Origin: Flavicella sp.
GTDB lineage: Bacteria; Bacteroidota; Bacteroidia; Flavobacteriales; Flavobacteriaceae
Direction: 5' to 3'
Assembly (NCBI RefSeq): GCF_029238425.1
Contig: NZ_JAQWGB010000017.1
Location: 1-64,000 of the forward strand
Length of the DNA stretch: 64,000 bases
Of this stretch, positions 1-64,000 are shown one piece after another. Positions within the stretch are counted from its first letter, which is position 1. Every line of letters starts with the position of its first letter. The notes beneath the pieces are model-generated. The model saw only the letters and a list, made by a program, of their open reading frames with translations. It did no database searches and was not told where the DNA came from. The translations under genes and the position numbers were made by a program.

Positions 1-677
1 ATCATAAGCCAACCCACACTGTCTCCCGCATTGAATATTTGTTGGAAGCAAGTAAAGGGAATATGAACACTATTTTCATTATCGAACTCGCCACTTTTGA
101 AAACTCCAATAACGTGAAAGTTAATATTATTAATTAATACATTAGAACCGACTGCTTCTTCATCTTTTTGATATAATTGTTTGAAGATTTCTTCTGAAAT
201 TACTACAACCTTTCTTCTTTCTTTGATGTCTTTTTCATTTATAAAACGACCAAAACTCATGTTTTTCTTCTGTACTCGGTTGAGGTGTGGATAGTCACCA
301 AATACGGTAAAATCAGCGGTTTCAAAATTTCTTGATAGGGTTCCGTTTCTGGCATGTCTTGGTACAACGAAATCAACACCAGGAACTTCATTTTTTATTT
401 TTTCCATATCACTCAACTTGATACGAACTCTTCTGTTTTCTTGAAATCCTTTGAAGGGCATACTTGTTCTTTGTCCCCAAATAAAGACACTGTTGGTTGC
501 TAGGTTTCCGAACAATCGATTGAAGGAATTCTCCATCCCCTTAGCGCTACCTAAAAGAGTAACGAGTAGAAATATTCCCCAAGTAACACCAATGATAGTA
601 ACCATGGTACGCAGTTTGTTTTTACGAATGCTTTCGTAAATTTCTTGCCAGGTATCACTTTCAAATAAAAACTTCAT
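1..677 (-). CDS. ABC transporter permease (MacB/FtsX-like), truncated by the window edge
   Basis: Reverse-strand reading from the ATG at 675-677 gives MKFLFESDTWQEIYESIRKNKLRTMVTIIGVTWGIFLLVTLLG..., open to position 1; paralogous to the next permease. Confidence 0.85.
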   Translation of the reverse strand, partial: MKFLFESDTWQEIYESIRKNKLRTMVTIIGVTWGIFLLVTLLGSAKGMENSFNRLFGNLATNSVFIWGQRTSMPFKGFQENRRVRIKLSDMEKIKNEVPGVDFVVPRHARNGTLSRNFETADFTVFGDYPHLNRVQKKNMSFGRFINEKDIKERRKVVVISEEIFKQLYQKDEEAVGSNVLINNINFHVIGVFKSGEFDNENSVHIPFTCFQQIFNAGDSVGWLM

Positions 678-690
678 TCTTTGGTATAAA

Positions 691-1920
691 TTAATCGTTT
701 CTTAAGGCAACTATGGGTTTGATTCTTGCGGCTCTTTTTGCAGGTAAATATCCAGCAAAGCAACCGGCTATGATCAAAATAATCATGGCAGATACCACTA
801 AATTAGAGCTTACACTTGGGTCTGTGATAAAATAATCTTCTAAACTGTCTCCAATTAAAGACAAGGTTCCTATTCCAATAAGCATACCAACATAACCAGC
901 AATAGAGGTGATCACAATTGATTCCAAAAGAATAATCATTACAATAGAACCAGGTTTTGCTCCCAAAACTTTTCTGATACCAAGTTCTTTGGTTCTTTCT
1001 TTGACTATATAAACCATGATATTGCTTATTCCCACGATTCCAGCAATAAGACTACCAAATCCGATAAAAATGACCATCAAGCCAATAACAAAAGTCATTT
1101 GGTTAATATCTCTTCTTCTCTCAGCAAAATTAACAGTACGTATGGCTCTTTGATCGTTGGGTGCAACTGAAAAACGTTCTTTGAAATCTTCTGTTAGTTT
1201 CTTGCTGAATGCCAAGGTTTGAGCATAATTCATTTTGGGACTGTAGGCAATTCTAATCTCTTTGATATATTCTTTGTTTGAAAAGATGCTTTGAGCCGTA
1301 GTGACAGGCATATAAATCAAACGTTCTTCATTATCGCCACCATCATCCTCAAAGGTCCCAATGACTTGAAAAGAGATTCCTTGTAGTGTGATTTGTTTAC
1401 CAATGGGGTTTTTGTTTCCGAATAGATCTTCAACCACTAATCTACCTATCACAACATATTTTAATTTTTTATCTATGTCATTATTGTTGAGGTATCTTCC
1501 ATAAACAACTTTCGTGTTTTCTAAGTATTGATGATCCGGATGTACGGCTCTGATATTATAGTCGTTCTTTTTTCCTTTGTAAGAGCCGGTGAAATTTTTG
1601 TAAACACGGGCTGTTATAAATTGAATTTTATCGTCGTATTTATGTTTGACGTATTCATAATCTTCATTGCTGAAATTGATGCGTTTACCTGTCTGATTTC
1701 CTTTGTAGGGTTTAGAGGTTCTACCAGATCTAAGAAATATGGTATTGCTAGCATCATCTGAAAAGAAACCAGAAAAAGTGTTTTGCAAACCATTGGATAT
1801 ACCTGACAGCAGAGTGAAAATCAGAATCGCAAAAAGTATGGTAAATCCGGACAGAATGCTTCTAAGCTTATTTTTATTTATGCTTTGAAAAATTTCATTC
1901 CAAAGATCTGTGTTAAACAT
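691..1920 (-). CDS. ABC transporter permease (MacB/FtsX family)
   Basis: 409 aa; N-terminal 'LWNEIFQSINKNKLRSILSGFTILFAI' and C-terminal FtsX region 'VKERTKELGIRKVLGAKPGSI'. Confidence 0.9.
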   Translation of the reverse strand: MFNTDLWNEIFQSINKNKLRSILSGFTILFAILIFTLLSGISNGLQNTFSGFFSDDASNTIFLRSGRTSKPYKGNQTGKRINFSNEDYEYVKHKYDDKIQFITARVYKNFTGSYKGKKNDYNIRAVHPDHQYLENTKVVYGRYLNNNDIDKKLKYVVIGRLVVEDLFGNKNPIGKQITLQGISFQVIGTFEDDGGDNEERLIYMPVTTAQSIFSNKEYIKEIRIAYSPKMNYAQTLAFSKKLTEDFKERFSVAPNDQRAIRTVNFAERRRDINQMTFVIGLMVIFIGFGSLIAGIVGISNIMVYIVKERTKELGIRKVLGAKPGSIVMIILLESIVITSIAGYVGMLIGIGTLSLIGDSLEDYFITDPSVSSNLVVSAMIILIIAGCFAGYLPAKRAARIKPIVALRND

Positions 1921-2185
1921 AGCAAGAACAGTCTAAGAGTTAGATTAATAGGTTCATCAAATTTAATAATATAAACGCTTGCAGCTTTAGAAAAACTGTA
2001 AACTTTTGTTAAAAACTAAACTTTTACCCTTTAGGCAAAGGGTAAAAGTTGCTGTTGAACCATATTTAGACCTGTTAAATGTGTGTTTTTTGATAAAACC
2101 TAAATTTTGTGCATCTGAAATAAAGGATTTATAGATAATTCTAGGTTAGAAATTAGGAAATATTAAAACTTAGGGATACTGCTCG

Positions 2186-2212
2186 TTGTTCAAGAAAATA
2201 TCGATACTTTTG
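2186..2212 (+). promoter_or_regulatory. Bacteroidota-type promoter candidate for sucD
   Basis: TTG (2186-2188) and TACTTTTG (2205-2212) matching -33 TTG / -7 TAnnTTTG, about 38 bp before the ATG. Confidence 0.55.
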
Positions 2213-2249
2213 TTTTCTCACAAACTAAAAAATAAACAAAACTTCTACT

Positions 2250-3122
2250 ATGAGCGTTTTAGTAAATAAAGATTCAAAAATTATTGTTCAAGGATTCACA
2301 GGTAAGGAAGGTACTTTCCATGCTGGTCAAATGATTGATTACGGAACCAATGTTGTTGGTGGTGTAACTCCAGGAAAAGGAGGTCAAGAGCATTTGGGTA
2401 AGCCTGTATTTAACACAGTTGCTGATGCAGTTGAAAAAGCGGGAGCTGATACAACGTTAATTTTTGTTCCACCAGCATTTGGTGCAGATGCTATTATGGA
2501 AGCTGCGGATGCAGGAATCAAAGTGATTATCTGTATTACTGAGGGAATTCCTACGGCTGATATGGTAAAAGTAAAAGCTTATTTAGAAGGAAAAGAAGCT
2601 CGTTTGGTTGGACCTAACTGTCCAGGTGTTATTACTCCGGATGAGGCAAAAGTAGGGATCATGCCAGGATTTATCTTCAAAAAAGGTAATGTAGGTATCG
2701 TTTCTAAATCAGGTACTTTAACTTATGAAGCTGCTGATCAAGTTGTAAAACAAGGATTTGGAATTACAACAGCAATTGGTATTGGAGGAGATCCAATTAT
2801 TGGAACTTCTACAAAAGAAGCTGTTGAGTTGTTGATGAACGATGAAGAAACGGAAGCAATTGTTATGATTGGTGAAATTGGAGGTCAGTTAGAAGCTGAT
2901 GCTGCAAAATGGATCAAAGAAACTGGAAACAAAAAACCAGTTATTGGATTTATTGCAGGTCAAACTGCACCAGCAGGAAGAACAATGGGACATGCAGGAG
3001 CAATTGTTGGTGGAGCAGATGATACTGCGCAAGCTAAGATGGCTATCTTAAGAGAAAATGGAATTCACGTAGTAGATTCTCCAGCTAAAATTGGTGAAAT
3101 GGTTGCTAGCGTGTTGAAATAA
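2250..3122 (+). CDS. sucD: Succinate--CoA ligase subunit alpha
   Basis: 290 aa; '[32 protein letters not shown]', 'GPNCPGVI', 'GHAGAIVGG'. Confidence 0.97.
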
Positions 3123-3142
3123 TATAGGTTTTAAATCGCCTG

Positions 3143-3190
3143 AAACGGTCTATATCTTTTATTAGGTATAGACCGTTTTGTTTTTTATAA
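3143..3190 (+). terminator. Rho-independent terminator after sucD
   Basis: AAACGGTCTATA / TATAGACCGTTT stem followed by T-rich tract. Confidence 0.85.
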
Positions 3191-3296
3191 TGTTGTGAAC
3201 TAATGCATTGCATGGCTGTGTGGCGTTTTTAGAATCAATCTACTATATGTTTGTGTTGGTTTGAGTATATTTGCTTGCAAATTAAAAATATTGAAA

Positions 3297-4046
3297 ATGA
3301 AACTTCTTGAAAACAAAACGGCATTGATTACAGGTGCTACTAGAGGAATTGGAAAAGGAATAGCGATTACTTTCGCAAAACAAGGTGCTAACGTTGCCTT
3401 TACTTATAGCTCTTCTGTAGAAGCGGCTCAAGCTTTAGAAAAAGAATTAGAAGAATTAGGAGTAAAAGCAAAAGGATACCAATCTAATGCAGCAAAATTT
3501 GATGCAGCGCAAGAATTGGCAGCGGATGTTTTAAAAGAGTTTGGAACGATTGATGTTTTGATAAACAATGCAGGAATTACAAAAGATAATTTACTAATGA
3601 GAATTAGTGAAGAAGATTTTGATAATGTAATTGAAGTAAATTTAAAGTCGGTTTTCAATTTAACAAAAGCAGTAATTCGTCCAATGATGAAGCAGAGAGC
3701 TGGTTCAATCATCAATATGAGTTCTGTAGTGGGAGTTCAAGGAAATGCAGGGCAAACGAATTATGCAGCCTCTAAGGCTGGGATGTTAGGATTTACAAAA
3801 TCTGTAGCCTTAGAATTAGGGTCGCGTAATATCCGATGTAATTCAATTGCACCAGGTTTTATTGAAACTGAAATGACAGCAAAATTGGATGAAAAAGTGG
3901 TAGATGGTTGGAGACAAGCAATTCCACTAAAAAGAGGAGGTTCTCCTGAAGATATTGCCAATGCATGTGTGTTTTTAGCATCTGATATGTCAGCTTATAT
4001 TACAGGTCAAACATTGAATGTTGACGGTGGTATGATCACTGCATAA
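3297..4046 (+). CDS. fabG: 3-oxoacyl-[acyl-carrier-protein] reductase
   Basis: SDR: 'ALITGATRGIGKGIA', 'NNAGIT', 'YAASKAG', 'SIAPGFIETEMT'; start assigned to MKLLENKTALITG at 3297 rather than 3261. Confidence 0.95.
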   Translation: MKLLENKTALITGATRGIGKGIAITFAKQGANVAFTYSSSVEAAQALEKELEELGVKAKGYQSNAAKFDAAQELAADVLKEFGTIDVLINNAGITKDNLLMRISEEDFDNVIEVNLKSVFNLTKAVIRPMMKQRAGSIINMSSVVGVQGNAGQTNYAASKAGMLGFTKSVALELGSRNIRCNSIAPGFIETEMTAKLDEKVVDGWRQAIPLKRGGSPEDIANACVFLASDMSAYITGQTLNVDGGMITA

Positions 4047-4063
4047 TATATAAAGTACTTAAA

Positions 4064-4102
4064 AAGAAAGCTATTGTGATTGTTTGCAATAGCTTTCTTT
4101 TG
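4064..4102 (+). terminator. Terminator after fabG
   Basis: AAGAAAGCTATTG / CAATAGCTTTCTT stem with T tract. Confidence 0.8.
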
Positions 4103-4122
4103 TTATATTTATAAAAAAAAGT

Positions 4123-5106
4123 ATGGAAAAGAAGGCAATTGGACTGTTGAAATTTCAACCCATATTTCAATATAGAATTTGGGGAGGAGAAAAATTAAAG
4201 ACTGTTTTACATAAAAATTATACCGAAACCAAGATTGGAGAAAGTTGGGAGATTTCTGGGGTTCCTGGGAATGAAACTTTAGTGGGTGAGGGGATTCATA
4301 TTGGAGAGTCTTTAAAATCATTAACAAAAAGTTTTGGAGCTAATTTTGTAGGAGAAAAGTGTTTTGATCAGTACGGAAATGAATTTCCAATTCTGATTAA
4401 ATTTATTGACGCTGCTAAGCCTTTATCTGTTCAGGTACATCCTGATGATGCTCTTGCCAAAGAACGTCATGACAGTCTTGGGAAAAACGAGATGTGGTTT
4501 ATCATGGATTCGGAGAAAGGTGCAGATTTGATTGTTGGCTTCAATAAAAAGATGGATAAGGGGTCTTATCAAAAAAGTATTGCTGATGGAGCCTTAATGT
4601 CAGATTTAAATTCACTACCGGTAGAAAAAGGAGAGTTGTATTATTTGCCCGCCGGAAGAGTTCATGCGATTGGACAAGGAGTTATGCTGGCGGAAATTCA
4701 ACAAACTTCAGATGTTACTTATAGGGTCTATGATTATGATCGAGTAGATGCAATTACTGGAAAGAAAAGAGAATTACATGTTGAAGAATCAATTGATGCA
4801 ATTGATTTTAGAGAAGTTGAAGAATATAGAACTGTATATCCCAAAGATAGTAATCAATCAAATTTAATGATTGATACCCCTTATTTTAAAACAAGCTATA
4901 TCAAAGCATGTAATGAATTACTGCTGTCTTACAAAGAAAATGAATCGTTTAGGATTTATATTTGTACAGAAGGAAAAGCGGTTTTAAAGATAGAGCATCA
5001 AGAGCTAGAGATAAAAAAGGGAGAAACAATTTTGATGGCTGCAAATGAAAAAAGTTTGACTATCTTGCCGTCAAGTAATGTGGAGCTATTAGAGGCTTCT
5101 TATTAA
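4123..5106 (+). CDS. manA: Class I mannose-6-phosphate isomerase
   Basis: 327 aa; 'KFIDAAKPLSVQVHPDD', 'GKNEMWFI', 'YLPAGRVHAIGQGVMLAEIQQTSDVTYRVYDYDR'. Confidence 0.93.
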   Translation: MEKKAIGLLKFQPIFQYRIWGGEKLKTVLHKNYTETKIGESWEISGVPGNETLVGEGIHIGESLKSLTKSFGANFVGEKCFDQYGNEFPILIKFIDAAKPLSVQVHPDDALAKERHDSLGKNEMWFIMDSEKGADLIVGFNKKMDKGSYQKSIADGALMSDLNSLPVEKGELYYLPAGRVHAIGQGVMLAEIQQTSDVTYRVYDYDRVDAITGKKRELHVEESIDAIDFREVEEYRTVYPKDSNQSNLMIDTPYFKTSYIKACNELLLSYKENESFRIYICTEGKAVLKIEHQELEIKKGETILMAANEKSLTILPSSNVELLEASY

Positions 5107-5127
5107 GTAATCAACTAAAATAAAAAT

Positions 5128-5595
5128 ATGAGTGTAGTTATTATTAATAGTTTTGATGAATACAAAGCTTTCGAAGGGAAAGTGATTGGAACTTCAGAAT
5201 ATTTAAAAATTTCACAGGACCAAATCGGTCAGTTTGCTGATGCGACATTAGATCATCAGTGGATCCACTTGGATAAAGAAAGAGCAGAAAAAGAAAGTCC
5301 ATTCAAGTCTACCATTGCACATGGGTATTTAACCTTATCATTATTGCCTTATTTGTGGGAACAAATTGCGGAGGTTAGAAATAACAAAATGATGGTAAAC
5401 TATGGTATAGAGAACTTTAAGTTTGTGAAACCTGTTTTAGTGGATAGCGAAATACGTTTGGTGGCTTCTTTAAAATCTATAGTAGATTTAAGAGGGACAT
5501 CTAAAGCTGTGTTGAATGTTACTATTGAAATAAAAGGCGAAAGAAAACCTGCTGCTCAGGGGGATATTATATTCTTGTATACGTTTACCAATTAA
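5128..5595 (+). CDS. MaoC family dehydratase
   Basis: 'QFADATLDHQWIHLDKERA...TIAHGYLTLSLLP' MaoC/NodN hotdog signature. Confidence 0.92.
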   Translation: MSVVIINSFDEYKAFEGKVIGTSEYLKISQDQIGQFADATLDHQWIHLDKERAEKESPFKSTIAHGYLTLSLLPYLWEQIAEVRNNKMMVNYGIENFKFVKPVLVDSEIRLVASLKSIVDLRGTSKAVLNVTIEIKGERKPAAQGDIIFLYTFTN

Positions 5596-5880
5596 ATGGA
5601 ACTGCGTTTGAAAGAAAAAATAATGGCGAATATTGATATGTTCGCCATTTCTGATTTTTGTCCGAATGGTGGTTGGCCGAAATTTGACAATTTGTCAATT
5701 AAAATTTACAAAGAAGAACAATTGCCGGATGGCATTTTATTTGATGTAGAATTGTTCTATGACTGTGAATTTGCAGGTTGCTGTTTCATACCAGGCGGAG
5801 AAAACTATACTAGATTAAGAAAAAATATAAAAGTATCGGATACCATGTTTATGGTGTTGAACGAAGAAATTAATAATTAA
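5596..5880 (+). CDS. Small conserved-looking hypothetical protein
   Basis: 94 aa ORF directly downstream of the MaoC gene and before the prohibitin gene; start could be internal (MANIDMF...). Confidence 0.6.
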   Translation: MELRLKEKIMANIDMFAISDFCPNGGWPKFDNLSIKIYKEEQLPDGILFDVELFYDCEFAGCCFIPGGENYTRLRKNIKVSDTMFMVLNEEINN

Positions 5881-5896
5881 CTAAAAATAAAATAAT

Positions 5897-6730
5897 ATGA
5901 GTAATAATCAATTAGATATACGTTTTCCAAAAGGAGGAGCTGTTTTTATAATAGTTGCTGTTTTTGCTGTCATTTTTTTCTCAAAGGCAACTGTTACTAT
6001 AGGATCAGGAGAAGCTGGAGTATTGTATAAAACATTTGGAGGAGGAGTTGTAACGGATAAACCAGCCTTAGGTGAGGGGTTTCATTTAGTAGCACCTTGG
6101 AATAAAGTAATTATTTATGAAGTACGTCAACAAGAGTTGTTGGAAAAGATGAAGGTTTTATCCTCTAATGGTTTGGATATTTTACTAGAATTGAGTGCTT
6201 GGTACCAACCGGATGCAAATCAATTAGGTTTATTGCACCAAAAGAAAGGGCAAAGTTATTTAGATAGAGTTATCAAACCTTCAATTAGATCTGCTGCAAG
6301 AAGTGTGGTAGGAAGATACACACCCGAACAAATTTATTCTAGTAAGAGGGATGCAATTCAAGAGGAAATATTTGAAGAAACTAAAATTATTTTGGATGAG
6401 CAGTTTGTACAATTGAATGAAGTGTTAGTTAGAGATGTAACATTGCCTCCAACGATAAAAACGGCGATTGAAAATAAATTGAAGCAAGAGCAAGAATTCT
6501 TAGAATATGAATTTACAATCCAAAAGGCTCAAAAAGAAGCAGAGAGACAAAGAATTGATGCGGAAGGAAAAGCAGCAGCAAATAGAATCTTAAATCAATC
6601 TTTGACTGATAATATTTTAAAAGAAAAAGGAATTCAGGCTACAGTAGAACTGGCAAAATCTCCAAATTCTAAGGTGATTGTTGTAGGAAGTGGAAAGGAA
6701 GGTTTGCCATTAATTTTGGGAAATAACTAA
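5897..6730 (+). CDS. Prohibitin family protein (SPFH/Band 7)
   Basis: 277 aa; N-terminal TM, 'GVLYKTFGGGVVTDKPALGEGFHLVAPWNKVIIYEVRQQE', C-terminal coiled coil. Confidence 0.93.
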   Translation: MSNNQLDIRFPKGGAVFIIVAVFAVIFFSKATVTIGSGEAGVLYKTFGGGVVTDKPALGEGFHLVAPWNKVIIYEVRQQELLEKMKVLSSNGLDILLELSAWYQPDANQLGLLHQKKGQSYLDRVIKPSIRSAARSVVGRYTPEQIYSSKRDAIQEEIFEETKIILDEQFVQLNEVLVRDVTLPPTIKTAIENKLKQEQEFLEYEFTIQKAQKEAERQRIDAEGKAAANRILNQSLTDNILKEKGIQATVELAKSPNSKVIVVGSGKEGLPLILGNN

Positions 6731-6731
6731 A

Positions 6732-7157
6732 ATGGAAAAAAGGAAAAAAATAAATATTGCACTCGCAGTATTGTATGTTTTATTTGCAATAGTTCAGTTA
6801 AACGACCCTGATCCAATAGAGTGGTTTTTATTGTACTTTTTTGTAGCAGTATTTTGTGTGGTTGCTAATTTTGTAGTGCTGCCTAAAAAACTATTGTTAG
6901 GGTTAATTGTAGCTTATTTGTTGTATTCAGGGTATTATTTTTCTTATTTCATGGACTGGATTCAAATAGAGCACAAGGAAGAACTTTTTGGGAAAATGGT
7001 TTATGAAAAACCTTATTTAGAAGGAACCCGTGAGTTTCTAGGTTTGCTGATTGCCGCAGCGGGTTTGTTTTATCTGTATGTAAAAGTACCTTCTGAAAAT
7101 AAACAATCAATTGATGTGTTTTGCAACAAAGTAACCGGTGGCAAAACAACCTTGTAA
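6732..7157 (+). CDS. Transmembrane 220 family-like protein
   Basis: 141 aa multi-TM; 'FAIVQLNDPDPIEWFLLYFFVAV'. Confidence 0.8.
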   Translation: MEKRKKINIALAVLYVLFAIVQLNDPDPIEWFLLYFFVAVFCVVANFVVLPKKLLLGLIVAYLLYSGYYFSYFMDWIQIEHKEELFGKMVYEKPYLEGTREFLGLLIAAAGLFYLYVKVPSENKQSIDVFCNKVTGGKTTL

Positions 7158-8291
7158 TAAAAAACCACCAGTAATGGTGTCCCAATCAAACATCTCCCCA
7201 GCAATAAATATGTTGGGGATTTTTTTTAAGGAAAGATCTGCATTTAGTTCTTCTAAAGGAACTCCGCCGGTTGTAGAAATCGCTTCCTCAATAGGTCTCA
7301 ATCCTTCAATAGGAATAGCAAGCCTTTTCAAGGCTTTGACAAAACGAATTGGGTTTATGTACGTTTCTTTGTCAGTAAAAGATTTTATCAAAGCGATTTG
7401 AGCTTTGTTCAAATTATAAACATAACCATAGTTTTTAGGCTGTGTGGTACTGGTTAGTTTTGATATTAATTCTTTTTCGGTATTGAAAGGTTTTAAATCA
7501 ATTGAAATTGTTGTTTGTCCTTTTTTTAACAAAGTCCCTATTGCATTTGCTAAAGGGTATATAGCATTTCCTTCTAATCCGTAAGTGGAGATGACGGCTT
7601 CACCTTTTACGATTTTATCTTGAAAAGTAATCCTAATGTTTTTTAATGGAGTTCCTATATGTTGTGCTATAGGCTTGTTATTATAATTCACAATAATCCC
7701 ACAATTGGAAGGTTCAAAAGTGGATGTTTTTATGTTGTTTTTTTGCATTAAGTGCGTCCATAAACCATCTGAGCCTGTAATAGACCATGAAGCACCTCCT
7801 AGGGCAAAAATACAAGTGTCAAATTCTTTTGAAAACTTTGAGGTTTTATTATTAAAAGTGATAGAGCTTTTATTGAAATCGATCATTTCATGTTCTAGGT
7901 AGATAGAAACATTTTGTTTGATCATTCTCTGTTTTAAGGCGTTCAATACTTCAATCGGTTTGATTCCTTTTTCTGGAAAAATTCTACCACTTGACCCTAC
8001 ATAGGTAGGGATCCCTAATTCCTCTAACCAAGTCACCGTTGCTTTGGAATCAAATGATTTTAAAATATTAGTAAATAAATAGTTAGGTGTGTACTTGGAG
8101 GAAAGCTCTTTATCAATCAAACTGTTGCTTAGGTTAAAACCTCCTTTGCCTGCCACCAAAAACTTACGACCTAAGGTTTTTCCCTTTTCAAATAGTGATA
8201 CCTTGTGTGTTTTACTCAGTTCAATAGCTGCCATCATTCCTGCTGGTCCACCACCTACAATAATAATATTTTTCGAGTTTTCGGTTTTCAT
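7107..8291 (-). CDS. NAD(P)/FAD-dependent oxidoreductase (HI0933/BaiN-like)
   Basis: 'IIVGGGPAGMMAAIELS', 'GRKFLVAGKGGFNLSNS', 'ITGGFLLQGCFATGYFVAKHI'. Confidence 0.93.
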   Translation of the reverse strand: MKTENSKNIIIVGGGPAGMMAAIELSKTHKVSLFEKGKTLGRKFLVAGKGGFNLSNSLIDKELSSKYTPNYLFTNILKSFDSKATVTWLEELGIPTYVGSSGRIFPEKGIKPIEVLNALKQRMIKQNVSIYLEHEMIDFNKSSITFNNKTSKFSKEFDTCIFALGGASWSITGSDGLWTHLMQKNNIKTSTFEPSNCGIIVNYNNKPIAQHIGTPLKNIRITFQDKIVKGEAVISTYGLEGNAIYPLANAIGTLLKKGQTTISIDLKPFNTEKELISKLTSTTQPKNYGYVYNLNKAQIALIKSFTDKETYINPIRFVKALKRLAIPIEGLRPIEEAISTTGGVPLEELNADLSLKKIPNIFIAGEMFDWDTITGGFLLQGCFATGYFVAKHIN

Positions 8292-8299
8292 AGTAATTG

Positions 8300-9310
8300 C
8301 TATTCAATTACGTTCACTTCAATCTCTAGCGCTATTTCAAAATTAGAAAAGATTGTGGCTTGAATTTTTTTAGCCAAAGCATAAATTTCTAAACCTGTTG
8401 CTTTTCCATAATTAACCAAAACCAAAGCCTGATTTTTATGAGAGCCTGTTTGACCAAAACGCTTCCCTTTAAAGCCAGATTGTTCTATCAGCCATCCTGC
8501 CGGTATTTTTACAGAGTGGTCGTTTACCGGGTAAGAAGGCATGTTTGGATGTATTACTTTTAGTTTTTCAAAAAGTTCCAAAGAGATGATAGGGTTTTTA
8601 AAAAAACTTCCACTATTTCCAATCTCTTTTGGGTTTGGTAATTTGGAGTTTCTAATTTTTATTACCGCATCACTGATGTTTTTGATAGTAGGTGCTGTGA
8701 TGTTTAGTGCCTCTAATTCTGTTTGAATAGCTCCGTAAGAATAATTTAATTGATGAGATTCTTTTGTGAGAAGGAATGTTACTTTGGTAATGATGTATTT
8801 TCCTTTCAACGAATTTTTAAAAACAGAGTTTCTATAACCAAAATTACATTCTGAATTTTTAAAAGTTCTGACTTCTCCTGTTTCGATTTCAATTGCTTGG
8901 ACTGTATCTATGGTGTCTTTTACCTCCACACCATAGGCACCAATATTTTGAATAGGGCAGGTTCCAACGTTACCAGGAATTAATGATAAGTTTTCTAATC
9001 CTCCCAAATTATGATCAATACACCACAATACAAAATCATGCCAATTTTCTCCTGCGCTGACAGCAACTAATACTTGATTGTTATTACTTTTTTCGGTACT
9101 TATCCCTTTTAGGTTTAAATGTATGACTAACTTGTCAATATCATTCACAAGTAATAAATTACTGCCACCACTTAAAACAAATACATCTTTATGTTCGTTT
9201 AAAACTTTCTGAAGTTCAGCTAGACTGCTAACAGCGATATACTGTTTTGCTATGGCATCAATACCAAAAGTATTAAAGTTTTTTAGAGAAATATTATGTT
9301 GTATTTGCAT
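8300..9310 (-). CDS. murB: UDP-N-acetylmuramate dehydrogenase
   Basis: 336 aa; 'NTFGIDA', 'LSGGSNLLL', 'NLSLIPGNVGTCPIQNIGAYGVEVKD', 'NSGSFFKNPI'. Confidence 0.96.
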   Translation of the reverse strand: MQIQHNISLKNFNTFGIDAIAKQYIAVSSLAELQKVLNEHKDVFVLSGGSNLLLVNDIDKLVIHLNLKGISTEKSNNNQVLVAVSAGENWHDFVLWCIDHNLGGLENLSLIPGNVGTCPIQNIGAYGVEVKDTIDTVQAIEIETGEVRTFKNSECNFGYRNSVFKNSLKGKYIITKVTFLLTKESHQLNYSYGAIQTELEALNITAPTIKNISDAVIKIRNSKLPNPKEIGNSGSFFKNPIISLELFEKLKVIHPNMPSYPVNDHSVKIPAGWLIEQSGFKGKRFGQTGSHKNQALVLVNYGKATGLEIYALAKKIQATIFSNFEIALEIEVNVIE

Positions 9311-9315
9311 AAGTT

Positions 9316-10518
9316 TTAATTGCTAAATTCTTTTTGGTATTTAGCTAAGGCAAGTTTTAAAATCTCTACAGATCGAACCAACTCTTTTTTATTCAAAACG
9401 TAAGCAATTCTTATTTGCGATTTTCCTAAGTTTTTGGAAGTGTAAAATCCACTTGCGGGAGCAACCATCAGAGTTTCATTTTGATCAGAAAACTTTTCCA
9501 GCATCCATTGAGCAAATACATCTGTATCTTTAACGGGTAATTGAACGATACAGTAAAATGCTCCTTGAGGAGTAAATACTTTAACTCCTTCAATTTTTTG
9601 CAATTCTTCTACCAAAATATTTCTTCTGCCAGTATATTCTTCCACCACTTCAGTAAAATAACTTTGTGGGGTTTCTAGAGCAGCTTCAGCAGCAATTTGA
9701 GCATAAGTTGGTGGACTTAATCTAGATTGTGCCATTTTCATAATGGTATCTAGGAAATCTTTGTTTTTTGAAACAATACAACCAATTCTAGCACCACACA
9801 TGCTGTATCTTTTTGAGATAGAATCAATCATAATGGCATTCTGATTCATTCCTTCTTCATTTAGAATAGAATAATGTGCTGCATCGTCATATACGAATTC
9901 TCTATACACTTCATCTGCAATAAGAAATAAATCATATTTGATGGCTAATTCCTTTAATTGATGAATTTCTTTTTTAGAATAGACAACTCCGGTTGGGTTT
10001 CCAGGATTGCAAATTAATATCGCTTTTGTATGCTTAGTGATGACTTTTTCAAAATCTGAAATTTTAGGCAAAGCAAAATTTTCATCAATCGTAGAAGTGA
10101 TAGGTACCACATTAACCCCTTCAGCAATAGCAAAACTATTATAATTAGCGTAAAAAGGCTCTGGAATGATAATTTCATCATGAGGGTCCGTGATGCAAGC
10201 GATGGTGAATAATAAAGCTTCTGAGGCACCAGTGGTCACCAAAATATTTTCTTTTTCAATCGCTATATTATGTCCACTATAGTAATTGGCAAGTTTTTCA
10301 CGGTATTGCTCAGAGCCGTTAGATGTAGTGTAACCAAGAATTTCTATGGTATTGTTTTTTACAGCATCTAAGGCAACTTTGGGAGTGTGTATGTCGGGTT
10401 GACCAATATTTAAGTGATAAATATGAATGCCCTTTTTCTCTGCTGCCTCAGCATAGGGAACCAGTTTTCGTATTGGTGATTCTGGCGTTAATATTCCCTT
10501 TTTAGATATTTGTGGCAT
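9316..10518 (-). CDS. Pyridoxal phosphate-dependent class I/II aminotransferase
   Basis: 400 aa; 'CNPGNPTGVVYS', 'IADEVYREF', 'DSISKRYSMCGARIGCIVS'. Confidence 0.93.
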   Translation of the reverse strand: MPQISKKGILTPESPIRKLVPYAEAAEKKGIHIYHLNIGQPDIHTPKVALDAVKNNTIEILGYTTSNGSEQYREKLANYYSGHNIAIEKENILVTTGASEALLFTIACITDPHDEIIIPEPFYANYNSFAIAEGVNVVPITSTIDENFALPKISDFEKVITKHTKAILICNPGNPTGVVYSKKEIHQLKELAIKYDLFLIADEVYREFVYDDAAHYSILNEEGMNQNAIMIDSISKRYSMCGARIGCIVSKNKDFLDTIMKMAQSRLSPPTYAQIAAEAALETPQSYFTEVVEEYTGRRNILVEELQKIEGVKVFTPQGAFYCIVQLPVKDTDVFAQWMLEKFSDQNETLMVAPASGFYTSKNLGKSQIRIAYVLNKKELVRSVEILKLALAKYQKEFSN

Positions 10519-10645
10519 GCTTCTGTTTTTGTGAAAATTGTAATTTTAAAATAGCATACAAATTTAATTTTTTTACCTTAAAAGCCTCAATAATAGCTCG
10601 TTTTTTTTGAGAAAAAAAAGATTTCTTTTGTAACTTAGAGAAAAA

Positions 10646-11974
10646 ATGGACCGAATGAAGAAAATTGCCTACATATTGGTTTTGTTTCTCACTTTTTCTG
10701 TGACTGCACAAAAGGTGTCTAATTTGCGTCCGGGTAAAAAGTATCAAAGTATAAAATTTAAGTTTATAAATAATTTAATCATTCTTCCCTTAGAATTAAA
10801 TGGGGTGCCCGGTGATTTTATTTTAGATACCGGTGTCAAGGGAAATATTCTTTTTTTGGGAGAAAATGGAAAGTTTTTTATTAAAGATTCTTTGCGCACC
10901 GTAAATCTTAGAGGTTTTGGTTATGGAGAACCGGTAAAGGCATATGTGTCTATGGGGAATACCGTGAGATATAAAAGCATGGTACTTCCTAACAGAGATT
11001 TTTTTTTGTTGAAAGATGAAAAATTAAATTTTTCGGCCAAAACAGGGATTGCGATTCATGGATTGATTGGAGCTGACTTTTTTCGAAATAATGTGATTAA
11101 AGTTGATTACAAGAGAAATAAAATAATCGTTTATGATAGAGAATATTTTTATGATAAAAAGCACAAAGAGGACAAAGTCAAAAAAATAGATTTGGTTTTT
11201 CATAATGACAAACCGTACATGGAAGGTCAGGTTAAAATATTTGAAAATGATACCGCTCATAAACCTGTAAAATTACTAATTGATACAGGTGGTACTGAGG
11301 CTTTATGGTTGTTCAAAGATGTAAATAAATTTGAAAAATTACCACCCAAATATTTCACAGATTTGTTAGGAGAAAGTTTGACGGGTAGTATTCATGGAGA
11401 TAAATCTAGAATAGAAACCTTTGCTTTTGGAGGATATGATTTTGGGAATCCAATAGTTTCTTTTTTGAATGAGGATGTCGCAAAAAAGGCTAAAAAAATT
11501 AAAGGAAGGAGTGGTACGTTAGGTGCGGGGATTTTAAAAAGATTTACTGTTTGGTTTGATTATAGAAGTGAAAAAATGTACTTGAAAAAAAACTCAAGAT
11601 ATAAGGAGGAGTTTTATTACAATATGAGCGGATTGGAAATCAATTATAACGGAAGTGTTATGGTTTTAGAATTTCGCCAAACCGGGGTTAATTTAGTTGA
11701 AAGTGATAATAATTTAGTTTCTCTAGACTATCATTTTGCTTTAAAACCATCTTATATCATTGCCAATGTTAGAAAAGGTTCTCCAGGGGATTTAGGGGGA
11801 TTAAAAAAAGGAGATGTATTGTTAGAGATTGATGATATAGCAGTTCATCATAAATCTTATGGTGACATAATTGAACATTTTTATAAAAAGAAAAATAGAC
11901 GAGTGGATCTGTTGGTAGAAAGAGATGGAGAAGAAATGTATTTTAAATTTCATTTGATAGATGAGTTGGATTAA
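10646..11974 (+). CDS. Secreted retropepsin-like aspartyl protease with C-terminal PDZ domain
   Basis: Signal peptide (MKKIAYILVLFLTFSVTAQ, likely start 10655), two DTG motifs (FILDTGVKGN; LLIDTGGTEALWL), PDZ-like 'IIANVRKGSPGDLGGLKKGDVLLEID'. Confidence 0.85.
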   Translation: MDRMKKIAYILVLFLTFSVTAQKVSNLRPGKKYQSIKFKFINNLIILPLELNGVPGDFILDTGVKGNILFLGENGKFFIKDSLRTVNLRGFGYGEPVKAYVSMGNTVRYKSMVLPNRDFFLLKDEKLNFSAKTGIAIHGLIGADFFRNNVIKVDYKRNKIIVYDREYFYDKKHKEDKVKKIDLVFHNDKPYMEGQVKIFENDTAHKPVKLLIDTGGTEALWLFKDVNKFEKLPPKYFTDLLGESLTGSIHGDKSRIETFAFGGYDFGNPIVSFLNEDVAKKAKKIKGRSGTLGAGILKRFTVWFDYRSEKMYLKKNSRYKEEFYYNMSGLEINYNGSVMVLEFRQTGVNLVESDNNLVSLDYHFALKPSYIIANVRKGSPGDLGGLKKGDVLLEIDDIAVHHKSYGDIIEHFYKKKNRRVDLLVERDGEEMYFKFHLIDELD

Positions 11975-12014
11975 AAAATATAATCGACAGTATAGTTTGT
12001 CTGATTAAGCGTCT

Positions 12015-12030
12015 TGGCACGAGAATTGAA
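12015..12030 (+). promoter_or_regulatory. Sigma-54-type (-24/-12) promoter candidate upstream of lon
   Basis: TGGCAC-gagaa-TTGAA versus consensus TGGCAC-N5-TTGCW (one mismatch at the C). Confidence 0.5.
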
Positions 12031-12053
12031 ATATTTACTGTAATAGAGCGTTA

Positions 12054-12118
12054 AAACTTCAATGAAACCTTGTTTTAAAAGGGTTTTTGGAAATAGGTAG
12101 ATTTCCGAATTGAAGTTT
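12054..12118 (+). ncRNA. Candidate structured 5' leader of lon (three-way-junction-like)
   Basis: P1 AAACTTCAAT/ATTGAAGTTT (12054-12063/12109-12118), P2 12065-12071/12080-12086, P3 GGAAAT/ATTTCC (12089-12094/12101-12106). Confidence 0.4.
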
Positions 12119-12157
12119 GGTTTAGAATTAATGTCAGTTTGACAGTAAAATATATAT

Positions 12158-14614
12158 ATGAGCAATTCAAAAGTGATAAAAATAGACAGTTTGTCTTTGC
12201 AAAATATGCTTGATGAGGATTCAGAGTTGATTCCATTGATGACAGCAGAAGATGAAGAGGAGATAAATAAAGAGGAAATTCCTGAAACTTTAGCCATTTT
12301 ACCTTTAAGAAATACAGTGTTGTTTCCAGGGGTTGTGATTCCTATCACGGCGGGTAGAGATCAATCTATACAGTTGATTAAAGACGTAAATAGTGGAGAT
12401 AAAATTTTAGGGGTTGTTTCTCAAATTGATTCATCGGTAGAAAAGCCAACAGAAAAAGATATTCATAAAGTAGGAGTAGTCGCTCAGATTTTACGAGTGT
12501 TGAAAATGCCTGATGGAAATACAACCGTAATTATTCAAGGGAAAAAACGTTTTCAAGTAAATGAAGTTATTCAGGAAGAACCTTATTTAAAGGCAACGAC
12601 ACAAGATTTCTTGGAAGATAGTTTTATTGAAGATACTGATGAGTTTAAAGAAATTATGTCATCAGTAACTGAATCTGCTTTGGAGGTAATTAAAGAAAAT
12701 CCAAACTTGCCTTCAGAGGCTGCTTTTGCTATTAAAAATATTCAAAGTCAATCTTTTCTAGTAAATTTTATTTCTTCTAACATGAATTTAAGTGTGAAGA
12801 AAAAGCAGAGCCTATTAGAAAAAAGTTCTTTGAAAGAGCGTGCAATTACCACTTTAAAAGAGTTGAATAAAGAATTGCAACGTTTGGAGTTACGTAATGA
12901 TATTCAATCTAAAACACGTGTTGATATGGATCAACAGCAGAAAGAATATTACTTGCAACAACAATTGAAAACAATTCAAGAGGAGTTAGGAGGAGTTTCC
13001 CATGACGAGGAATTGGTTGAGTTGAAGGAAAAAGCAAATGATAAAAAATGGGGTAAGGAAGTGCAAACACGTTTCGATAAAGAAATTAGTAGGTTGCAAA
13101 GGATGAACCCTCAAATGCCCGACTATTCAATTCAAAGAAACTATTTAGAATTGTTGTTGGATTTGCCATGGAATGAATATTCAAAAGATAATTTTGATTT
13201 AAAACGTGCAGATAAAATTTTGAATAGAGATCACTTTGGCCTTGAAAAAGTGAAGGAAAGAATCATTGAACATTTGGCTGTTTTAAAGCTAAAAGGGGAT
13301 ATGAAATCTCCAATTATCTGTTTGTATGGACCTCCAGGAGTTGGTAAAACATCCCTTGGTAAATCTGTGGCAGAGGCTTTAGGAAGAAAATACATTCGTA
13401 TGTCTTTAGGAGGATTAAGAGATGAATCTGAAATCAGAGGACATAGAAAAACATATATTGGTGCTATGCCTGGACGATTGATTCAGAATATGAAAAAGGC
13501 CAATACGTCAAATCCTGTTTTTGTTTTAGATGAGATTGATAAATTAGCCTCGAGTCATGGTGGAGACCCATCTGCCGCAATGTTAGAGGTATTGGATCCA
13601 GAGCAAAACACAGAGTTTTACGACAATTATTTAGAGGTTGGTTATGACCTTTCTAAGGTGTTGTTTATTGCGACAGCGAATAATATAGGAGAGGTGCCAT
13701 GGGCATTGAGAGACCGTATGGAATTGATCAATGTTTCGGGGTATACCATTGAGGAGAAAACTGAAATAGCTAAAAAATTCTTGTTACCAAAACAATTAAA
13801 AGAGCACGGTTTGACAACTGAGCATTTGAAAGTTGGGAAAGCGCAATTGGAAAAAATTGTAACAGGTTATACAAGAGAATCTGGTGTGAGAAGTTTAGAA
13901 AAGCAGGTTGCAAAAGTAGTGCGTTATGCTGCGAAGTCTATTGCCATGGAAGATGACTATAATGTAAAATTATCTGATGAGGATATTGTTACCATTTTAG
14001 GAGCTTCAAAAATGGAAAGAGATAAGTATGAGAATAACAGCGTTGCTGGTGTAGTAACAGGCTTGGCTTGGACAAGTGTTGGTGGAGATATTTTATTTAT
14101 TGAATCTATTTTGTCTAAAGGAAAAGGAGAACTTTCTATCACGGGTAATTTAGGAAAAGTAATGAAGGAGTCTTCAACGATTGCTTTGGAATATATAAAA
14201 GCAAATATTGAGGAGTTTGGAATCGATCAAAAGGTGTTGGACGATTATAAAATTCATATTCATGTTCCTGAAGGAGCAACTCCAAAAGATGGACCAAGTG
14301 CAGGAATCACGATGCTGACTTCATTAGTCTCAGTATTGACTCAGAAAAAAGTAAAATCAAACTTGGCTATGACTGGTGAGATTACTTTAAGAGGAAAAGT
14401 ATTGCCTGTAGGTGGTATCAAGGAAAAAATATTAGCTGCAAAACGAGCGAATATAAAAGAGATTATCCTTTGTGCAGAAAACAAACGTGATATAGATGAA
14501 ATAAAAGAATCATATTTAAAAGGTCTTAAATTTCATTATGTTACTGAAATGAGTGATGTGATCAAAATAGCATTGACAAAGCAAAAAGTTAAAAACGCAA
14601 AGAAATTAGTTTAA
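12158..14614 (+). CDS. lon: Endopeptidase La (Lon protease)
   Basis: 818 aa; '[53 protein letters not shown]', proteolytic 'GPSAGITM'. Confidence 0.99.
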
Positions 14615-14634
14615 GGCTAAGTATTTAAAAAAAT

Positions 14635-14666
14635 AAGCGAATGGTTGATTCATTCGCTTTTTTTGT
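14635..14666 (+). terminator. Terminator after lon
   Basis: AAGCGAATG / CATTCGCTT stem followed by TTTTTT. Confidence 0.85.
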
Positions 14667-14689
14667 TTCTAAAATTGTAAATTGTTGAG

Positions 14690-16309
14690 ATGAAATTTTT
14701 GGTTCTTACTTTTTGTTTGTTCAGCAGTCTGTGTTTTTCTCAGGAAGAAGATGCATGGGTTTATTTGAAAGATAAACCTACATCTAATACTTACTTGAAT
14801 AGTCCACTTTTGATGCTCAGTCAGCACTCTTTGGACAGAAGAACTGCTCAAGGAATTAGTTTAGACCTTAAGGATGTTCCTGTGGAGAGTAGTTATGTGA
14901 ATACAATTTCGCAAAGTAACGGTATTACAGTATTGGCAAAATCTAAATGGTTGAATGCGCTGCATGTTAGAGGTACTATAACGGACATAAATTTGGTTGC
15001 GTCTTTGAGTATCGTAGATTCTGTTCAGTTTAAAGATAATAGCTTGAACAAAGGAATAGGAAAAAAAGCATCAGATAAATTTAGCATAGAAAAAACTTTG
15101 GAAGCTCAATTGAATTATGGACAGACAGAAAATCAAACCACGATGCTTTCTGGAGATTTTCTTCATGATTTGGGCTACTTAGGGACTGGATATAAAATTG
15201 CAATTCTTGATGCAGGCTTTAAAGGAGTAGAAACTTTTACATCTTTTGGTAGATTGCATGATGCTAACTTGAGTAATGGAGAGATTTTAGGAGGGTATGA
15301 TTATGTCAATAGGAATTCGGATTATTATGGAGATACAGGTAATACGCATGGACTTTCTGTTTTATCAACCATTGGGGCTTTTATAGATCACCAATTTATT
15401 GGAACGGCTCCTAATGCGGAATTTTACTTATATGTGACGGAAGATGTTGGCTCAGAAACACCACTTGAAGAAAGTTTATGGGTGGAAGCCGCGGAAGCGG
15501 CAGACAGTATTGGTGTAGATATTATAAATACTTCTTTGGGCTATACAACTTATGATGATTCCAGCTATAGTTATTCTTATTCAGATATGGATGGTGCTAC
15601 AACTTTTATTTCAAGAGGAGCAGAGATCGCATCCTCAAGAGGGATGTTGTTGGTTACTTCAGCGGGAAATGAAGGAAGTAGTTCATGGAAATATATAAGC
15701 GCTCCGGCGGATGCCCCATCTGTTTTATCAGTGGGAGCTGTAGATGCGAATGAGATTATAGCTAGTTTTAGTTCTTTCGGACCAACAGCAGATAATAGAG
15801 TCAAACCAGAAGTTTTGGCACAGGGTAGAAATGTATATGTTATCAATAGCGCAGGGAATGTAAGTTTGTCTAATGGAACTTCTTTTTCTGGACCTATTAT
15901 GGCAGGGATGAGTGCTTGTTTGTGGCAAGCTTTCCCGAATAAAACAGCAAGTGAGATTAAAGATCTTATTGTGCAATCTTCAGATAGATTTCAAAACCCC
16001 TCTGATCAATACGGTTATGGAATTCCGGATTTCCAATCTATTTATGAGTCGTTAGATGTTGAACATCAGAAAAAACAAATAATAAAGATTTATCCAAATC
16101 CCGTAACAGATAAGTTGCATATTACCCTAGCAAAGAATCATGATTACAAGGAGGTACATATATTCAATGTTTTAGGGCAATTAATAGCTGTTAAAAATAT
16201 TTCAAGTAGCGATAATATTATTGATATGGAGGGAATGGATAACGGTGTGTATGTTCTAGAATTAGTATCAGGAACCAACAGTCATTCTGTGAAAATATTA
16301 AAAAGATAG
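14690..16309 (+). CDS. S8 family serine peptidase (subtilase) with T9SS C-terminal sorting domain
   Basis: 'KIAILDAGFKG', 'THGLSVLSTIG', 'VTSAGNEGSS', 'NGTSFSGPIMAG'; C-terminal 'IKIYPNPVTDKLHI...GVYVLELVSG'. Confidence 0.93.
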   Translation: MKFLVLTFCLFSSLCFSQEEDAWVYLKDKPTSNTYLNSPLLMLSQHSLDRRTAQGISLDLKDVPVESSYVNTISQSNGITVLAKSKWLNALHVRGTITDINLVASLSIVDSVQFKDNSLNKGIGKKASDKFSIEKTLEAQLNYGQTENQTTMLSGDFLHDLGYLGTGYKIAILDAGFKGVETFTSFGRLHDANLSNGEILGGYDYVNRNSDYYGDTGNTHGLSVLSTIGAFIDHQFIGTAPNAEFYLYVTEDVGSETPLEESLWVEAAEAADSIGVDIINTSLGYTTYDDSSYSYSYSDMDGATTFISRGAEIASSRGMLLVTSAGNEGSSSWKYISAPADAPSVLSVGAVDANEIIASFSSFGPTADNRVKPEVLAQGRNVYVINSAGNVSLSNGTSFSGPIMAGMSACLWQAFPNKTASEIKDLIVQSSDRFQNPSDQYGYGIPDFQSIYESLDVEHQKKQIIKIYPNPVTDKLHITLAKNHDYKEVHIFNVLGQLIAVKNISSSDNIIDMEGMDNGVYVLELVSGTNSHSVKILKR

Positions 16310-16345
16310 ACAAAATAGAGTTAGGGCTTAAGTTAAGCAAAGAGT

Positions 16346-17287
16346 ATGAAGTCAAATAGAATTACAAAATTATTTAATATAAAATATCCAATTATTCAAG
16401 GAGGTATGGTTTGGGTAAGTGGATATAAATTAGCATCAGCAGTTAGTAATGCGGGCGGGCTTGGGTTGATTGGTTCTGGTTCTATGTATCCTGAAATGTT
16501 TAGAGAACATGTTCAAAAATGTAAAAAAGCTACCGACAAACCTTTTGGAGTGAATATTCCAATGATCTATCCGAATATTGAAGAATTGATTTCGATTGTT
16601 ATAGAGGAAAAAGTGAAGATTGTTTTTACCTCGGCAGGGAATCCTAAATTATATACTGCTAAACTAAAGGAACATGGCATCACAGTGGTTCATGTGGTAA
16701 GTAGTTTGAAGTTTGCACTAAAAGCTCAAGAGGCGGGTGTTGACGCTGTGGTGGCCGAAGGTTTTGAAGCAGGTGGACATAATGGAAGAGAGGAGAGTAC
16801 TACGTTTACATTAATTCCAACAGTCAAACAGAAAATTACGATCCCCTTGATAGCAGCTGGTGGAATTGCAACTGGAAGAGGTATGTTGGCGGTTATGGTT
16901 TTAGGAGCTGATGGTGTGCAGGTGGGAAGTAGGTTTGCAGCAAGTATAGAATCTTCTGCACATCAAAATTTTAAGGAGCGCGTATTGGAGACAAAAGAAG
17001 GAGATACTATGTTGACTTTAAAAGAAATTGCCCCTGTTAGAATGATTAAAAATGAATTTTTTGAAGAACTGGTACGTTTTTCAAAAGATCATACTGTTTC
17101 AGAGTTAAAGGAGTTTCTTGGGAAGCGTAGATTGAAAAAGGGAATTTTTGAAGGTGAAACACTTGAAGGAATGATGGAAATTGGACAAATAGCAAGTGTC
17201 ATTGATCAAATTGAATCTTCTCAAGAAATAATTGAAGATATGATACAAGAGTATCAGGAGGCTGTGAAAAGTACGCTGTTTGAATAA
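16346..17287 (+). CDS. Nitronate monooxygenase family protein
   Basis: 'YPIIQGGMVWVSGYKLASAVSNAGGLGLIGSGSM', 'EGFEAGGHNGREE', 'PLIAAGGIATGRGMLA'. Confidence 0.92.
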   Translation: MKSNRITKLFNIKYPIIQGGMVWVSGYKLASAVSNAGGLGLIGSGSMYPEMFREHVQKCKKATDKPFGVNIPMIYPNIEELISIVIEEKVKIVFTSAGNPKLYTAKLKEHGITVVHVVSSLKFALKAQEAGVDAVVAEGFEAGGHNGREESTTFTLIPTVKQKITIPLIAAGGIATGRGMLAVMVLGADGVQVGSRFAASIESSAHQNFKERVLETKEGDTMLTLKEIAPVRMIKNEFFEELVRFSKDHTVSELKEFLGKRRLKKGIFEGETLEGMMEIGQIASVIDQIESSQEIIEDMIQEYQEAVKSTLFE

Positions 17288-17295
17288 ACGAGTTA

Positions 17296-17691
17296 TTAAA
17301 AATCAAAAATCATTTTAATGGCAACTATAAGCTGTAAAACAGCGAATATTTTCTTGAGTGATTTCTGATTTATTTTAAGTGCTATTTTTGACCCAATAAA
17401 TCCGCCAATTGCAAATAATACTGCTATGGTAACCATGTAATACCAATTGATGGGTTCCGTGTCGTTATAATTGTTTACTGCAAAATAAGTTACAGGGGGT
17501 AACATTACTGCCAAACTAAGACCTTGTGCATTATGCTGTGTAAAACCAAGTAAGTACACAAAAAGAGGTACCATGACAATGCCTCCTCCAACACCAACGA
17601 GTCCACTTAAAACCCCCGCCAATAATCCAACACCTATTAGCGTCAGGGTTGTTTTGTTTTTTGGTAGTGATGTAGATTTTGATTCTTTCAT
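17296..17691 (-). CDS. Half-size sulfite exporter TauE/SafE family protein
   Basis: 131 aa; 'GLLAGVLSGLVGVGGGIVMVPLFVYLLGFTQHNAQGLSLAVMLPPV'. Confidence 0.88.
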   Translation of the reverse strand: MKESKSTSLPKNKTTLTLIGVGLLAGVLSGLVGVGGGIVMVPLFVYLLGFTQHNAQGLSLAVMLPPVTYFAVNNYNDTEPINWYYMVTIAVLFAIGGFIGSKIALKINQKSLKKIFAVLQLIVAIKMIFDF

Positions 17692-17697
17692 AACAGA

Positions 17698-18069
17698 TTA
17701 TTTACCAAAAAACATTTTTATTCCAGCCAAAAACATCACAACACCAAAAACTTTTTTCAAAGAAACCTGATCGATACTTAAGGCTATTTCAGATCCTAAG
17801 AATCCTCCAACTGTAAAAAATAGAGCAACAATAACGGTATACTTCCAGTTTACTTCACCCGCTTTGTGGTAATTTGCAACAGCAAAATAAGTAACAGGTG
17901 GTAGCATAATAGCCAAACTTAATCCTTGAGCCCCATGTTGTGTATATCCCAAAAGAAAGACAAACAAAGGGACCATAATAATTCCTCCACCAATTCCAAC
18001 AAGACCACTTACAATACCTGCTGTAAGTCCGATGATCAAGAGTATTAAAATTGTTGTTGTTAAAGTCAT
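17698..18069 (-). CDS. Half-size sulfite exporter TauE/SafE family protein (tandem paralogue)
   Basis: 123 aa; 'GLTAGIVSGLVGIGGGIIMVPLFVFLLGYTQHGAQGLSLAIMLPPVTYFAV'. Confidence 0.88.
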   Translation of the reverse strand: MTLTTTILILLIIGLTAGIVSGLVGIGGGIIMVPLFVFLLGYTQHGAQGLSLAIMLPPVTYFAVANYHKAGEVNWKYTVIVALFFTVGGFLGSEIALSIDQVSLKKVFGVVMFLAGIKMFFGK

Positions 18070-18085
18070 TTAAAAAGTAAGAGTT

Positions 18086-18973
18086 TTAAGGAATCTTAAT
18101 TTCGTATTTTTTTCTAGATTTATTATTTAGATGGTTTTCTCTCAACCAAGGGTTGTGCAATTTTAACTCTTTATAGTTGCATTCCATTTGCTGCGCAAAG
18201 GAGGCAATATTATGGATGGCAGTATCTACAGTAACTAATTTAGTCTGTTCCAATTTGTATAAATCTTCATTGTCGAAGATAAATCCATAATGATTTGGGT
18301 GTGAAAGAATTTCTTTAATGGCGATAATTCTTGGAACATAGCGTTGCGTTTCACTACTTAATAACAAATCATAATAATCCGTTACTTTTTGTTTTTCCTG
18401 ATTTCTTGAGATCCCTCTGTTACCGGCATTGTAGGCCGCAGCAGCTAAAGTCCAAGTACCAAATTTTTCTTTTGATTGTAAAAGATAATCGCAAGCGGCT
18501 TCAGTTGCTTTTTCAATATTATAACGTTCATCTACATTATTATTGACTTCCAATCCTCTTTCTTTAGCGGTATGTGGCATCAATTGCCAGAATCCTTTTG
18601 CTCCTGCAGATGAAGTAACATTTTCAAGTCCACTTTCAATGACAGCTAAATATTTAAAGTCGTCCGGAATTCCATTTTTTGTAAGTATTGGCTCTATCAC
18701 AGGAAAGAATTTGTGTGAACGTTTTATCAATAATAAAGCATTGGATTGCCAATACGTATTTACAAGTAGTTCCTTGTCGATTCGTTCTCTTACATCAGGT
18801 TTATTTAATGGGATAGCTTCTCCAGCAAAAGTTAAGTTGTTTGGGATTTTTAAAGCTTTTATCTGGTAGGTGTCACTCGTGTTTTTAATAGGTTCTTCTG
18901 TACTGTAGATAAACAATGCAAAAGAAATACAAACGAGAGTTATGGGGATAATATATTTATTAAAGTTACGCAT
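18086..18973 (-). CDS. Lytic transglycosylase domain-containing protein
   Basis: 'GIPDDFKYLAVIESGLENVTSSAGAKGFWQLMPHTAKERGLEVNNNVDERYNIEKAT...AAAYNAGNRGI'. Confidence 0.93.
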   Translation of the reverse strand: MRNFNKYIIPITLVCISFALFIYSTEEPIKNTSDTYQIKALKIPNNLTFAGEAIPLNKPDVRERIDKELLVNTYWQSNALLLIKRSHKFFPVIEPILTKNGIPDDFKYLAVIESGLENVTSSAGAKGFWQLMPHTAKERGLEVNNNVDERYNIEKATEAACDYLLQSKEKFGTWTLAAAAYNAGNRGISRNQEKQKVTDYYDLLLSSETQRYVPRIIAIKEILSHPNHYGFIFDNEDLYKLEQTKLVTVDTAIHNIASFAQQMECNYKELKLHNPWLRENHLNNKSRKKYEIKIP

Positions 18974-19042
18974 GGTGAATAAAATTTAGTAAGACTCAAA
19001 ACGGTTATTTGGAGTATATCTAAAGTTACAAATTTCGCGCCA

Positions 19043-19714
19043 TTATGCTAATTCTTGAGATAAAATTTTATTTATTTTTTTTGCTTTTAAAAGAATCATC
19101 ACATGAGATCCTTTTTTTATTCTTACACAATTAGAAATATGTTTTATTGGAAATACGACATCTTTTTCGCCATGAATATGAAGTATATTGTTCAAATGGT
19201 TCTCAGAACTCCAAAAGAGTAAAGATTTGACTGCCCAATATAAATATTTAGGATCTCTATAAGAAAGGTATGCTTTGTAAGAGGTTATGGTTTTATTCAA
19301 ACGTGTTCCTGAAAAATGTAACGTAATTTTTTCTATAAAATTTATTGGAATGAGAGGGATGAGCTTATAAAGGTGAAGTTTTTTTATAAGTTTTAATTTT
19401 TTAGGTAGCTCGCGAATATCTTTGATACTTGAGATCAAGATGATTTTTTCGCAATTTATTTTTTTTCCAATTTCTTGAGCCAAAACACCTCCAAAAGAAA
19501 CACCAATGATGATCGGATTCTCATGAGAAATCTGTTCCATGAAACGGTTTGTATAGGAGTCTAAACTTTCATGCTTAGAAGTGGGAAGTATCCATTCTAA
19601 ATAATGTAATTCAAAACTTTCTTTAGGAAAACTTAATCCTTTAAATATTTTAGAGGTTGCTGCAGTACCTGGAATAAAATAAATATGCCTTTTCATAATT
19701 ATAAGGTACGCCAA
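19043..19714 (-). CDS. Alpha/beta hydrolase
   Basis: 'IIIGVSFGGVLAQEIG' nucleophile elbow (GVSFGG); 'HGEKDVVFP'; start likely at 19696 (MKRHIYFIPGT). Confidence 0.8.
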   Translation of the reverse strand: MAYLIIMKRHIYFIPGTAATSKIFKGLSFPKESFELHYLEWILPTSKHESLDSYTNRFMEQISHENPIIIGVSFGGVLAQEIGKKINCEKIILISSIKDIRELPKKLKLIKKLHLYKLIPLIPINFIEKITLHFSGTRLNKTITSYKAYLSYRDPKYLYWAVKSLLFWSSENHLNNILHIHGEKDVVFPIKHISNCVRIKKGSHVMILLKAKKINKILSQELA

Positions 19715-19722
19715 AAAAATGA

Positions 19723-21039
19723 TTAAAGAAAATCGAAACGTACAAGGCCGTCTTCGTCAATTTTAGTAAGCTTAATATTATGAATTGTATTTATTAAACT
19801 TGGGTTCCATGGGGTTTTGACTTTTACGTAGTTTTCTGTAAACCCATGAATATAACCTTCTTTGTTTTCACTTTCAAATAATACGGTATGTTCTGTCTGC
19901 AACTGACTTTCATAAAATGCACGTCTTTTTTTAACTGACAAACCACGCAACATTTTACTTCGTTTTTTTCTGACATTGGCAGAGACAACACCATCCATTT
20001 CAACGGCTTCTGTATTAGGCCTTTCTGAATAAGTAAAAACATGAAGGTATGATATATCCATCTCATTTAAGTAATTGTAAGTCTCAAGAAACAATTCTTC
20101 AGTTTCTCCCGGAAAACCAACAATTACGTCCACACCAATACAAGCGTTTGGCATTTTAGCTTTTATTTCAGAAACTCTATCTGTGTAAATTTGACGCAAA
20201 TAACGTCGTTTCATTAATTTTAAAAGTGTGTCACTACCACTTTGTAAAGGGATGTGGAAATGAGGGACGAAAGTTTTGCTATTAGCAACAAAATCGATGG
20301 TTTCATTTTTTAGTAAATTAGGTTCAATAGAAGAAATACGCAATCTATGAATCCCTTTTACGTCATCTAAAGCTTGTACTAGTTCGTAAAAAGTATGTTC
20401 GTGCTTTTTGTTTCCAAATTCACCTTTTCCGTAATCGCCAATATTTACTCCAGTAAGAACTATTTCTTTAATGTTTTTTTGTGAGATTTCTTCCGCGTTT
20501 TTTAACACATTTTGCAAAGTATCACTTCTAGAAATTCCTCTGGCTAACGGAATGGTACAATAAGTACATTTGTAATCACATCCATCTTGCACTTTTAAAA
20601 ATGCTCTAGTTCTATCTCCAACAGAGTAAGAACCTACATAAAAATCAGCTTCAGAGATTTCACAGGAATGAACTTCTCCCATGTCATTTTTGGAAAGGTC
20701 ATTTATATAGTCGGTAACTTTAAATTTTTCCGTTGCACCCAAAACCAAATCAACGCCATCAACATTGGCTAATTCTTCAGGTTTAAGTTGTGCATAACAT
20801 CCAACAGCAATTAAAAAAGCATCCTCATTTTTCTTTAAAGCATTTTTAACAATCGATTTAAAGCGTTTGTCAGCATTATCAGTAACCGAACATGTGTTGA
20901 TCACATAGATATCTGCTTTTTCTTCAAAGTCAACTCTTTCGAATCCTTCATCTTGAAAACTTCTAGCAATAGTTGAAGTTTCAGAGAAATTTAATTTACA
21001 TCCTAAAGTGTAAAAAGCTACTTTTTTATCTGTATTCAT
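19723..21039 (-). CDS. mtaB: tRNA (N6-L-threonylcarbamoyladenosine(37)-C2)-methylthiotransferase
   Basis: 'YTLGCKLNFSETSTIAR', 'VQDGCDYKCTYCTIPLARG' radical SAM motif, 'ISSIEPNLL'. Confidence 0.95.
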   Translation of the reverse strand: MNTDKKVAFYTLGCKLNFSETSTIARSFQDEGFERVDFEEKADIYVINTCSVTDNADKRFKSIVKNALKKNEDAFLIAVGCYAQLKPEELANVDGVDLVLGATEKFKVTDYINDLSKNDMGEVHSCEISEADFYVGSYSVGDRTRAFLKVQDGCDYKCTYCTIPLARGISRSDTLQNVLKNAEEISQKNIKEIVLTGVNIGDYGKGEFGNKKHEHTFYELVQALDDVKGIHRLRISSIEPNLLKNETIDFVANSKTFVPHFHIPLQSGSDTLLKLMKRRYLRQIYTDRVSEIKAKMPNACIGVDVIVGFPGETEELFLETYNYLNEMDISYLHVFTYSERPNTEAVEMDGVVSANVRKKRSKMLRGLSVKKRRAFYESQLQTEHTVLFESENKEGYIHGFTENYVKVKTPWNPSLINTIHNIKLTKIDEDGLVRFDFL

Positions 21040-21170
21040 TCTTGTACTTTTGTCGAGTACAAAAGTAAGTCTTTAAACTCAATTTTTTTATACGTTTTTG
21101 ACTGAATTATTAGCATCAAATTAGTTAACTTTTATATTCAGGATGAATGCCCGAATTATTAAAATAATGT

Positions 21171-22805
21171 ATGGATAATCAACGTTTAGACAATTGTAAA
21201 CTTAAAGTTTTATTGGGGTTTCTTATAGTGGGAATATTATTTTCCTGCTCCAAAGGAAATCAATCAGAGAAGACAGATAGAGTGTTCCGTTATAACGAAG
21301 CGGCAAATATTACCACGTTAGATCCAGCTTTTGCGAAAGATTTAAGAACTATTTGGGCAACAAATCAACTCTTCAATAGCTTGGTTCAGTTGAATGATCA
21401 ATTGGAAGTGGAGCCTGATATAGCAAAATCTTGGGAGATATCCAATGAAGGAAAGAATTATGAGTTTACTTTACGTTCCGATGTATTTTTTCATAAGCAT
21501 ATGTTGTTTGGAAAAGATTCTACAAGAAGAGTAACCGCGAAAGATTTTGAATACAGTTTTAAGAGACTCCTAGATCCGAAAGTTGCATCACCTGGTAAAT
21601 GGGTGTTAGAGCATGTGTCTCAATTTGAAGCAGTCAATGATTCTATTTTTAGGATTGAATTAAAACAAGCTTTTCCACCTTTTATTAGTTTGTTAAGTAT
21701 GCGCTATTGTTCTGTGGTACCAAAAGAAGCGATTGCTTGTTTTAAAGATAAATTTAGATCCAATCCTATTGGTACAGGCCCCTTTCATTTTAAACTATGG
21801 GTAGAAAATACTAAGTTGGTCTTTAGAAAAAACGACCTCTATTACGAAAGAGATTCTCTTGGAAAACGATTGCCTTATATGGAAGCTGTAGCAGTAACTT
21901 TTTTGCCGGATAAACAAAGTGAGTTTTTACAATTTGTGCAAGGGAATCTGGACTTTTTAAATAGTATAGATGCCTCTTATAAGGATGAACTTTTAACAAC
22001 CAAAGGAACTTTAACAGAAACTTATAAGAGGAAAATAAATATGGTAAAGGGGCCTTATTTGAATACAGAATATTTAGGGATTTATCTGGATGCTAAAGAA
22101 AACGAAGTGCAGTCGCTAAAGATTAGAAAAGCATTGAACTACGGTTTTGATAGAAAAAAAATGATTCTGTATTTAAGAAATGGTATTGGAACACCTGCTG
22201 TAAATGGTTTTATTCCAAAAGGGTTGCCTTCTTTTAATCATATGAAAGGTTATGATTATCAACCGGAAAAAGCCAAAAATTTAGTTCAGTCTTATATTGA
22301 AGAAACAGGTAATACGGAACCATCTGTGACTATTAGTACTAATAGTCAGTATTTAGATTTGTGTGAATATATCCAGAGAGAAGTGGAAAAAACAGGATTG
22401 AATGTAGAGATTGATGTGATGCCTCCTTCTACTTTACGTCAAACAAAAGTAAATGGTCAATTGAGTATTTTTAGAGGAAGTTGGGTAGCAGATTATCCTG
22501 ATGCGGAAAATTATTTATTTATTTTTCACACCAAAAAGTTTTCACCAAACGGACCAAATTACACGCATTATAGTAATAAAAACTATGACTTGTTATTTGA
22601 AGAATCTATTCGAACTGTTGATAAAAAGAAAAGAGAAGGTCTGTATCAAAAAATGGATAGTCTGTTGATGGAATCAGCACCTTTGGTTCCTTTGTATTAT
22701 GATGAGGTTGTACGATTTACTCAAAATAATGTTGAAGGCTTAGGAATAAATCCAATCAATCACCTGATTTTAAAACATGTAAAAAAAAATAAAAAAATAA
22801 GATAG
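21171..22805 (+). CDS. ABC transporter substrate-binding protein (peptide/OppA-like, SBP_bac_5), lipoprotein
   Basis: Lipobox 'LFSCSKG', 'NEAANITTLDPAFAKDLRTIWATNQLFNSLVQ', 'DFEYSFKRLLDP', 'NPIGTGPFHFKLW'. Confidence 0.92.
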   Translation: MDNQRLDNCKLKVLLGFLIVGILFSCSKGNQSEKTDRVFRYNEAANITTLDPAFAKDLRTIWATNQLFNSLVQLNDQLEVEPDIAKSWEISNEGKNYEFTLRSDVFFHKHMLFGKDSTRRVTAKDFEYSFKRLLDPKVASPGKWVLEHVSQFEAVNDSIFRIELKQAFPPFISLLSMRYCSVVPKEAIACFKDKFRSNPIGTGPFHFKLWVENTKLVFRKNDLYYERDSLGKRLPYMEAVAVTFLPDKQSEFLQFVQGNLDFLNSIDASYKDELLTTKGTLTETYKRKINMVKGPYLNTEYLGIYLDAKENEVQSLKIRKALNYGFDRKKMILYLRNGIGTPAVNGFIPKGLPSFNHMKGYDYQPEKAKNLVQSYIEETGNTEPSVTISTNSQYLDLCEYIQREVEKTGLNVEIDVMPPSTLRQTKVNGQLSIFRGSWVADYPDAENYLFIFHTKKFSPNGPNYTHYSNKNYDLLFEESIRTVDKKKREGLYQKMDSLLMESAPLVPLYYDEVVRFTQNNVEGLGINPINHLILKHVKKNKKIR

Positions 22806-22851
22806 TGAAAGGGTAGGGTATTTAGGCTTTTGAGTGTTTTAATAATACCTA

Positions 22852-23055
22852 CTACAACGGTTTTGGCTATGAAATGTGTGGGATTAGAAAAGTACTAGAT
22901 TTTCGACCTAGCACAAAACATAGCTTTTTTTTGAGTTATAAATTTAGTCTTTTTTTATAAACGAAAGAAAAAAAGGTTTGTGACTTAATAGATAAATCAT
23001 AAACCTTTGAATTAGGACAGATGCCCACATTTTTTATAGCCGTTGTTGCCTAACG
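22852..23055. repeat. Inverted-repeat-bounded intergenic element with internal hairpins
   Basis: Left CTACAACGGttttGGCTATgAAATGTGTGGG; reverse complement of right end CAACAACGGCTATaaaaAATGTGGG; internal stem AAAGGTTTGTGA (22972-22983)/TCATAAACCTTT (22997-23008). Confidence 0.6.
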
Positions 23056-23059
23056 TTTT

Positions 23060-23416
23060 TTAGTAATCTTGAACTAAGACATCCGTTGGAATATGAAGAT
23101 TAGTATTTAATTTTCTAATCATTTCTAATGTCAATTTTCTTTTTTTATTCAAAATCTCACTTACTCTACTTTTAAATCCAACAACTTCGGCTAAATCTTT
23201 TTGTTTCATTCCCATTTGCTCCATTCTGAATTTAATAGCTTCAATCGGATCTGGCAATCCGATAGGAGAAGTTTCGTTTTCATATTTATCAATTAAAATA
23301 GATAATATTTCTAACTCATCTCCTTCTTTAGTTCCTTTTTTTGAATCAAAAATTGCTTCAAGTCTCACAAGTGCTTTTTGATAATCATTTTCGTTTCTAA
23401 TTGGTGATATATTCAT
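23060..23416 (-). CDS. higA: HigA-like antitoxin (HTH/XRE)
   Basis: C-terminal HTH 'GMKQKDLAEVVGFKSRVSEILNKKRKLTLEMIRKLNTNLHIP'; start at MNISPIRNENDY (23416). Confidence 0.88.
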   Translation of the reverse strand: MNISPIRNENDYQKALVRLEAIFDSKKGTKEGDELEILSILIDKYENETSPIGLPDPIEAIKFRMEQMGMKQKDLAEVVGFKSRVSEILNKKRKLTLEMIRKLNTNLHIPTDVLVQDY

Positions 23417-23417
23417 T

Positions 23418-23711
23418 TTAAATTTCGTTTGCGTTAATTTTATCATACTCTGCATGAGTTCCAATAAATCTTATCCAAGAGATTTGATACTCAAAATTAA
23501 ATTTAACAATCAGTCTATAATTATTCCCTTTAATGTTAAAAACAATCCTATTTTCTTTTAAAATACTCGCATTAGGATATTCAGTTTTTAAATCATTAAT
23601 ATTATTCCATTGAGCTTTTTCAGTCTCCCGATACCAAGATTTTAATTGTTGTTCACTATCAGCATGTTTTAGCCAAAAATCTCTTAGTACTCGTTTTGAT
23701 ATTATTCTCAC
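23418..23711 (-). CDS. higB: HigB-like type II toxin
   Basis: 97 aa; 'MRIISKRVLRDFWLKHADSEQQLKSWYRE...WNNINDLKTEYPNASILKENRIVFNIKGNNYRLIVKFNFEYQISWIRFIGTHAEYDKI' HigB family; GTG start; next to HTH antitoxin. Confidence 0.9.
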   Translation of the reverse strand: MRIISKRVLRDFWLKHADSEQQLKSWYRETEKAQWNNINDLKTEYPNASILKENRIVFNIKGNNYRLIVKFNFEYQISWIRFIGTHAEYDKINANEI

Positions 23712-23727
23712 TTTATTATTGTTTATG

Positions 23728-23760
23728 CAAAGATATGAAAATAAGTTACCAATTTGGTAA
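23728..23760 (-). promoter_or_regulatory. Promoter/operator candidate for higBA
   Basis: -7 box TATCTTTG on minus strand (23728-23735) followed upstream by palindrome TTACCAATTTGGTAA (23746-23760). Confidence 0.6.
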
Positions 23761-23815
23761 TTTTCTATAGTTTTTAATGTTTGGCAACATTTTATAACCC
23801 TATAAATTACTACTT

Positions 23816-26023
23816 ATGAGTTTTATTAAGAAAAATATTCTAATTATATTATTGCTATTCGTCGGAGTGTTACAGTCTCAGACCTACATATCTGAAGACT
23901 TTGATACAGATTTAGGCTCTTTTACTACAATGGATGAAGGTTCTGCAACAGGTGATACTTGGAGTTCTGGAAATGTTGAGTCTCAGAATTTAAATGGCAC
24001 CAATGCTGCATTTGTCTCTAATAACTATGTTGAGGAAGAGATTATTATAGAAGGTCCTTTTAGAAGTGTAGCAGCAAAAGTGGCTGCAGAAACTTTTAAA
24101 GAAACGTTGTTAAGTCCTGTTTTTGACGCTAGTGCCGCAACTAAATTGATCTTACAATTTGATGAGGCTTTTAATAGTAGCGACAACAGTAATATAGCTA
24201 TTGTACAAGTCTTTGACGGAACTCAATGGGTTACCGTGCATACTCACTCTGGGAGTGCTTCATTTTCAAATCCTGATTTAGTCGAATTGGATATTTCTAG
24301 CTACAAAAACCCATCAATGCAAGTTCAATTTGTTTTTGATGATTTAGGAGTAGAGGGGAATTATTGGATGATAGATGAATTGTCTGTTACAAATACAAGT
24401 TGTTCAGATCCTAGTAATATAATAGTCTCTGAAATTGAAGATACTTCTGCTACCGTTAATTTTACAGCTGGTTATAGTGAAACCGCATGGGAAATTATTA
24501 TTCAAGAATCGAGTCTTGATGAGCCTGTGATTGCTGGAGAATCTTTATCTCAAAATAGTTATTCAGCTGCAGGGCTGTTAGAAAACACGAGCTATAAAGC
24601 TTACGTGAGAGCAAGTTGTGGCAATAGTGATTATTCTAATTGGGTGGTATCCTCTAAATTTACAACTTCCTATACCTGTCCGAAACCTGATAATATAAAA
24701 AGTTCAAATAGTACACCGACAACCATAGAAATTTCTTGGACGGTAAATGGAGATGAGACAGAATGGGAAATAGAGTATGGACCTCAAGGATTTATAAATG
24801 ATACAGGTGTAGGAACAATTGTTACGGGAATAACAACTAATCCTTATACAGTAACAGGATTGGATTTTGATACAAATTATGATTTTTACGTAAGAGCAGT
24901 TTGTGGGGAGTCTAGTAAAAGTTTATGGGAAGGAGTAACTGAAAGAGAAACTTTAAAGGAATGTGAAGAACCAACTAATTTTAAAGCAACCTCATGGAGC
25001 ACAAGTTCCGTAGATTTAGAATGGTCCCAAGGATATCAAGAGTTGAGTTGGGAATTAGAATATGGTGAAAAGGGGTTTACTCAAGGAAATGGTACTTTTG
25101 TAGAAGTGACTCAGACCACGCATCAAATTACGGGGTTAAGTATAGGAACAAGTTATGACGTTTATGTTCGATCTCAATGTTCTGAGAGTTCAGAAAGTAT
25201 TTGGGTACAGTTGACTTCCTTTTCAACCTTATGTGCCACCGTAAGTGAAATGATACTTGAGGATTTCGAATCATACAACTCAAAATTTATTTTAGAAGAT
25301 GAAGATTGTTTGCTGCAACAGGCAGAAACAACAGCAGTTTGGTATATTGCTTCGGGGTCAACAAGTTCAAATGGCACTGGGCCTGAATCTGGCTCTGGCG
25401 GAGATGGTTATTATGCATTTTTAGAGGCAAATAATAATACAGGGACAGATCATGGATCAACTGCAGATTTGCATTTGAATTTTCCTATTGATTTAAGTGT
25501 CTTTACAACACCAAAAATTGATTTTGATTATCATATGGTGGGGAGTGAAATGGGAACATTACAACTTTATATGATTGATGAAAGTGGTACTTCAATTTTA
25601 TTGAAAGAATTTGTGGACGAACAACAGGATGATACTTCAGATGATTTTTTAACTACAAGTGTAGATTTAGATGCTTACGGTAATCAAACGGTGCGATTTT
25701 TCTTTAGAGCGGTTCGTGGGGCTACTTATGCTGGAGATATGGCTATAGATAATATAAAAGTTTATGATGATACGGCTTTATCCACGGCTGAAGTTTTCAA
25801 GGACGAACTCAAAGTTACTGTCTATCCAAACCCAACGACTGCTCAATTGTTTATTGAAATGGATTCAATAGATATATCTTATCAAATATTGGATATGTCG
25901 GGAATCGCAGTAAAGCAAGGTGTTTTGTCTTCAAGGACTAGTCAATTAAATTTAGAATCTTTAGTGTCTGGTATCTACATTTTAAAAATAGATGAGAAAG
26001 TAATTCGCGTTATCAAAGAATAA
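23816..26023 (+). CDS. Secreted multi-domain protein with fibronectin type III repeats and T9SS sorting domain
   Basis: Signal peptide, repeated FN3-like units (DxNYDFYVRAVCG, TSYDVYVRSQCS), C-terminal 'VTVYPNPTTAQLFIEMD...SGIYILKID'. Confidence 0.88.
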   Translation: MSFIKKNILIILLLFVGVLQSQTYISEDFDTDLGSFTTMDEGSATGDTWSSGNVESQNLNGTNAAFVSNNYVEEEIIIEGPFRSVAAKVAAETFKETLLSPVFDASAATKLILQFDEAFNSSDNSNIAIVQVFDGTQWVTVHTHSGSASFSNPDLVELDISSYKNPSMQVQFVFDDLGVEGNYWMIDELSVTNTSCSDPSNIIVSEIEDTSATVNFTAGYSETAWEIIIQESSLDEPVIAGESLSQNSYSAAGLLENTSYKAYVRASCGNSDYSNWVVSSKFTTSYTCPKPDNIKSSNSTPTTIEISWTVNGDETEWEIEYGPQGFINDTGVGTIVTGITTNPYTVTGLDFDTNYDFYVRAVCGESSKSLWEGVTERETLKECEEPTNFKATSWSTSSVDLEWSQGYQELSWELEYGEKGFTQGNGTFVEVTQTTHQITGLSIGTSYDVYVRSQCSESSESIWVQLTSFSTLCATVSEMILEDFESYNSKFILEDEDCLLQQAETTAVWYIASGSTSSNGTGPESGSGGDGYYAFLEANNNTGTDHGSTADLHLNFPIDLSVFTTPKIDFDYHMVGSEMGTLQLYMIDESGTSILLKEFVDEQQDDTSDDFLTTSVDLDAYGNQTVRFFFRAVRGATYAGDMAIDNIKVYDDTALSTAEVFKDELKVTVYPNPTTAQLFIEMDSIDISYQILDMSGIAVKQGVLSSRTSQLNLESLVSGIYILKIDEKVIRVIKE

Positions 26024-26044
26024 TTATAAAGATTTACTACAATA

Positions 26045-26077
26045 AAAAAGCCTATCAAAATAAATTGATAGGCTTTT
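26045..26077. terminator. Bidirectional terminator
   Basis: AAAAAGCCTATCAA / TTGATAGGCTTTTT between convergent genes. Confidence 0.85.
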
Positions 26078-26097
26078 TAATTTTTTAAAATATGTGT

Positions 26098-26289
26098 TTA
26101 GATAACTTTTACGTTAACTGCATTCATACCTTTTCTACCTTCTTGTAATTCAAATTCTACTTCGTCACCCTCACGGATTTCATCGATTAAACCTGTTACG
26201 TGAACGAAATGTTCATTACTTGATCCTTCCTCCGTAATGAATCCAAAACCTTTAGTTTCATTGAAGAACTTTACTGTACCTTTACTCAT
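26098..26289 (-). CDS. cspA: Cold-shock domain protein
   Basis: 63 aa; 'GTVKFFNETKGFGFITEEG...HFVHVTGL' RNP motifs. Confidence 0.96.
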   Translation of the reverse strand: MSKGTVKFFNETKGFGFITEEGSSNEHFVHVTGLIDEIREGDEVEFELQEGRKGMNAVNVKVI

Positions 26290-26436
26290 TTTTGTAAATT
26301 AATTATAATTAGTTGTAACCAAATTTAGCATTATATTGTTAAAAATGCTAATGATTATTTTATTTTTTAAACAAATGGTAAAAGAATAACGAAATCTTTA
26401 CATTTGAATTAAATGAAAAGTAGATTTTCGACAGTC

Positions 26437-27687
26437 TTATGATTTAGGATTTCTTCGCCTGTTTTTTGGTTTTCCTTTGTTCGCATTTCCCTTTCTTCTG
26501 GCTTGTTGCTTTTGCTTAGAAGGGCCCTTTTTTTCAAAAGATTCCTTGCTGTCATCCACAAAATCATGCCCCTCGATTACCGGAATTTTTTGATTGATTA
26601 GTTTTTCTATATCTCGTAAATACGCTCTTTCTTCAACATCACAAAATGAAATGGCATTACCACTTGCATCAGCTCTACCAGTTCTACCAATTCTATGAAC
26701 ATAAGTTTCCGGTACATTGGGTAAATCAAAATTGATTACCATGGCCAAGTCTGATACATCAATTCCTCTTGCGGCAATGTCAGTTGCAATTAAAATATTT
26801 AACTCCCCATTTTTGAAAGCACCTAAAGCTCTTTGTCTAGCGTTTTGAGATTTGTTACCATGGATGGCTGCGGATTTGATACCCGCCTGCGCAAGTTTTT
26901 TTACCACTTTATCTGCTCCATGTTTGGTTCTAGAAAAAACAATCGTTGTTAGTTTAGAGTTTTGGTTGATGATGTCAATCAACAGGTTTGTTTTATCACT
27001 TTTTTTTACAAAATAGATAGATTGTCCAACCTTTTCTGCAGTTGCTTGTTTCGGTTTGATGGTAACCGTTTGGTGATTGTGAAGGATGGTTTGTGATAAC
27101 TCTTTAATATTCTGCGGCATGGTAGCTGAAAAGAAAAGAGATTGTCTTCTTTCAGGAAGAAGCCTAAGTATTTTTTTGATATCATTGATAAAGCCCATGT
27201 CCAGCATTTGATCTGCCTCATCCAAAACAAAATGTTCTATATATCTTAATGAAAGTAAGTTCTGATTGATTAGGTCTAACAAACGACCAGGAGTGGCAAT
27301 TAAAATATCAACCCCTTGTTTAAGTCTTCCTACTTGACTGGCTTGTTTTACACCACCAAAAATTACCGTGTTTTTTAAATGTGTGTTTTTTGAATACTCC
27401 GCAAAGTTATCAGCAATTTGTATGGCTAATTCCCTTGTAGGAGTCACAATCAAGGCTTTGATACGTTTTGGTCTTTTTTGAGTATTAGAACTATTAAAAA
27501 GTTGTTGAATAATAGGAATAGCGAAGGCTGCTGTTTTTCCAGTACCTGTTTGAGCACACCCTAATAAGTCATTTCCTTTTAATAAAATAGGAATGGCTTG
27601 TTCTTGTATGGGAGTGGGGGTTGTATATCCTTTTGAGTCAAGTGCTTTTTGTATTGGAGCAACGATCTCTAATTCTTTGAATGTCAT
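26437..27687 (-). CDS. DEAD/DEAH box RNA helicase (RhlE-like)
   Basis: 'GCAQTGTGKTAAFAIP', 'DEAD', 'SAT', 'HRIGRTGR', basic C-terminus. Confidence 0.95.
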   Translation of the reverse strand: MTFKELEIVAPIQKALDSKGYTTPTPIQEQAIPILLKGNDLLGCAQTGTGKTAAFAIPIIQQLFNSSNTQKRPKRIKALIVTPTRELAIQIADNFAEYSKNTHLKNTVIFGGVKQASQVGRLKQGVDILIATPGRLLDLINQNLLSLRYIEHFVLDEADQMLDMGFINDIKKILRLLPERRQSLFFSATMPQNIKELSQTILHNHQTVTIKPKQATAEKVGQSIYFVKKSDKTNLLIDIINQNSKLTTIVFSRTKHGADKVVKKLAQAGIKSAAIHGNKSQNARQRALGAFKNGELNILIATDIAARGIDVSDLAMVINFDLPNVPETYVHRIGRTGRADASGNAISFCDVEERAYLRDIEKLINQKIPVIEGHDFVDDSKESFEKKGPSKQKQQARRKGNANKGKPKNRRRNPKS

Positions 27688-27742
27688 AAATAATGTATAA
27701 GGTGCAAAGGTAGGTTATTCCGATGGGATAACCGGTAAACAA

Positions 27743-27771
27743 AATGCCGATACTAATACAGTATCGGCATT
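27743..27771 (-). terminator. Hairpin terminator
   Basis: AATGCCGATAC / GTATCGGCATT between the 27776-28144 gene and the helicase. Confidence 0.6.
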
Positions 27772-27775
27772 TCTT

Positions 27776-28144
27776 CTAGGAGGCAAGTTCTAAATTGTCC
27801 TTGTCTTTTATCTTGAATCCAAAAGTGGCATTGCAAATAATTTCTTTACTTGCGCTATTTTCTTTATGTACCAGTACGGTAAATAAAATTTCCTGCTCGT
27901 TTAACTTTTGAATGGTATGTGTAATTTTCAGTCTATCTTTTAAAAATGCATGTTGTAAAACATTCAATTTAAAAAGATGTTGCTGTATGTTTTTATGCTC
28001 TTCTATGCCTTTTAGAAATAGCTTGGCAGTAGATTCCATTTTATCGTATAAAACAGAAGGCAATAATGCTTTTTTATTGTTTACATCATTTTTTGCGATG
28101 TTGAAACTATAAGTGTTTGTTTGTATTGGGTAATGCGTTTTCAT
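27776..28144 (-). CDS. Hypothetical protein, possibly hotdog-fold thioesterase-like
   Basis: 122 aa; 'LKDRLKITHTIQKLNEQEILFTVLVHKENSASKEIICNATFGFKI' reminiscent of hotdog beta-sheet. Confidence 0.55.
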   Translation of the reverse strand: MKTHYPIQTNTYSFNIAKNDVNNKKALLPSVLYDKMESTAKLFLKGIEEHKNIQQHLFKLNVLQHAFLKDRLKITHTIQKLNEQEILFTVLVHKENSASKEIICNATFGFKIKDKDNLELAS

Positions 28145-28300
28145 AATTTTTAAATCAATGAGTTATATATATGGGGATGTAGCTTTCTGGGATTCTTCTA
28201 TTTTGAAAGGATAAGACCGTTGAAATGTTTTTTAAGGCTTTCATAATTGTGTGCATCGTTGTTTTCATAATTGTTATTTTAAATTAATAGTAAAAAAAAA

Positions 28301-28328
28301 AAGGTGCTTTTCTTTTGAAAAGCACCTT
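28301..28328 (-). terminator. Strong minus-strand terminator downstream of a 49-aa sORF
   Basis: 12-bp perfect stem AAGGTGCTTTTC / GAAAAGCACCTT, loop TTTT, followed on the minus strand by a poly-T tract. Confidence 0.9.
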
Positions 28329-28351
28329 TGATATAGTTGAATGATATTTTT

Positions 28352-28501
28352 TTATTTCTTAAAATGATCAAAAGGACTTTTTCGTTTTTCAACTTTAATA
28401 TATACAGCTGACATACCGCGATTTTCCATATTAAAAATAGATTTTAATGCAGTTGTCGTAGCTTTTAGTAATTGAGATATGTTTAAAAATTCTTTCATCA
28501 T
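28352..28501 (-). CDS. Small basic hypothetical protein (49 aa), not in the ORF track
   Basis: MMKEFLNISQLLKATTTALKSIFNMENRGMSAVYIKVEKRKSPFDHFKK*; -7 box TATATTTG at 28506-28513 and terminator at 28301-28328. Confidence 0.6.
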   Translation of the reverse strand: MMKEFLNISQLLKATTTALKSIFNMENRGMSAVYIKVEKRKSPFDHFKK

Positions 28502-28610
28502 AAAACAAATATATTAAATTAATTCTTTTAAACCCTATTGTCTTTGAAAATTTAACAAAATATAAACGTATGTTATGAGGTTTGTATTTTGATTGAGTAA
28601 CTTTAATCTT

Positions 28611-29213
28611 TTAAGCTAAAATATCAATAACGGTTTCATCTTTTATTTCATCATAAAATTTAGCATTGGTTACATACATATAAGGTACCAACCAAAGAAA
28701 ACCGATACCTAGTGTTAAGATACATAATAAAGCTAATCCTATATATCGAAGACATAAAAAGAAATATTTCATTTTATGACCATCCATCATTTTATAACTT
28801 TTCTTTAAAGCGTCTACTGCTGATATTTGATCATCTTCTGCTATAATAAAGTAAGTCATACTTAGCGCAATGGCAATAATAATTCCAGGAACGATGAATA
28901 AAATAGTACCTGCCACAATTAATAAAGTCATTAATATATAGGCTAAGAATGAATTTAAAAAGTTAGAAAAACCCGCAAATGAATCTTCAAATCTAGCTTC
29001 TTCATTCCTGGAAAGTTTTAATGCAAAAAGACTCAATCCTACCCCAAAAGGACCTGATATTATTACTGTTAAAAGAGGGGTTAATGGATAGGTTTCTGCA
29101 ATCGCTTGCGACCCACCAGAGAGTAAAAGGAACACTAAAAAAGTTCCAATTGCCAATCCCCATTTGTTTGCTAAAGCCTCTTTTGAGGATGTCATTAATT
29201 CTGAAATATTCAT
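28611..29213 (-). CDS. Multi-TM integral membrane protein (DUF975-like), hypothetical
   Basis: 'MNISELMTSSKEALANKWGLAIGTFLVFLLLSGG...', several TM helices, 'VDALKKSYKMMDGHKMKYF'; start trimmed to 29213. Confidence 0.75.
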   Translation of the reverse strand: MNISELMTSSKEALANKWGLAIGTFLVFLLLSGGSQAIAETYPLTPLLTVIISGPFGVGLSLFALKLSRNEEARFEDSFAGFSNFLNSFLAYILMTLLIVAGTILFIVPGIIIAIALSMTYFIIAEDDQISAVDALKKSYKMMDGHKMKYFFLCLRYIGLALLCILTLGIGFLWLVPYMYVTNAKFYDEIKDETVIDILA

Positions 29214-29235
29214 TTTAAATCTGTTTAATAATTGA

Positions 29236-29937
29236 TCAATCGTTTGGTGCCATAAATTTATACACAATACCGGCAAGTGCTGCTCCTACAATAGGGGCTA
29301 CCCAGAACAACCATAACTGTCCCATGGCTTCACCACCAACAAAAATAGCACTAGCAGTACTTCTAGCAGGATTTACTGATGTATTGGTAACAGGAATACT
29401 AATTAAGTGAATCAAAGTTAAAGCCAAACCAATTGCCATTCCTCCGAATCCTGGAGAGGCATTTTTATGCGTCGCTCCTAAGATTACGATTAAAAACATA
29501 AAGGTCATCACAACTTCAGTTACAAGTGCACCCATCATTCCAAAATTAACACCGTATACATTGGCATCATAAAAATTACTCGCAAAAGAGCCTGGTGCGG
29601 TTCCTACTCCTGAAAAATCAGGTGAACTACTTACAATAATAAATAAAATGGCTGCTCCTGCAATTCCACCCAATACTTGAGAAATTATATAAGGTAATAG
29701 GTCTTTCTTATCAAATCTACCTCCCAAAAACAATCCCACAGATACGGCAGGGTTAAAGTGTCCACCGGAAATATGACCTAAAGCATAAGCTCCAGTTAAT
29801 ACGGTCAAACCAAATGCAAGAGAAACTCCAACAAGTCCAATTCCAATTGTGTCAACACCAGCAGCGAGTACAGCACTACCACAGCCTCCTAACACGAGCC
29901 AAAATGTTCCAATAAATTCTGCTAATAATTTTTTCAT
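29236..29937 (-). CDS. aqpZ: Aquaporin (MIP family)
   Basis: 233 aa; two NPA motifs '[11 protein letters not shown]' and '[14 protein letters not shown]'. Confidence 0.95.
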
Positions 29938-30166
29938 AAATTTAATTTTAAGTTAGTATTGTTGATTTTAGTTCATGAAAATATGCATTTATAACATAAT
30001 AAATGTGGTTAGTTTATAAACAGTCAACTGATTTTGGTTGATGGCAATTTTTAGAGTAATAACTGTAGTTTTTTATTTTCATGCTGCACTAATGTACAAA
30101 AAATTAGATTGTTTGGTTTTATTTCATAATGTCTGTGAAAAATTAAAACCTAGAAATCCTTTTTTC

Positions 30167-30174
30167 TATCTTTG
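30167..30174 (+). promoter_or_regulatory. -7 box TATCTTTG upstream of kdsB
   Basis: Exact TAnnTTTG match 37 bp before the ATG. Confidence 0.5.
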
Positions 30175-30210
30175 GTGTTTATTTTTAAACTTGAATTTTT
30201 ACGTACTACT

Positions 30211-30939
30211 ATGAAAGTTATTGCGATGATACCGGCTCGATATGGAGCCTCTAGATTTCCAGGAAAATTATTAAAAGACCTAGGAGGAGAACCCGTAATT
30301 GTAAGAACCTATCAAGCAGCTGTTCAAATAGGACTTTTTGATGATGTCTATGTGGTAACGGATAGTGAAATAATTAAAGAAAAAGTAGAATCGGCAGGAG
30401 GAAAGGTTTTTATGAGCCTCAAGAATCATGAAACCGGTTCTGATAGAATTGCAGAAGCAGCAGTGGATTTAGATGTTGATGTGGTTGTAAATGTTCAAGG
30501 AGATGAGCCTTTTACCAGAATGGAGCCTTTGAGAGATCTTATTGATGTTTTTAAAAAGGACCCTGATCATAAAATAGATTTAGCATCATTGGTGCATCCT
30601 ATGGATCAATGGGAAGAGATAGAAAACCCTAACAATGTAAAAGTTGTGATGGATTCTTTTAATTGTGTGATGTATTTTTCTAGGTCCCCAATTCCTTATC
30701 CACAGAATAAAGAAATTGATACAACTTACTATAAGCATATTGGAATATATGCGTTTAGAAAATCGGCATTGACTTCTTTTACAGAAATGCCTATGCAACA
30801 AAATGAAGCTACCGAGAAATTAGAAGGAATTCGATTCTTAGAATATGGTAAAAAAATTAAAATGGTTGAAACACCTTTTAAAGTAATAGGTATTGATACT
30901 GAAGAAGATTTGATAAAGGCAAATGAATTATGGAAATAG
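30211..30939 (+). CDS. kdsB: 3-deoxy-manno-octulosonate cytidylyltransferase
   Basis: 'MKVIAMIPARYGASRFPGKLL', 'VVNVQGDEPF', 'EKLEGIRFLEYGKKIKMVE'; start trimmed to 30211. Confidence 0.95.
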   Translation: MKVIAMIPARYGASRFPGKLLKDLGGEPVIVRTYQAAVQIGLFDDVYVVTDSEIIKEKVESAGGKVFMSLKNHETGSDRIAEAAVDLDVDVVVNVQGDEPFTRMEPLRDLIDVFKKDPDHKIDLASLVHPMDQWEEIENPNNVKVVMDSFNCVMYFSRSPIPYPQNKEIDTTYYKHIGIYAFRKSALTSFTEMPMQQNEATEKLEGIRFLEYGKKIKMVETPFKVIGIDTEEDLIKANELWK

Positions 30940-31634
30940 ACTTTGATAAAATAAAAGTGATTGCTTTTGATGCGGACGATACACTGTGGGTAAATGAACC
31001 TTATTTTAGAGAAGCAGAGCACGAGGTAGCCCGACTTTTATCTGCCTATGAAACTGAAAACAAAATCAATCAAGAATTGTATAGAGTAGAGATAGCCAAC
31101 TTAAAGCATTATGGTTATGGTGTAAAGGCTTTTATTTTATCGATGGTGGAGTTGGCAGTTGAGATTTCCAATCAAAAAGTACCGGCAAAAGTAATTGATG
31201 AAATTTTGGGGATTGGAAAGGATATGCTTCAAAAACCAATTGAATTATTGGATGGAGTAGAAGAGGTGTTAAAAGAACTTCAAGGAAAATACAGATTGAT
31301 TGTGGCCACCAAAGGAGACCTACTGGATCAGGAGAGAAAATTAGAAAAATCAGGTTTGCTAAAATATTTTCATCATGTGGAGGTAATGAGCGATAAAAAA
31401 GAATCTGATTATGTAAAAATTGTAAATCATTTGGATATTGAATGCGAAGCGTTTTTAATGATCGGAAACTCTTTAAAATCTGATATACTACCTTTAGTTG
31501 AAATAGGTGCTTCAGCGATTCATATCCCGTATCATACAACTTGGTTACATGAACAAGTAAATGAATTAGAGTGTTCAAAAGAGTCCTATAAAACCTTTAA
31601 AAACATTAAAGAATTGATAGCGATTGCTCAATGA
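30930..31634 (+). CDS. HAD family hydrolase
   Basis: 'VIAFDADDTLWVNEPYF', 'LIVATKGD', 'MIGNSLKSDILP'; overlaps kdsB by 10 bp. Confidence 0.92.
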   Translation: MEIDFDKIKVIAFDADDTLWVNEPYFREAEHEVARLLSAYETENKINQELYRVEIANLKHYGYGVKAFILSMVELAVEISNQKVPAKVIDEILGIGKDMLQKPIELLDGVEEVLKELQGKYRLIVATKGDLLDQERKLEKSGLLKYFHHVEVMSDKKESDYVKIVNHLDIECEAFLMIGNSLKSDILPLVEIGASAIHIPYHTTWLHEQVNELECSKESYKTFKNIKELIAIAQ

Positions 31635-31677
31635 GGTATCTTAACTTGTTTATAACATCTAATCCGTTATAATTGAC

Positions 31678-31685
31678 TAAATTTG
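31678..31685 (+). promoter_or_regulatory. -7 box TAAATTTG
   Basis: TAnnTTTG match 22 bp before the ATG at 31708. Confidence 0.45.
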
Positions 31686-31707
31686 CATCAAATAAAAAAA
31701 GAAAATA

Positions 31708-31974
31708 ATGGCAGCAATTAAAAATTTAAAGAAAGATATCCATAATACTTTAGGAGATCTTATTGAAGCATGTTACGTATGGGAGTTTAACAATGAAGGT
31801 GCAGATGCTTCAAAGACTCAAGAAATTATTGATGAAGCAATTTCTTCTTTTGATACTTTAATGGATAAAATTCATGTAAAAAATGTTGAAAGTAAAAAAG
31901 CACATTTTTCATCTATTAAGGCAGAATTAGAGACTGTTGCAACAGGATTGGTCGCAAAAATAAATGCTTTATAA
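31708..31974 (+). CDS. Small helical hypothetical protein
   Basis: 88 aa with promoter box and terminator; coding-like composition. Confidence 0.75.
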   Translation: MAAIKNLKKDIHNTLGDLIEACYVWEFNNEGADASKTQEIIDEAISSFDTLMDKIHVKNVESKKAHFSSIKAELETVATGLVAKINAL

Positions 31975-32004
31975 AAGAAGTAATGTTAACAAATGTTAAA
32001 AGAC

Positions 32005-32032
32005 TGCTAGATGAAACATCTAGCATTTTTTT
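32005..32032 (+). terminator. Terminator
   Basis: TGCTAGATG aaa CATCTAGCA + T tract. Confidence 0.88.
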
Positions 32033-32078
32033 TGAGTATATTTGATGTGTTGAAAAAGTATTACCTAAAAAAAAATAA

Positions 32079-32273
32079 ATGTCAAGAGCAGTATTTGATT
32101 ATACTAAAGAAATATTAGAAAAAGTAAGTTTTAATTCAGAGTTATTTCATAAGGAATTAGAAAAAGCAATTAAAAAATTGTTTCCCCATGAAATAGAAGA
32201 ATTAAAGATATGGTTGAACAGTTTTACGGTAGATCGACCAGAGTTAAGAGATTGCTTAGAACTAGTAGTATAA
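32079..32273 (+). CDS. Small hypothetical protein
   Basis: 64 aa, coding-like, followed immediately by terminator at 32274. Confidence 0.65.
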   Translation: MSRAVFDYTKEILEKVSFNSELFHKELEKAIKKLFPHEIEELKIWLNSFTVDRPELRDCLELVV

Positions 32274-32305
32274 AAAAAGCCTGTAGAATTTTCTACAGGC
32301 TTTTT
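32274..32305. terminator. Bidirectional terminator
   Basis: AAAAAGCCTGTAGAA tt TTCTACAGGCTTTTT. Confidence 0.9.
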
Positions 32306-32310
32306 TAGTA

Positions 32311-33255
32311 TTATTTTTTCTTAGCGATTGGACTGATAATTTTTACGTCATTGAAAGAAATGGCACCTCTTACAATGCCATCTATTGTTGTTTTTAAAGC
32401 TTCAATCAACTGCATTTTTAATTGAGATTTATGATATAGCAAACTTACTTCTCTTGCCGGTACAGGTTTTTCAAATTCTCTTAAAAGAGTTTTGTCTTCA
32501 GAGGATAAATCCAAACTATGTAAATAAGGAAGCAGTGTCATCCCTAAATTTTCTTTCGCTAATTTGATCAATGTATCAAAACTTCCACTTTCTAGTCGAA
32601 AGGACTTCGCGTTGGCAGAATTGAAAGAACTACACATGTTTAAAATACTTTCTTTAAAACAATGTCCATCTTTTAGTAGTAAAATATCATCAGCATCCAA
32701 CTCATCTACACATAATAACTTGTTTTTGGACAGCTTATGCGAATTAGGAACAAATCCAACAAAGGGTTCGTAGTACAAGGGTTTTTCTTTGATACTTGGA
32801 TTTTCTAAAGGAGTTGCTGCAATTGCGGCATCTATATGTCCATCGGTTAATTTTTTGATACACTCTTCAGTAGTCAATTCTTCAATTTGAAGATTTACTT
32901 TTGGGTGTCTGTTGTTAAATGTTTTAAGAAACATGGGCAACAGTGTGGGCATGATAGTAGGAATGATGGCGATTTTAAATTCACCACCTATATATCCTTT
33001 CTGCTGATCTACTATATCATTTATCCTATTGCTTTCTTCAACAATCGTTTTTGCTTGAAAAACTATTTTTTCACCTATTTCTGTTAAGGATATTGGCTTT
33101 TTTGCTCTGTTAAATATGACAACATCAAGCTCGTCTTCTAACTTTTGTATTTGCATACTTAAAGTAGGCTGTGTTACAAAACAGTGCTCAGAGGCAACGG
33201 TAAAGTTTTTGTGTTCGGCAACAGCTAGTATATACTTTAATTGTGTAATAGTCAT
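32311..33255 (-). CDS. oxyR: LysR family hydrogen peroxide-inducible regulator
   Basis: 314 aa; 'MTITQLKYILAVAEHKNFTVASEHCFVTQPTLSMQIQKLEDEL', central 'GHCFKESILNMC' resembling the OxyR redox Cys pair. Confidence 0.9.
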   Translation of the reverse strand: MTITQLKYILAVAEHKNFTVASEHCFVTQPTLSMQIQKLEDELDVVIFNRAKKPISLTEIGEKIVFQAKTIVEESNRINDIVDQQKGYIGGEFKIAIIPTIMPTLLPMFLKTFNNRHPKVNLQIEELTTEECIKKLTDGHIDAAIAATPLENPSIKEKPLYYEPFVGFVPNSHKLSKNKLLCVDELDADDILLLKDGHCFKESILNMCSSFNSANAKSFRLESGSFDTLIKLAKENLGMTLLPYLHSLDLSSEDKTLLREFEKPVPAREVSLLYHKSQLKMQLIEALKTTIDGIVRGAISFNDVKIISPIAKKK

Positions 33256-33285
33256 AGTATCATTATTTGCGATAAAAATAATAAA

Positions 33286-33330
33286 AACTATTGGTTTTCT
33301 CTATATTAAAAAATAAAAATATAGATAGTT
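33286..33330 (-). promoter_or_regulatory. Nested inverted repeats upstream of oxyR (operator candidate)
   Basis: AACTAT (33286-33291)/ATAGTT (33325-33330) and CTATATT (33301-33307)/AATATAG (33318-33324). Confidence 0.4.
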
Positions 33331-33363
33331 GACTGTCAATGATGTTGATTGAAAATTAGTGGA

Positions 33364-34179
33364 TTAGCTCTTTGTTTGCCAGAACTCTCTTTGCTTGTTA
33401 AGTTCATCCTCTTGTTTTTTATATTCCTCAACAGAAATAACTTTTAAGAAAGATGGATGTTGCTCAATGGCCATTTCAATTTGTTTTACAATATCATCAA
33501 AAGAATCATTTTCATAATCTATTTGAAGTGGTTTTTTGATCACCATACTTTGTAAAACACCTCGCTTTTTAATAAGAAGACCTTTTTTATCGAAAGAACG
33601 TCTAAACCCATCAATAACGATTGGAATAACGATAGGTTTGTATGTTTTTATAATATGTGAAGTACCTCTTCTAATAGGGTTGAAAGGTTTTGTAGTTCCC
33701 TGAGGGAATGTTATCACCCAACCGTCATTTAAGGCAGTTCCTATATTGCTAATATCAGACATCTTTACTTGTCTTTTTACATCCTTACCTTCACTTCTCC
33801 AAGTTCTTTGAATAGATACAGATCCCATATATGCAAAAATCTTTGGAAGAATTCCTGCTTTCATTGTTTCAGCCGCAGCTATATAGTACATGTTTAATTT
33901 GGGATTCCAAATATAACCGATATTGTTGATGGTGTCTACCCGTCCTTTTAAAGAAGCATTAAATACATGGTACATAGCAGCTACATCAGCAAAATACGTT
34001 TGATGATTTGCTACAAATAAAACGTTTGAATCCGGTAAGTCTCTAATTATTTCAGATCCTTCGATCTGTAATTTATTAAACTTATTATACCTTCTATGAG
34101 AAACTACTCCTACAATTCTGATGAGCCATTTTTTTAAGAATAAAATATGACCAAAAGGATTTTTTTTAATGAATTTCAT
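33364..34179 (-). CDS. 1-acyl-sn-glycerol-3-phosphate acyltransferase family protein
   Basis: 'NVLFVANHQTYFADVA' (HX4D-like NHQTYFAD), 'ITFPQGTTKPFNPIRRGT'. Confidence 0.88.
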   Translation of the reverse strand: MKFIKKNPFGHILFLKKWLIRIVGVVSHRRYNKFNKLQIEGSEIIRDLPDSNVLFVANHQTYFADVAAMYHVFNASLKGRVDTINNIGYIWNPKLNMYYIAAAETMKAGILPKIFAYMGSVSIQRTWRSEGKDVKRQVKMSDISNIGTALNDGWVITFPQGTTKPFNPIRRGTSHIIKTYKPIVIPIVIDGFRRSFDKKGLLIKKRGVLQSMVIKKPLQIDYENDSFDDIVKQIEMAIEQHPSFLKVISVEEYKKQEDELNKQREFWQTKS

Positions 34180-34230
34180 TTAGAAGTGTTTAGTTTTTAG
34201 TGGCAACAAATTTACAAAAAGAAATGGTTT

Positions 34231-34863
34231 TTATAGCCTTTTTATAAGTTCTTTAATCTCGCTGATTATCATGGCAGTAGCTCCCCAAACCATTTGATTG
34301 TCAAAATTAAAATAGGGAATTTCCACGTTTTTTGCATAAAATGTCTTTTTTGTGTCAATGGCTAGAAAAGAGTCATCTAAAAGATGTTTTAGGGGGACTT
34401 CAATCATTTTTTCAACCTCATGATTTTTTATAAAATCTAGTTTGTTTTTAGCAATTCCAATAAAGGGTGTTACCAAAAAATTACTTGGAGGAATATAGAC
34501 TTCTGTGATTTCACGTATGGTTTCTATTTCGGTAGGTTCAATGCCAATTTCTTCAAATGTCTCTCTTAAGGCTGTTTCTTCAAGGTTTTTATCATTTATT
34601 TCTCTTTTACCCCCAGGAAAACTTACTTGGGAAGAATGCGTTCCAGAATAATTTGGTCGTAAGGTCAATGCCAAACAGGTTTCTCCATTTTTATTAGGAT
34701 AAAATAATGCCAAAACAGCTGCTTTTTTTGCTTCGTCCAACACAGTTTTTTTAGGAGTTAAAACCCTTCTTTCATCCGGAACCATAAGATTCTGGTCTTC
34801 GGTCCCTCCTAATTGCGTGTTTTTTAAAAGACCCTTTAGATTGAGGAAAGTACTGTGTTGCAT
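34231..34863 (-). CDS. NUDIX hydrolase (CoA pyrophosphatase-like)
   Basis: 'SFPGGKREINDKNLEETALRETFEEIGI' Nudix box plus UPF0035-like 'HSSQVSFPGGK'. Confidence 0.93.
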   Translation of the reverse strand: MQHSTFLNLKGLLKNTQLGGTEDQNLMVPDERRVLTPKKTVLDEAKKAAVLALFYPNKNGETCLALTLRPNYSGTHSSQVSFPGGKREINDKNLEETALRETFEEIGIEPTEIETIREITEVYIPPSNFLVTPFIGIAKNKLDFIKNHEVEKMIEVPLKHLLDDSFLAIDTKKTFYAKNVEIPYFNFDNQMVWGATAMIISEIKELIKRL

Positions 34864-34980
34864 ATGCCTACTTGATTTGAATAGCTAAAGCTACAAATTT
34901 TATTACTGTTTTTACCTTTTTTTGTAAGTACTGTAGCTTTGGTTACACTAAGTTTATATGGAATTAAATAATTTTGTGTG

Positions 34981-35529
34981 ATGAAACAATTTGTAAAGAA
35001 GCAATGGAGTAATATTATTTTTGTAATCCTAATTATTTTACTTCTAAATCCAAGTTCAAAAGAGTGGTTTATAAAAACGATTTCTTTTTCTCCTTCTTTG
35101 GATTCTAAAGTCGTTGCTGTTCAAAATGCGAGTTGGGAGTTAAAAGGATTAAATACGGATAATATAAATTTAGCAGATTTTTCAGGAAAGGTTGTTTTCG
35201 TGAATTTTTGGGCTACATGGTGTCCACCTTGTCGTGCTGAAATGCCAGCGATTCAAAATTTGTATGATGCTTATAAAAATGAAGTGGTATTTTTATTTGT
35301 AACGAATGAATCCTTGGTAAAAGTGGAACCTTTTTTAAAAAAATATAACTACGATTTACCAGTTTACAATAGTCTCACTAGAATTCCTTTGGAATTGAAT
35401 ACCACCAACAGCATACCTGCAACCTATATCATAAATAAGAAAGGTGACATTGTGTTAAATAAAACAGGAGCGGCAAATTGGGACAGTTCTAAAAGTTTTC
35501 AAATGATAGATGCCCTATTATCTGAATAA
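34981..35529 (+). CDS. TlpA family thiol-disulfide oxidoreductase
   Basis: 'VVFVNFWATWCPPCRAEMPAIQNLY'. Confidence 0.95.
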   Translation: MKQFVKKQWSNIIFVILIILLLNPSSKEWFIKTISFSPSLDSKVVAVQNASWELKGLNTDNINLADFSGKVVFVNFWATWCPPCRAEMPAIQNLYDAYKNEVVFLFVTNESLVKVEPFLKKYNYDLPVYNSLTRIPLELNTTNSIPATYIINKKGDIVLNKTGAANWDSSKSFQMIDALLSE

Positions 35530-35530
35530 G

Positions 35531-36220
35531 TTATTTGTCTCGAGCGATAGAAAGTGTTGCTTTGGCGCCAGTAGCCAAATTCCATTGATTGGATGATAAT
35601 ACTCTTCCACCTTCATCAAAAACCATAAATGCTGCTGTATTTGGACCGGAAGAACCTTGGTTAAGTGCTACAAACGACAAAGTATTTAATCCTTCTACTA
35701 GATTGATCGTGAACTGCTGGTAACTATTTGTCAACTCAATATAACGAACTCTGGTTTCTCCATTTACAACGATAGAAACGACATCTCCATCAGCATAAGA
35801 AAAATCCCTACAAATAATTGTTACATATTCACTCTGTGTGCTAAATCCACCTAAATCTTTGTCAATAATAGGCATTCGATTAGAAATGGCATCCATTTCA
35901 GCTTTTACTCTCTGTTTGTAAAATTTTTCCTTATCAATAATCCCTTTTTGCTGTAAATATTTTAATTCTTGATTTGCAATTTGTTGCAGCATGATTCTGT
36001 TCAAGGCAGCTTCAAATTTGTCGGCCTCATTTTCAGGGTTAATAAATTCAAAAGTGTCATTAGGACTATTCGGGATAGAGGGAATGATAAAATCCTTATC
36101 ACTATCCAAACTACCCGGACGCATTGTTTCTATTTGTGCACTAACTCTTGAAGTAACAAGAAAAAGTGTACAAAATATGATTGCGGTACAACTGCGATTC
36201 CAAAGATTTGATTTTTTCAT
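35531..36220 (-). CDS. Secreted hypothetical protein
   Basis: 229 aa, signal peptide 'AIIFCTLFLVTSRVSAQ'. Confidence 0.75.
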   Translation of the reverse strand: MKKSNLWNRSCTAIIFCTLFLVTSRVSAQIETMRPGSLDSDKDFIIPSIPNSPNDTFEFINPENEADKFEAALNRIMLQQIANQELKYLQQKGIIDKEKFYKQRVKAEMDAISNRMPIIDKDLGGFSTQSEYVTIICRDFSYADGDVVSIVVNGETRVRYIELTNSYQQFTINLVEGLNTLSFVALNQGSSGPNTAAFMVFDEGGRVLSSNQWNLATGAKATLSIARDK

Positions 36221-36385
36221 TTGTGTTACAAAATTAGGGTTTTGTATTCTTTTAGTCGTTAATTAAATCAAAATATTTGTTTAGAAAATCGTTGAAAACT
36301 CCTTTTTATAGTACGTTAGTTTTATTTTCTAATTAAAAATAGTTGTGTAAGTTTGTGTCCTCCCGCTATAAAAATCTAGAATTTT

Positions 36386-38677
36386 ATGAAAGTATGTATT
36401 GCCGAGAAACCGAGTGTTGCTAGAGAGATTGCTACTATATTAGGAGCAAATCAAAGACATGATGGTTATTTTGAAGGAAATGGATACCAAATTACATGGA
36501 CTTTTGGTCATTTGTGTACTTTATTTACACCGGATGATTACAAGCCACACTGGAAACGTTGGGATTTGAATACGTTGCCCATGTTGCCGGAGAAATTTGA
36601 TATAAAATTGACGAGTAACGATGGTGTTCAAAAACAATTCAATACGATTAAATCCTTATTTGATAAAGCGGATGTTGTGATCAATTGTGGGGATGCTGGT
36701 CAAGAAGGTGAATTGATTCAAAGATGGGTGATCAAACAAGCTAATTATACTGGAAGGGTAGATAGACTTTGGATTTCTTCCTTAACTCCTGAAGCCATAA
36801 AAGAAGGTTTTGAAAATTTGAAAAATGGGGAGGATTACGATAATTTATATTATGCGGGGAGTTCAAGAGCGATAGGAGATTGGTTGCTTGGGATGAATGC
36901 AACTCGCTTGTATACGCTTCGTTATGGTGCTCAAAAACAGGTTCTTTCTGTTGGTAGAGTGCAAACACCAACTTTAGCGATGTTGGTGAATAGGTATAAA
37001 GAAATACTTTATTTTCAACCGAAGCCTTATTGGGAGCTACAAACCGAATATAGAAATACTGTTTTTAATAACGAACAAGGAAAGTTTCTGAAAAAAGAAG
37101 ATGGTGAGGCATCTTTAAACCTTGTAAAAGATGCTCCTTTTGAAATTACTTCCGTTACAAAGAAGAAGGGAAAAGAATATGCTCCAAAATTATTTGATTT
37201 GACAGGTTTACAGGTTTACTGTAACACAAAGTTTGGGTATACAGCAGATCAAACCTTGAAAATCATTCAAAAATTATATGAGCAAAAATTAGTCACCTAT
37301 CCTAGAGTAGATACCACATTTTTACCTGATGATATTTTTCCGAAAGTACCAGGGATTCTTGGAAAATTAACGCAATACGCTGAGTTGACAGGACCGCTTA
37401 GAGGGCAACCTTTGAAGAAATCAAAAAAGGTGTTTGATTCGAAAAAAGTAACGGATCACCATGCAATTATTCCTACAGGTATGGAGAGTCATTTAGGGGA
37501 ACACGATCAAAATGTATATGATATTATTACACGAAGATTTATTGCTGTTTTTTACCCAGAGTGTGAAGTATCGAATACGGCAGTCATTGGAGAAGCTGCA
37601 AAAGTTAGTTTTAAAGCAACTGGAAAAGAAATAATTTCTGAAGGTTGGAGAACTGTTTTTTCTAGTACAAAGTCAAAAACGGCGAATAAAGATGAGGTGT
37701 TGATGCCAACTTTTGTAAAAGGTGAGTCGGGACCCCATAGCCCTTCTTTTAATGAAAAAACTACAAAGCCTCCTAAGAATTATTCCGAAGCAACACTATT
37801 AAGAGCAATGGAAACCGCAGGAAAACAAGTGGAGGATGATGAACTGAGAGATTTGATGAAGGCCAATGGAATTGGTAGACCCTCTACCAGAGCGAATATT
37901 ATAGAAACTCTTTTCAGAAGAAAATATATAGAGAGAAATAAAAAACAAATTCTTCCTACACAAATGGGAATTCAGTTGATTGATACTATTCAAAATGAAT
38001 TATTGAAATCGGCTGAGTTAACCGGACAATGGGAAAAGCAATTGAAAGAGATTGAAGAAGGCAATTATAGTGCAGGGCAGTTTATCAATAATATGAAAAA
38101 AATGGTAGACGATTTGGTGGTAGAAGTGCGTATGGAAAAAAATACCAGACGTTTTTCTGCAGAACAAACACCATTGCCAAAAGCAACCAAAAAAGTTAGT
38201 AAAAGTGATGTGTCTGGAAGCGATTGTCCTAAATGCAAAAAAGGGAAATTATTAAAAGGGACTAGTGCTTATGGTTGTTCTGAATACAAAGCAGGTTGTA
38301 CCTTTAGACTTCCCTTTGAGTTTTTAGGGAAAAAAGTGTCAGTCAATCAGTTTAAAAGACTTTTATCGAAAGGAGAGACCGTTGTTTTAAAAGGTTTTAA
38401 AAAAGAAGGTTCCAAAATTAATGGTGCTATCGGTTTTGACGAGAATCATCAATTAATATTAAAGCCTGAAGAATCTAAGAGGTATGCAAAGTCAGGAGCT
38501 TTGATTTGTCCGAAATGTAAAAAAGGGGAAGTCATTAAGGGAAGTTCTTCATATGGTTGTTCAGCTTATAAAGACGGTTGTGATTATCGCTATACTTTTG
38601 ATGCAATTCGAAGCAATGCCTCAGGTAAAACCATGACAAAAGAACTAGTTGAAGAACTTTTGATAAAAGGAATGTGA
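36386..38677 (+). CDS. topB: DNA topoisomerase III (type IA)
   Basis: 'MKVCIAEKPSVAREIATILGA', 'DAGQEGELIQRWV', 'VSVGRVQTPTLAMLV', two C-terminal zinc-ribbon repeats 'CPKCKKGKLLKGTSAYGCSEYKAGC'. Confidence 0.96.
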   Translation: MKVCIAEKPSVAREIATILGANQRHDGYFEGNGYQITWTFGHLCTLFTPDDYKPHWKRWDLNTLPMLPEKFDIKLTSNDGVQKQFNTIKSLFDKADVVINCGDAGQEGELIQRWVIKQANYTGRVDRLWISSLTPEAIKEGFENLKNGEDYDNLYYAGSSRAIGDWLLGMNATRLYTLRYGAQKQVLSVGRVQTPTLAMLVNRYKEILYFQPKPYWELQTEYRNTVFNNEQGKFLKKEDGEASLNLVKDAPFEITSVTKKKGKEYAPKLFDLTGLQVYCNTKFGYTADQTLKIIQKLYEQKLVTYPRVDTTFLPDDIFPKVPGILGKLTQYAELTGPLRGQPLKKSKKVFDSKKVTDHHAIIPTGMESHLGEHDQNVYDIITRRFIAVFYPECEVSNTAVIGEAAKVSFKATGKEIISEGWRTVFSSTKSKTANKDEVLMPTFVKGESGPHSPSFNEKTTKPPKNYSEATLLRAMETAGKQVEDDELRDLMKANGIGRPSTRANIIETLFRRKYIERNKKQILPTQMGIQLIDTIQNELLKSAELTGQWEKQLKEIEEGNYSAGQFINNMKKMVDDLVVEVRMEKNTRRFSAEQTPLPKATKKVSKSDVSGSDCPKCKKGKLLKGTSAYGCSEYKAGCTFRLPFEFLGKKVSVNQFKRLLSKGETVVLKGFKKEGSKINGAIGFDENHQLILKPEESKRYAKSGALICPKCKKGEVIKGSSSYGCSAYKDGCDYRYTFDAIRSNASGKTMTKELVEELLIKGM

Positions 38678-39909
38678 TGCAAAAAAAAGTACTTGTCATT
38701 GGCAGTGTATGGCCAGAACCCAACTCATCTGCAGCTGGAAGTAGGATGATGCAATTGATTACTTGCTTTTTGAATGAGGGATACAAGGTTGTATTTGCAA
38801 GTGCTACGGATGATAGTGAATATAGATACCCTATAGAAGATATTGGGGTTGAAATAAAAAATATTGTATTGAATGATAGTAGTTTTGATACATATATTGA
38901 AGATGCAAAGCCTAAAATAGTTTTGTTTGATCGTTTTATGACGGAGGAGCAATTTGGTTGGCGTGTAGAAAAAAATAGTCCTGATTCTATTAGAATTTTA
39001 GATACTGAAGATTTGCATTGCCTTCGAAAAGCTCGGCAAAAAGCATTTAAAGAAAATAGAGCATTTGAAAAAACAGATTTATTTTCTGAGGTAGCCAAAA
39101 GAGAAATAGCGAGTATTTTTCGTTCAGATGTAAGTTTGATGATTTCTTCTGTAGAAATGAAAATTTTAGAAGAAGTTTTTATGGTACCGCCTCAGTTATT
39201 GTGTTATGTTCCCTTTTTGTTAGATCCTGTATCGGAAGGGCGGAAAAAAGAATTGCAAAGTTTTGAAGATAGATCTCATTTTGTGACCATTGGGAGTTTT
39301 AGACATGACCCTAATTGGGACAGTGTACTGTATTTGAAAAAAGAAATATGGCCTGTTTTGAGAAAAAAGTTACCAGAGGCTGAATTGCATATTTATGGTT
39401 CTTATCCGCCACAAAAGGCAATGCAATTGAACAATCCAAAGGAGAATTTTTTTATCAAAGGTTGGGCGAAAGATGCGAATTCTGTAGTGCAGAATGCAAA
39501 AGTAATGTTAGCACCTTTGCGTTTTGGTGCTGGTTTAAAGGGGAAATTCATTGATGCGATGCTCAATGGAACTCCTAGTGTAACCACAAAAATAGGTGCA
39601 GAAGCCATGCATGATGCTCATGATTGGTCGGGAGTTGTAAGTAATTCTATAGAAGATTTAGTTGCTGGAGCAAAAGAGTTATATACGGATAAGAACTTAT
39701 GGGAGAAATCTCAGGAGAATGGTTTTCAGCTTATTGAAAATTGCTATGATAAATCTTATTTCAGTAATATATTATTGAAGAAAATCACACAAATAGAGCT
39801 TGACATTAAAGGCCATAGAAACTCTAATTTTATAGGCAGTATGTTGTTGTTTCATACGATGAGAAGCACGGAATTTATGTCTCGTTGGATAGAAGAGAAG
39901 AATAAATAA
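38677..39909 (+). CDS. Glycosyltransferase (GT4-like)
   Basis: 'FFIKGWAKDANSVVQNAKVMLAPLRFGAGLKGKFIDAMLNGTPSVTTKIGAEAM'; ATG overlaps the topB stop. Confidence 0.85.
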   Translation: MQKKVLVIGSVWPEPNSSAAGSRMMQLITCFLNEGYKVVFASATDDSEYRYPIEDIGVEIKNIVLNDSSFDTYIEDAKPKIVLFDRFMTEEQFGWRVEKNSPDSIRILDTEDLHCLRKARQKAFKENRAFEKTDLFSEVAKREIASIFRSDVSLMISSVEMKILEEVFMVPPQLLCYVPFLLDPVSEGRKKELQSFEDRSHFVTIGSFRHDPNWDSVLYLKKEIWPVLRKKLPEAELHIYGSYPPQKAMQLNNPKENFFIKGWAKDANSVVQNAKVMLAPLRFGAGLKGKFIDAMLNGTPSVTTKIGAEAMHDAHDWSGVVSNSIEDLVAGAKELYTDKNLWEKSQENGFQLIENCYDKSYFSNILLKKITQIELDIKGHRNSNFIGSMLLFHTMRSTEFMSRWIEEKNK

Positions 39910-40062
39910 TTACTCCTTTGAGATTATTTTATAAAGCCACAAGGCAATATAAAATCCCAATCCTACTCCGTAGAAAACAATTGCAATGGTAAAAATTAGC
40001 CGCATGTATTTTTCTTCGATACCAACTTTTTCACCAAACCACTTAGAAACTCCTAAAATCAT
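39910..40062 (-). CDS. PspC domain-like small membrane protein (50 aa), not in the ORF track
   Basis: MILGVSKWFGEKVGIEEKYMRLIFTIAIVFYGVGLGFYIALWLYKIISKE*; PspC-like 'R...FxIA..F.GVGLGFYIALWL'. Confidence 0.75.
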   Translation of the reverse strand: MILGVSKWFGEKVGIEEKYMRLIFTIAIVFYGVGLGFYIALWLYKIISKE

Positions 40063-40087
40063 ATTTAAGTTTTTTTAAAGATATAAA

Positions 40088-40120
40088 AAAAAGCTCGTTG
40101 AACCATTTCAACGAGCTTTC
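40088..40120. terminator. Hairpin terminator
   Basis: AAAGCTCGTTGAA ccat TTCAACGAGCTTT. Confidence 0.8.
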
Positions 40121-40141
40121 TAATAAAATAGGGATGGGGTT

Positions 40142-41407
40142 CTATTTTATAATTAATTTTGATTTATAGGACTTTCCTTCACTTGTGATAGAAACAATAT
40201 AAACTCCAGCGTTTATATCTGAAACTGTTATCACGGTACTAGTGCTTTTTGCTTGAGTTGAGTAAACTGTTTGTCCTGCTAAGTTTAGAATAGAGATATT
40301 ACTATCTATATCGGTAGAAATATGAACAACTTCGGCAGCAGGATTAGGATAAATAGAAACATTCTCAAGTCTATTATCTTTTGAAGAAGCGGTAGATGCA
40401 TCAACGACTTGAATATTATCAACATACATCAAAGAGTTTGTATCTCTACCATTGGAAATTAAATTATACCCATCCGCAATATTTTCTGAACTTACCGTAA
40501 TGGTTGGTGATTGAACTGTGTTCCATTGGTCTTTCGCAAGATTATCCGCTAGAGTAATTGTGAAGTTATTTGATGGATCTTTAACATTGAATTTTAAATA
40601 TTCAGGAACCGTATTAGCTGCAGGTATATAGACATCCGCTGTAACATACCAATCTCCAGTTGCTAGATCTAATTTTGAGTTGGCAGGAGAACTACTACCC
40701 GCACCTTGCATTTTGTTATCTCCGATACCTGCAGCTGCATCAAATTTGGCACTATATAAACCTGTTTTAACAGTAGTGTTATCAAAAGCCCAATGCGTGT
40801 CATTCTGAATATACCAACCTGTAACTGTTGAATTTCCGTTTGCATTTGGTTCCATAACACCAAACTCTCCATCGTCCGCAGATTCAAATCCTAGAAAATC
40901 TTCTAATTCCGATGGTGATACAGTGAAAAATTCAATTTCTTTGATAAAGATAGCACCTTCCCCTTCAGTATATCCACTTCTAAATTGTAACAGAATTACC
41001 TCACTTGCATCATCCCATGCTGTTGCACCCGACAAATTCAAGTATATATTTTCATAGCCTGTAGTCGTAGAAATAGTCATGGAAGTATTGTTATCATCAA
41101 CACCTGAAGTTGCTTTCAAACGTAATTGAGTTGCTCCCCCTAGATTTTTATAATTAATTCTTAAATAGTTTTTTGCAGTAGCATCTACGGTAGCTGGATC
41201 GGCAGGTGCTGCCAGTTGTAATGAGTTATTAGCATTTGTTCTAACATATTCCAATGCATCTTCTGTTGCGTTATAGGTTGCAGATGAATTAAAGGAACCA
41301 TTCCAACCAACTACTTCGGTTTCAAAATTATATAATTGAGACTGCAAAGGAATTAGGGTGAAAAGAGTAATAGCGGTTGCTATAAATAAGTGTAATTTTA
41401 ATTTCAT
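40142..41407 (-). CDS. Secreted protein with carbohydrate-binding-like modules and T9SS sorting domain
   Basis: Signal peptide; C-terminal 'VSIYPNPAAEVVHIST...GVYIVSITSEGKSYKSKLIIK'. Confidence 0.85.
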   Translation of the reverse strand: MKLKLHLFIATAITLFTLIPLQSQLYNFETEVVGWNGSFNSSATYNATEDALEYVRTNANNSLQLAAPADPATVDATAKNYLRINYKNLGGATQLRLKATSGVDDNNTSMTISTTTGYENIYLNLSGATAWDDASEVILLQFRSGYTEGEGAIFIKEIEFFTVSPSELEDFLGFESADDGEFGVMEPNANGNSTVTGWYIQNDTHWAFDNTTVKTGLYSAKFDAAAGIGDNKMQGAGSSSPANSKLDLATGDWYVTADVYIPAANTVPEYLKFNVKDPSNNFTITLADNLAKDQWNTVQSPTITVSSENIADGYNLISNGRDTNSLMYVDNIQVVDASTASSKDNRLENVSIYPNPAAEVVHISTDIDSNISILNLAGQTVYSTQAKSTSTVITVSDINAGVYIVSITSEGKSYKSKLIIK

Positions 41408-41501
41408 GATATTGTTTTTAAATGGTTATTTCTTTACAAAAGAACCTTATATATAAAAACAATTTGTATTAAAGAATAAATAGTATGTATCTAAGGGTAA
41501 T

Positions 41502-42170
41502 TTAGTTGGAGTATATTTTTTTGATATCGGGCAACTCAGTAAAATAATAATGTACCCAAATGTAAGCATGATTGAACAGAGCAATAAGTAAAGCTGCTTT
41601 TGAATGCCAAAAAAGTCCAGGTATATACAATGCCAAAAATCCATATACATACATTCCGTTATTTGTGTATTTGAAAATTCCTTTTTTTATCAAGCTTTGA
41701 TTTTTGTATTTGTTTACATTGAAGTGATCTTCGCCAAAAGCTCTATCAATCCCAAAATATTTTTTTACTGAGTAAAATAAATAGGCTGATGGAAGGGCCA
41801 ATAGCAACATCAAAATTATAGTAACGTAACTATTCAGCTGAAAAGTGTTTTGATTGGAAATCGCTAAAATGATTAGGCTAATGGGTCTTAAGATTATTAA
41901 AATAGCGAAACCAATTTTGTACATGTTAAATCCATTAGATCCAAAGGTTTTGGAAATACTTTTATGATAGAGCTCTAGTCTCCAAGCGAGTAATACATAC
42001 ACTTGATGTATTATGGGAACCGACACGGCTATATAGCCCCAAGAAATAGTCGAAATATTCCACAAGGACCCAGTTGTTGTTTCAGAATATAAAAAAGGAA
42101 AATTGTATAAAAAAATAAGCATCGGAATTAATACTATCAGATGCCATTGTTGCTGCTTAAAAACTTCCAT
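41502..42170 (-). CDS. Multi-TM protein resembling PEMT/ICMT-type membrane methyltransferases
   Basis: 222 aa; C-terminal 'SLIKKGIFKYTNNGMYVYGFLALYIPGL...HAYIWVHYYFTELPDIKKIY'. Confidence 0.6.
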   Translation of the reverse strand: MEVFKQQQWHLIVLIPMLIFLYNFPFLYSETTTGSLWNISTISWGYIAVSVPIIHQVYVLLAWRLELYHKSISKTFGSNGFNMYKIGFAILIILRPISLIILAISNQNTFQLNSYVTIILMLLLALPSAYLFYSVKKYFGIDRAFGEDHFNVNKYKNQSLIKKGIFKYTNNGMYVYGFLALYIPGLFWHSKAALLIALFNHAYIWVHYYFTELPDIKKIYSN

Positions 42171-42244
42171 TTTCTTTTTTTATTAAAAGTACAAATTAAT
42201 ATGCACTGGATTACTTTAAAAGAAAATAGTTCAGTAATCAACTG

Positions 42245-42718
42245 TTATTCGTGATGGTAGGGTTCGTTTTTAAGAATAGTAAATCCTCGGTAAATTTGTT
42301 CCACTACAAATAATCGAATCATTTGATGTGAGAAAGTCATTTTAGAAAAAGAGACTTTTCCCTGTGCTTTTTTGTACACAGTCTCAGAAAAACCAAAGGG
42401 ACCACCAATTACAAAAACCAATTGTTTGATTCCTGAATTCATTTTCTTTTGTAAATATTTTGAGAATTCTACCGAAGTAAAATCTTTTCCTTTATCATCT
42501 AACAAAATCAATTGATCTGTTGCTTGTAATTTTTTTAGGAGCAATTCTCCTTCTTTTTCCTTTTGTTGTTTTTCTGATAAATTTTTGACATTTTTTATGT
42601 CAGGGATAATTTCTAAATCAAATTTCACATAATGCTTTAACCTTGCTTTGTAGGTTTCTATCAATGCATTCAGATTTTTATCATCTGTTTTTCCAATGGC
42701 CAAAAGTTTTATTTTCAT
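42245..42718 (-). CDS. rlmH: 23S rRNA (pseudouridine(1915)-N3)-methyltransferase
   Basis: 157 aa; 'FVIGGPFGFSETVYKKAQGKVSFSKMTFSHQMIRLFVVEQIYRGFTILKNEPYHHE'. Confidence 0.97.
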   Translation of the reverse strand: MKIKLLAIGKTDDKNLNALIETYKARLKHYVKFDLEIIPDIKNVKNLSEKQQKEKEGELLLKKLQATDQLILLDDKGKDFTSVEFSKYLQKKMNSGIKQLVFVIGGPFGFSETVYKKAQGKVSFSKMTFSHQMIRLFVVEQIYRGFTILKNEPYHHE

Positions 42719-42847
42719 AGTGCAAATATAAAGAATAGAAGAAATTATTCAGAGATTAAATTTCTACAGTTTTAATAGATTTTTATCCACAAAATATTTT
42801 TTTTAAGGATGATAGAAAATGTATTTTTGTCGCATAAAATTTACATT

Positions 42848-43705
42848 ATGATTAGCGAAGCTCAATTTGAAAAAGAACTTGAAATAATAATTGAAAATGC
42901 AATCCGTGAGGATGTTGGAGATGGAGACCATAGTTCTTTGGCTTGTATTCCTGCTGACGTAAAAGGAAAAGCTCAATTGTTGGTAAAAGACAATGGAGTA
43001 ATTGCAGGTGTTTCATTCGCTGAAAGAGTTTTTAAATATGTTGAGCCAAACATAAAGTTAAATATCTTGATAGAGGATGGAGCTGAGGTAAAACATGGAG
43101 ATGTTGTGCTAACCGTAGAAGGAACTTCTCATGCTATATTAAAGGCAGAGCGTTTGGTGCTGAATGTAATGCAAAGAATGAGTGCGATTGCTACTAAAAC
43201 AAAATATTATACGAACTTATTAGAAGGTACTAAAACAAAAATTTTAGACACTCGTAAAACCACTCCAGGAATTCGTGCACTAGAGAAATGGGCTGTGAAG
43301 ATTGGTGGGGGAGTCAACCATAGATTTGCTTTGTATGACATGATCATGCTGAAAGACAATCATATTGATTTTGCAGGGGGTATTACAAAGGCTATTGAAA
43401 AAACACATTCCTATTTAAAAGAAACTGGAAAAGATTTGAAAATTATCATAGAGGCACGTGATTTGGCAGAAATTAGAGAAATATTGAATTCTGATGGTAT
43501 TCACCGAATATTAATCGATAACTTTACTTTTGAAGATACAAGAAAAGCCGTTGCGATGATCAATGGAAAATGTCAAACAGAATCTTCAGGCGGGATCAAC
43601 GAAGAAACTTTAAGATCTTATGCAGAGTGTGGAGTAGATTTTATATCATCAGGTGCCTTAACTCATTCTGTTTATAATATGGATCTGAGTTTAAAAGCTT
43701 TTTAA
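42848..43705 (+). CDS. nadC: Carboxylating nicotinate-nucleotide diphosphorylase
   Basis: 'REDVGDGDHSSLACIP', 'LDTRKTTPGIRALEKWAVKIGGGVNHRFALYDMIMLKDNHI'; start trimmed to 42848. Confidence 0.96.
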   Translation: MISEAQFEKELEIIIENAIREDVGDGDHSSLACIPADVKGKAQLLVKDNGVIAGVSFAERVFKYVEPNIKLNILIEDGAEVKHGDVVLTVEGTSHAILKAERLVLNVMQRMSAIATKTKYYTNLLEGTKTKILDTRKTTPGIRALEKWAVKIGGGVNHRFALYDMIMLKDNHIDFAGGITKAIEKTHSYLKETGKDLKIIIEARDLAEIREILNSDGIHRILIDNFTFEDTRKAVAMINGKCQTESSGGINEETLRSYAECGVDFISSGALTHSVYNMDLSLKAF

Positions 43706-43725
43706 TAGTTGGATTTCGAATAGCT

Positions 43726-44628
43726 ATGATTGAGAAAATTGTCGATTTAGGAAAAAGAATAAAAATACCGGGTTTAGAGGGAATGTCCCTTTATGATTTG
43801 TTGCATATGTATGTAGTTGGGATTGTTCGTGGTGGATTGACATCAAGGGCAGGAGGTATTTCTTATAGTTTTTTTATGGCTATTTTCCCTTTTATGCTTT
43901 TTATGTTGACCTTGATTCCCTTTATTCCTATTGATGGTTTTCAGGCTAGTTTTATGGAACTTATTTCTGAGGCCGTTCCACCAAAAACCTATGATGCTGT
44001 AGTCCCAATTTTAGAGGATATTGCGAATAATAAATATGGAGGTTTGCTGTCTTTTGGTTTCCTAGTTTCTATTTTTTTAATGACCAATGGAATCAATGCC
44101 ATTTTCGGGGGATTTGAATATTCCTACCATGTTACTGAAGTAAGAAGTGTGGTAAAAGGTTATATAGTTTCTCTTGGGACTTCATTGTTAATGTCGGTTT
44201 TACTGATTGTAACCGTTGTGTTTACGATTTCCTTTAAATTTGGGCTTGATTTTTTAATGCAAAATGGTTGGTTGAGTGATCAATATATTTGGTTAGGGAA
44301 TATCAGATACTTGATTTTTATTTTTATGATATTTACTACAGTGTCTTTGCTGTATTATTTTGGAACTAAGGAAGGAAAACAATCCTCATTTTTTTCTCCG
44401 GGCGCCGTCTTGACAACTATATTGTACGTCTTTACTTTTTACGGGTTTGGGATTTATGTAGAAAAGTTTGCAAAGTACAATGAATTGTATGGCTCCATTG
44501 GTACCTTGTTAATTATGATGTTGTTTATTTGGTTGAATTCTATAATATTACTGCTTGGTTTTGAGTTGAATGCGAGTATGACTAAGTTAAAGAATACTTC
44601 CAAAGACAATGATTTTTTGACGATATAA
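43726..44628 (+). CDS. YihY/virulence factor BrkB family protein
   Basis: 'LTSRAGGISYSFFMAIFPFMLFMLTLIPFIP', multiple TM helices. Confidence 0.93.
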   Translation: MIEKIVDLGKRIKIPGLEGMSLYDLLHMYVVGIVRGGLTSRAGGISYSFFMAIFPFMLFMLTLIPFIPIDGFQASFMELISEAVPPKTYDAVVPILEDIANNKYGGLLSFGFLVSIFLMTNGINAIFGGFEYSYHVTEVRSVVKGYIVSLGTSLLMSVLLIVTVVFTISFKFGLDFLMQNGWLSDQYIWLGNIRYLIFIFMIFTTVSLLYYFGTKEGKQSSFFSPGAVLTTILYVFTFYGFGIYVEKFAKYNELYGSIGTLLIMMLFIWLNSIILLLGFELNASMTKLKNTSKDNDFLTI

Positions 44629-44708
44629 TTAACGGAAGAAGACATAAAATTACCTTCTAGATACATCATTTTTATCCCTCATTAATAGTTTTGTAAAAAA
44701 CTCAATTA

Positions 44709-46589
44709 ATGAAACCTAACAACCACCTTCTTTTATGTAGTTTGTTGACTACACTTTTTTCGAATGCGCAAATAGATGCAGAAAGTAATTTTTACACTGC
44801 AATAAGCAATTCAAATCATGATAAAAATATAGTAACCGACTATTCTGTGGATAATGATTTTGACACAGATGACAGCGTTGCTTGGCAAACTGCTATTGAT
44901 GATATTTCAGATAATGGAGGTGGAGTTTTAACAATTCCAGCAGGGAATTACACTATTCGAAATATTGACTTAAAATCAAATGTACATATTGAAATTGATC
45001 CAGATGCTATCATCAGACCCTTTCAAGTTGATGATGGAAAGAATTATTCAATTTTTAAATTGGCAGATGGAAAGGAAAGAATTTACAATGTAAGTATTAT
45101 ATGTTCAGATCTAACGGGGTTAGAAGAAGGACATATTTGTGATGCATCGGAAGCAGGACGTTATACGGTTGATTTAACTCAGGTGGTTAACAATAATGTG
45201 ACAGTCTTTGCAATTCGAAATGCAGAAAATTTTTTAGTAGCCGATTTTCATGTAAATGATGTGTATACAGATTTTTCAGCTGTCACTTTGGGTACAACCA
45301 AAGTTGGTGGCTATTCTGATGGGACGATTAAAAATACGTTGACAGGTACAGACACAGAAATATTGGCAGCCTTTGATTTGGCATTGGCCATGGATTCAGA
45401 TTATTCGATAAATGTGACTACGGTTCATAACACACACATTGCTTCTATAGAAAGTTTAATTCCTGTAAACGATCAACAGAATGCAAAAGATATGTTAGCT
45501 CCGATTATTCAAGATTTGTCGGATGAACTAGACGAAATTGCTGGAACAGCGAGCCTTCCGGGAAATGATACCAAAGAAGAATTGATAGGTTATTATGTAG
45601 ATCGATTGGAGAATTATATGATTACCATGGTGAACAGATCAGAGGTGTCTACAAATTATTTTATGCCATTGAACGGAATTGTAAGATCTGGTAGTGTGTG
45701 CAATGCAGCCTATGGTTACGGGACTATTCAATCACAAGCGGCAACAAATGTTTTGTTTAAAGATTTATATGGTTTTGGAGGAGCCACATTACGTTTAGAG
45801 ACGGGGTACAGTAAGATGAATAATGTACAATATGGAGGTAACTTTGATATTGTTGCTAGAAATATATACAGTGAACAAGGGAATTCAACTTTAATGATTT
45901 CTCCGCATGCTATGCATTGTGGAGCTGTGGATGCAGAAGGAATACGTTCTAAGGGTAGTGGCTTCGATGCACGAATAGAAGGTGGTTTTATTTCTAAAAA
46001 ATATTGTCAAGATGTTGGATTGGAGATAGGGACTTATAGTTATGTGAAAGTAGTGGATGTTGATGCAGAATTTGGAATGGTTGCTCAATTGAAATCAAAG
46101 CATTTTTATTTAATGCCAGATGAGTTGGTAGATGACATCACCGATATTTCACAGGATGGAGGAGAGAGTGTCATAGGGCCTTCGATTGCTACAGCGGTGA
46201 ACGATGCCAATTATATTTGTTCTGATTCAGGTGAACAGAATGTCTTTTTAGAAGATGTTTCTCAAGTTGGTTTTGAATTTCAAGAACCAGTTGTCCCAGA
46301 AGAACATGTTCCAATTGTTTGCGATAATTTGTCTGTTGGTGAAATTGATACTAATGTTAAAAGTTTTATTGCTTACCCTAATCCAAATAAAGGTTTGCTT
46401 ACTGTAAAATCTGAAGAAAATGGAATACTTCGAATAATGAATTTATTAGGGACAGTATTGAGAGAAGAATCTATAGAAGACATACATGAACCTAAAATAT
46501 TAGATATATCATATTTACCTTCCGGAATGTATATTGTCGTGTTCGAAGGAGAAACAACAAGGGAAACACAATATCTTTTTGTGAATTAG
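44709..46589 (+). CDS. Secreted GH82 (iota-carrageenase)-like beta-helix protein with T9SS sorting domain
   Basis: 'DNGGGVLTIPAGNYTIRNIDLKSNVHIEIDPDAIIRPF', 'NGIVRSGSVCNAAYGYGTIQSQAATNVLFKDLYGFGGATLRLETGYSKMNNVQYGG', 'MISPHAMHCGAVDAEGIRSKGSG'; C-terminal 'FIAYPNPNKGLLTV'. Confidence 0.72.
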   Translation: MKPNNHLLLCSLLTTLFSNAQIDAESNFYTAISNSNHDKNIVTDYSVDNDFDTDDSVAWQTAIDDISDNGGGVLTIPAGNYTIRNIDLKSNVHIEIDPDAIIRPFQVDDGKNYSIFKLADGKERIYNVSIICSDLTGLEEGHICDASEAGRYTVDLTQVVNNNVTVFAIRNAENFLVADFHVNDVYTDFSAVTLGTTKVGGYSDGTIKNTLTGTDTEILAAFDLALAMDSDYSINVTTVHNTHIASIESLIPVNDQQNAKDMLAPIIQDLSDELDEIAGTASLPGNDTKEELIGYYVDRLENYMITMVNRSEVSTNYFMPLNGIVRSGSVCNAAYGYGTIQSQAATNVLFKDLYGFGGATLRLETGYSKMNNVQYGGNFDIVARNIYSEQGNSTLMISPHAMHCGAVDAEGIRSKGSGFDARIEGGFISKKYCQDVGLEIGTYSYVKVVDVDAEFGMVAQLKSKHFYLMPDELVDDITDISQDGGESVIGPSIATAVNDANYICSDSGEQNVFLEDVSQVGFEFQEPVVPEEHVPIVCDNLSVGEIDTNVKSFIAYPNPNKGLLTVKSEENGILRIMNLLGTVLREESIEDIHEPKILDISYLPSGMYIVVFEGETTRETQYLFVN

Positions 46590-46607
46590 AAAAAGTTTGA
46601 AGTTTTA

Positions 46608-46652
46608 GTTGAAAAGGCATTGGTTTTAAATCATTGCCTTTTTTTTTTAACA
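46608..46652 (+). terminator. Terminator after GH82-like gene
   Basis: AAAGGCA...TGCCTTT stem with a long T tract. Confidence 0.65.
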
Positions 46653-47025
46653 TAAAATAACAACAAATGTTAACTTTTGACGAAATCTGAATTTTTGCTG
46701 GTTTTCGAAATCGATGTAGTTGTGCCAATCGATTGTATTTTGTTTTTTTGATATTTCAATTCTGTTAGAAATATTTCTATGAAACTGTGTAAATTAGATC
46801 AGCTTTTGCTTTTTTCATATTAAACTCCGTTTATCTGTACAGTATGTGTAAAAATAGACTATCCATATTGTTGTGTTTGCATTTTAGCTAACTTAGCCGA
46901 CTTAAAATAACTGGATTTTATCCGAGTTGTTCTTGAAATTACCCATTGTGATGTTTCAAATGGATAATTTCAATAAAAAATTAAAATGAAAGTATTTATT
47001 AATTAAAATTAAACTACCAGAAAAT

Positions 47026-48126
47026 ATGAAAATAGGCATATTGAAGGAAACACAAAAAGGTGAAAAACGTGTCGCAATCTCTCCTAACATTGCGAAGCAG
47101 TTAGCATCTAAAGGATTTGAGTTGTTGTTAGAAGAAGATGCAGGAAAAACATCTTCATACAAGAATTCAGATTACAAAGAAGTAGAGGTAAAAGTAGAAA
47201 AAAGAGGAGTTGTTTTTAAAGAGTCTGATGTGCTTGTAAAAATAAATCCTTTTGACGAAGAAGACCTTAAACTAGTTGACAAAGGACAGATATTGGTAAG
47301 TCAATTGTACCATAAGTCCAGTCCAGAATTGATTCAAGCAATTGCAGAGAAAGGAGCTACAGCCTTTTCGTTAGATGCAATTCCTAGAATTTCTAGAGCG
47401 CAAGATATGGACGTTTTGAGTTCTCAAAGCAACTTAGCTGGTTACAAAGCGGTTATCTTAGGGGCTTACGAAATGACTAAGATTTTTCCATTGATGATGA
47501 CAGCTGCCGGAACGATTACTCCTTCTAAGGTATTAATTTACGGTGTTGGTGTTGCTGGATTACAAGCGATTGCTACTGCGAAAAGACTAGGAGCTGTAGT
47601 TGAGGCAACAGATATTAGAACAGAAACTAAGGAGCAAGCGGAATCTTTGGGGGCTAAATTTATTTCGGTAGAGAATTCAGGAGAAAAATCTGAAGGAGGC
47701 TATGCAAAAGAAGCTTCTGATGATTACAAGAAAAGACAAAAAGAAGCGGTTGATAAATCTTTATTTCAAGCTGATTTAGTGATCACTACTGCAAACATTC
47801 CAGGTAGAAAAGCTCCTGTATTGATAACAGAAGAGCAAGTTTCTCAAATGAAAAACGGGGCTGTGATTGTTGATTTAGCTGCTGCCCAAGGAGGAAACTG
47901 TGAGGTAAGCGAGATGAGTAAGACTGTTGTTAAAAACGGTGTGAAAGTTATTGGAACTACGATTGCTCCAGAAAGTGTATCTACAAATGCAAGTGAATTA
48001 TTTGCAAAAAACATTTATAATTTCTTGAATCATTTAACTGAAGACAATCAGTTTAAATATGATGTTGAAGAAGAAATCACTGATGAAACACTGATCGTAA
48101 AAGACGGTACAATTAGAAAAAAATAA
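47026..48126 (+). CDS. pntA: NAD(P) transhydrogenase subunit alpha part 1
   Basis: 366 aa; 'MKIGILKETQKGEKRVAISPNIAKQL', 'VLIYGVGVAGLQAIATAKRLGAVVEATDIR'. Confidence 0.95.
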   Translation: MKIGILKETQKGEKRVAISPNIAKQLASKGFELLLEEDAGKTSSYKNSDYKEVEVKVEKRGVVFKESDVLVKINPFDEEDLKLVDKGQILVSQLYHKSSPELIQAIAEKGATAFSLDAIPRISRAQDMDVLSSQSNLAGYKAVILGAYEMTKIFPLMMTAAGTITPSKVLIYGVGVAGLQAIATAKRLGAVVEATDIRTETKEQAESLGAKFISVENSGEKSEGGYAKEASDDYKKRQKEAVDKSLFQADLVITTANIPGRKAPVLITEEQVSQMKNGAVIVDLAAAQGGNCEVSEMSKTVVKNGVKVIGTTIAPESVSTNASELFAKNIYNFLNHLTEDNQFKYDVEEEITDETLIVKDGTIRKK

Positions 48127-48137
48127 AAATTTAGAAG

Positions 48138-48446
48138 ATGAACGAATTAATTGAATTTATAAGTAACAATCTTCAGATTACTTACATTTTAATCTTAGCG
48201 ACATTTGTAGGTATTGAAGTAATTAAAAGTATTCCAGCGGTTTTACATACACCATTAATGTCTGGAGCGAATGCCTTAAGTGGGGTGGTAATTGTAGGTG
48301 CAATATTGGTAATGTTACATTCAGATCCAACGGACTATGTTGCTTTAGCACTTGGTTTTATTGCAGTTGTATTAGGAGTTTTAAATGTTGTTGGTGGTTT
48401 TGCCGTTACCGACAGGATGTTAGAAATGTTTAAAAAGAAAAAATAA
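48138..48446 (+). CDS. NAD(P) transhydrogenase subunit alpha part 2
   Basis: 102 aa; 'VLHTPLMSGANALSGVVIVGA...NVVGGFAVTDRMLEMFKKK'. Confidence 0.95.
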   Translation: MNELIEFISNNLQITYILILATFVGIEVIKSIPAVLHTPLMSGANALSGVVIVGAILVMLHSDPTDYVALALGFIAVVLGVLNVVGGFAVTDRMLEMFKKKK

Positions 48447-48496
48447 TAAATCTATCATTTATAGCTTGCTATAAATAGATTTTAAAAATATAAACG

Positions 48497-49891
48497 ATGA
48501 GTATTTTATTAAGTATAATATATCTAATATCAACGGTTACGTTTATCGTTGGTCTTAAAAAGTTAGGACATCCAGAGACTGCTAAAAGTGGAAATTCAAT
48601 TGCAGCTTTAGGGATGGGATTGGCTATTGTTGGAACTATTTTTATCAATGATATTGAAGTGCCAACAATTATTTATGTATTGATTGGATTGGCCATTTTA
48701 GTCGGTTCTATCATGGGATGGTTGATCGCTATGAAAGTAGAGATGACAAAAATGCCAGAATTAGTTTCTTTATTTAACGGGTTTGGTGGAGCAAGTGCTG
48801 CGTTGATTGGAGTTGTGGAATTTATTGGAAATGATAATATTGCAGGAACCGAAGCAACAATTGTTTCAACAATATTATCGGCTATTGCTATTGGAGCTAT
48901 TACCTTTTCTGGAAGTTTGGTTGCTTGGGGGAAATTAAATGGTTCTTTAAAAAGTGTTGTGAAAATTCCTCAATACAACATCATAAATAATTTAGTGATT
49001 ATTGGAATTGTTGCCTTTTCAGCATTTATGGTGATTACAGGTACAGATAGTCAAATATTATTATATGCTTTATTAGGAGCAGGTTTATTGTATGGAGTTT
49101 TATTTGTACTACCGATTGGAGGAGCAGATATGCCTGTAGTAATATCATTATTAAACTCATTGACTGGTATTGCTGCAGCTATTACAGGTATCTTGTATGA
49201 TAATATGGTAATGCTTGTAGGAGGGATCTTAGTAGGTTCTGCTGGTATTATTCTTACAGTTGCAATGTGTAAGGCAATGAATAGAACTTTAGGCTCTGTA
49301 ATTTTTGGTTCTTTTGGAGCGTCAGCAGTGGCGGAAGAAGGGGTGAACAAAACTCTAGGAACTATTAAAAAGACGACTTCTAGTGATACAGCTATTATGA
49401 TGAATTACGCGCAAAACGTAATTATTGTTCCTGGATATGGTTTAGCCGTGGCACAAGCGCAACATGTTATTCACGAATTGGAAGAGATTTTGACCGGAAA
49501 AGGTGTGAATGTGAAATATGCAATTCACCCAGTAGCGGGTCGTATGCCAGGGCATATGAATGTATTATTGGCGGAATCTAACGTAGAATATAGTTTGTTG
49601 GCTGAAATGGATGATATCAACCCTCAGTTTAACAATGCAGATGTTGTATTGGTGGTAGGAGCAAATGACGTTGTAAATCCTGCAGCTCATAATGATCCAG
49701 CTTCTCCGATTTACGGAATGCCTATTTTAGATGTTGAAAATGCCAAGCATATTGTAGTAAACAAACGTAGTATGAAAGCAGGTTATGCTGGGATTGAAAA
49801 TGAATTGTTCTACAACTCTAAAACTTCTATGTTATTTGGTGATGCAAAAGATGCATTGACAGAACTCGTGGGAGAATTGAAAGGGATGTAA
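48497..49891 (+). CDS. pntB: NAD(P)(+) transhydrogenase subunit beta
   Basis: 464 aa; 'VIIVPGYGLAVAQAQHVIHELEEIL', 'HPVAGRMPGHMNVLLAESNV', 'VGANDVVNPAAHNDP'. Confidence 0.97.
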   Translation: MSILLSIIYLISTVTFIVGLKKLGHPETAKSGNSIAALGMGLAIVGTIFINDIEVPTIIYVLIGLAILVGSIMGWLIAMKVEMTKMPELVSLFNGFGGASAALIGVVEFIGNDNIAGTEATIVSTILSAIAIGAITFSGSLVAWGKLNGSLKSVVKIPQYNIINNLVIIGIVAFSAFMVITGTDSQILLYALLGAGLLYGVLFVLPIGGADMPVVISLLNSLTGIAAAITGILYDNMVMLVGGILVGSAGIILTVAMCKAMNRTLGSVIFGSFGASAVAEEGVNKTLGTIKKTTSSDTAIMMNYAQNVIIVPGYGLAVAQAQHVIHELEEILTGKGVNVKYAIHPVAGRMPGHMNVLLAESNVEYSLLAEMDDINPQFNNADVVLVVGANDVVNPAAHNDPASPIYGMPILDVENAKHIVVNKRSMKAGYAGIENELFYNSKTSMLFGDAKDALTELVGELKGM

Positions 49892-49915
49892 AAAGTTCTA
49901 AAAATTATAGATTAC

Positions 49916-49952
49916 AAACCTGACAGGTCTCTAAGACCTGTTAGGTTTTTTT
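49916..49952 (+). terminator. Long hairpin repeat after pntB, terminator-like
   Basis: AAACCTGACAGGTCT cta AGACCTGTTAGGTTT (one mismatch) plus TTTTT. Confidence 0.8.
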
Positions 49953-50020
49953 CTGGTGTATTTTACAAGATTTAGGTTCTTAAAAAGATTCGAATTTTTC
50001 CTTTTTTAATTAATATAAAA

Positions 50021-50055
50021 TCTCTCAAGCCTGCAAAGTCTTAAGAGGTTTTTTG
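50021..50055. repeat. Second hairpin repeat in the pntB-hisS spacer
   Basis: CTCTCAAG cctgcaaagt CTTAAGAG followed by GTTTTTTG. Confidence 0.55.
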
Positions 50056-50161
50056 TTTAAATAGATGTCATTTGTAGTTTATTTTTGAAGCCCAAAGTTT
50101 AAAAGGATTTTTTATACAACAAGTCTGTTTTTTTCGGATATTTGCAGCTTATTTTTTTATC

Positions 50162-51538
50162 ATGGCACAAAAACCAAGTATTCCAAAAGGGACAAGAGAT
50201 TTTTCTCCTATCGAAGTTGCAAAACGCGACTATATTTTTGGGACTATAAAACAGGTATTTCAAACTTTTGGATTTCAACCCATAGAGACACCTTCTTTTG
50301 AAAACTCATCTACTTTGATGGGGAAATATGGTGAAGAGGGAGATCGTTTGATTTTTAAAATCTTGAATTCTGGTGATTATTTAAAAAAAGCAGATGAAAC
50401 CTTATTAACTGAGAAGCAAAGTACAAAGTTAACGTCTCAAATATCTGAAAAAGCCTTACGTTATGATTTAACTGTTCCTTTCGCTAGATATGTGGTACAG
50501 CATCAAAATGAATTGGAATTGCCTTTTAAAAGATTTCAAATTCAGCCAGTATGGAGAGCAGATCGTCCTCAAAAAGGAAGGTTTAGAGAATTTTACCAGT
50601 GTGATGCAGATGTAGTAGGAAGTAAATCACTTTGGCAAGAAATAGAATTTATTCAATTATATGATACCGTATTTAGTAAGTTAGGCTTGGTAGGTACGAC
50701 TATCAAAATCAACAATAGAAAAATATTATCTGGTATTGCTGAAATTATCGGTGCTAAGGATAAATTAATTGATTTTACGGTTGCTTTAGACAAGTTGGAT
50801 AAAATTGGTGCTGAGGGTGTAACCAAAGAAATGTTAGGAAAAGGAATTTCTGACGAAGCAATTGAAAAAGTAGCACCATTATTTTCTTTTAATGGTTCGA
50901 GTACTGAAAAATTAAATCAATTGGACGAAATGCTTGCAAATTCTGAAGAGGGCTTGCAGGGTGTAAAGGATTTAAGATTTGTTGTTGATAAAATAGAAGC
51001 ATTAGGATTAGAATCTGCTTCTCTAGATGTTGATGTAACATTGGCAAGAGGATTGAATTATTATACAGGAGCTATCTTTGAAGTTTCAGCTCCAGAAGGT
51101 GTAAAAATGGGATCTATTGGAGGTGGAGGTAGATATGACGATCTTACAGGTATTTTCGGATTGAAAAATATGAGTGGTGTTGGAATATCTTTTGGTTTGG
51201 ATAGAATCTATTTAGTTTTAGAAGAATTGAATTTATTCGCTAAGTTTGAAAAACCTAGACCTGAAGTGGTATTTATCAACTTTGGGGATGAGGAGGCTTT
51301 TTATGCTACAAAAGCAATAAAAGCTTTAAGAACAGAAGGAGTGAAGGCAGAGTTGTACCCTGATGCTGCGAAAATGAAAAAACAAATGAATTATGCTAAC
51401 AAAAGAGAAATTCCTTTTGTGGTTATTGTAGGTTCAAAAGAAATAGAAGCGAATATATATACATTAAAAAATATGCAAAGCGGAGAACAACAAGAATGTA
51501 GTTTAGAAGAATTACTTCAAGTGGTGATTAATTCGTAA
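50162..51538 (+). CDS. hisS: Histidine--tRNA ligase
   Basis: '[13 protein letters not shown]', '[13 protein letters not shown]', '[14 protein letters not shown]'. Confidence 0.97.
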
Positions 51539-51561
51539 ATTTGCAACATAATATAAGAACA

Positions 51562-52248
51562 ATGTTTGAAGGAAAAAACGGAATGAGTATTGATAACATA
51601 GACGAGATCGGAGAAAATCATATCGCTACTTCAGCAGAGACACCTTTGCGTGAAGATGCTTTTGACATTTCTGATTCAGAAAAAATAAGTATTATCCAGG
51701 ATAAGGTAAAAGATATCTTAATTACTTTAGGAATGGATTTGACGGATGATAGTTTGCAGGGCACTCCTAAAAGAGTCGCAAAATCATTTGTAAATGAATT
51801 GTTTGCAGGATTAAATCCAGCAAATAAGCCTGAGTTGTCAACTTTTGACAACACGTATAAGTATGGAGAGATGTTGGTAGAAAAAAACATAGTTGTTTAT
51901 TCTACTTGTGAACACCATTTATTACCAATCGTAGGAAGAGCACATGTTGCATATATTTCAAAAGGGAAAGTAATAGGTTTGTCTAAAATGAACCGTATTG
52001 TGGAGCATTTTGCAAAAAGACCTCAGGTTCAAGAAAGGTTAACGATGCAAGTGGTTCAAGCATTACAAGAAGCTTTAGGAACGGATGATGTTGCTTGTGT
52101 TATTGATGCAAAACATTTGTGTGTTAATTCAAGAGGAATTAAAGATATCGAAAGTAGTACTGTTACTGCTGAATATGGTGGTGCTTTCAAAAAGAAAGAT
52201 GTGAAACGAGAACTGCTAGATTATATCAAATTAGAAACAAACGTTTAA
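51562..52248 (+). CDS. folE: GTP cyclohydrolase I
   Basis: 'YSTCEHHLLPIVGRAHVAYI', 'GLSKMNRIVEHFAKRPQVQERLT'; ATG at 51562 preferred over TTG at 51541. Confidence 0.96.
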   Translation: MFEGKNGMSIDNIDEIGENHIATSAETPLREDAFDISDSEKISIIQDKVKDILITLGMDLTDDSLQGTPKRVAKSFVNELFAGLNPANKPELSTFDNTYKYGEMLVEKNIVVYSTCEHHLLPIVGRAHVAYISKGKVIGLSKMNRIVEHFAKRPQVQERLTMQVVQALQEALGTDDVACVIDAKHLCVNSRGIKDIESSTVTAEYGGAFKKKDVKRELLDYIKLETNV

Positions 52249-52267
52249 GATATATTAAAGAATAAAG

Positions 52268-52293
52268 AAGCCGCAATTTGCGGCTTTTTTTAT
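52268..52293 (+). terminator. Terminator after folE
   Basis: AGCCGCAA/TTGCGGCT + TTTTTT. Confidence 0.88.
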
Positions 52294-52328
52294 TCATTTT
52301 TTTCACAGAATACAATTAGAATTAAAAC

Positions 52329-52336
52329 TATCTTTG
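52329..52336 (+). promoter_or_regulatory. -7 box TATCTTTG upstream of the DEAD-box gene
   Basis: Exact TAnnTTTG, 21 bp before the TTG start. Confidence 0.5.
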
Positions 52337-52356
52337 CAGTCTAAAATTATAAGGTT

Positions 52357-53475
52357 TTGAGCACATTTTCAGATTTAGGAATCTCTAAGGATTTCCAAAA
52401 GGCATTAAAAGAGAATAAAATTGTTTCTCCAACAGATATTCAAGAGAAATCTATACCTGTTCTATTAAAGCAAAAAACGGATTTTATTGGTTTAGCACAG
52501 ACAGGAACTGGTAAAACAGCTGCTTTTGGTTTGCCGATACTACAAAACATAGATCCTAATAAAAATGAAATTCAAGCTTTGATTTTATCTCCAACAAGAG
52601 AGTTGGTACAGCAAATCAATAAGCAATTGTTTCGTTTCACAAAATATGCTCCAACAAAAATATTTTCAGAAGAATTATATGGTGGGGTTAAAATTGATAT
52701 TCAAATTGAAAAACTGAAAAGACCGACACATTTTATTGTGGCTACTCCGGGTAGATTAGTAGATTTGATAGAGCGTGGAGCGTTAGATTTGACAAAGATC
52801 AAGACTATTGTTTTGGATGAAGCTGATGAAATGCTGAGTATGGGGTTCAAACAAGATTTGAATAGAATTTTAAATTACACAAATGGTACTCGAAACACTT
52901 GGTTGTTTTCTGCTACCATGCCGGAAGAAATTAAAAGAATCATCAATACCTACATGTCACCAAATGCTATAAAAGTGACTGTTGATGTAGATACCTTGAT
53001 CAATAAAAATATTACACATCAATATGCTGTGGTAAATGGAAAAGAGAAATACAATACTTTGGTTTCTTTTCTTGAACAAAATCCAGATGGAAGGGGAATT
53101 GTATTCTGTAAAACAAGGGCTGGTGTTCAGAATTTGACAGAATATTTACAAGAAGATGAGTTTTCTGTAGGTGGTTTAGAAGGTGAAATGGGACAGAGGG
53201 ACCGTGATAAGGTAATGCGAGCCTTTAAAAACGGGTCGAGACAAATTTTAATAGCAACGGATGTTGCTGCCCGTGGTATTGACGTTAAAGATTTGGCATT
53301 TGTCATTCATTACCAATTGCCAGAACAGTTAGAATATTATACCCATAGAAGTGGAAGGACTGCGAGAGCTGGTAAAAAAGGAATTTCTTTGGCGTTGGTT
53401 ACAGCAACGGAATTAGGACGTTTGAGAGAGATAGAAAATGATTTAGAAATTAGAGCAAAACAAGTTAGTATCTAA
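52357..53475 (+). CDS. DEAD/DEAH box RNA helicase, apparent TTG start
   Basis: 372 aa; 'GLAQTGTGKTAAFGLP', 'DEAD', 'SAT', 'HRSGRTAR'. Confidence 0.94.
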   Translation: MSTFSDLGISKDFQKALKENKIVSPTDIQEKSIPVLLKQKTDFIGLAQTGTGKTAAFGLPILQNIDPNKNEIQALILSPTRELVQQINKQLFRFTKYAPTKIFSEELYGGVKIDIQIEKLKRPTHFIVATPGRLVDLIERGALDLTKIKTIVLDEADEMLSMGFKQDLNRILNYTNGTRNTWLFSATMPEEIKRIINTYMSPNAIKVTVDVDTLINKNITHQYAVVNGKEKYNTLVSFLEQNPDGRGIVFCKTRAGVQNLTEYLQEDEFSVGGLEGEMGQRDRDKVMRAFKNGSRQILIATDVAARGIDVKDLAFVIHYQLPEQLEYYTHRSGRTARAGKKGISLALVTATELGRLREIENDLEIRAKQVSI

Positions 53476-53491
53476 TTTTTATTACGACAAT

Positions 53492-53528
53492 AACAAAAGC
53501 CTGTTTACTAAATAAACAGGCTTTTTGT
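53492..53528 (+). terminator. Terminator
   Basis: AAAAGCCTGTTTA / TAAACAGGCTTTTT. Confidence 0.88.
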
Positions 53529-53540
53529 ATATTAGAAAGA

Positions 53541-54590
53541 ATGTTAAAAGAATATAAATATATAATTGTTGGAGCTGGCCTATCAGGTTTGGTTACCGCA
53601 TATAAATTAAAGCAAAAAGGAGAAGAGGATTTTATTATTCTAGAGTCTAGATCAAGAATAGGTGGGAGAATATTGACGAAAGATCATATAGATTTTGGAG
53701 CAACCTGGTTGCAAACCTATCATACAGAACTGCTGGGATTGTTAGAAGAATTAAAAATTAAAGTCTTTGATCAATATTCTAAAGGAAAAAGTGTTCTGGT
53801 CTATAGTTCAATGTCTCCAGTTCATTATTTTGAAATGGATGCTTCTCAACCAGCTTCGAAAAGAGTCGTAGGAGGTACTCGGAAATTGATTGATACTTTG
53901 TATAAATCGGTTGAAGATAAAGTGGTGTTAGCTACTGAAGTTCTCGGCATTCAAAATCAAGGAACGTATATTATGATTAAAACTACCGATAAAAGTTATG
54001 TAGGAGCTAAAGTGGTTTCTACTTTACCACCATTATTAGCATCAGAATTAAATTTTGAGCCAAGTTTACCAGATAGTGTTCAAACAGCCATGGAGCAAAC
54101 GCATACTTGGATGAGCAATGCAATAAAAGTAGGAATTCATTTTGAGACTCCTTTTTGGAAGAAGAAAGGTTTTTCTGGAACCGTAATAGGTCAAGCGAGT
54201 CCTGTTGTAGAACTGTATGATCATACGAATTTTGAAGAAAATACATATGTTTTAAAGGGCTTTGTCAATGAAAGCTTAAGAGAGTTGACATCAGATGCTC
54301 GAAGAGAAAGAATTCTTAACTTTCTAGAAAAGTACTTAGGTGAAGAAGTGCAAAATTATCTGAGCTATGAAGAAAAAGACTGGTCATTGGACACTTATAC
54401 TTCTGGTAAAAGTTTGAATTCCTATTATTTGAGTCCACAATACGGTAATCCAATCTTTCAGGAATTGTATTACGACTCTAAATTAGTATTTTCGGGTACG
54501 GAGACTTCAGAAACTTATGGAGGATATTTAGAAGGAGCCGTTAGGAGTGGCGTTAATGCATTTAAATTAATTTCAAATGAATCTGACTAA
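53541..54590 (+). CDS. FAD-dependent amine oxidase family protein
   Basis: 'YIIVGAGLSGLVTAYKLKQKGEEDFIILESRSRIGGRI', 'LVFSGTETSETYGGYLEGAVRSG'. Confidence 0.92.
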   Translation: MLKEYKYIIVGAGLSGLVTAYKLKQKGEEDFIILESRSRIGGRILTKDHIDFGATWLQTYHTELLGLLEELKIKVFDQYSKGKSVLVYSSMSPVHYFEMDASQPASKRVVGGTRKLIDTLYKSVEDKVVLATEVLGIQNQGTYIMIKTTDKSYVGAKVVSTLPPLLASELNFEPSLPDSVQTAMEQTHTWMSNAIKVGIHFETPFWKKKGFSGTVIGQASPVVELYDHTNFEENTYVLKGFVNESLRELTSDARRERILNFLEKYLGEEVQNYLSYEEKDWSLDTYTSGKSLNSYYLSPQYGNPIFQELYYDSKLVFSGTETSETYGGYLEGAVRSGVNAFKLISNESD

Positions 54591-54843
54591 GTCAAATAAG
54601 TTAATCATAGGCATTCTTTGTGATATCATCGGAATGGGGTCTTATCTGATTCCTGGAGCAGGAGAATTTTTTGATATTATTTGGGCTCCGTTATCATTAT
54701 ATATAATGGTAAAAATGTACAAAGGAACTGAAGGGAAAGTAGCTGGTGCTGTTTCTTTTATAGAAGAAGCCCTTCCAATAGATTTTGTTCCCACGTTTAC
54801 CTTGATGTGGTTGTATACTTATAAATTAAAAAAAGGGCAGTAA
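54577..54843 (+). CDS. Small membrane hypothetical protein
   Basis: 88 aa, hydrophobic, overlaps the amine oxidase gene by 14 bp. Confidence 0.75.
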   Translation: MNLTKSNKLIIGILCDIIGMGSYLIPGAGEFFDIIWAPLSLYIMVKMYKGTEGKVAGAVSFIEEALPIDFVPTFTLMWLYTYKLKKGQ

Positions 54844-54866
54844 AATTAGTACCGCCCTTTTTATAT

Positions 54867-55325
54867 TTATTGTACGGCTACATAAATTGAAGCTTCTCCG
54901 TTAGTAGGGTTCATTGCTTTTTCGTCATAGATTTCTATGTCAGTTGTATACCTTCTGTTTAAATTTGTATTCCAAATTTTTCTCCAGGTATTGATAACGG
55001 CATCTTTTGTTAAGTCGCCTTTTGCCGTAAATTTTTTGTATTGTGCCTTAGGCACTATTTTTACAGACAACTCTTCTGGAATTTTATCTAGATTAGAAAC
55101 CTCATGACCAAGGACCATGGTGTAATTGCCATTGTGATCAGACTCATAGTCGGTATACAAAGCATAGATAGTTTCATTTTTTTTATGAGCCAATTCTTTT
55201 AAAGATTGGGTTTGCATAAATTCCTGCCATAATTTAGGGATTTGTACTTCTGCCTTTCCGGCATGATTTGAGGTTCTTGTCTCAATTCCAACAATGGCCA
55301 ATGCATCTTTTTCTACAGTATTCAT
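54867..55325 (-). CDS. GyrI-like / AraC effector-binding domain protein
   Basis: 'ALAIVGIETRTSNHAGKAEVQIPKLWQEFMQ...IYALYTDYESDHNGNYTMVLGHEV'; start at MNTVEKD. Confidence 0.85.
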   Translation of the reverse strand: MNTVEKDALAIVGIETRTSNHAGKAEVQIPKLWQEFMQTQSLKELAHKKNETIYALYTDYESDHNGNYTMVLGHEVSNLDKIPEELSVKIVPKAQYKKFTAKGDLTKDAVINTWRKIWNTNLNRRYTTDIEIYDEKAMNPTNGEASIYVAVQ

Positions 55326-55390
55326 AGGTGTTAAATTTTTAATTCTTTTCAAAAATAAACACGGTAAATGACAGAGGTATGTCAGGGGTG

Positions 55391-56086
55391 TTATTTGTCT
55401 TTATAATAATTTTTATAAAACTCTTCTAAAGTCATATTATGAGATTCAAAATGAACAAGTGTTCGTTTTATATTTTGAATGCGATCTACCCTAAACATTC
55501 TAAATTCTTGTCGCAATCTGCAAAAAGCTATTAGCAACCAATTCTCTTGTGTGCTATAGAGCGCAAAAGGTTCTACTTCTCTTTTAGATTCTTTTGATTG
55601 TAGAGATAGATAATTAATTTCTAAAAGTTCAAAATTGGTGATGGCAGACTGTAAAAGCATTAAGTAATTACTTGTCTTTTGTTCTTGAAAATTGGCATTA
55701 AAATATATTCTATCCGATAGTAGGGTTGTCTTTTCTTTTTGTTGTGATTTTAGAGTGGCCTTTATTTTTAAAATGGCCTCACTATAGTGTTTGGTAAAAG
55801 AGGAATCTTTGTTTTTTAGAATCAGTTGTTCTGCAGTAATCAAAGCATTCGCCTCCTCTTCGGTAAACATAACTGGTGGCAATTTGTAACCTTCCATCAG
55901 AGAATGACCTTTCCCTTCTTCAGTAAATACAGGAATACCAGAGTTTTCTAAAGTTCGAATATCGCGATATATAGTTCTAATACTAACTTTATGTTTTTCA
56001 GCTAGACTTCTAGCTGTCGTAATATGCTGTGATTGTAATTGAGTGAGAATAGAAGTAAGTCTTGATATTCTAGGTTTTTCTTCCAT
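55391..56086 (-). CDS. YafY family transcriptional regulator (HTH_11 + WYL)
   Basis: 'RISRLTSILTQLQSQHITTARSLAEKHKVSIRTIYRDIRTLENSGIPVFTEEGKGH', WYL-like C-terminal region. Confidence 0.93.
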   Translation of the reverse strand: MEEKPRISRLTSILTQLQSQHITTARSLAEKHKVSIRTIYRDIRTLENSGIPVFTEEGKGHSLMEGYKLPPVMFTEEEANALITAEQLILKNKDSSFTKHYSEAILKIKATLKSQQKEKTTLLSDRIYFNANFQEQKTSNYLMLLQSAITNFELLEINYLSLQSKESKREVEPFALYSTQENWLLIAFCRLRQEFRMFRVDRIQNIKRTLVHFESHNMTLEEFYKNYYKDK

Positions 56087-56201
56087 ATAGTTTTAGTTGA
56101 TGAACAAATGTTAACAGGTTTTTTGCTTTTGGTTAACGGTGTTTTATGTTTGATTAATTGCGATTGTAAGCTAATGATAATATTTTTAGAATAAAAAAAG
56201 G

Positions 56202-57035
56202 ATGCTATTTAAAACTGTTTTTAGACTAGGCTTCTTGTGTCTATGTATCATAAATATACAAGAAATAAGGGGTCAAATTAAAGGACGAATTATGAATGAT
56301 TCAGTTCCTGTGGAAGGAATTCATGTATTAAACTTAAATAATGATTTGGGAGCTGTAACCAATGAAAATGGCGAGTTTGAAATTGAAACGAGTTTGAATG
56401 ATACATTATTTTTTTCGGGAGTGAAATATTTACCAAAAAAAATAGTAATTGAAGAAATGATAAGTATTCAGAAAAACATGACAGTTGAGTTGGAAGAATT
56501 TACCAATGAATTAAATGAAGTTTTTTTAGATAATAAGAACGTTCTTTTAGTTAGTCTTGGTGGAAAAGACACTTCCGATACAATTGAGCTCTCTTCTATC
56601 GCTTTGGATTTTACCTTTGTTCCATTGAATGAACCCTATGAAATGACTGTTGATGAGATACTGGCATCAAGCAATGATGATATTTCACTTTTTAAAGGTG
56701 GTGGTGGGGCTAATCTTATAGAGCTTGTAGGGATATTATTGAGTCCTTTAGCCAAAATTGGAAAAACGAGGAGATCTGAGAAAAAAACAAGTAAAAAGCG
56801 AAAAAAAAATCATGAGAAAGAGGTTTCAGAGGCTTTGGATAAAATTAGACCTGATTTTGGTGATAAGTTTTTTATAGGAATTTTAAAGCTTCCAGAGGCT
56901 CATATTGATTTATTTATCAAGCATTGTGTATCAAAAGGTATTGCTGAATTGTATGTTAGGAATGATAAATTTGGGATTATGGAAGTGTTTCTAGAGGAAA
57001 TAAAAGGATACAAAACTCTACATAACTTGAAATGA
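56202..57035 (+). CDS. Carboxypeptidase-like regulatory domain-containing protein
   Basis: 'IKGRIMNDSVPVEGIHVLNLNNDLGAVTNENGEFEIETSLNDTLFFSGVKY'. Confidence 0.85.
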   Translation: MLFKTVFRLGFLCLCIINIQEIRGQIKGRIMNDSVPVEGIHVLNLNNDLGAVTNENGEFEIETSLNDTLFFSGVKYLPKKIVIEEMISIQKNMTVELEEFTNELNEVFLDNKNVLLVSLGGKDTSDTIELSSIALDFTFVPLNEPYEMTVDEILASSNDDISLFKGGGGANLIELVGILLSPLAKIGKTRRSEKKTSKKRKKNHEKEVSEALDKIRPDFGDKFFIGILKLPEAHIDLFIKHCVSKGIAELYVRNDKFGIMEVFLEEIKGYKTLHNLK

Positions 57036-57058
57036 GTTTGTGATTTTTTTACTTAAAC

Positions 57059-57547
57059 CTATAGGAGTTCGATTTTATTCAATCGTAATTCGAAATCTTC
57101 GCTTTTTTTGTTTCCTATCAAAAAAACAATTTCAGAAATACTGTTTTCTTGAAAATTAGTGAGTTCCATTTTTCTTCCTCGATACATAGGAATAAAGTCT
57201 TGGAGAATAAATTCAATGTCTTGCCATTCATTGGTCGTTTTGAATGGATGTATGTATGAATGTTTTTGAGTGCTGTTTTCTTTTATTCTTACTTGATAAT
57301 TTTTAGTATCCCCTTTTAAAGAAATCTTTATTTTTGAAAAATCCGCAATATTTATTTTTGGAAAAGTATACTTTACCATGGCAAAACCTCCATTGTTTTC
57401 GAGAGAAACAGATCCTCTAAAAACTCCGTTGTTTTGATCGACTAAAAACTCACTTTTAGAAATGCCACCCATGACAAAATCATTGACAATTCTCCATTGA
57501 GAAATATCAATGTTGTTATTAAAGTCGAAGAGCTTACTTTCTTGCAT
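57059..57547 (-). CDS. CIA30 family protein
   Basis: 'WRIVNDFVMGGISKSEFLVDQNNGVFRGSVSLENNGGFAMVKY'. Confidence 0.9.
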   Translation of the reverse strand: MQESKLFDFNNNIDISQWRIVNDFVMGGISKSEFLVDQNNGVFRGSVSLENNGGFAMVKYTFPKINIADFSKIKISLKGDTKNYQVRIKENSTQKHSYIHPFKTTNEWQDIEFILQDFIPMYRGRKMELTNFQENSISEIVFLIGNKKSEDFELRLNKIELL

Positions 57548-57557
57548 CTCTAAAAAA

Positions 57558-58640
57558 TTATTTTTTATAAAATGGCATTTTTACAACCTGTGCTTTTAGC
57601 GAGCGTTTTCTTACTTTGATGTATATTTCACTTCCAATTTTTGAAAACTCAGTAGATACATATCCCATACCAATTCCTTTTTTAACGGAGGGTCCCATTG
57701 TACCAGAAGTAACAATACCAATTGCTTTTCCTTCTGCATCGACAATTTCATAATCTTTTCTTGGCACACCGCGGTCGATCAATTCAAAGCCTACTAATTT
57801 TTTAGAAACACCTGTTTCTTTTTGAGTTTTTAAAAAGTCACTATTTGTAAACTCATTATTAAACTTTGTAATCCATCCTAATCCAGCCTCTAAAGGAGAT
57901 GTAGTGTCATTGATGTCGTTTCCATATAAACAATAACCCATTTCTAAACGAAGGGTGTCTCTTGCTGCTAATCCAACAGGTTTGATATCAAAATCAGCTC
58001 CTGCCTCAAAAACTTTGTTCCAAATTTGTTCTACCTCTGAGTTTTTGCAATAAATTTCAAAACCTCCCGAACCAGTATAGCCTGTTGCAGATATAATTAC
58101 ATGCTCAATTCCTGCAAAATCTCCCACTTTAAAAGTGTAAAATTTAATAGCGGCTAAGTCAACTGATGTCAAGCTTTGCATCGCTTCTACAGATTTAGGT
58201 CCTTGTATGGCCAATAAAGAATAAGCGTCAGATAAATTCCTCATCGTAACATTTGCTTCATTCTTAGCACTAATCCAGTTCCAATCTTTTTCAATGTTAG
58301 ATGCATTTACGACAAGTAAATAGGTGTTTTCTTTAATTCTATAAACTAAAAGATCATCCACAATACCTCCATCTTCATTTGGCAAACAACTATATTGAGC
58401 ATCTCCGATGTTTAGTTTAGAAGCGTCATTGGTTGTAACTTTTTGAATTAATTCTAATGCACCGTCACCTTCAATTAAAAATTCACCCATATGAGATACA
58501 TCAAAAACACCAACACTTTCCCTTACAGTACTGTGTTCTGCATTTACACCTTCGTATTGAATAGGCATATTGTAGCCAGCAAAGGGTAAAATTTTAGCAC
58601 CTAAAGATTCGTGAATATGGTTTAACTGTACGTTTTTCAT
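57558..58640 (-). CDS. gcvT: Glycine cleavage system aminomethyltransferase
   Basis: 360 aa; '[23 protein letters not shown]', '[14 protein letters not shown]', '[16 protein letters not shown]'. Confidence 0.97.
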
Positions 58641-58881
58641 GAGTTTGAATTTAAAATCAATTGTGATTGCAAATTAAAGAAATTTTAATGCAAGAAATGA
58701 ATCAAAACTAAGAAATCCTTGACCAATTATTCGAATAGGGCTTTATATATTGTTATACAGTAGTCATTAATTAAATGCATCATCTTGATAAAAACTGATA
58801 TGGCTGGATTTTATCTGAACATTACTGGTATTCTGTTTTGAATAAGGATTTTAAAAAAGGTATTTCTGTACATTTGAAAGA

Positions 58882-60762
58882 ATGAATGACAAAAAGAATA
58901 GTATGAAGATCAATTATTATGTAGTGATGATAGCACTTTTTTTAGGTGTAAAGGGGAGTTCCCAATCACAACCCAATATATTATGGATCGTTACAGATGA
59001 TCATCGAGCAGATGCATTGGCATGTTTTAATGAAGCAACTACAGGAGAAAAAGAAAGTGCTCTTGGATATGTATCCTCTCCCAATTTGGATCAGTTGGCA
59101 AAAGAAGGAGCTTTGTTTGTGAATGCCTTTTGTAATTCTCCGGCATGTGGACCTTCTAGAGGTTCTATGCTCAGTGGGAGATATCCTTTTAAATCTGGAC
59201 ATTATTCTTTCAATCCAACGCATCAAGCTCCAGATTTTACAAAACCTACTTTTCCTCAAGAATTACAAAAGAGCGGATATAATACAGCTTTATTTGGAAA
59301 AGATGGCTGCTACATTTTTCAATGGGGACCTGGACAAGGTTTTAAAAATGCGCATCATTACAATTCATCTGTTAGTTTCAAACACGATTTGCAAAAGCAT
59401 GATATTGGTGATTTTTGGAACCAACCTGTTTATTTGAAAAATACCTGGAAAAATTTAGGAACTGAAGAACGTGTGAAGTATCCAGATGGAACGATTGAAA
59501 ATTATTTTATCAGTAAAAAAGAAGGTGAAATATCTGATGAAGATAAAAAATTAAAGAAAAGGATTGAAAAAGATTATGAAATATTACGTGCTTATAAAAG
59601 GTACAATAAAGATTTGATCATTGGTGGTCAAAATCCACTTCCTGCAGGAGAAACCATTGATGCAAAAATAGTAGAGGAGTTTCAGAGTTATTTAGAGAAT
59701 CAAGATGGTAGTTATAAAACAACTTGGGGAGAAAACAGAAAGGGAGCGGAGTCTGGCAAGCCTTTGATGATAAACTTAGGTTTTCATTTACCGCATACGC
59801 CTGTATTACCTCCAAAGTCATTTAGAGATACATTTAAGAAAAAAAGCTACAGAGTTCCTGATTTTGATGCGAAAGATTTGAATAAGTATACACCTCAAAT
59901 GAAAAAACTGTATAAAAACTTGAATATGCATGAGATGTCTTATGAAGATAAGATACAGGCAATTCAAGATTATTATGCATTCTGCGCTTATGGGGATGCC
60001 TTGATAGGTGAGGCGGTGAATTCATTTAAAAAATATTGTAAAAAAAATAACCAAGAATATTTGATTCTATTTACAGTTGGAGATCATGGTTGGCATTTGG
60101 GCGAGCAGGGTATTGAAGCTAAATTTGGTCCTTGGGAGAAATCAACCAAAGGTGCGATGATTTTGGTTTCATCTGATACATCAAAAGTGCCACAAGGGAT
60201 AGTCCAAAATCAATTGATAGAATATGTTGATATTGCACCAACATTGTTAAAAACGGCTGGTGTTTCGATAGAGAAAAAACAATATGACTATTTAGATGGA
60301 GTCGATTTGTATGAATTTGTAGGGAATGATAAAGAAGTTCGCGAATACGTATTAGGAGAAATTCATTTGGTTGCTGGTCCGAGAGCTTATTTAAGGTGCA
60401 AAGATTTTGCTTTTTCTATGCGAACGAGGCCCCAAAGGAAATTAACTCCCAACCAAAATGTAAAATGGGCCTTAGAATGTTCTGTAAAAGAAGCCGAATT
60501 GGCCTTGTATGATTTGAGAAATGATCCTAACGAAAGAAAGAATGTTGCGACTGATAAAAAATATAAAAAGTTGGCGACTTGGTTTCGAGAAAAACTTGGG
60601 AATATTGTTCTTGGAGATGGAAGAATTGAGTGTGATTGGTCTCAAGAAAACACCTATAAGAAAAGTGATTTTGCAAAAGGTAGTGATGATAAAAAATTAA
60701 TAATTCCTAAAAAAATAATTCCAAAAATTCAGATAGGAATAAAACAAAAAAACCTCGAATAA
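58882..60762 (+). CDS. Secreted type I sulfatase
   Basis: 'PNILWIVTDDHRADALACF', formylglycine motif 'CGPSRG' (C-x-P-S-R), 'FTVGDHGWHLGEQGIEAKFGPWE'; start could be 58903. Confidence 0.93.
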   Translation: MNDKKNSMKINYYVVMIALFLGVKGSSQSQPNILWIVTDDHRADALACFNEATTGEKESALGYVSSPNLDQLAKEGALFVNAFCNSPACGPSRGSMLSGRYPFKSGHYSFNPTHQAPDFTKPTFPQELQKSGYNTALFGKDGCYIFQWGPGQGFKNAHHYNSSVSFKHDLQKHDIGDFWNQPVYLKNTWKNLGTEERVKYPDGTIENYFISKKEGEISDEDKKLKKRIEKDYEILRAYKRYNKDLIIGGQNPLPAGETIDAKIVEEFQSYLENQDGSYKTTWGENRKGAESGKPLMINLGFHLPHTPVLPPKSFRDTFKKKSYRVPDFDAKDLNKYTPQMKKLYKNLNMHEMSYEDKIQAIQDYYAFCAYGDALIGEAVNSFKKYCKKNNQEYLILFTVGDHGWHLGEQGIEAKFGPWEKSTKGAMILVSSDTSKVPQGIVQNQLIEYVDIAPTLLKTAGVSIEKKQYDYLDGVDLYEFVGNDKEVREYVLGEIHLVAGPRAYLRCKDFAFSMRTRPQRKLTPNQNVKWALECSVKEAELALYDLRNDPNERKNVATDKKYKKLATWFREKLGNIVLGDGRIECDWSQENTYKKSDFAKGSDDKKLIIPKKIIPKIQIGIKQKNLE

Positions 60763-60788
60763 TCTGAGAAAGTTTATTCGAGGTTTTT
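60746..60788. terminator. Bidirectional terminator
   Basis: AAAACCTCGAATAA / TTTATTCGAGGTTTTT between convergent genes. Confidence 0.85.
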
Positions 60789-60805
60789 AATTTTAAATAG
60801 CTTTC

Positions 60806-62104
60806 TTAAGCTTTTAAGAAAGACTTAAGTTCATCATATTCTTTAATTTGAGATGCTTCTTTAGTAAGGTTTATCACTGCCTGAATCTGAGGAGGAATTT
60901 CAATGTTCTCAGCAACTCCAGGATATAAAACATCTAAAAACTTCACAGGATGTGCCGTTTCAAGAAAGATACCTTGTACATCACTATTTGTTTTTAAATA
61001 GTTTTTCAATGCTAAATAACCAATGGCTCCATGGGGTTCAGCAACGTAATTACAAGCTTTTAACAAGTGTCCTAAAGCAACAGTAGTTTCTTCATCAGAA
61101 TAACTAAATCCAGATAAGTTTTTACGCAGAGCTTCAAGGTCATTGTTGTGAATTTCTTCAATACGTATAAAGTTACTTGGCGCACCTACATCCATTGCAT
61201 TAGAAATCGTTTGAATAGATGGTTTTGGTTCGTAAGTACCTGTTTCCAAATAAGTAGGAACTACCTTATTTGCATTTGTACCAGTAATGAAATGTTCAAT
61301 AGGTAAACCTAATTTTTGAGCCATCATTCCGGCGCAGATATTTCCATAGTTACCACTAGGAACAGAAAATACTAATTTTTTTGATTTGTCCTTTAATTGT
61401 TTGTATGCAAAAAAGAAATAGAACATTTGAGGTAACCAACGAGCAATATTAATCGAGTTTGCTGAAGTTAATTTCATATGATCTGTAAGATCAGAATCCA
61501 AAAATGCTTTTTTAACCATTGCTTGACAATCATCAAAAGTACCCGATACTTCTAGAGCTTTGATGTTTTGACCCAATGTTGTCAATTGTTTTTCCTGGAT
61601 GTCTGATACTTTACCGCTTGGGTATAAAATAACAACATCTACACCTTTAACACCAAGGAATCCACTAGCAACAGCCCCTCCGGTATCTCCCGAGGTTGCA
61701 ACCAATACAGTTACATCTTCTTGTGTTTCAGCTTGTGAATTAAAATACCCCAAACAACGCGCCATAAAACGAGCCCCTACATCTTTAAAAGCCATAGTAG
61801 GACCGTGGTATAATTCTAGCGACGAAATATTTTCATCAACTGGAACGACAGGGAAATCAAAACATAAAGTTTCCTCAATAATTCTTTTTAATTCATTTTC
61901 AGGAATTTCATCACCAACAAATTGTTTGATAGCTTCAAAAGCAATTTCATTATTGCTGTAGTTTTCAATATTCTCAATGAATTCTTTTGATAATGGAGTG
62001 ATACTTTCAGGAAAGTACAATCCTTTATCTGGCGCCAATCCTTTTACAACCGCTTCTTCAAAGGTTGTATTAGGAGCTTTTTTGTTTAAACTGAAATAGT
62101 TCAT
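60806..62104 (-). CDS. thrC: Threonine synthase
   Basis: 432 aa; 'ELYHGPTMAFKDVGARFMAR', 'VLVATSGDTGGAVASGF'. Confidence 0.97.
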   Translation of the reverse strand: MNYFSLNKKAPNTTFEEAVVKGLAPDKGLYFPESITPLSKEFIENIENYSNNEIAFEAIKQFVGDEIPENELKRIIEETLCFDFPVVPVDENISSLELYHGPTMAFKDVGARFMARCLGYFNSQAETQEDVTVLVATSGDTGGAVASGFLGVKGVDVVILYPSGKVSDIQEKQLTTLGQNIKALEVSGTFDDCQAMVKKAFLDSDLTDHMKLTSANSINIARWLPQMFYFFFAYKQLKDKSKKLVFSVPSGNYGNICAGMMAQKLGLPIEHFITGTNANKVVPTYLETGTYEPKPSIQTISNAMDVGAPSNFIRIEEIHNNDLEALRKNLSGFSYSDEETTVALGHLLKACNYVAEPHGAIGYLALKNYLKTNSDVQGIFLETAHPVKFLDVLYPGVAENIEIPPQIQAVINLTKEASQIKEYDELKSFLKA

Positions 62105-62127
62105 TTTGTGTTTTTATATCTTAGTGT

Positions 62128-62148
62128 ACCCTGAGCTAGTCGAAGGGT
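62128..62148. repeat. Imperfect palindromic intergenic repeat (ACCCTGAGCTAGTCGAAGGGT)
   Basis: 21 bp imperfect palindrome in the thrB-thrC spacer, matching a repeat I recall from many Bacteroidota genomes (CCTTCGACTnnGCTCAGG). Confidence 0.6.
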
Positions 62149-62149
62149 A

Positions 62150-63073
62150 TTATTTAATAATTTTTATTCCTTCTGTATTTATTTTCGAAATATGAACATC
62201 ATAGTCGATACCAACTTTTTCATACACGTTTTTCATCGATTCTGCCACTTTTTCTGCAATTTCTTTACCCTGACTTAATGCGTAAATAGAAGGTCCAGAA
62301 CCAGAAATTCCTGCTCCTAAAGCACCCGCTTTGATACTGTCCTCTTTTACTGCGTCAAAGGCAGGAATCAAAATAGAACGAATAGGTTCTACAATATGAT
62401 CTTGTAAGGATCTACCAATAAGACCATAATCCTCAGTATACAATCCGCTGATCAAAGCTCCAACATTTCCCCATTGCTTGATGGCTGTTTTTAAGGGAAC
62501 CGATCCTCTTAAAATTTCACGTGCATCGGAAGTCTTAACCTCAATTTGAGGATGTATTACGGTTGCGTATAGTTCAGAGGGAGTGTGGATTGTTAAAACC
62601 TCTAGTGGCTCTGTGCTTTTTACCAAAGTGAATCCACCTAAAAGGGCAGGAGCCACGTTGTCTGCATGAGCAACACCACTTGCTAAGCGTTCTCCTTGCA
62701 TAGCAAATTCAATCAAATCGTGATTAGAAAATGGTTTTCCCAACAATTCATTGATTCCGAAAACAGCACCAGCACTACTTGCAGCGCTAGATCCGATACC
62801 ACTTCCTGGTTTGATGTTTTTATAGATTTCAATTTCAAAACCAAACTCCGTATCTACTTTTGACAATAAAGCCAAAGCAGCTACACCAGCAACATTTTTA
62901 TGCGTTGCTAAGGGTAAATCTTGACCGACAATTTTGGTAATCGTCACTCCTTTTTTAGCCACTTTTCTAATGATCATTTCATCACCAACATTGTCTAAGG
63001 CTAGTCCTAATACATCAAAACCACAAGATACATTAGCGATGGTAGCAGTACAGAATAATTTTATTTCTTCCAT
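62150..63073 (-). CDS. thrB: Homoserine kinase
   Basis: GHMP kinase 'KPGSGIGSSAASSAGAVFGINELLG', 'GALGAGISGSGPSIYAL'. Confidence 0.96.
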   Translation of the reverse strand: MEEIKLFCTATIANVSCGFDVLGLALDNVGDEMIIRKVAKKGVTITKIVGQDLPLATHKNVAGVAALALLSKVDTEFGFEIEIYKNIKPGSGIGSSAASSAGAVFGINELLGKPFSNHDLIEFAMQGERLASGVAHADNVAPALLGGFTLVKSTEPLEVLTIHTPSELYATVIHPQIEVKTSDAREILRGSVPLKTAIKQWGNVGALISGLYTEDYGLIGRSLQDHIVEPIRSILIPAFDAVKEDSIKAGALGAGISGSGPSIYALSQGKEIAEKVAESMKNVYEKVGIDYDVHISKINTEGIKIIK

Positions 63074-63154
63074 TTTATAAGTTTTTAGTTTTGAATCCTT
63101 AGTTTTTAAATTAACTGAACTAAAAACTCAACACTCATAATTTATTAACAGTAA

Positions 63155-64000
63155 TTATCCTCTTCCTATTCTAATGATATCTGCAAAAATACCAGAAGCG
63201 GTAACATCTGCACCTGCACCAGCACCTTTTACAATTAATGGATATTCAGGGTATCTTTCTGTAAAGAATAATACAATATTATCACTTCCTTGAAGGTTAG
63301 AGAATGGGTGTTTGCTGTCAACCTCTTGCAACGATACATTAGCTTTTCCGTCTACAAATTCAGCAACATATTTTAATTCAGCATTATTCGCAGCTGCTTT
63401 TTCTTTGATTGCTTCAAAGTGCGCTTTTTCTGAAATCAAAGTATTCTTAAAGTCTTCAATAGAATCTGCATCTAAACTAGCTTTAGGCAAAAAAGAAATA
63501 TTTTCAATATCTTCTAAATTCATCTTTGTACCACTTTCTCTGGCCAAAATTAGAATTTTACGAGCAACATCAACACCACTTAAATCAATTCTAGGATCTG
63601 GTTCTGTAAATCCTAGGGCACCAGCTTCATCAACAATTGTAGCAAAATCTCCATCTCCGACAAAAGAGTTGAAAATAAAGTTCAATGATCCAGAAGCTAC
63701 TGCTTGAATTTTATTAATTCTATCACCAGATTGAACTAAGTTGTTCAAGGTATTGATGATAGGCAATCCTGCACCCACGTTTGTTTCAAATAGGTAAGGA
63801 GCATTGTATTCTTGAGATAAAGATTTCAATTCAGCATAAATCTCATAGTCAGAGGATGCTGCAATTTTATTACAAGTTACAACAGCAATACTTTCTTTTA
63901 AATAACCAGCATATAATTGAGCAATATCATAATTTGCAGTGTTATCTACAAAAATACTATTGGCTAAATTTAATTCCATCACATTTGCGTGAAATTGATT
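63155..64000 (-). CDS. thrA: Bifunctional aspartate kinase/homoserine dehydrogenase, C-terminal part; continues beyond the window
   Basis: Homoserine dehydrogenase region 'ASGSLNFIFNSF', 'GALGFTEPDPRIDLSGVDVARKILILARE', 'VKGAGAGADVTASGIFADIIRI'; frame stays open to 64000. Confidence 0.92.
   Translation of the reverse strand, partial: NQFHANVMELNLANSIFVDNTANYDIAQLYAGYLKESIAVVTCNKIAASSDYEIYAELKSLSQEYNAPYLFETNVGAGLPIINTLNNLVQSGDRINKIQAVASGSLNFIFNSFVGDGDFATIVDEAGALGFTEPDPRIDLSGVDVARKILILARESGTKMNLEDIENISFLPKASLDADSIEDFKNTLISEKAHFEAIKEKAAANNAELKYVAEFVDGKANVSLQEVDSKHPFSNLQGSDNIVLFFTERYPEYPLIVKGAGAGADVTASGIFADIIRIGRG

Follow-up and report, generated by a model that had tools for sequence, protein, structure and literature searches.

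The window, which is the whole stretch of 64,000 nucleotides that we analysed from Flavicella sp., contains a gene for a secreted protein related to the iota-carrageenases of glycoside hydrolase family 82 (GH82). It is a loner gene, flanked by yihY and pntA; we assigned these names, as well as the name of the nearby nadC, by sequence recognition. The features of this site are:

43726..44628, + strand: YihY-like membrane protein, the upstream flank (named by sequence recognition)
44709..46589, + strand: GH82-related secreted protein, 626 amino acids, intact open reading frame (phmmer and AlphaFold model)
44709..44771, + strand: putative signal peptide MKPNNHLLLCSLLTTLFSNAQ, read from the sequence
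45315-45659, + strand: whole insertion, residues ~203-317, about 115 amino acids (alignment with relatives)
45339..45644, + strand: helical insert, very probably derived from ThrA, residues 211-312 (ThrA HMM, genome searches, and models)
45714..45731, + strand: GYG..Q motif with Gly336, Tyr337, and Gln341 (Gly217, Tyr218, and Gln222 of Alteromonas fortis), with little or no variation across the family alignment
45792..45806, + strand: Arg362 and Glu364, both retained (Arg243 and Glu245 of A. fortis), and Gly366 at the Asp247 position (alignments)
45906..45908, + strand: His400 (His281 of A. fortis; alignments)
46374..46571, + strand: type 9 secretion system (T9SS) C-terminal sorting domain, residues 556-621 (PF18962 from Pfam, 39 bits, E = 9e-10)
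47026..48126, + strand: transhydrogenase alpha / alanine dehydrogenase-like protein, the downstream flank, conserved in congeners

A sequence-only reading of this DNA had described the protein as T9SS-targeted, which the sorting domain confirms, and as not adjoining a SusC/SusD pair. Indeed, the window contains no SusC-sized open reading frame; its largest open reading frames encode Lon, a topoisomerase-like protein, and an fn3/MAM protein. A T9SS-tailed secreted protein with no other strong domain match is encoded on the opposite strand, 3.3 kb from the GH82 gene (40142-41407), and a sulfatase gene lies beside threonine biosynthesis genes about 12 kb downstream (58882-60762).

The same reading had suggested a relationship to GH82 from sequence segments, and the segments that it quoted are all present in the open reading frame. 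Both homology and fold show that this is a true GH82 relative. In phmmer searches, the only strong matches in the PDB were the iota-carrageenases of A. fortis (E = 3.4e-34 for 1h80/1ktw and 4e-34 for 3lmw), and the remaining matches were weak and involved pectinase-like beta-helices and the sorting tail. The AlphaFold model, which used an alignment of 29 relatives, is a right-handed beta-helix of the GH82 type (mean pLDDT 82), and its best five matches in the PDB are all GH82 structures from A. fortis (3lmw_B has TMt 0.79 and rmsd 2.4). With these matches, the GH82 relationship is a tested one. Searches of the protein against Pfam and NCBIfam did not return a GH82 match; apart from the T9SS tail, they detected just pectinase-type stretches, which were partial. 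A phylum-wide profile search gained few further members.

The protein lacks the domain A lid of the A. fortis enzyme: in the phmmer alignment, residues 429 to 431 span about 50 A. fortis residues. Domain A is not a defining feature of GH82, as it is also absent from members in Paenibacillus, Microbulbifer thermotolerans, and Pseudoalteromonas atlantica (PMC9788395). Activity has been reported for some of the proteins without domain A, and none of them is described as having a large helical insert (PMC9788395; we compared them by description).

The sequence-only reading had also noticed Gly in place of a catalytic Asp. This holds: LRMETD of A. fortis aligns with LRLETG (with an offset of +27, these are Glu245 and Asp247), so that Gly366 occupies the position of Asp247, which has been proposed as a catalytic partner in A. 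fortis, and we found no Asp elsewhere in register in the A. fortis alignment. A mutagenesis study described a Gly, a Tyr, a Gln, an Arg, a Glu, and a His as highly or strictly conserved at subsite -1/+1 and did not list Asp247 (PMC3669377). All six of these residues that we tested are retained (Gly336, Tyr337, Gln341, Arg362, Glu364, and His400). Among the 32 aligned proteins with a letter at the Asp247 position, including the one from the window, 20 have Gly, 9 have Asp, 2 have His, and 1 has Trp. Because this position varies, Asp247 does not define GH82, and because Gly is typical for a large part of the family, the change says little about activity. Many of the Gly-type proteins are encoded beside sulfatases and GH150 or GH110 in degradation loci. 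Taking the change as a hint of a non-catalytic protein was therefore an over-reading, and with Gly the commonest state among the relatives, we dropped the idea as the main story. In one Asp-type GH82 branch (L019, L021, L022, and L055), the position of His281 has Trp (QPWGA). An unusual catalytic mechanism has reportedly been described for a Microbulbifer enzyme, going by the title of a 2011 paper by Hatada.

The site itself is conserved. The order nadC-yihY-(GH82)-pntA is also found in two congeners, G002 and G239, and yihY-pntA in G391; G239 conserves nadC-yihY-pntA together with a nearby thrA. A GH82 gene was not detectable at the yihY-pntA site in G239, G391, G401, or G400 (where the site is on a short contig). 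The yihY-pntA gap of G002 (contig C6; L133:4320-5000) holds a frameshifted and internally deleted GH82 pseudogene, whose signal peptide lies in a different frame; after a frameshift and SNFYT, its short N-terminal piece skips directly to the C-terminal region with the T9SS tail. Since this remnant is at the syntenic site, a GH82 gene was probably already there when G002 and the host diverged, and it was lost or broken elsewhere.

This history raises the main rival to the reading that we prefer: the protein might be a decaying or non-catalytic descendant, perhaps a surface binding protein, from a loner GH82 gene that is being lost, with the insert tolerated under relaxed function. What places it first among the rivals is the pseudogene in G002, together with two features of the window's copy. 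First, residues retained by close relatives have been replaced in it (Asn450 and Cys471 by Asp, Arg474 by Val, and Pro481 by Ser). Second, its branch in the tree is longer, at 0.93, than those of the insert-free relatives (0.31-0.63). However, the 1.9-kb open reading frame is intact, none of the six active-site residues has been lost, the signal-like N-terminus and the T9SS tail are still in place, and the codon-position composition within the insert is still coding-like. We consider decay to be unlikely, if quite credible.

If the protein is an active enzyme, then its relatives' neighborhoods suggest a substrate. The closest intact relatives (45-50% identity) are from G002, G385, and G182 (L038, L039, and L040), and like the window protein they are of the Gly type and lack domain A. 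Unlike it, they have no insert, and rather than being encoded by loners, they lie within loci that encode sulfatases and GH2, mostly with GH110 and GH150 as well. GH110 and GH150 are each present in the relatives' loci of G385, G182, and G085, and the locus in G002 has GH27. A characterised lambda-carrageenan utilization locus has the gene set GH150, GH110, GH2, and S1 sulfatases (PMC12549532). Given these neighbors of the orthologues, a lambda-type substrate is more likely than iota. The G002 genome also contains some eight or more GH82-like genes in one array (contig C5, 130-180 kb; L045), several of them in tandem and of the Gly type where examined.

The host genome (3.3 Mb) has 80 matches to sulfatase domains, which is an unusually high density. 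Contig C26 of the host (L120) encodes two GH150 proteins, GH110, sulfatases, an AraC-like regulator, and a hybrid sensor-like protein, and is probably the host's locus for lambda-carrageenan. GH82 is absent from the stretch of this locus that was read.

Alternatively, the protein could be an ordinary iota-carrageenase with the insert as a lid, and the lambda-type neighborhood of its relatives could be misleading. GH82 has been reported to be active on iota-carrageenan only (PMC12549532), iota-carrageenases that lack domain A are known (PMC9788395), and carrageenase genes of Z. galactanivorans are likewise loners (PMC5698469). Against this, the closest relatives are in loci with GH150 and GH110, and neither family is encoded in the Asp-type GH82 loci that we inspected (L046, L051, L052, L054, L055, and L056). 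We think that an ordinary iota-carrageenase is distinctly improbable.

The most unusual feature of the protein is the insertion. The sequence-only reading had put it at about 85 extra residues; it is real, but it is about 115 residues long, and it is related to ThrA instead of being a random loop. Relatives carry 1-15 residues where the window protein has 115 (residues 203-317), with the exception of one other kind of relative. When we used the complete protein to search the host genome, residues 209-312 matched an open reading frame of 817 amino acids on the same contig. This is ThrA (aspartokinase I-homoserine dehydrogenase), with AA_kinase, ACT, and homoserine dehydrogenase domains; its gene lies on the opposite strand, at a distance of about 18 kb from the one for the GH82 protein. 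Across the genomes of 60 relatives, the insert matched only open reading frames of 817-852 amino acids, in all six same-genus genomes and in two others, and the best match outside of itself was to ThrA from its own genome (E = 3.3e-7). The host and same-genus loci were confirmed to be thrA, and the others are ThrA-sized.

Profile comparisons corroborate this. Against a profile of 24 ThrA segments, the insert scored 29.2 bits, while the best of 20,000 shuffles scored 12.5 and 16.1 in two runs. Against an HMM of the six ThrA proteins from the genus, it scored 36.8 bits, whereas 20,000 shuffles reached 11.3 at best. With the genus HMM, the full-length GH82 protein scored 32.1 bits, aspartokinases from other branches scored from 29.1 down to 8.9, and the best of the non-aspartokinases among 861 open reading frames scored 6.1. 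hhalign of the insert against ThrA gave 93.7%. In a tree, the insert falls on the genus-ThrA side of a 97/99 branch relative to other ThrA proteins, although the insert itself has a saturated branch (length 10). The insert and the N-terminal helical segment of ThrA align almost colinearly across some 100 residues, and both the LIPIDKQS-like region and that of the invariant His can be discerned. The alignment begins at the SALGGTTD position of ThrA, after the KFGGTS strand. The kinase active site (KFGGTS and so on) and the remainder of the enzyme are missing, so the insert is not a kinase.

The insert was seen in just one genome. An assembly chimera is unlikely, as the insert is no closer to any ThrA that we saw than 22-25% identity, is in frame at both ends, and has flanks that are syntenic within the genus. 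Another genus has a different insert at the same site: G052 (C87; L043) encodes two tandem GH82 proteins with a 199-residue, probably helical, insert. In the tree, the G052 and window proteins pair as sisters (97/84), each on a long branch, but phmmer, hmmsearch, and hhalign gave no sequence support for a shared origin of the two inserts. This suggests that the loop accepts inserts more than once.

The low identity, the saturated branch, the lack of any match above the cut-off when the insert alone was compared to Pfam, NCBIfam, and the PDB in single-sequence searches, and the unrelated insert in G052 would all fit with an unrelated helical insertion whose similarity to ThrA is a coincidence, but this is very hard to reconcile with the margins over the shuffle and open reading frame controls, the 60-genome search, the hhalign result, and a near-colinear match to the same helices as in ThrA. 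We conclude that the insert is very probably a captured helical segment of ThrA, and we infer that the donor was the thrA of the cell's own lineage.

Structure predictions suggest where the captured segment sits. In the model with only GH82 proteins in the alignment, the insert forms four helices, with low confidence (pLDDT 45-73). A model of the insert with a ThrA alignment had pLDDT 90.7, and its top match in the PDB was aspartokinase 3c1m (TM 0.71, rmsd 2.0), which is partly circular as the ThrA alignment was supplied. We did not use a combined GH82 and ThrA alignment for a single model, as MAFFT misaligned the ThrA sequences relative to the columns of the insert. The beta-helix in the model has repeating short strands: VTL (192-194), IQS with Gln341, ATLRLE with Glu364, STLMIS just before His400, and FDARIE. 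The ThrA segment follows the VTL strand, one coil before the strand with Gln341. In A. fortis, domain A comes after a strand of the same kind, the equivalent of FDARIE. By strand register, the two would flank the same groove from opposite ends. Because the bundle comes after the strand just N-terminal of those with Gln341, Glu364, and His400, it is probably a wall or lid of the groove.

We propose that the protein is a Gly-type GH82 hydrolase that acts on a carrageenan-like galactan, perhaps of the lambda type, with the captured ThrA bundle as a groove wall; we give this an even chance of being correct. The protein would be a secreted, T9SS-routed, beta-helical glycoside hydrolase from the Gly-type part of GH82 that lacks domain A. 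A segment of same-genus ThrA, the four-helix part of the aspartokinase without the kinase active-site motifs, would have been inserted in frame, and its helices would provide the substrate groove with a wall or lid, which is the role of domain A in A. fortis, from the other end. The enzyme would still cut a carrageenan-type sulfated galactan, with Glu364 as the acid and with Gln341 and His400 assisting the water, and the substrate would more likely be lambda-type than iota. The activity and the substrate are the weakest links in this explanation. The sequence-only reading had missed both the aspartokinase origin of the insert and the lambda-carrageenan-type context of the orthologues.

Compared to CgiA of A. 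fortis (1h80, 1ktw, and 3lmw), the window protein shares the beta-helix fold and the Gly-Tyr-Gln, Arg-x-Glu, and His residues. It differs in having Gly for Asp247, in lacking domain A, and in carrying the ThrA-derived insert, which is placed several coils upstream of where domain A would be. GH82 itself, the loss of domain A, and the variation at Asp247 were already known or are ordinary, so as far as we checked, it is the captured ThrA segment that is new. No paper in the literature that we searched mentions a carrageenase and an aspartokinase together, so a ThrA fragment built into a secreted polysaccharide enzyme is apparently unreported.

To our knowledge, it is rare that the origin of a domain inserted into a carbohydrate-active enzyme can be traced. 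Here what is very probably a fragment of a housekeeping enzyme is found in a secreted polysaccharide enzyme, and since both the recipient (GH82) and the donor (ThrA, still in the same genome) can be identified, domain capture can be tested. For the family, Asp247 is often absent while the remaining catalytic-site residues persist, and a sub-branch of GH82 occurs in loci of the lambda-carrageenan type, which runs counter to the present statement that iota-carrageenan is the family's only substrate. More speculatively, and we doubt that all of this will hold, a branch of GH82 may have shifted from iota-type to lambda-type hydrolysis without the Asp, and may have gained lids independently, from a piece of thrA in this bacterium and from a different, helical-looking insert in the sister protein of another genus.
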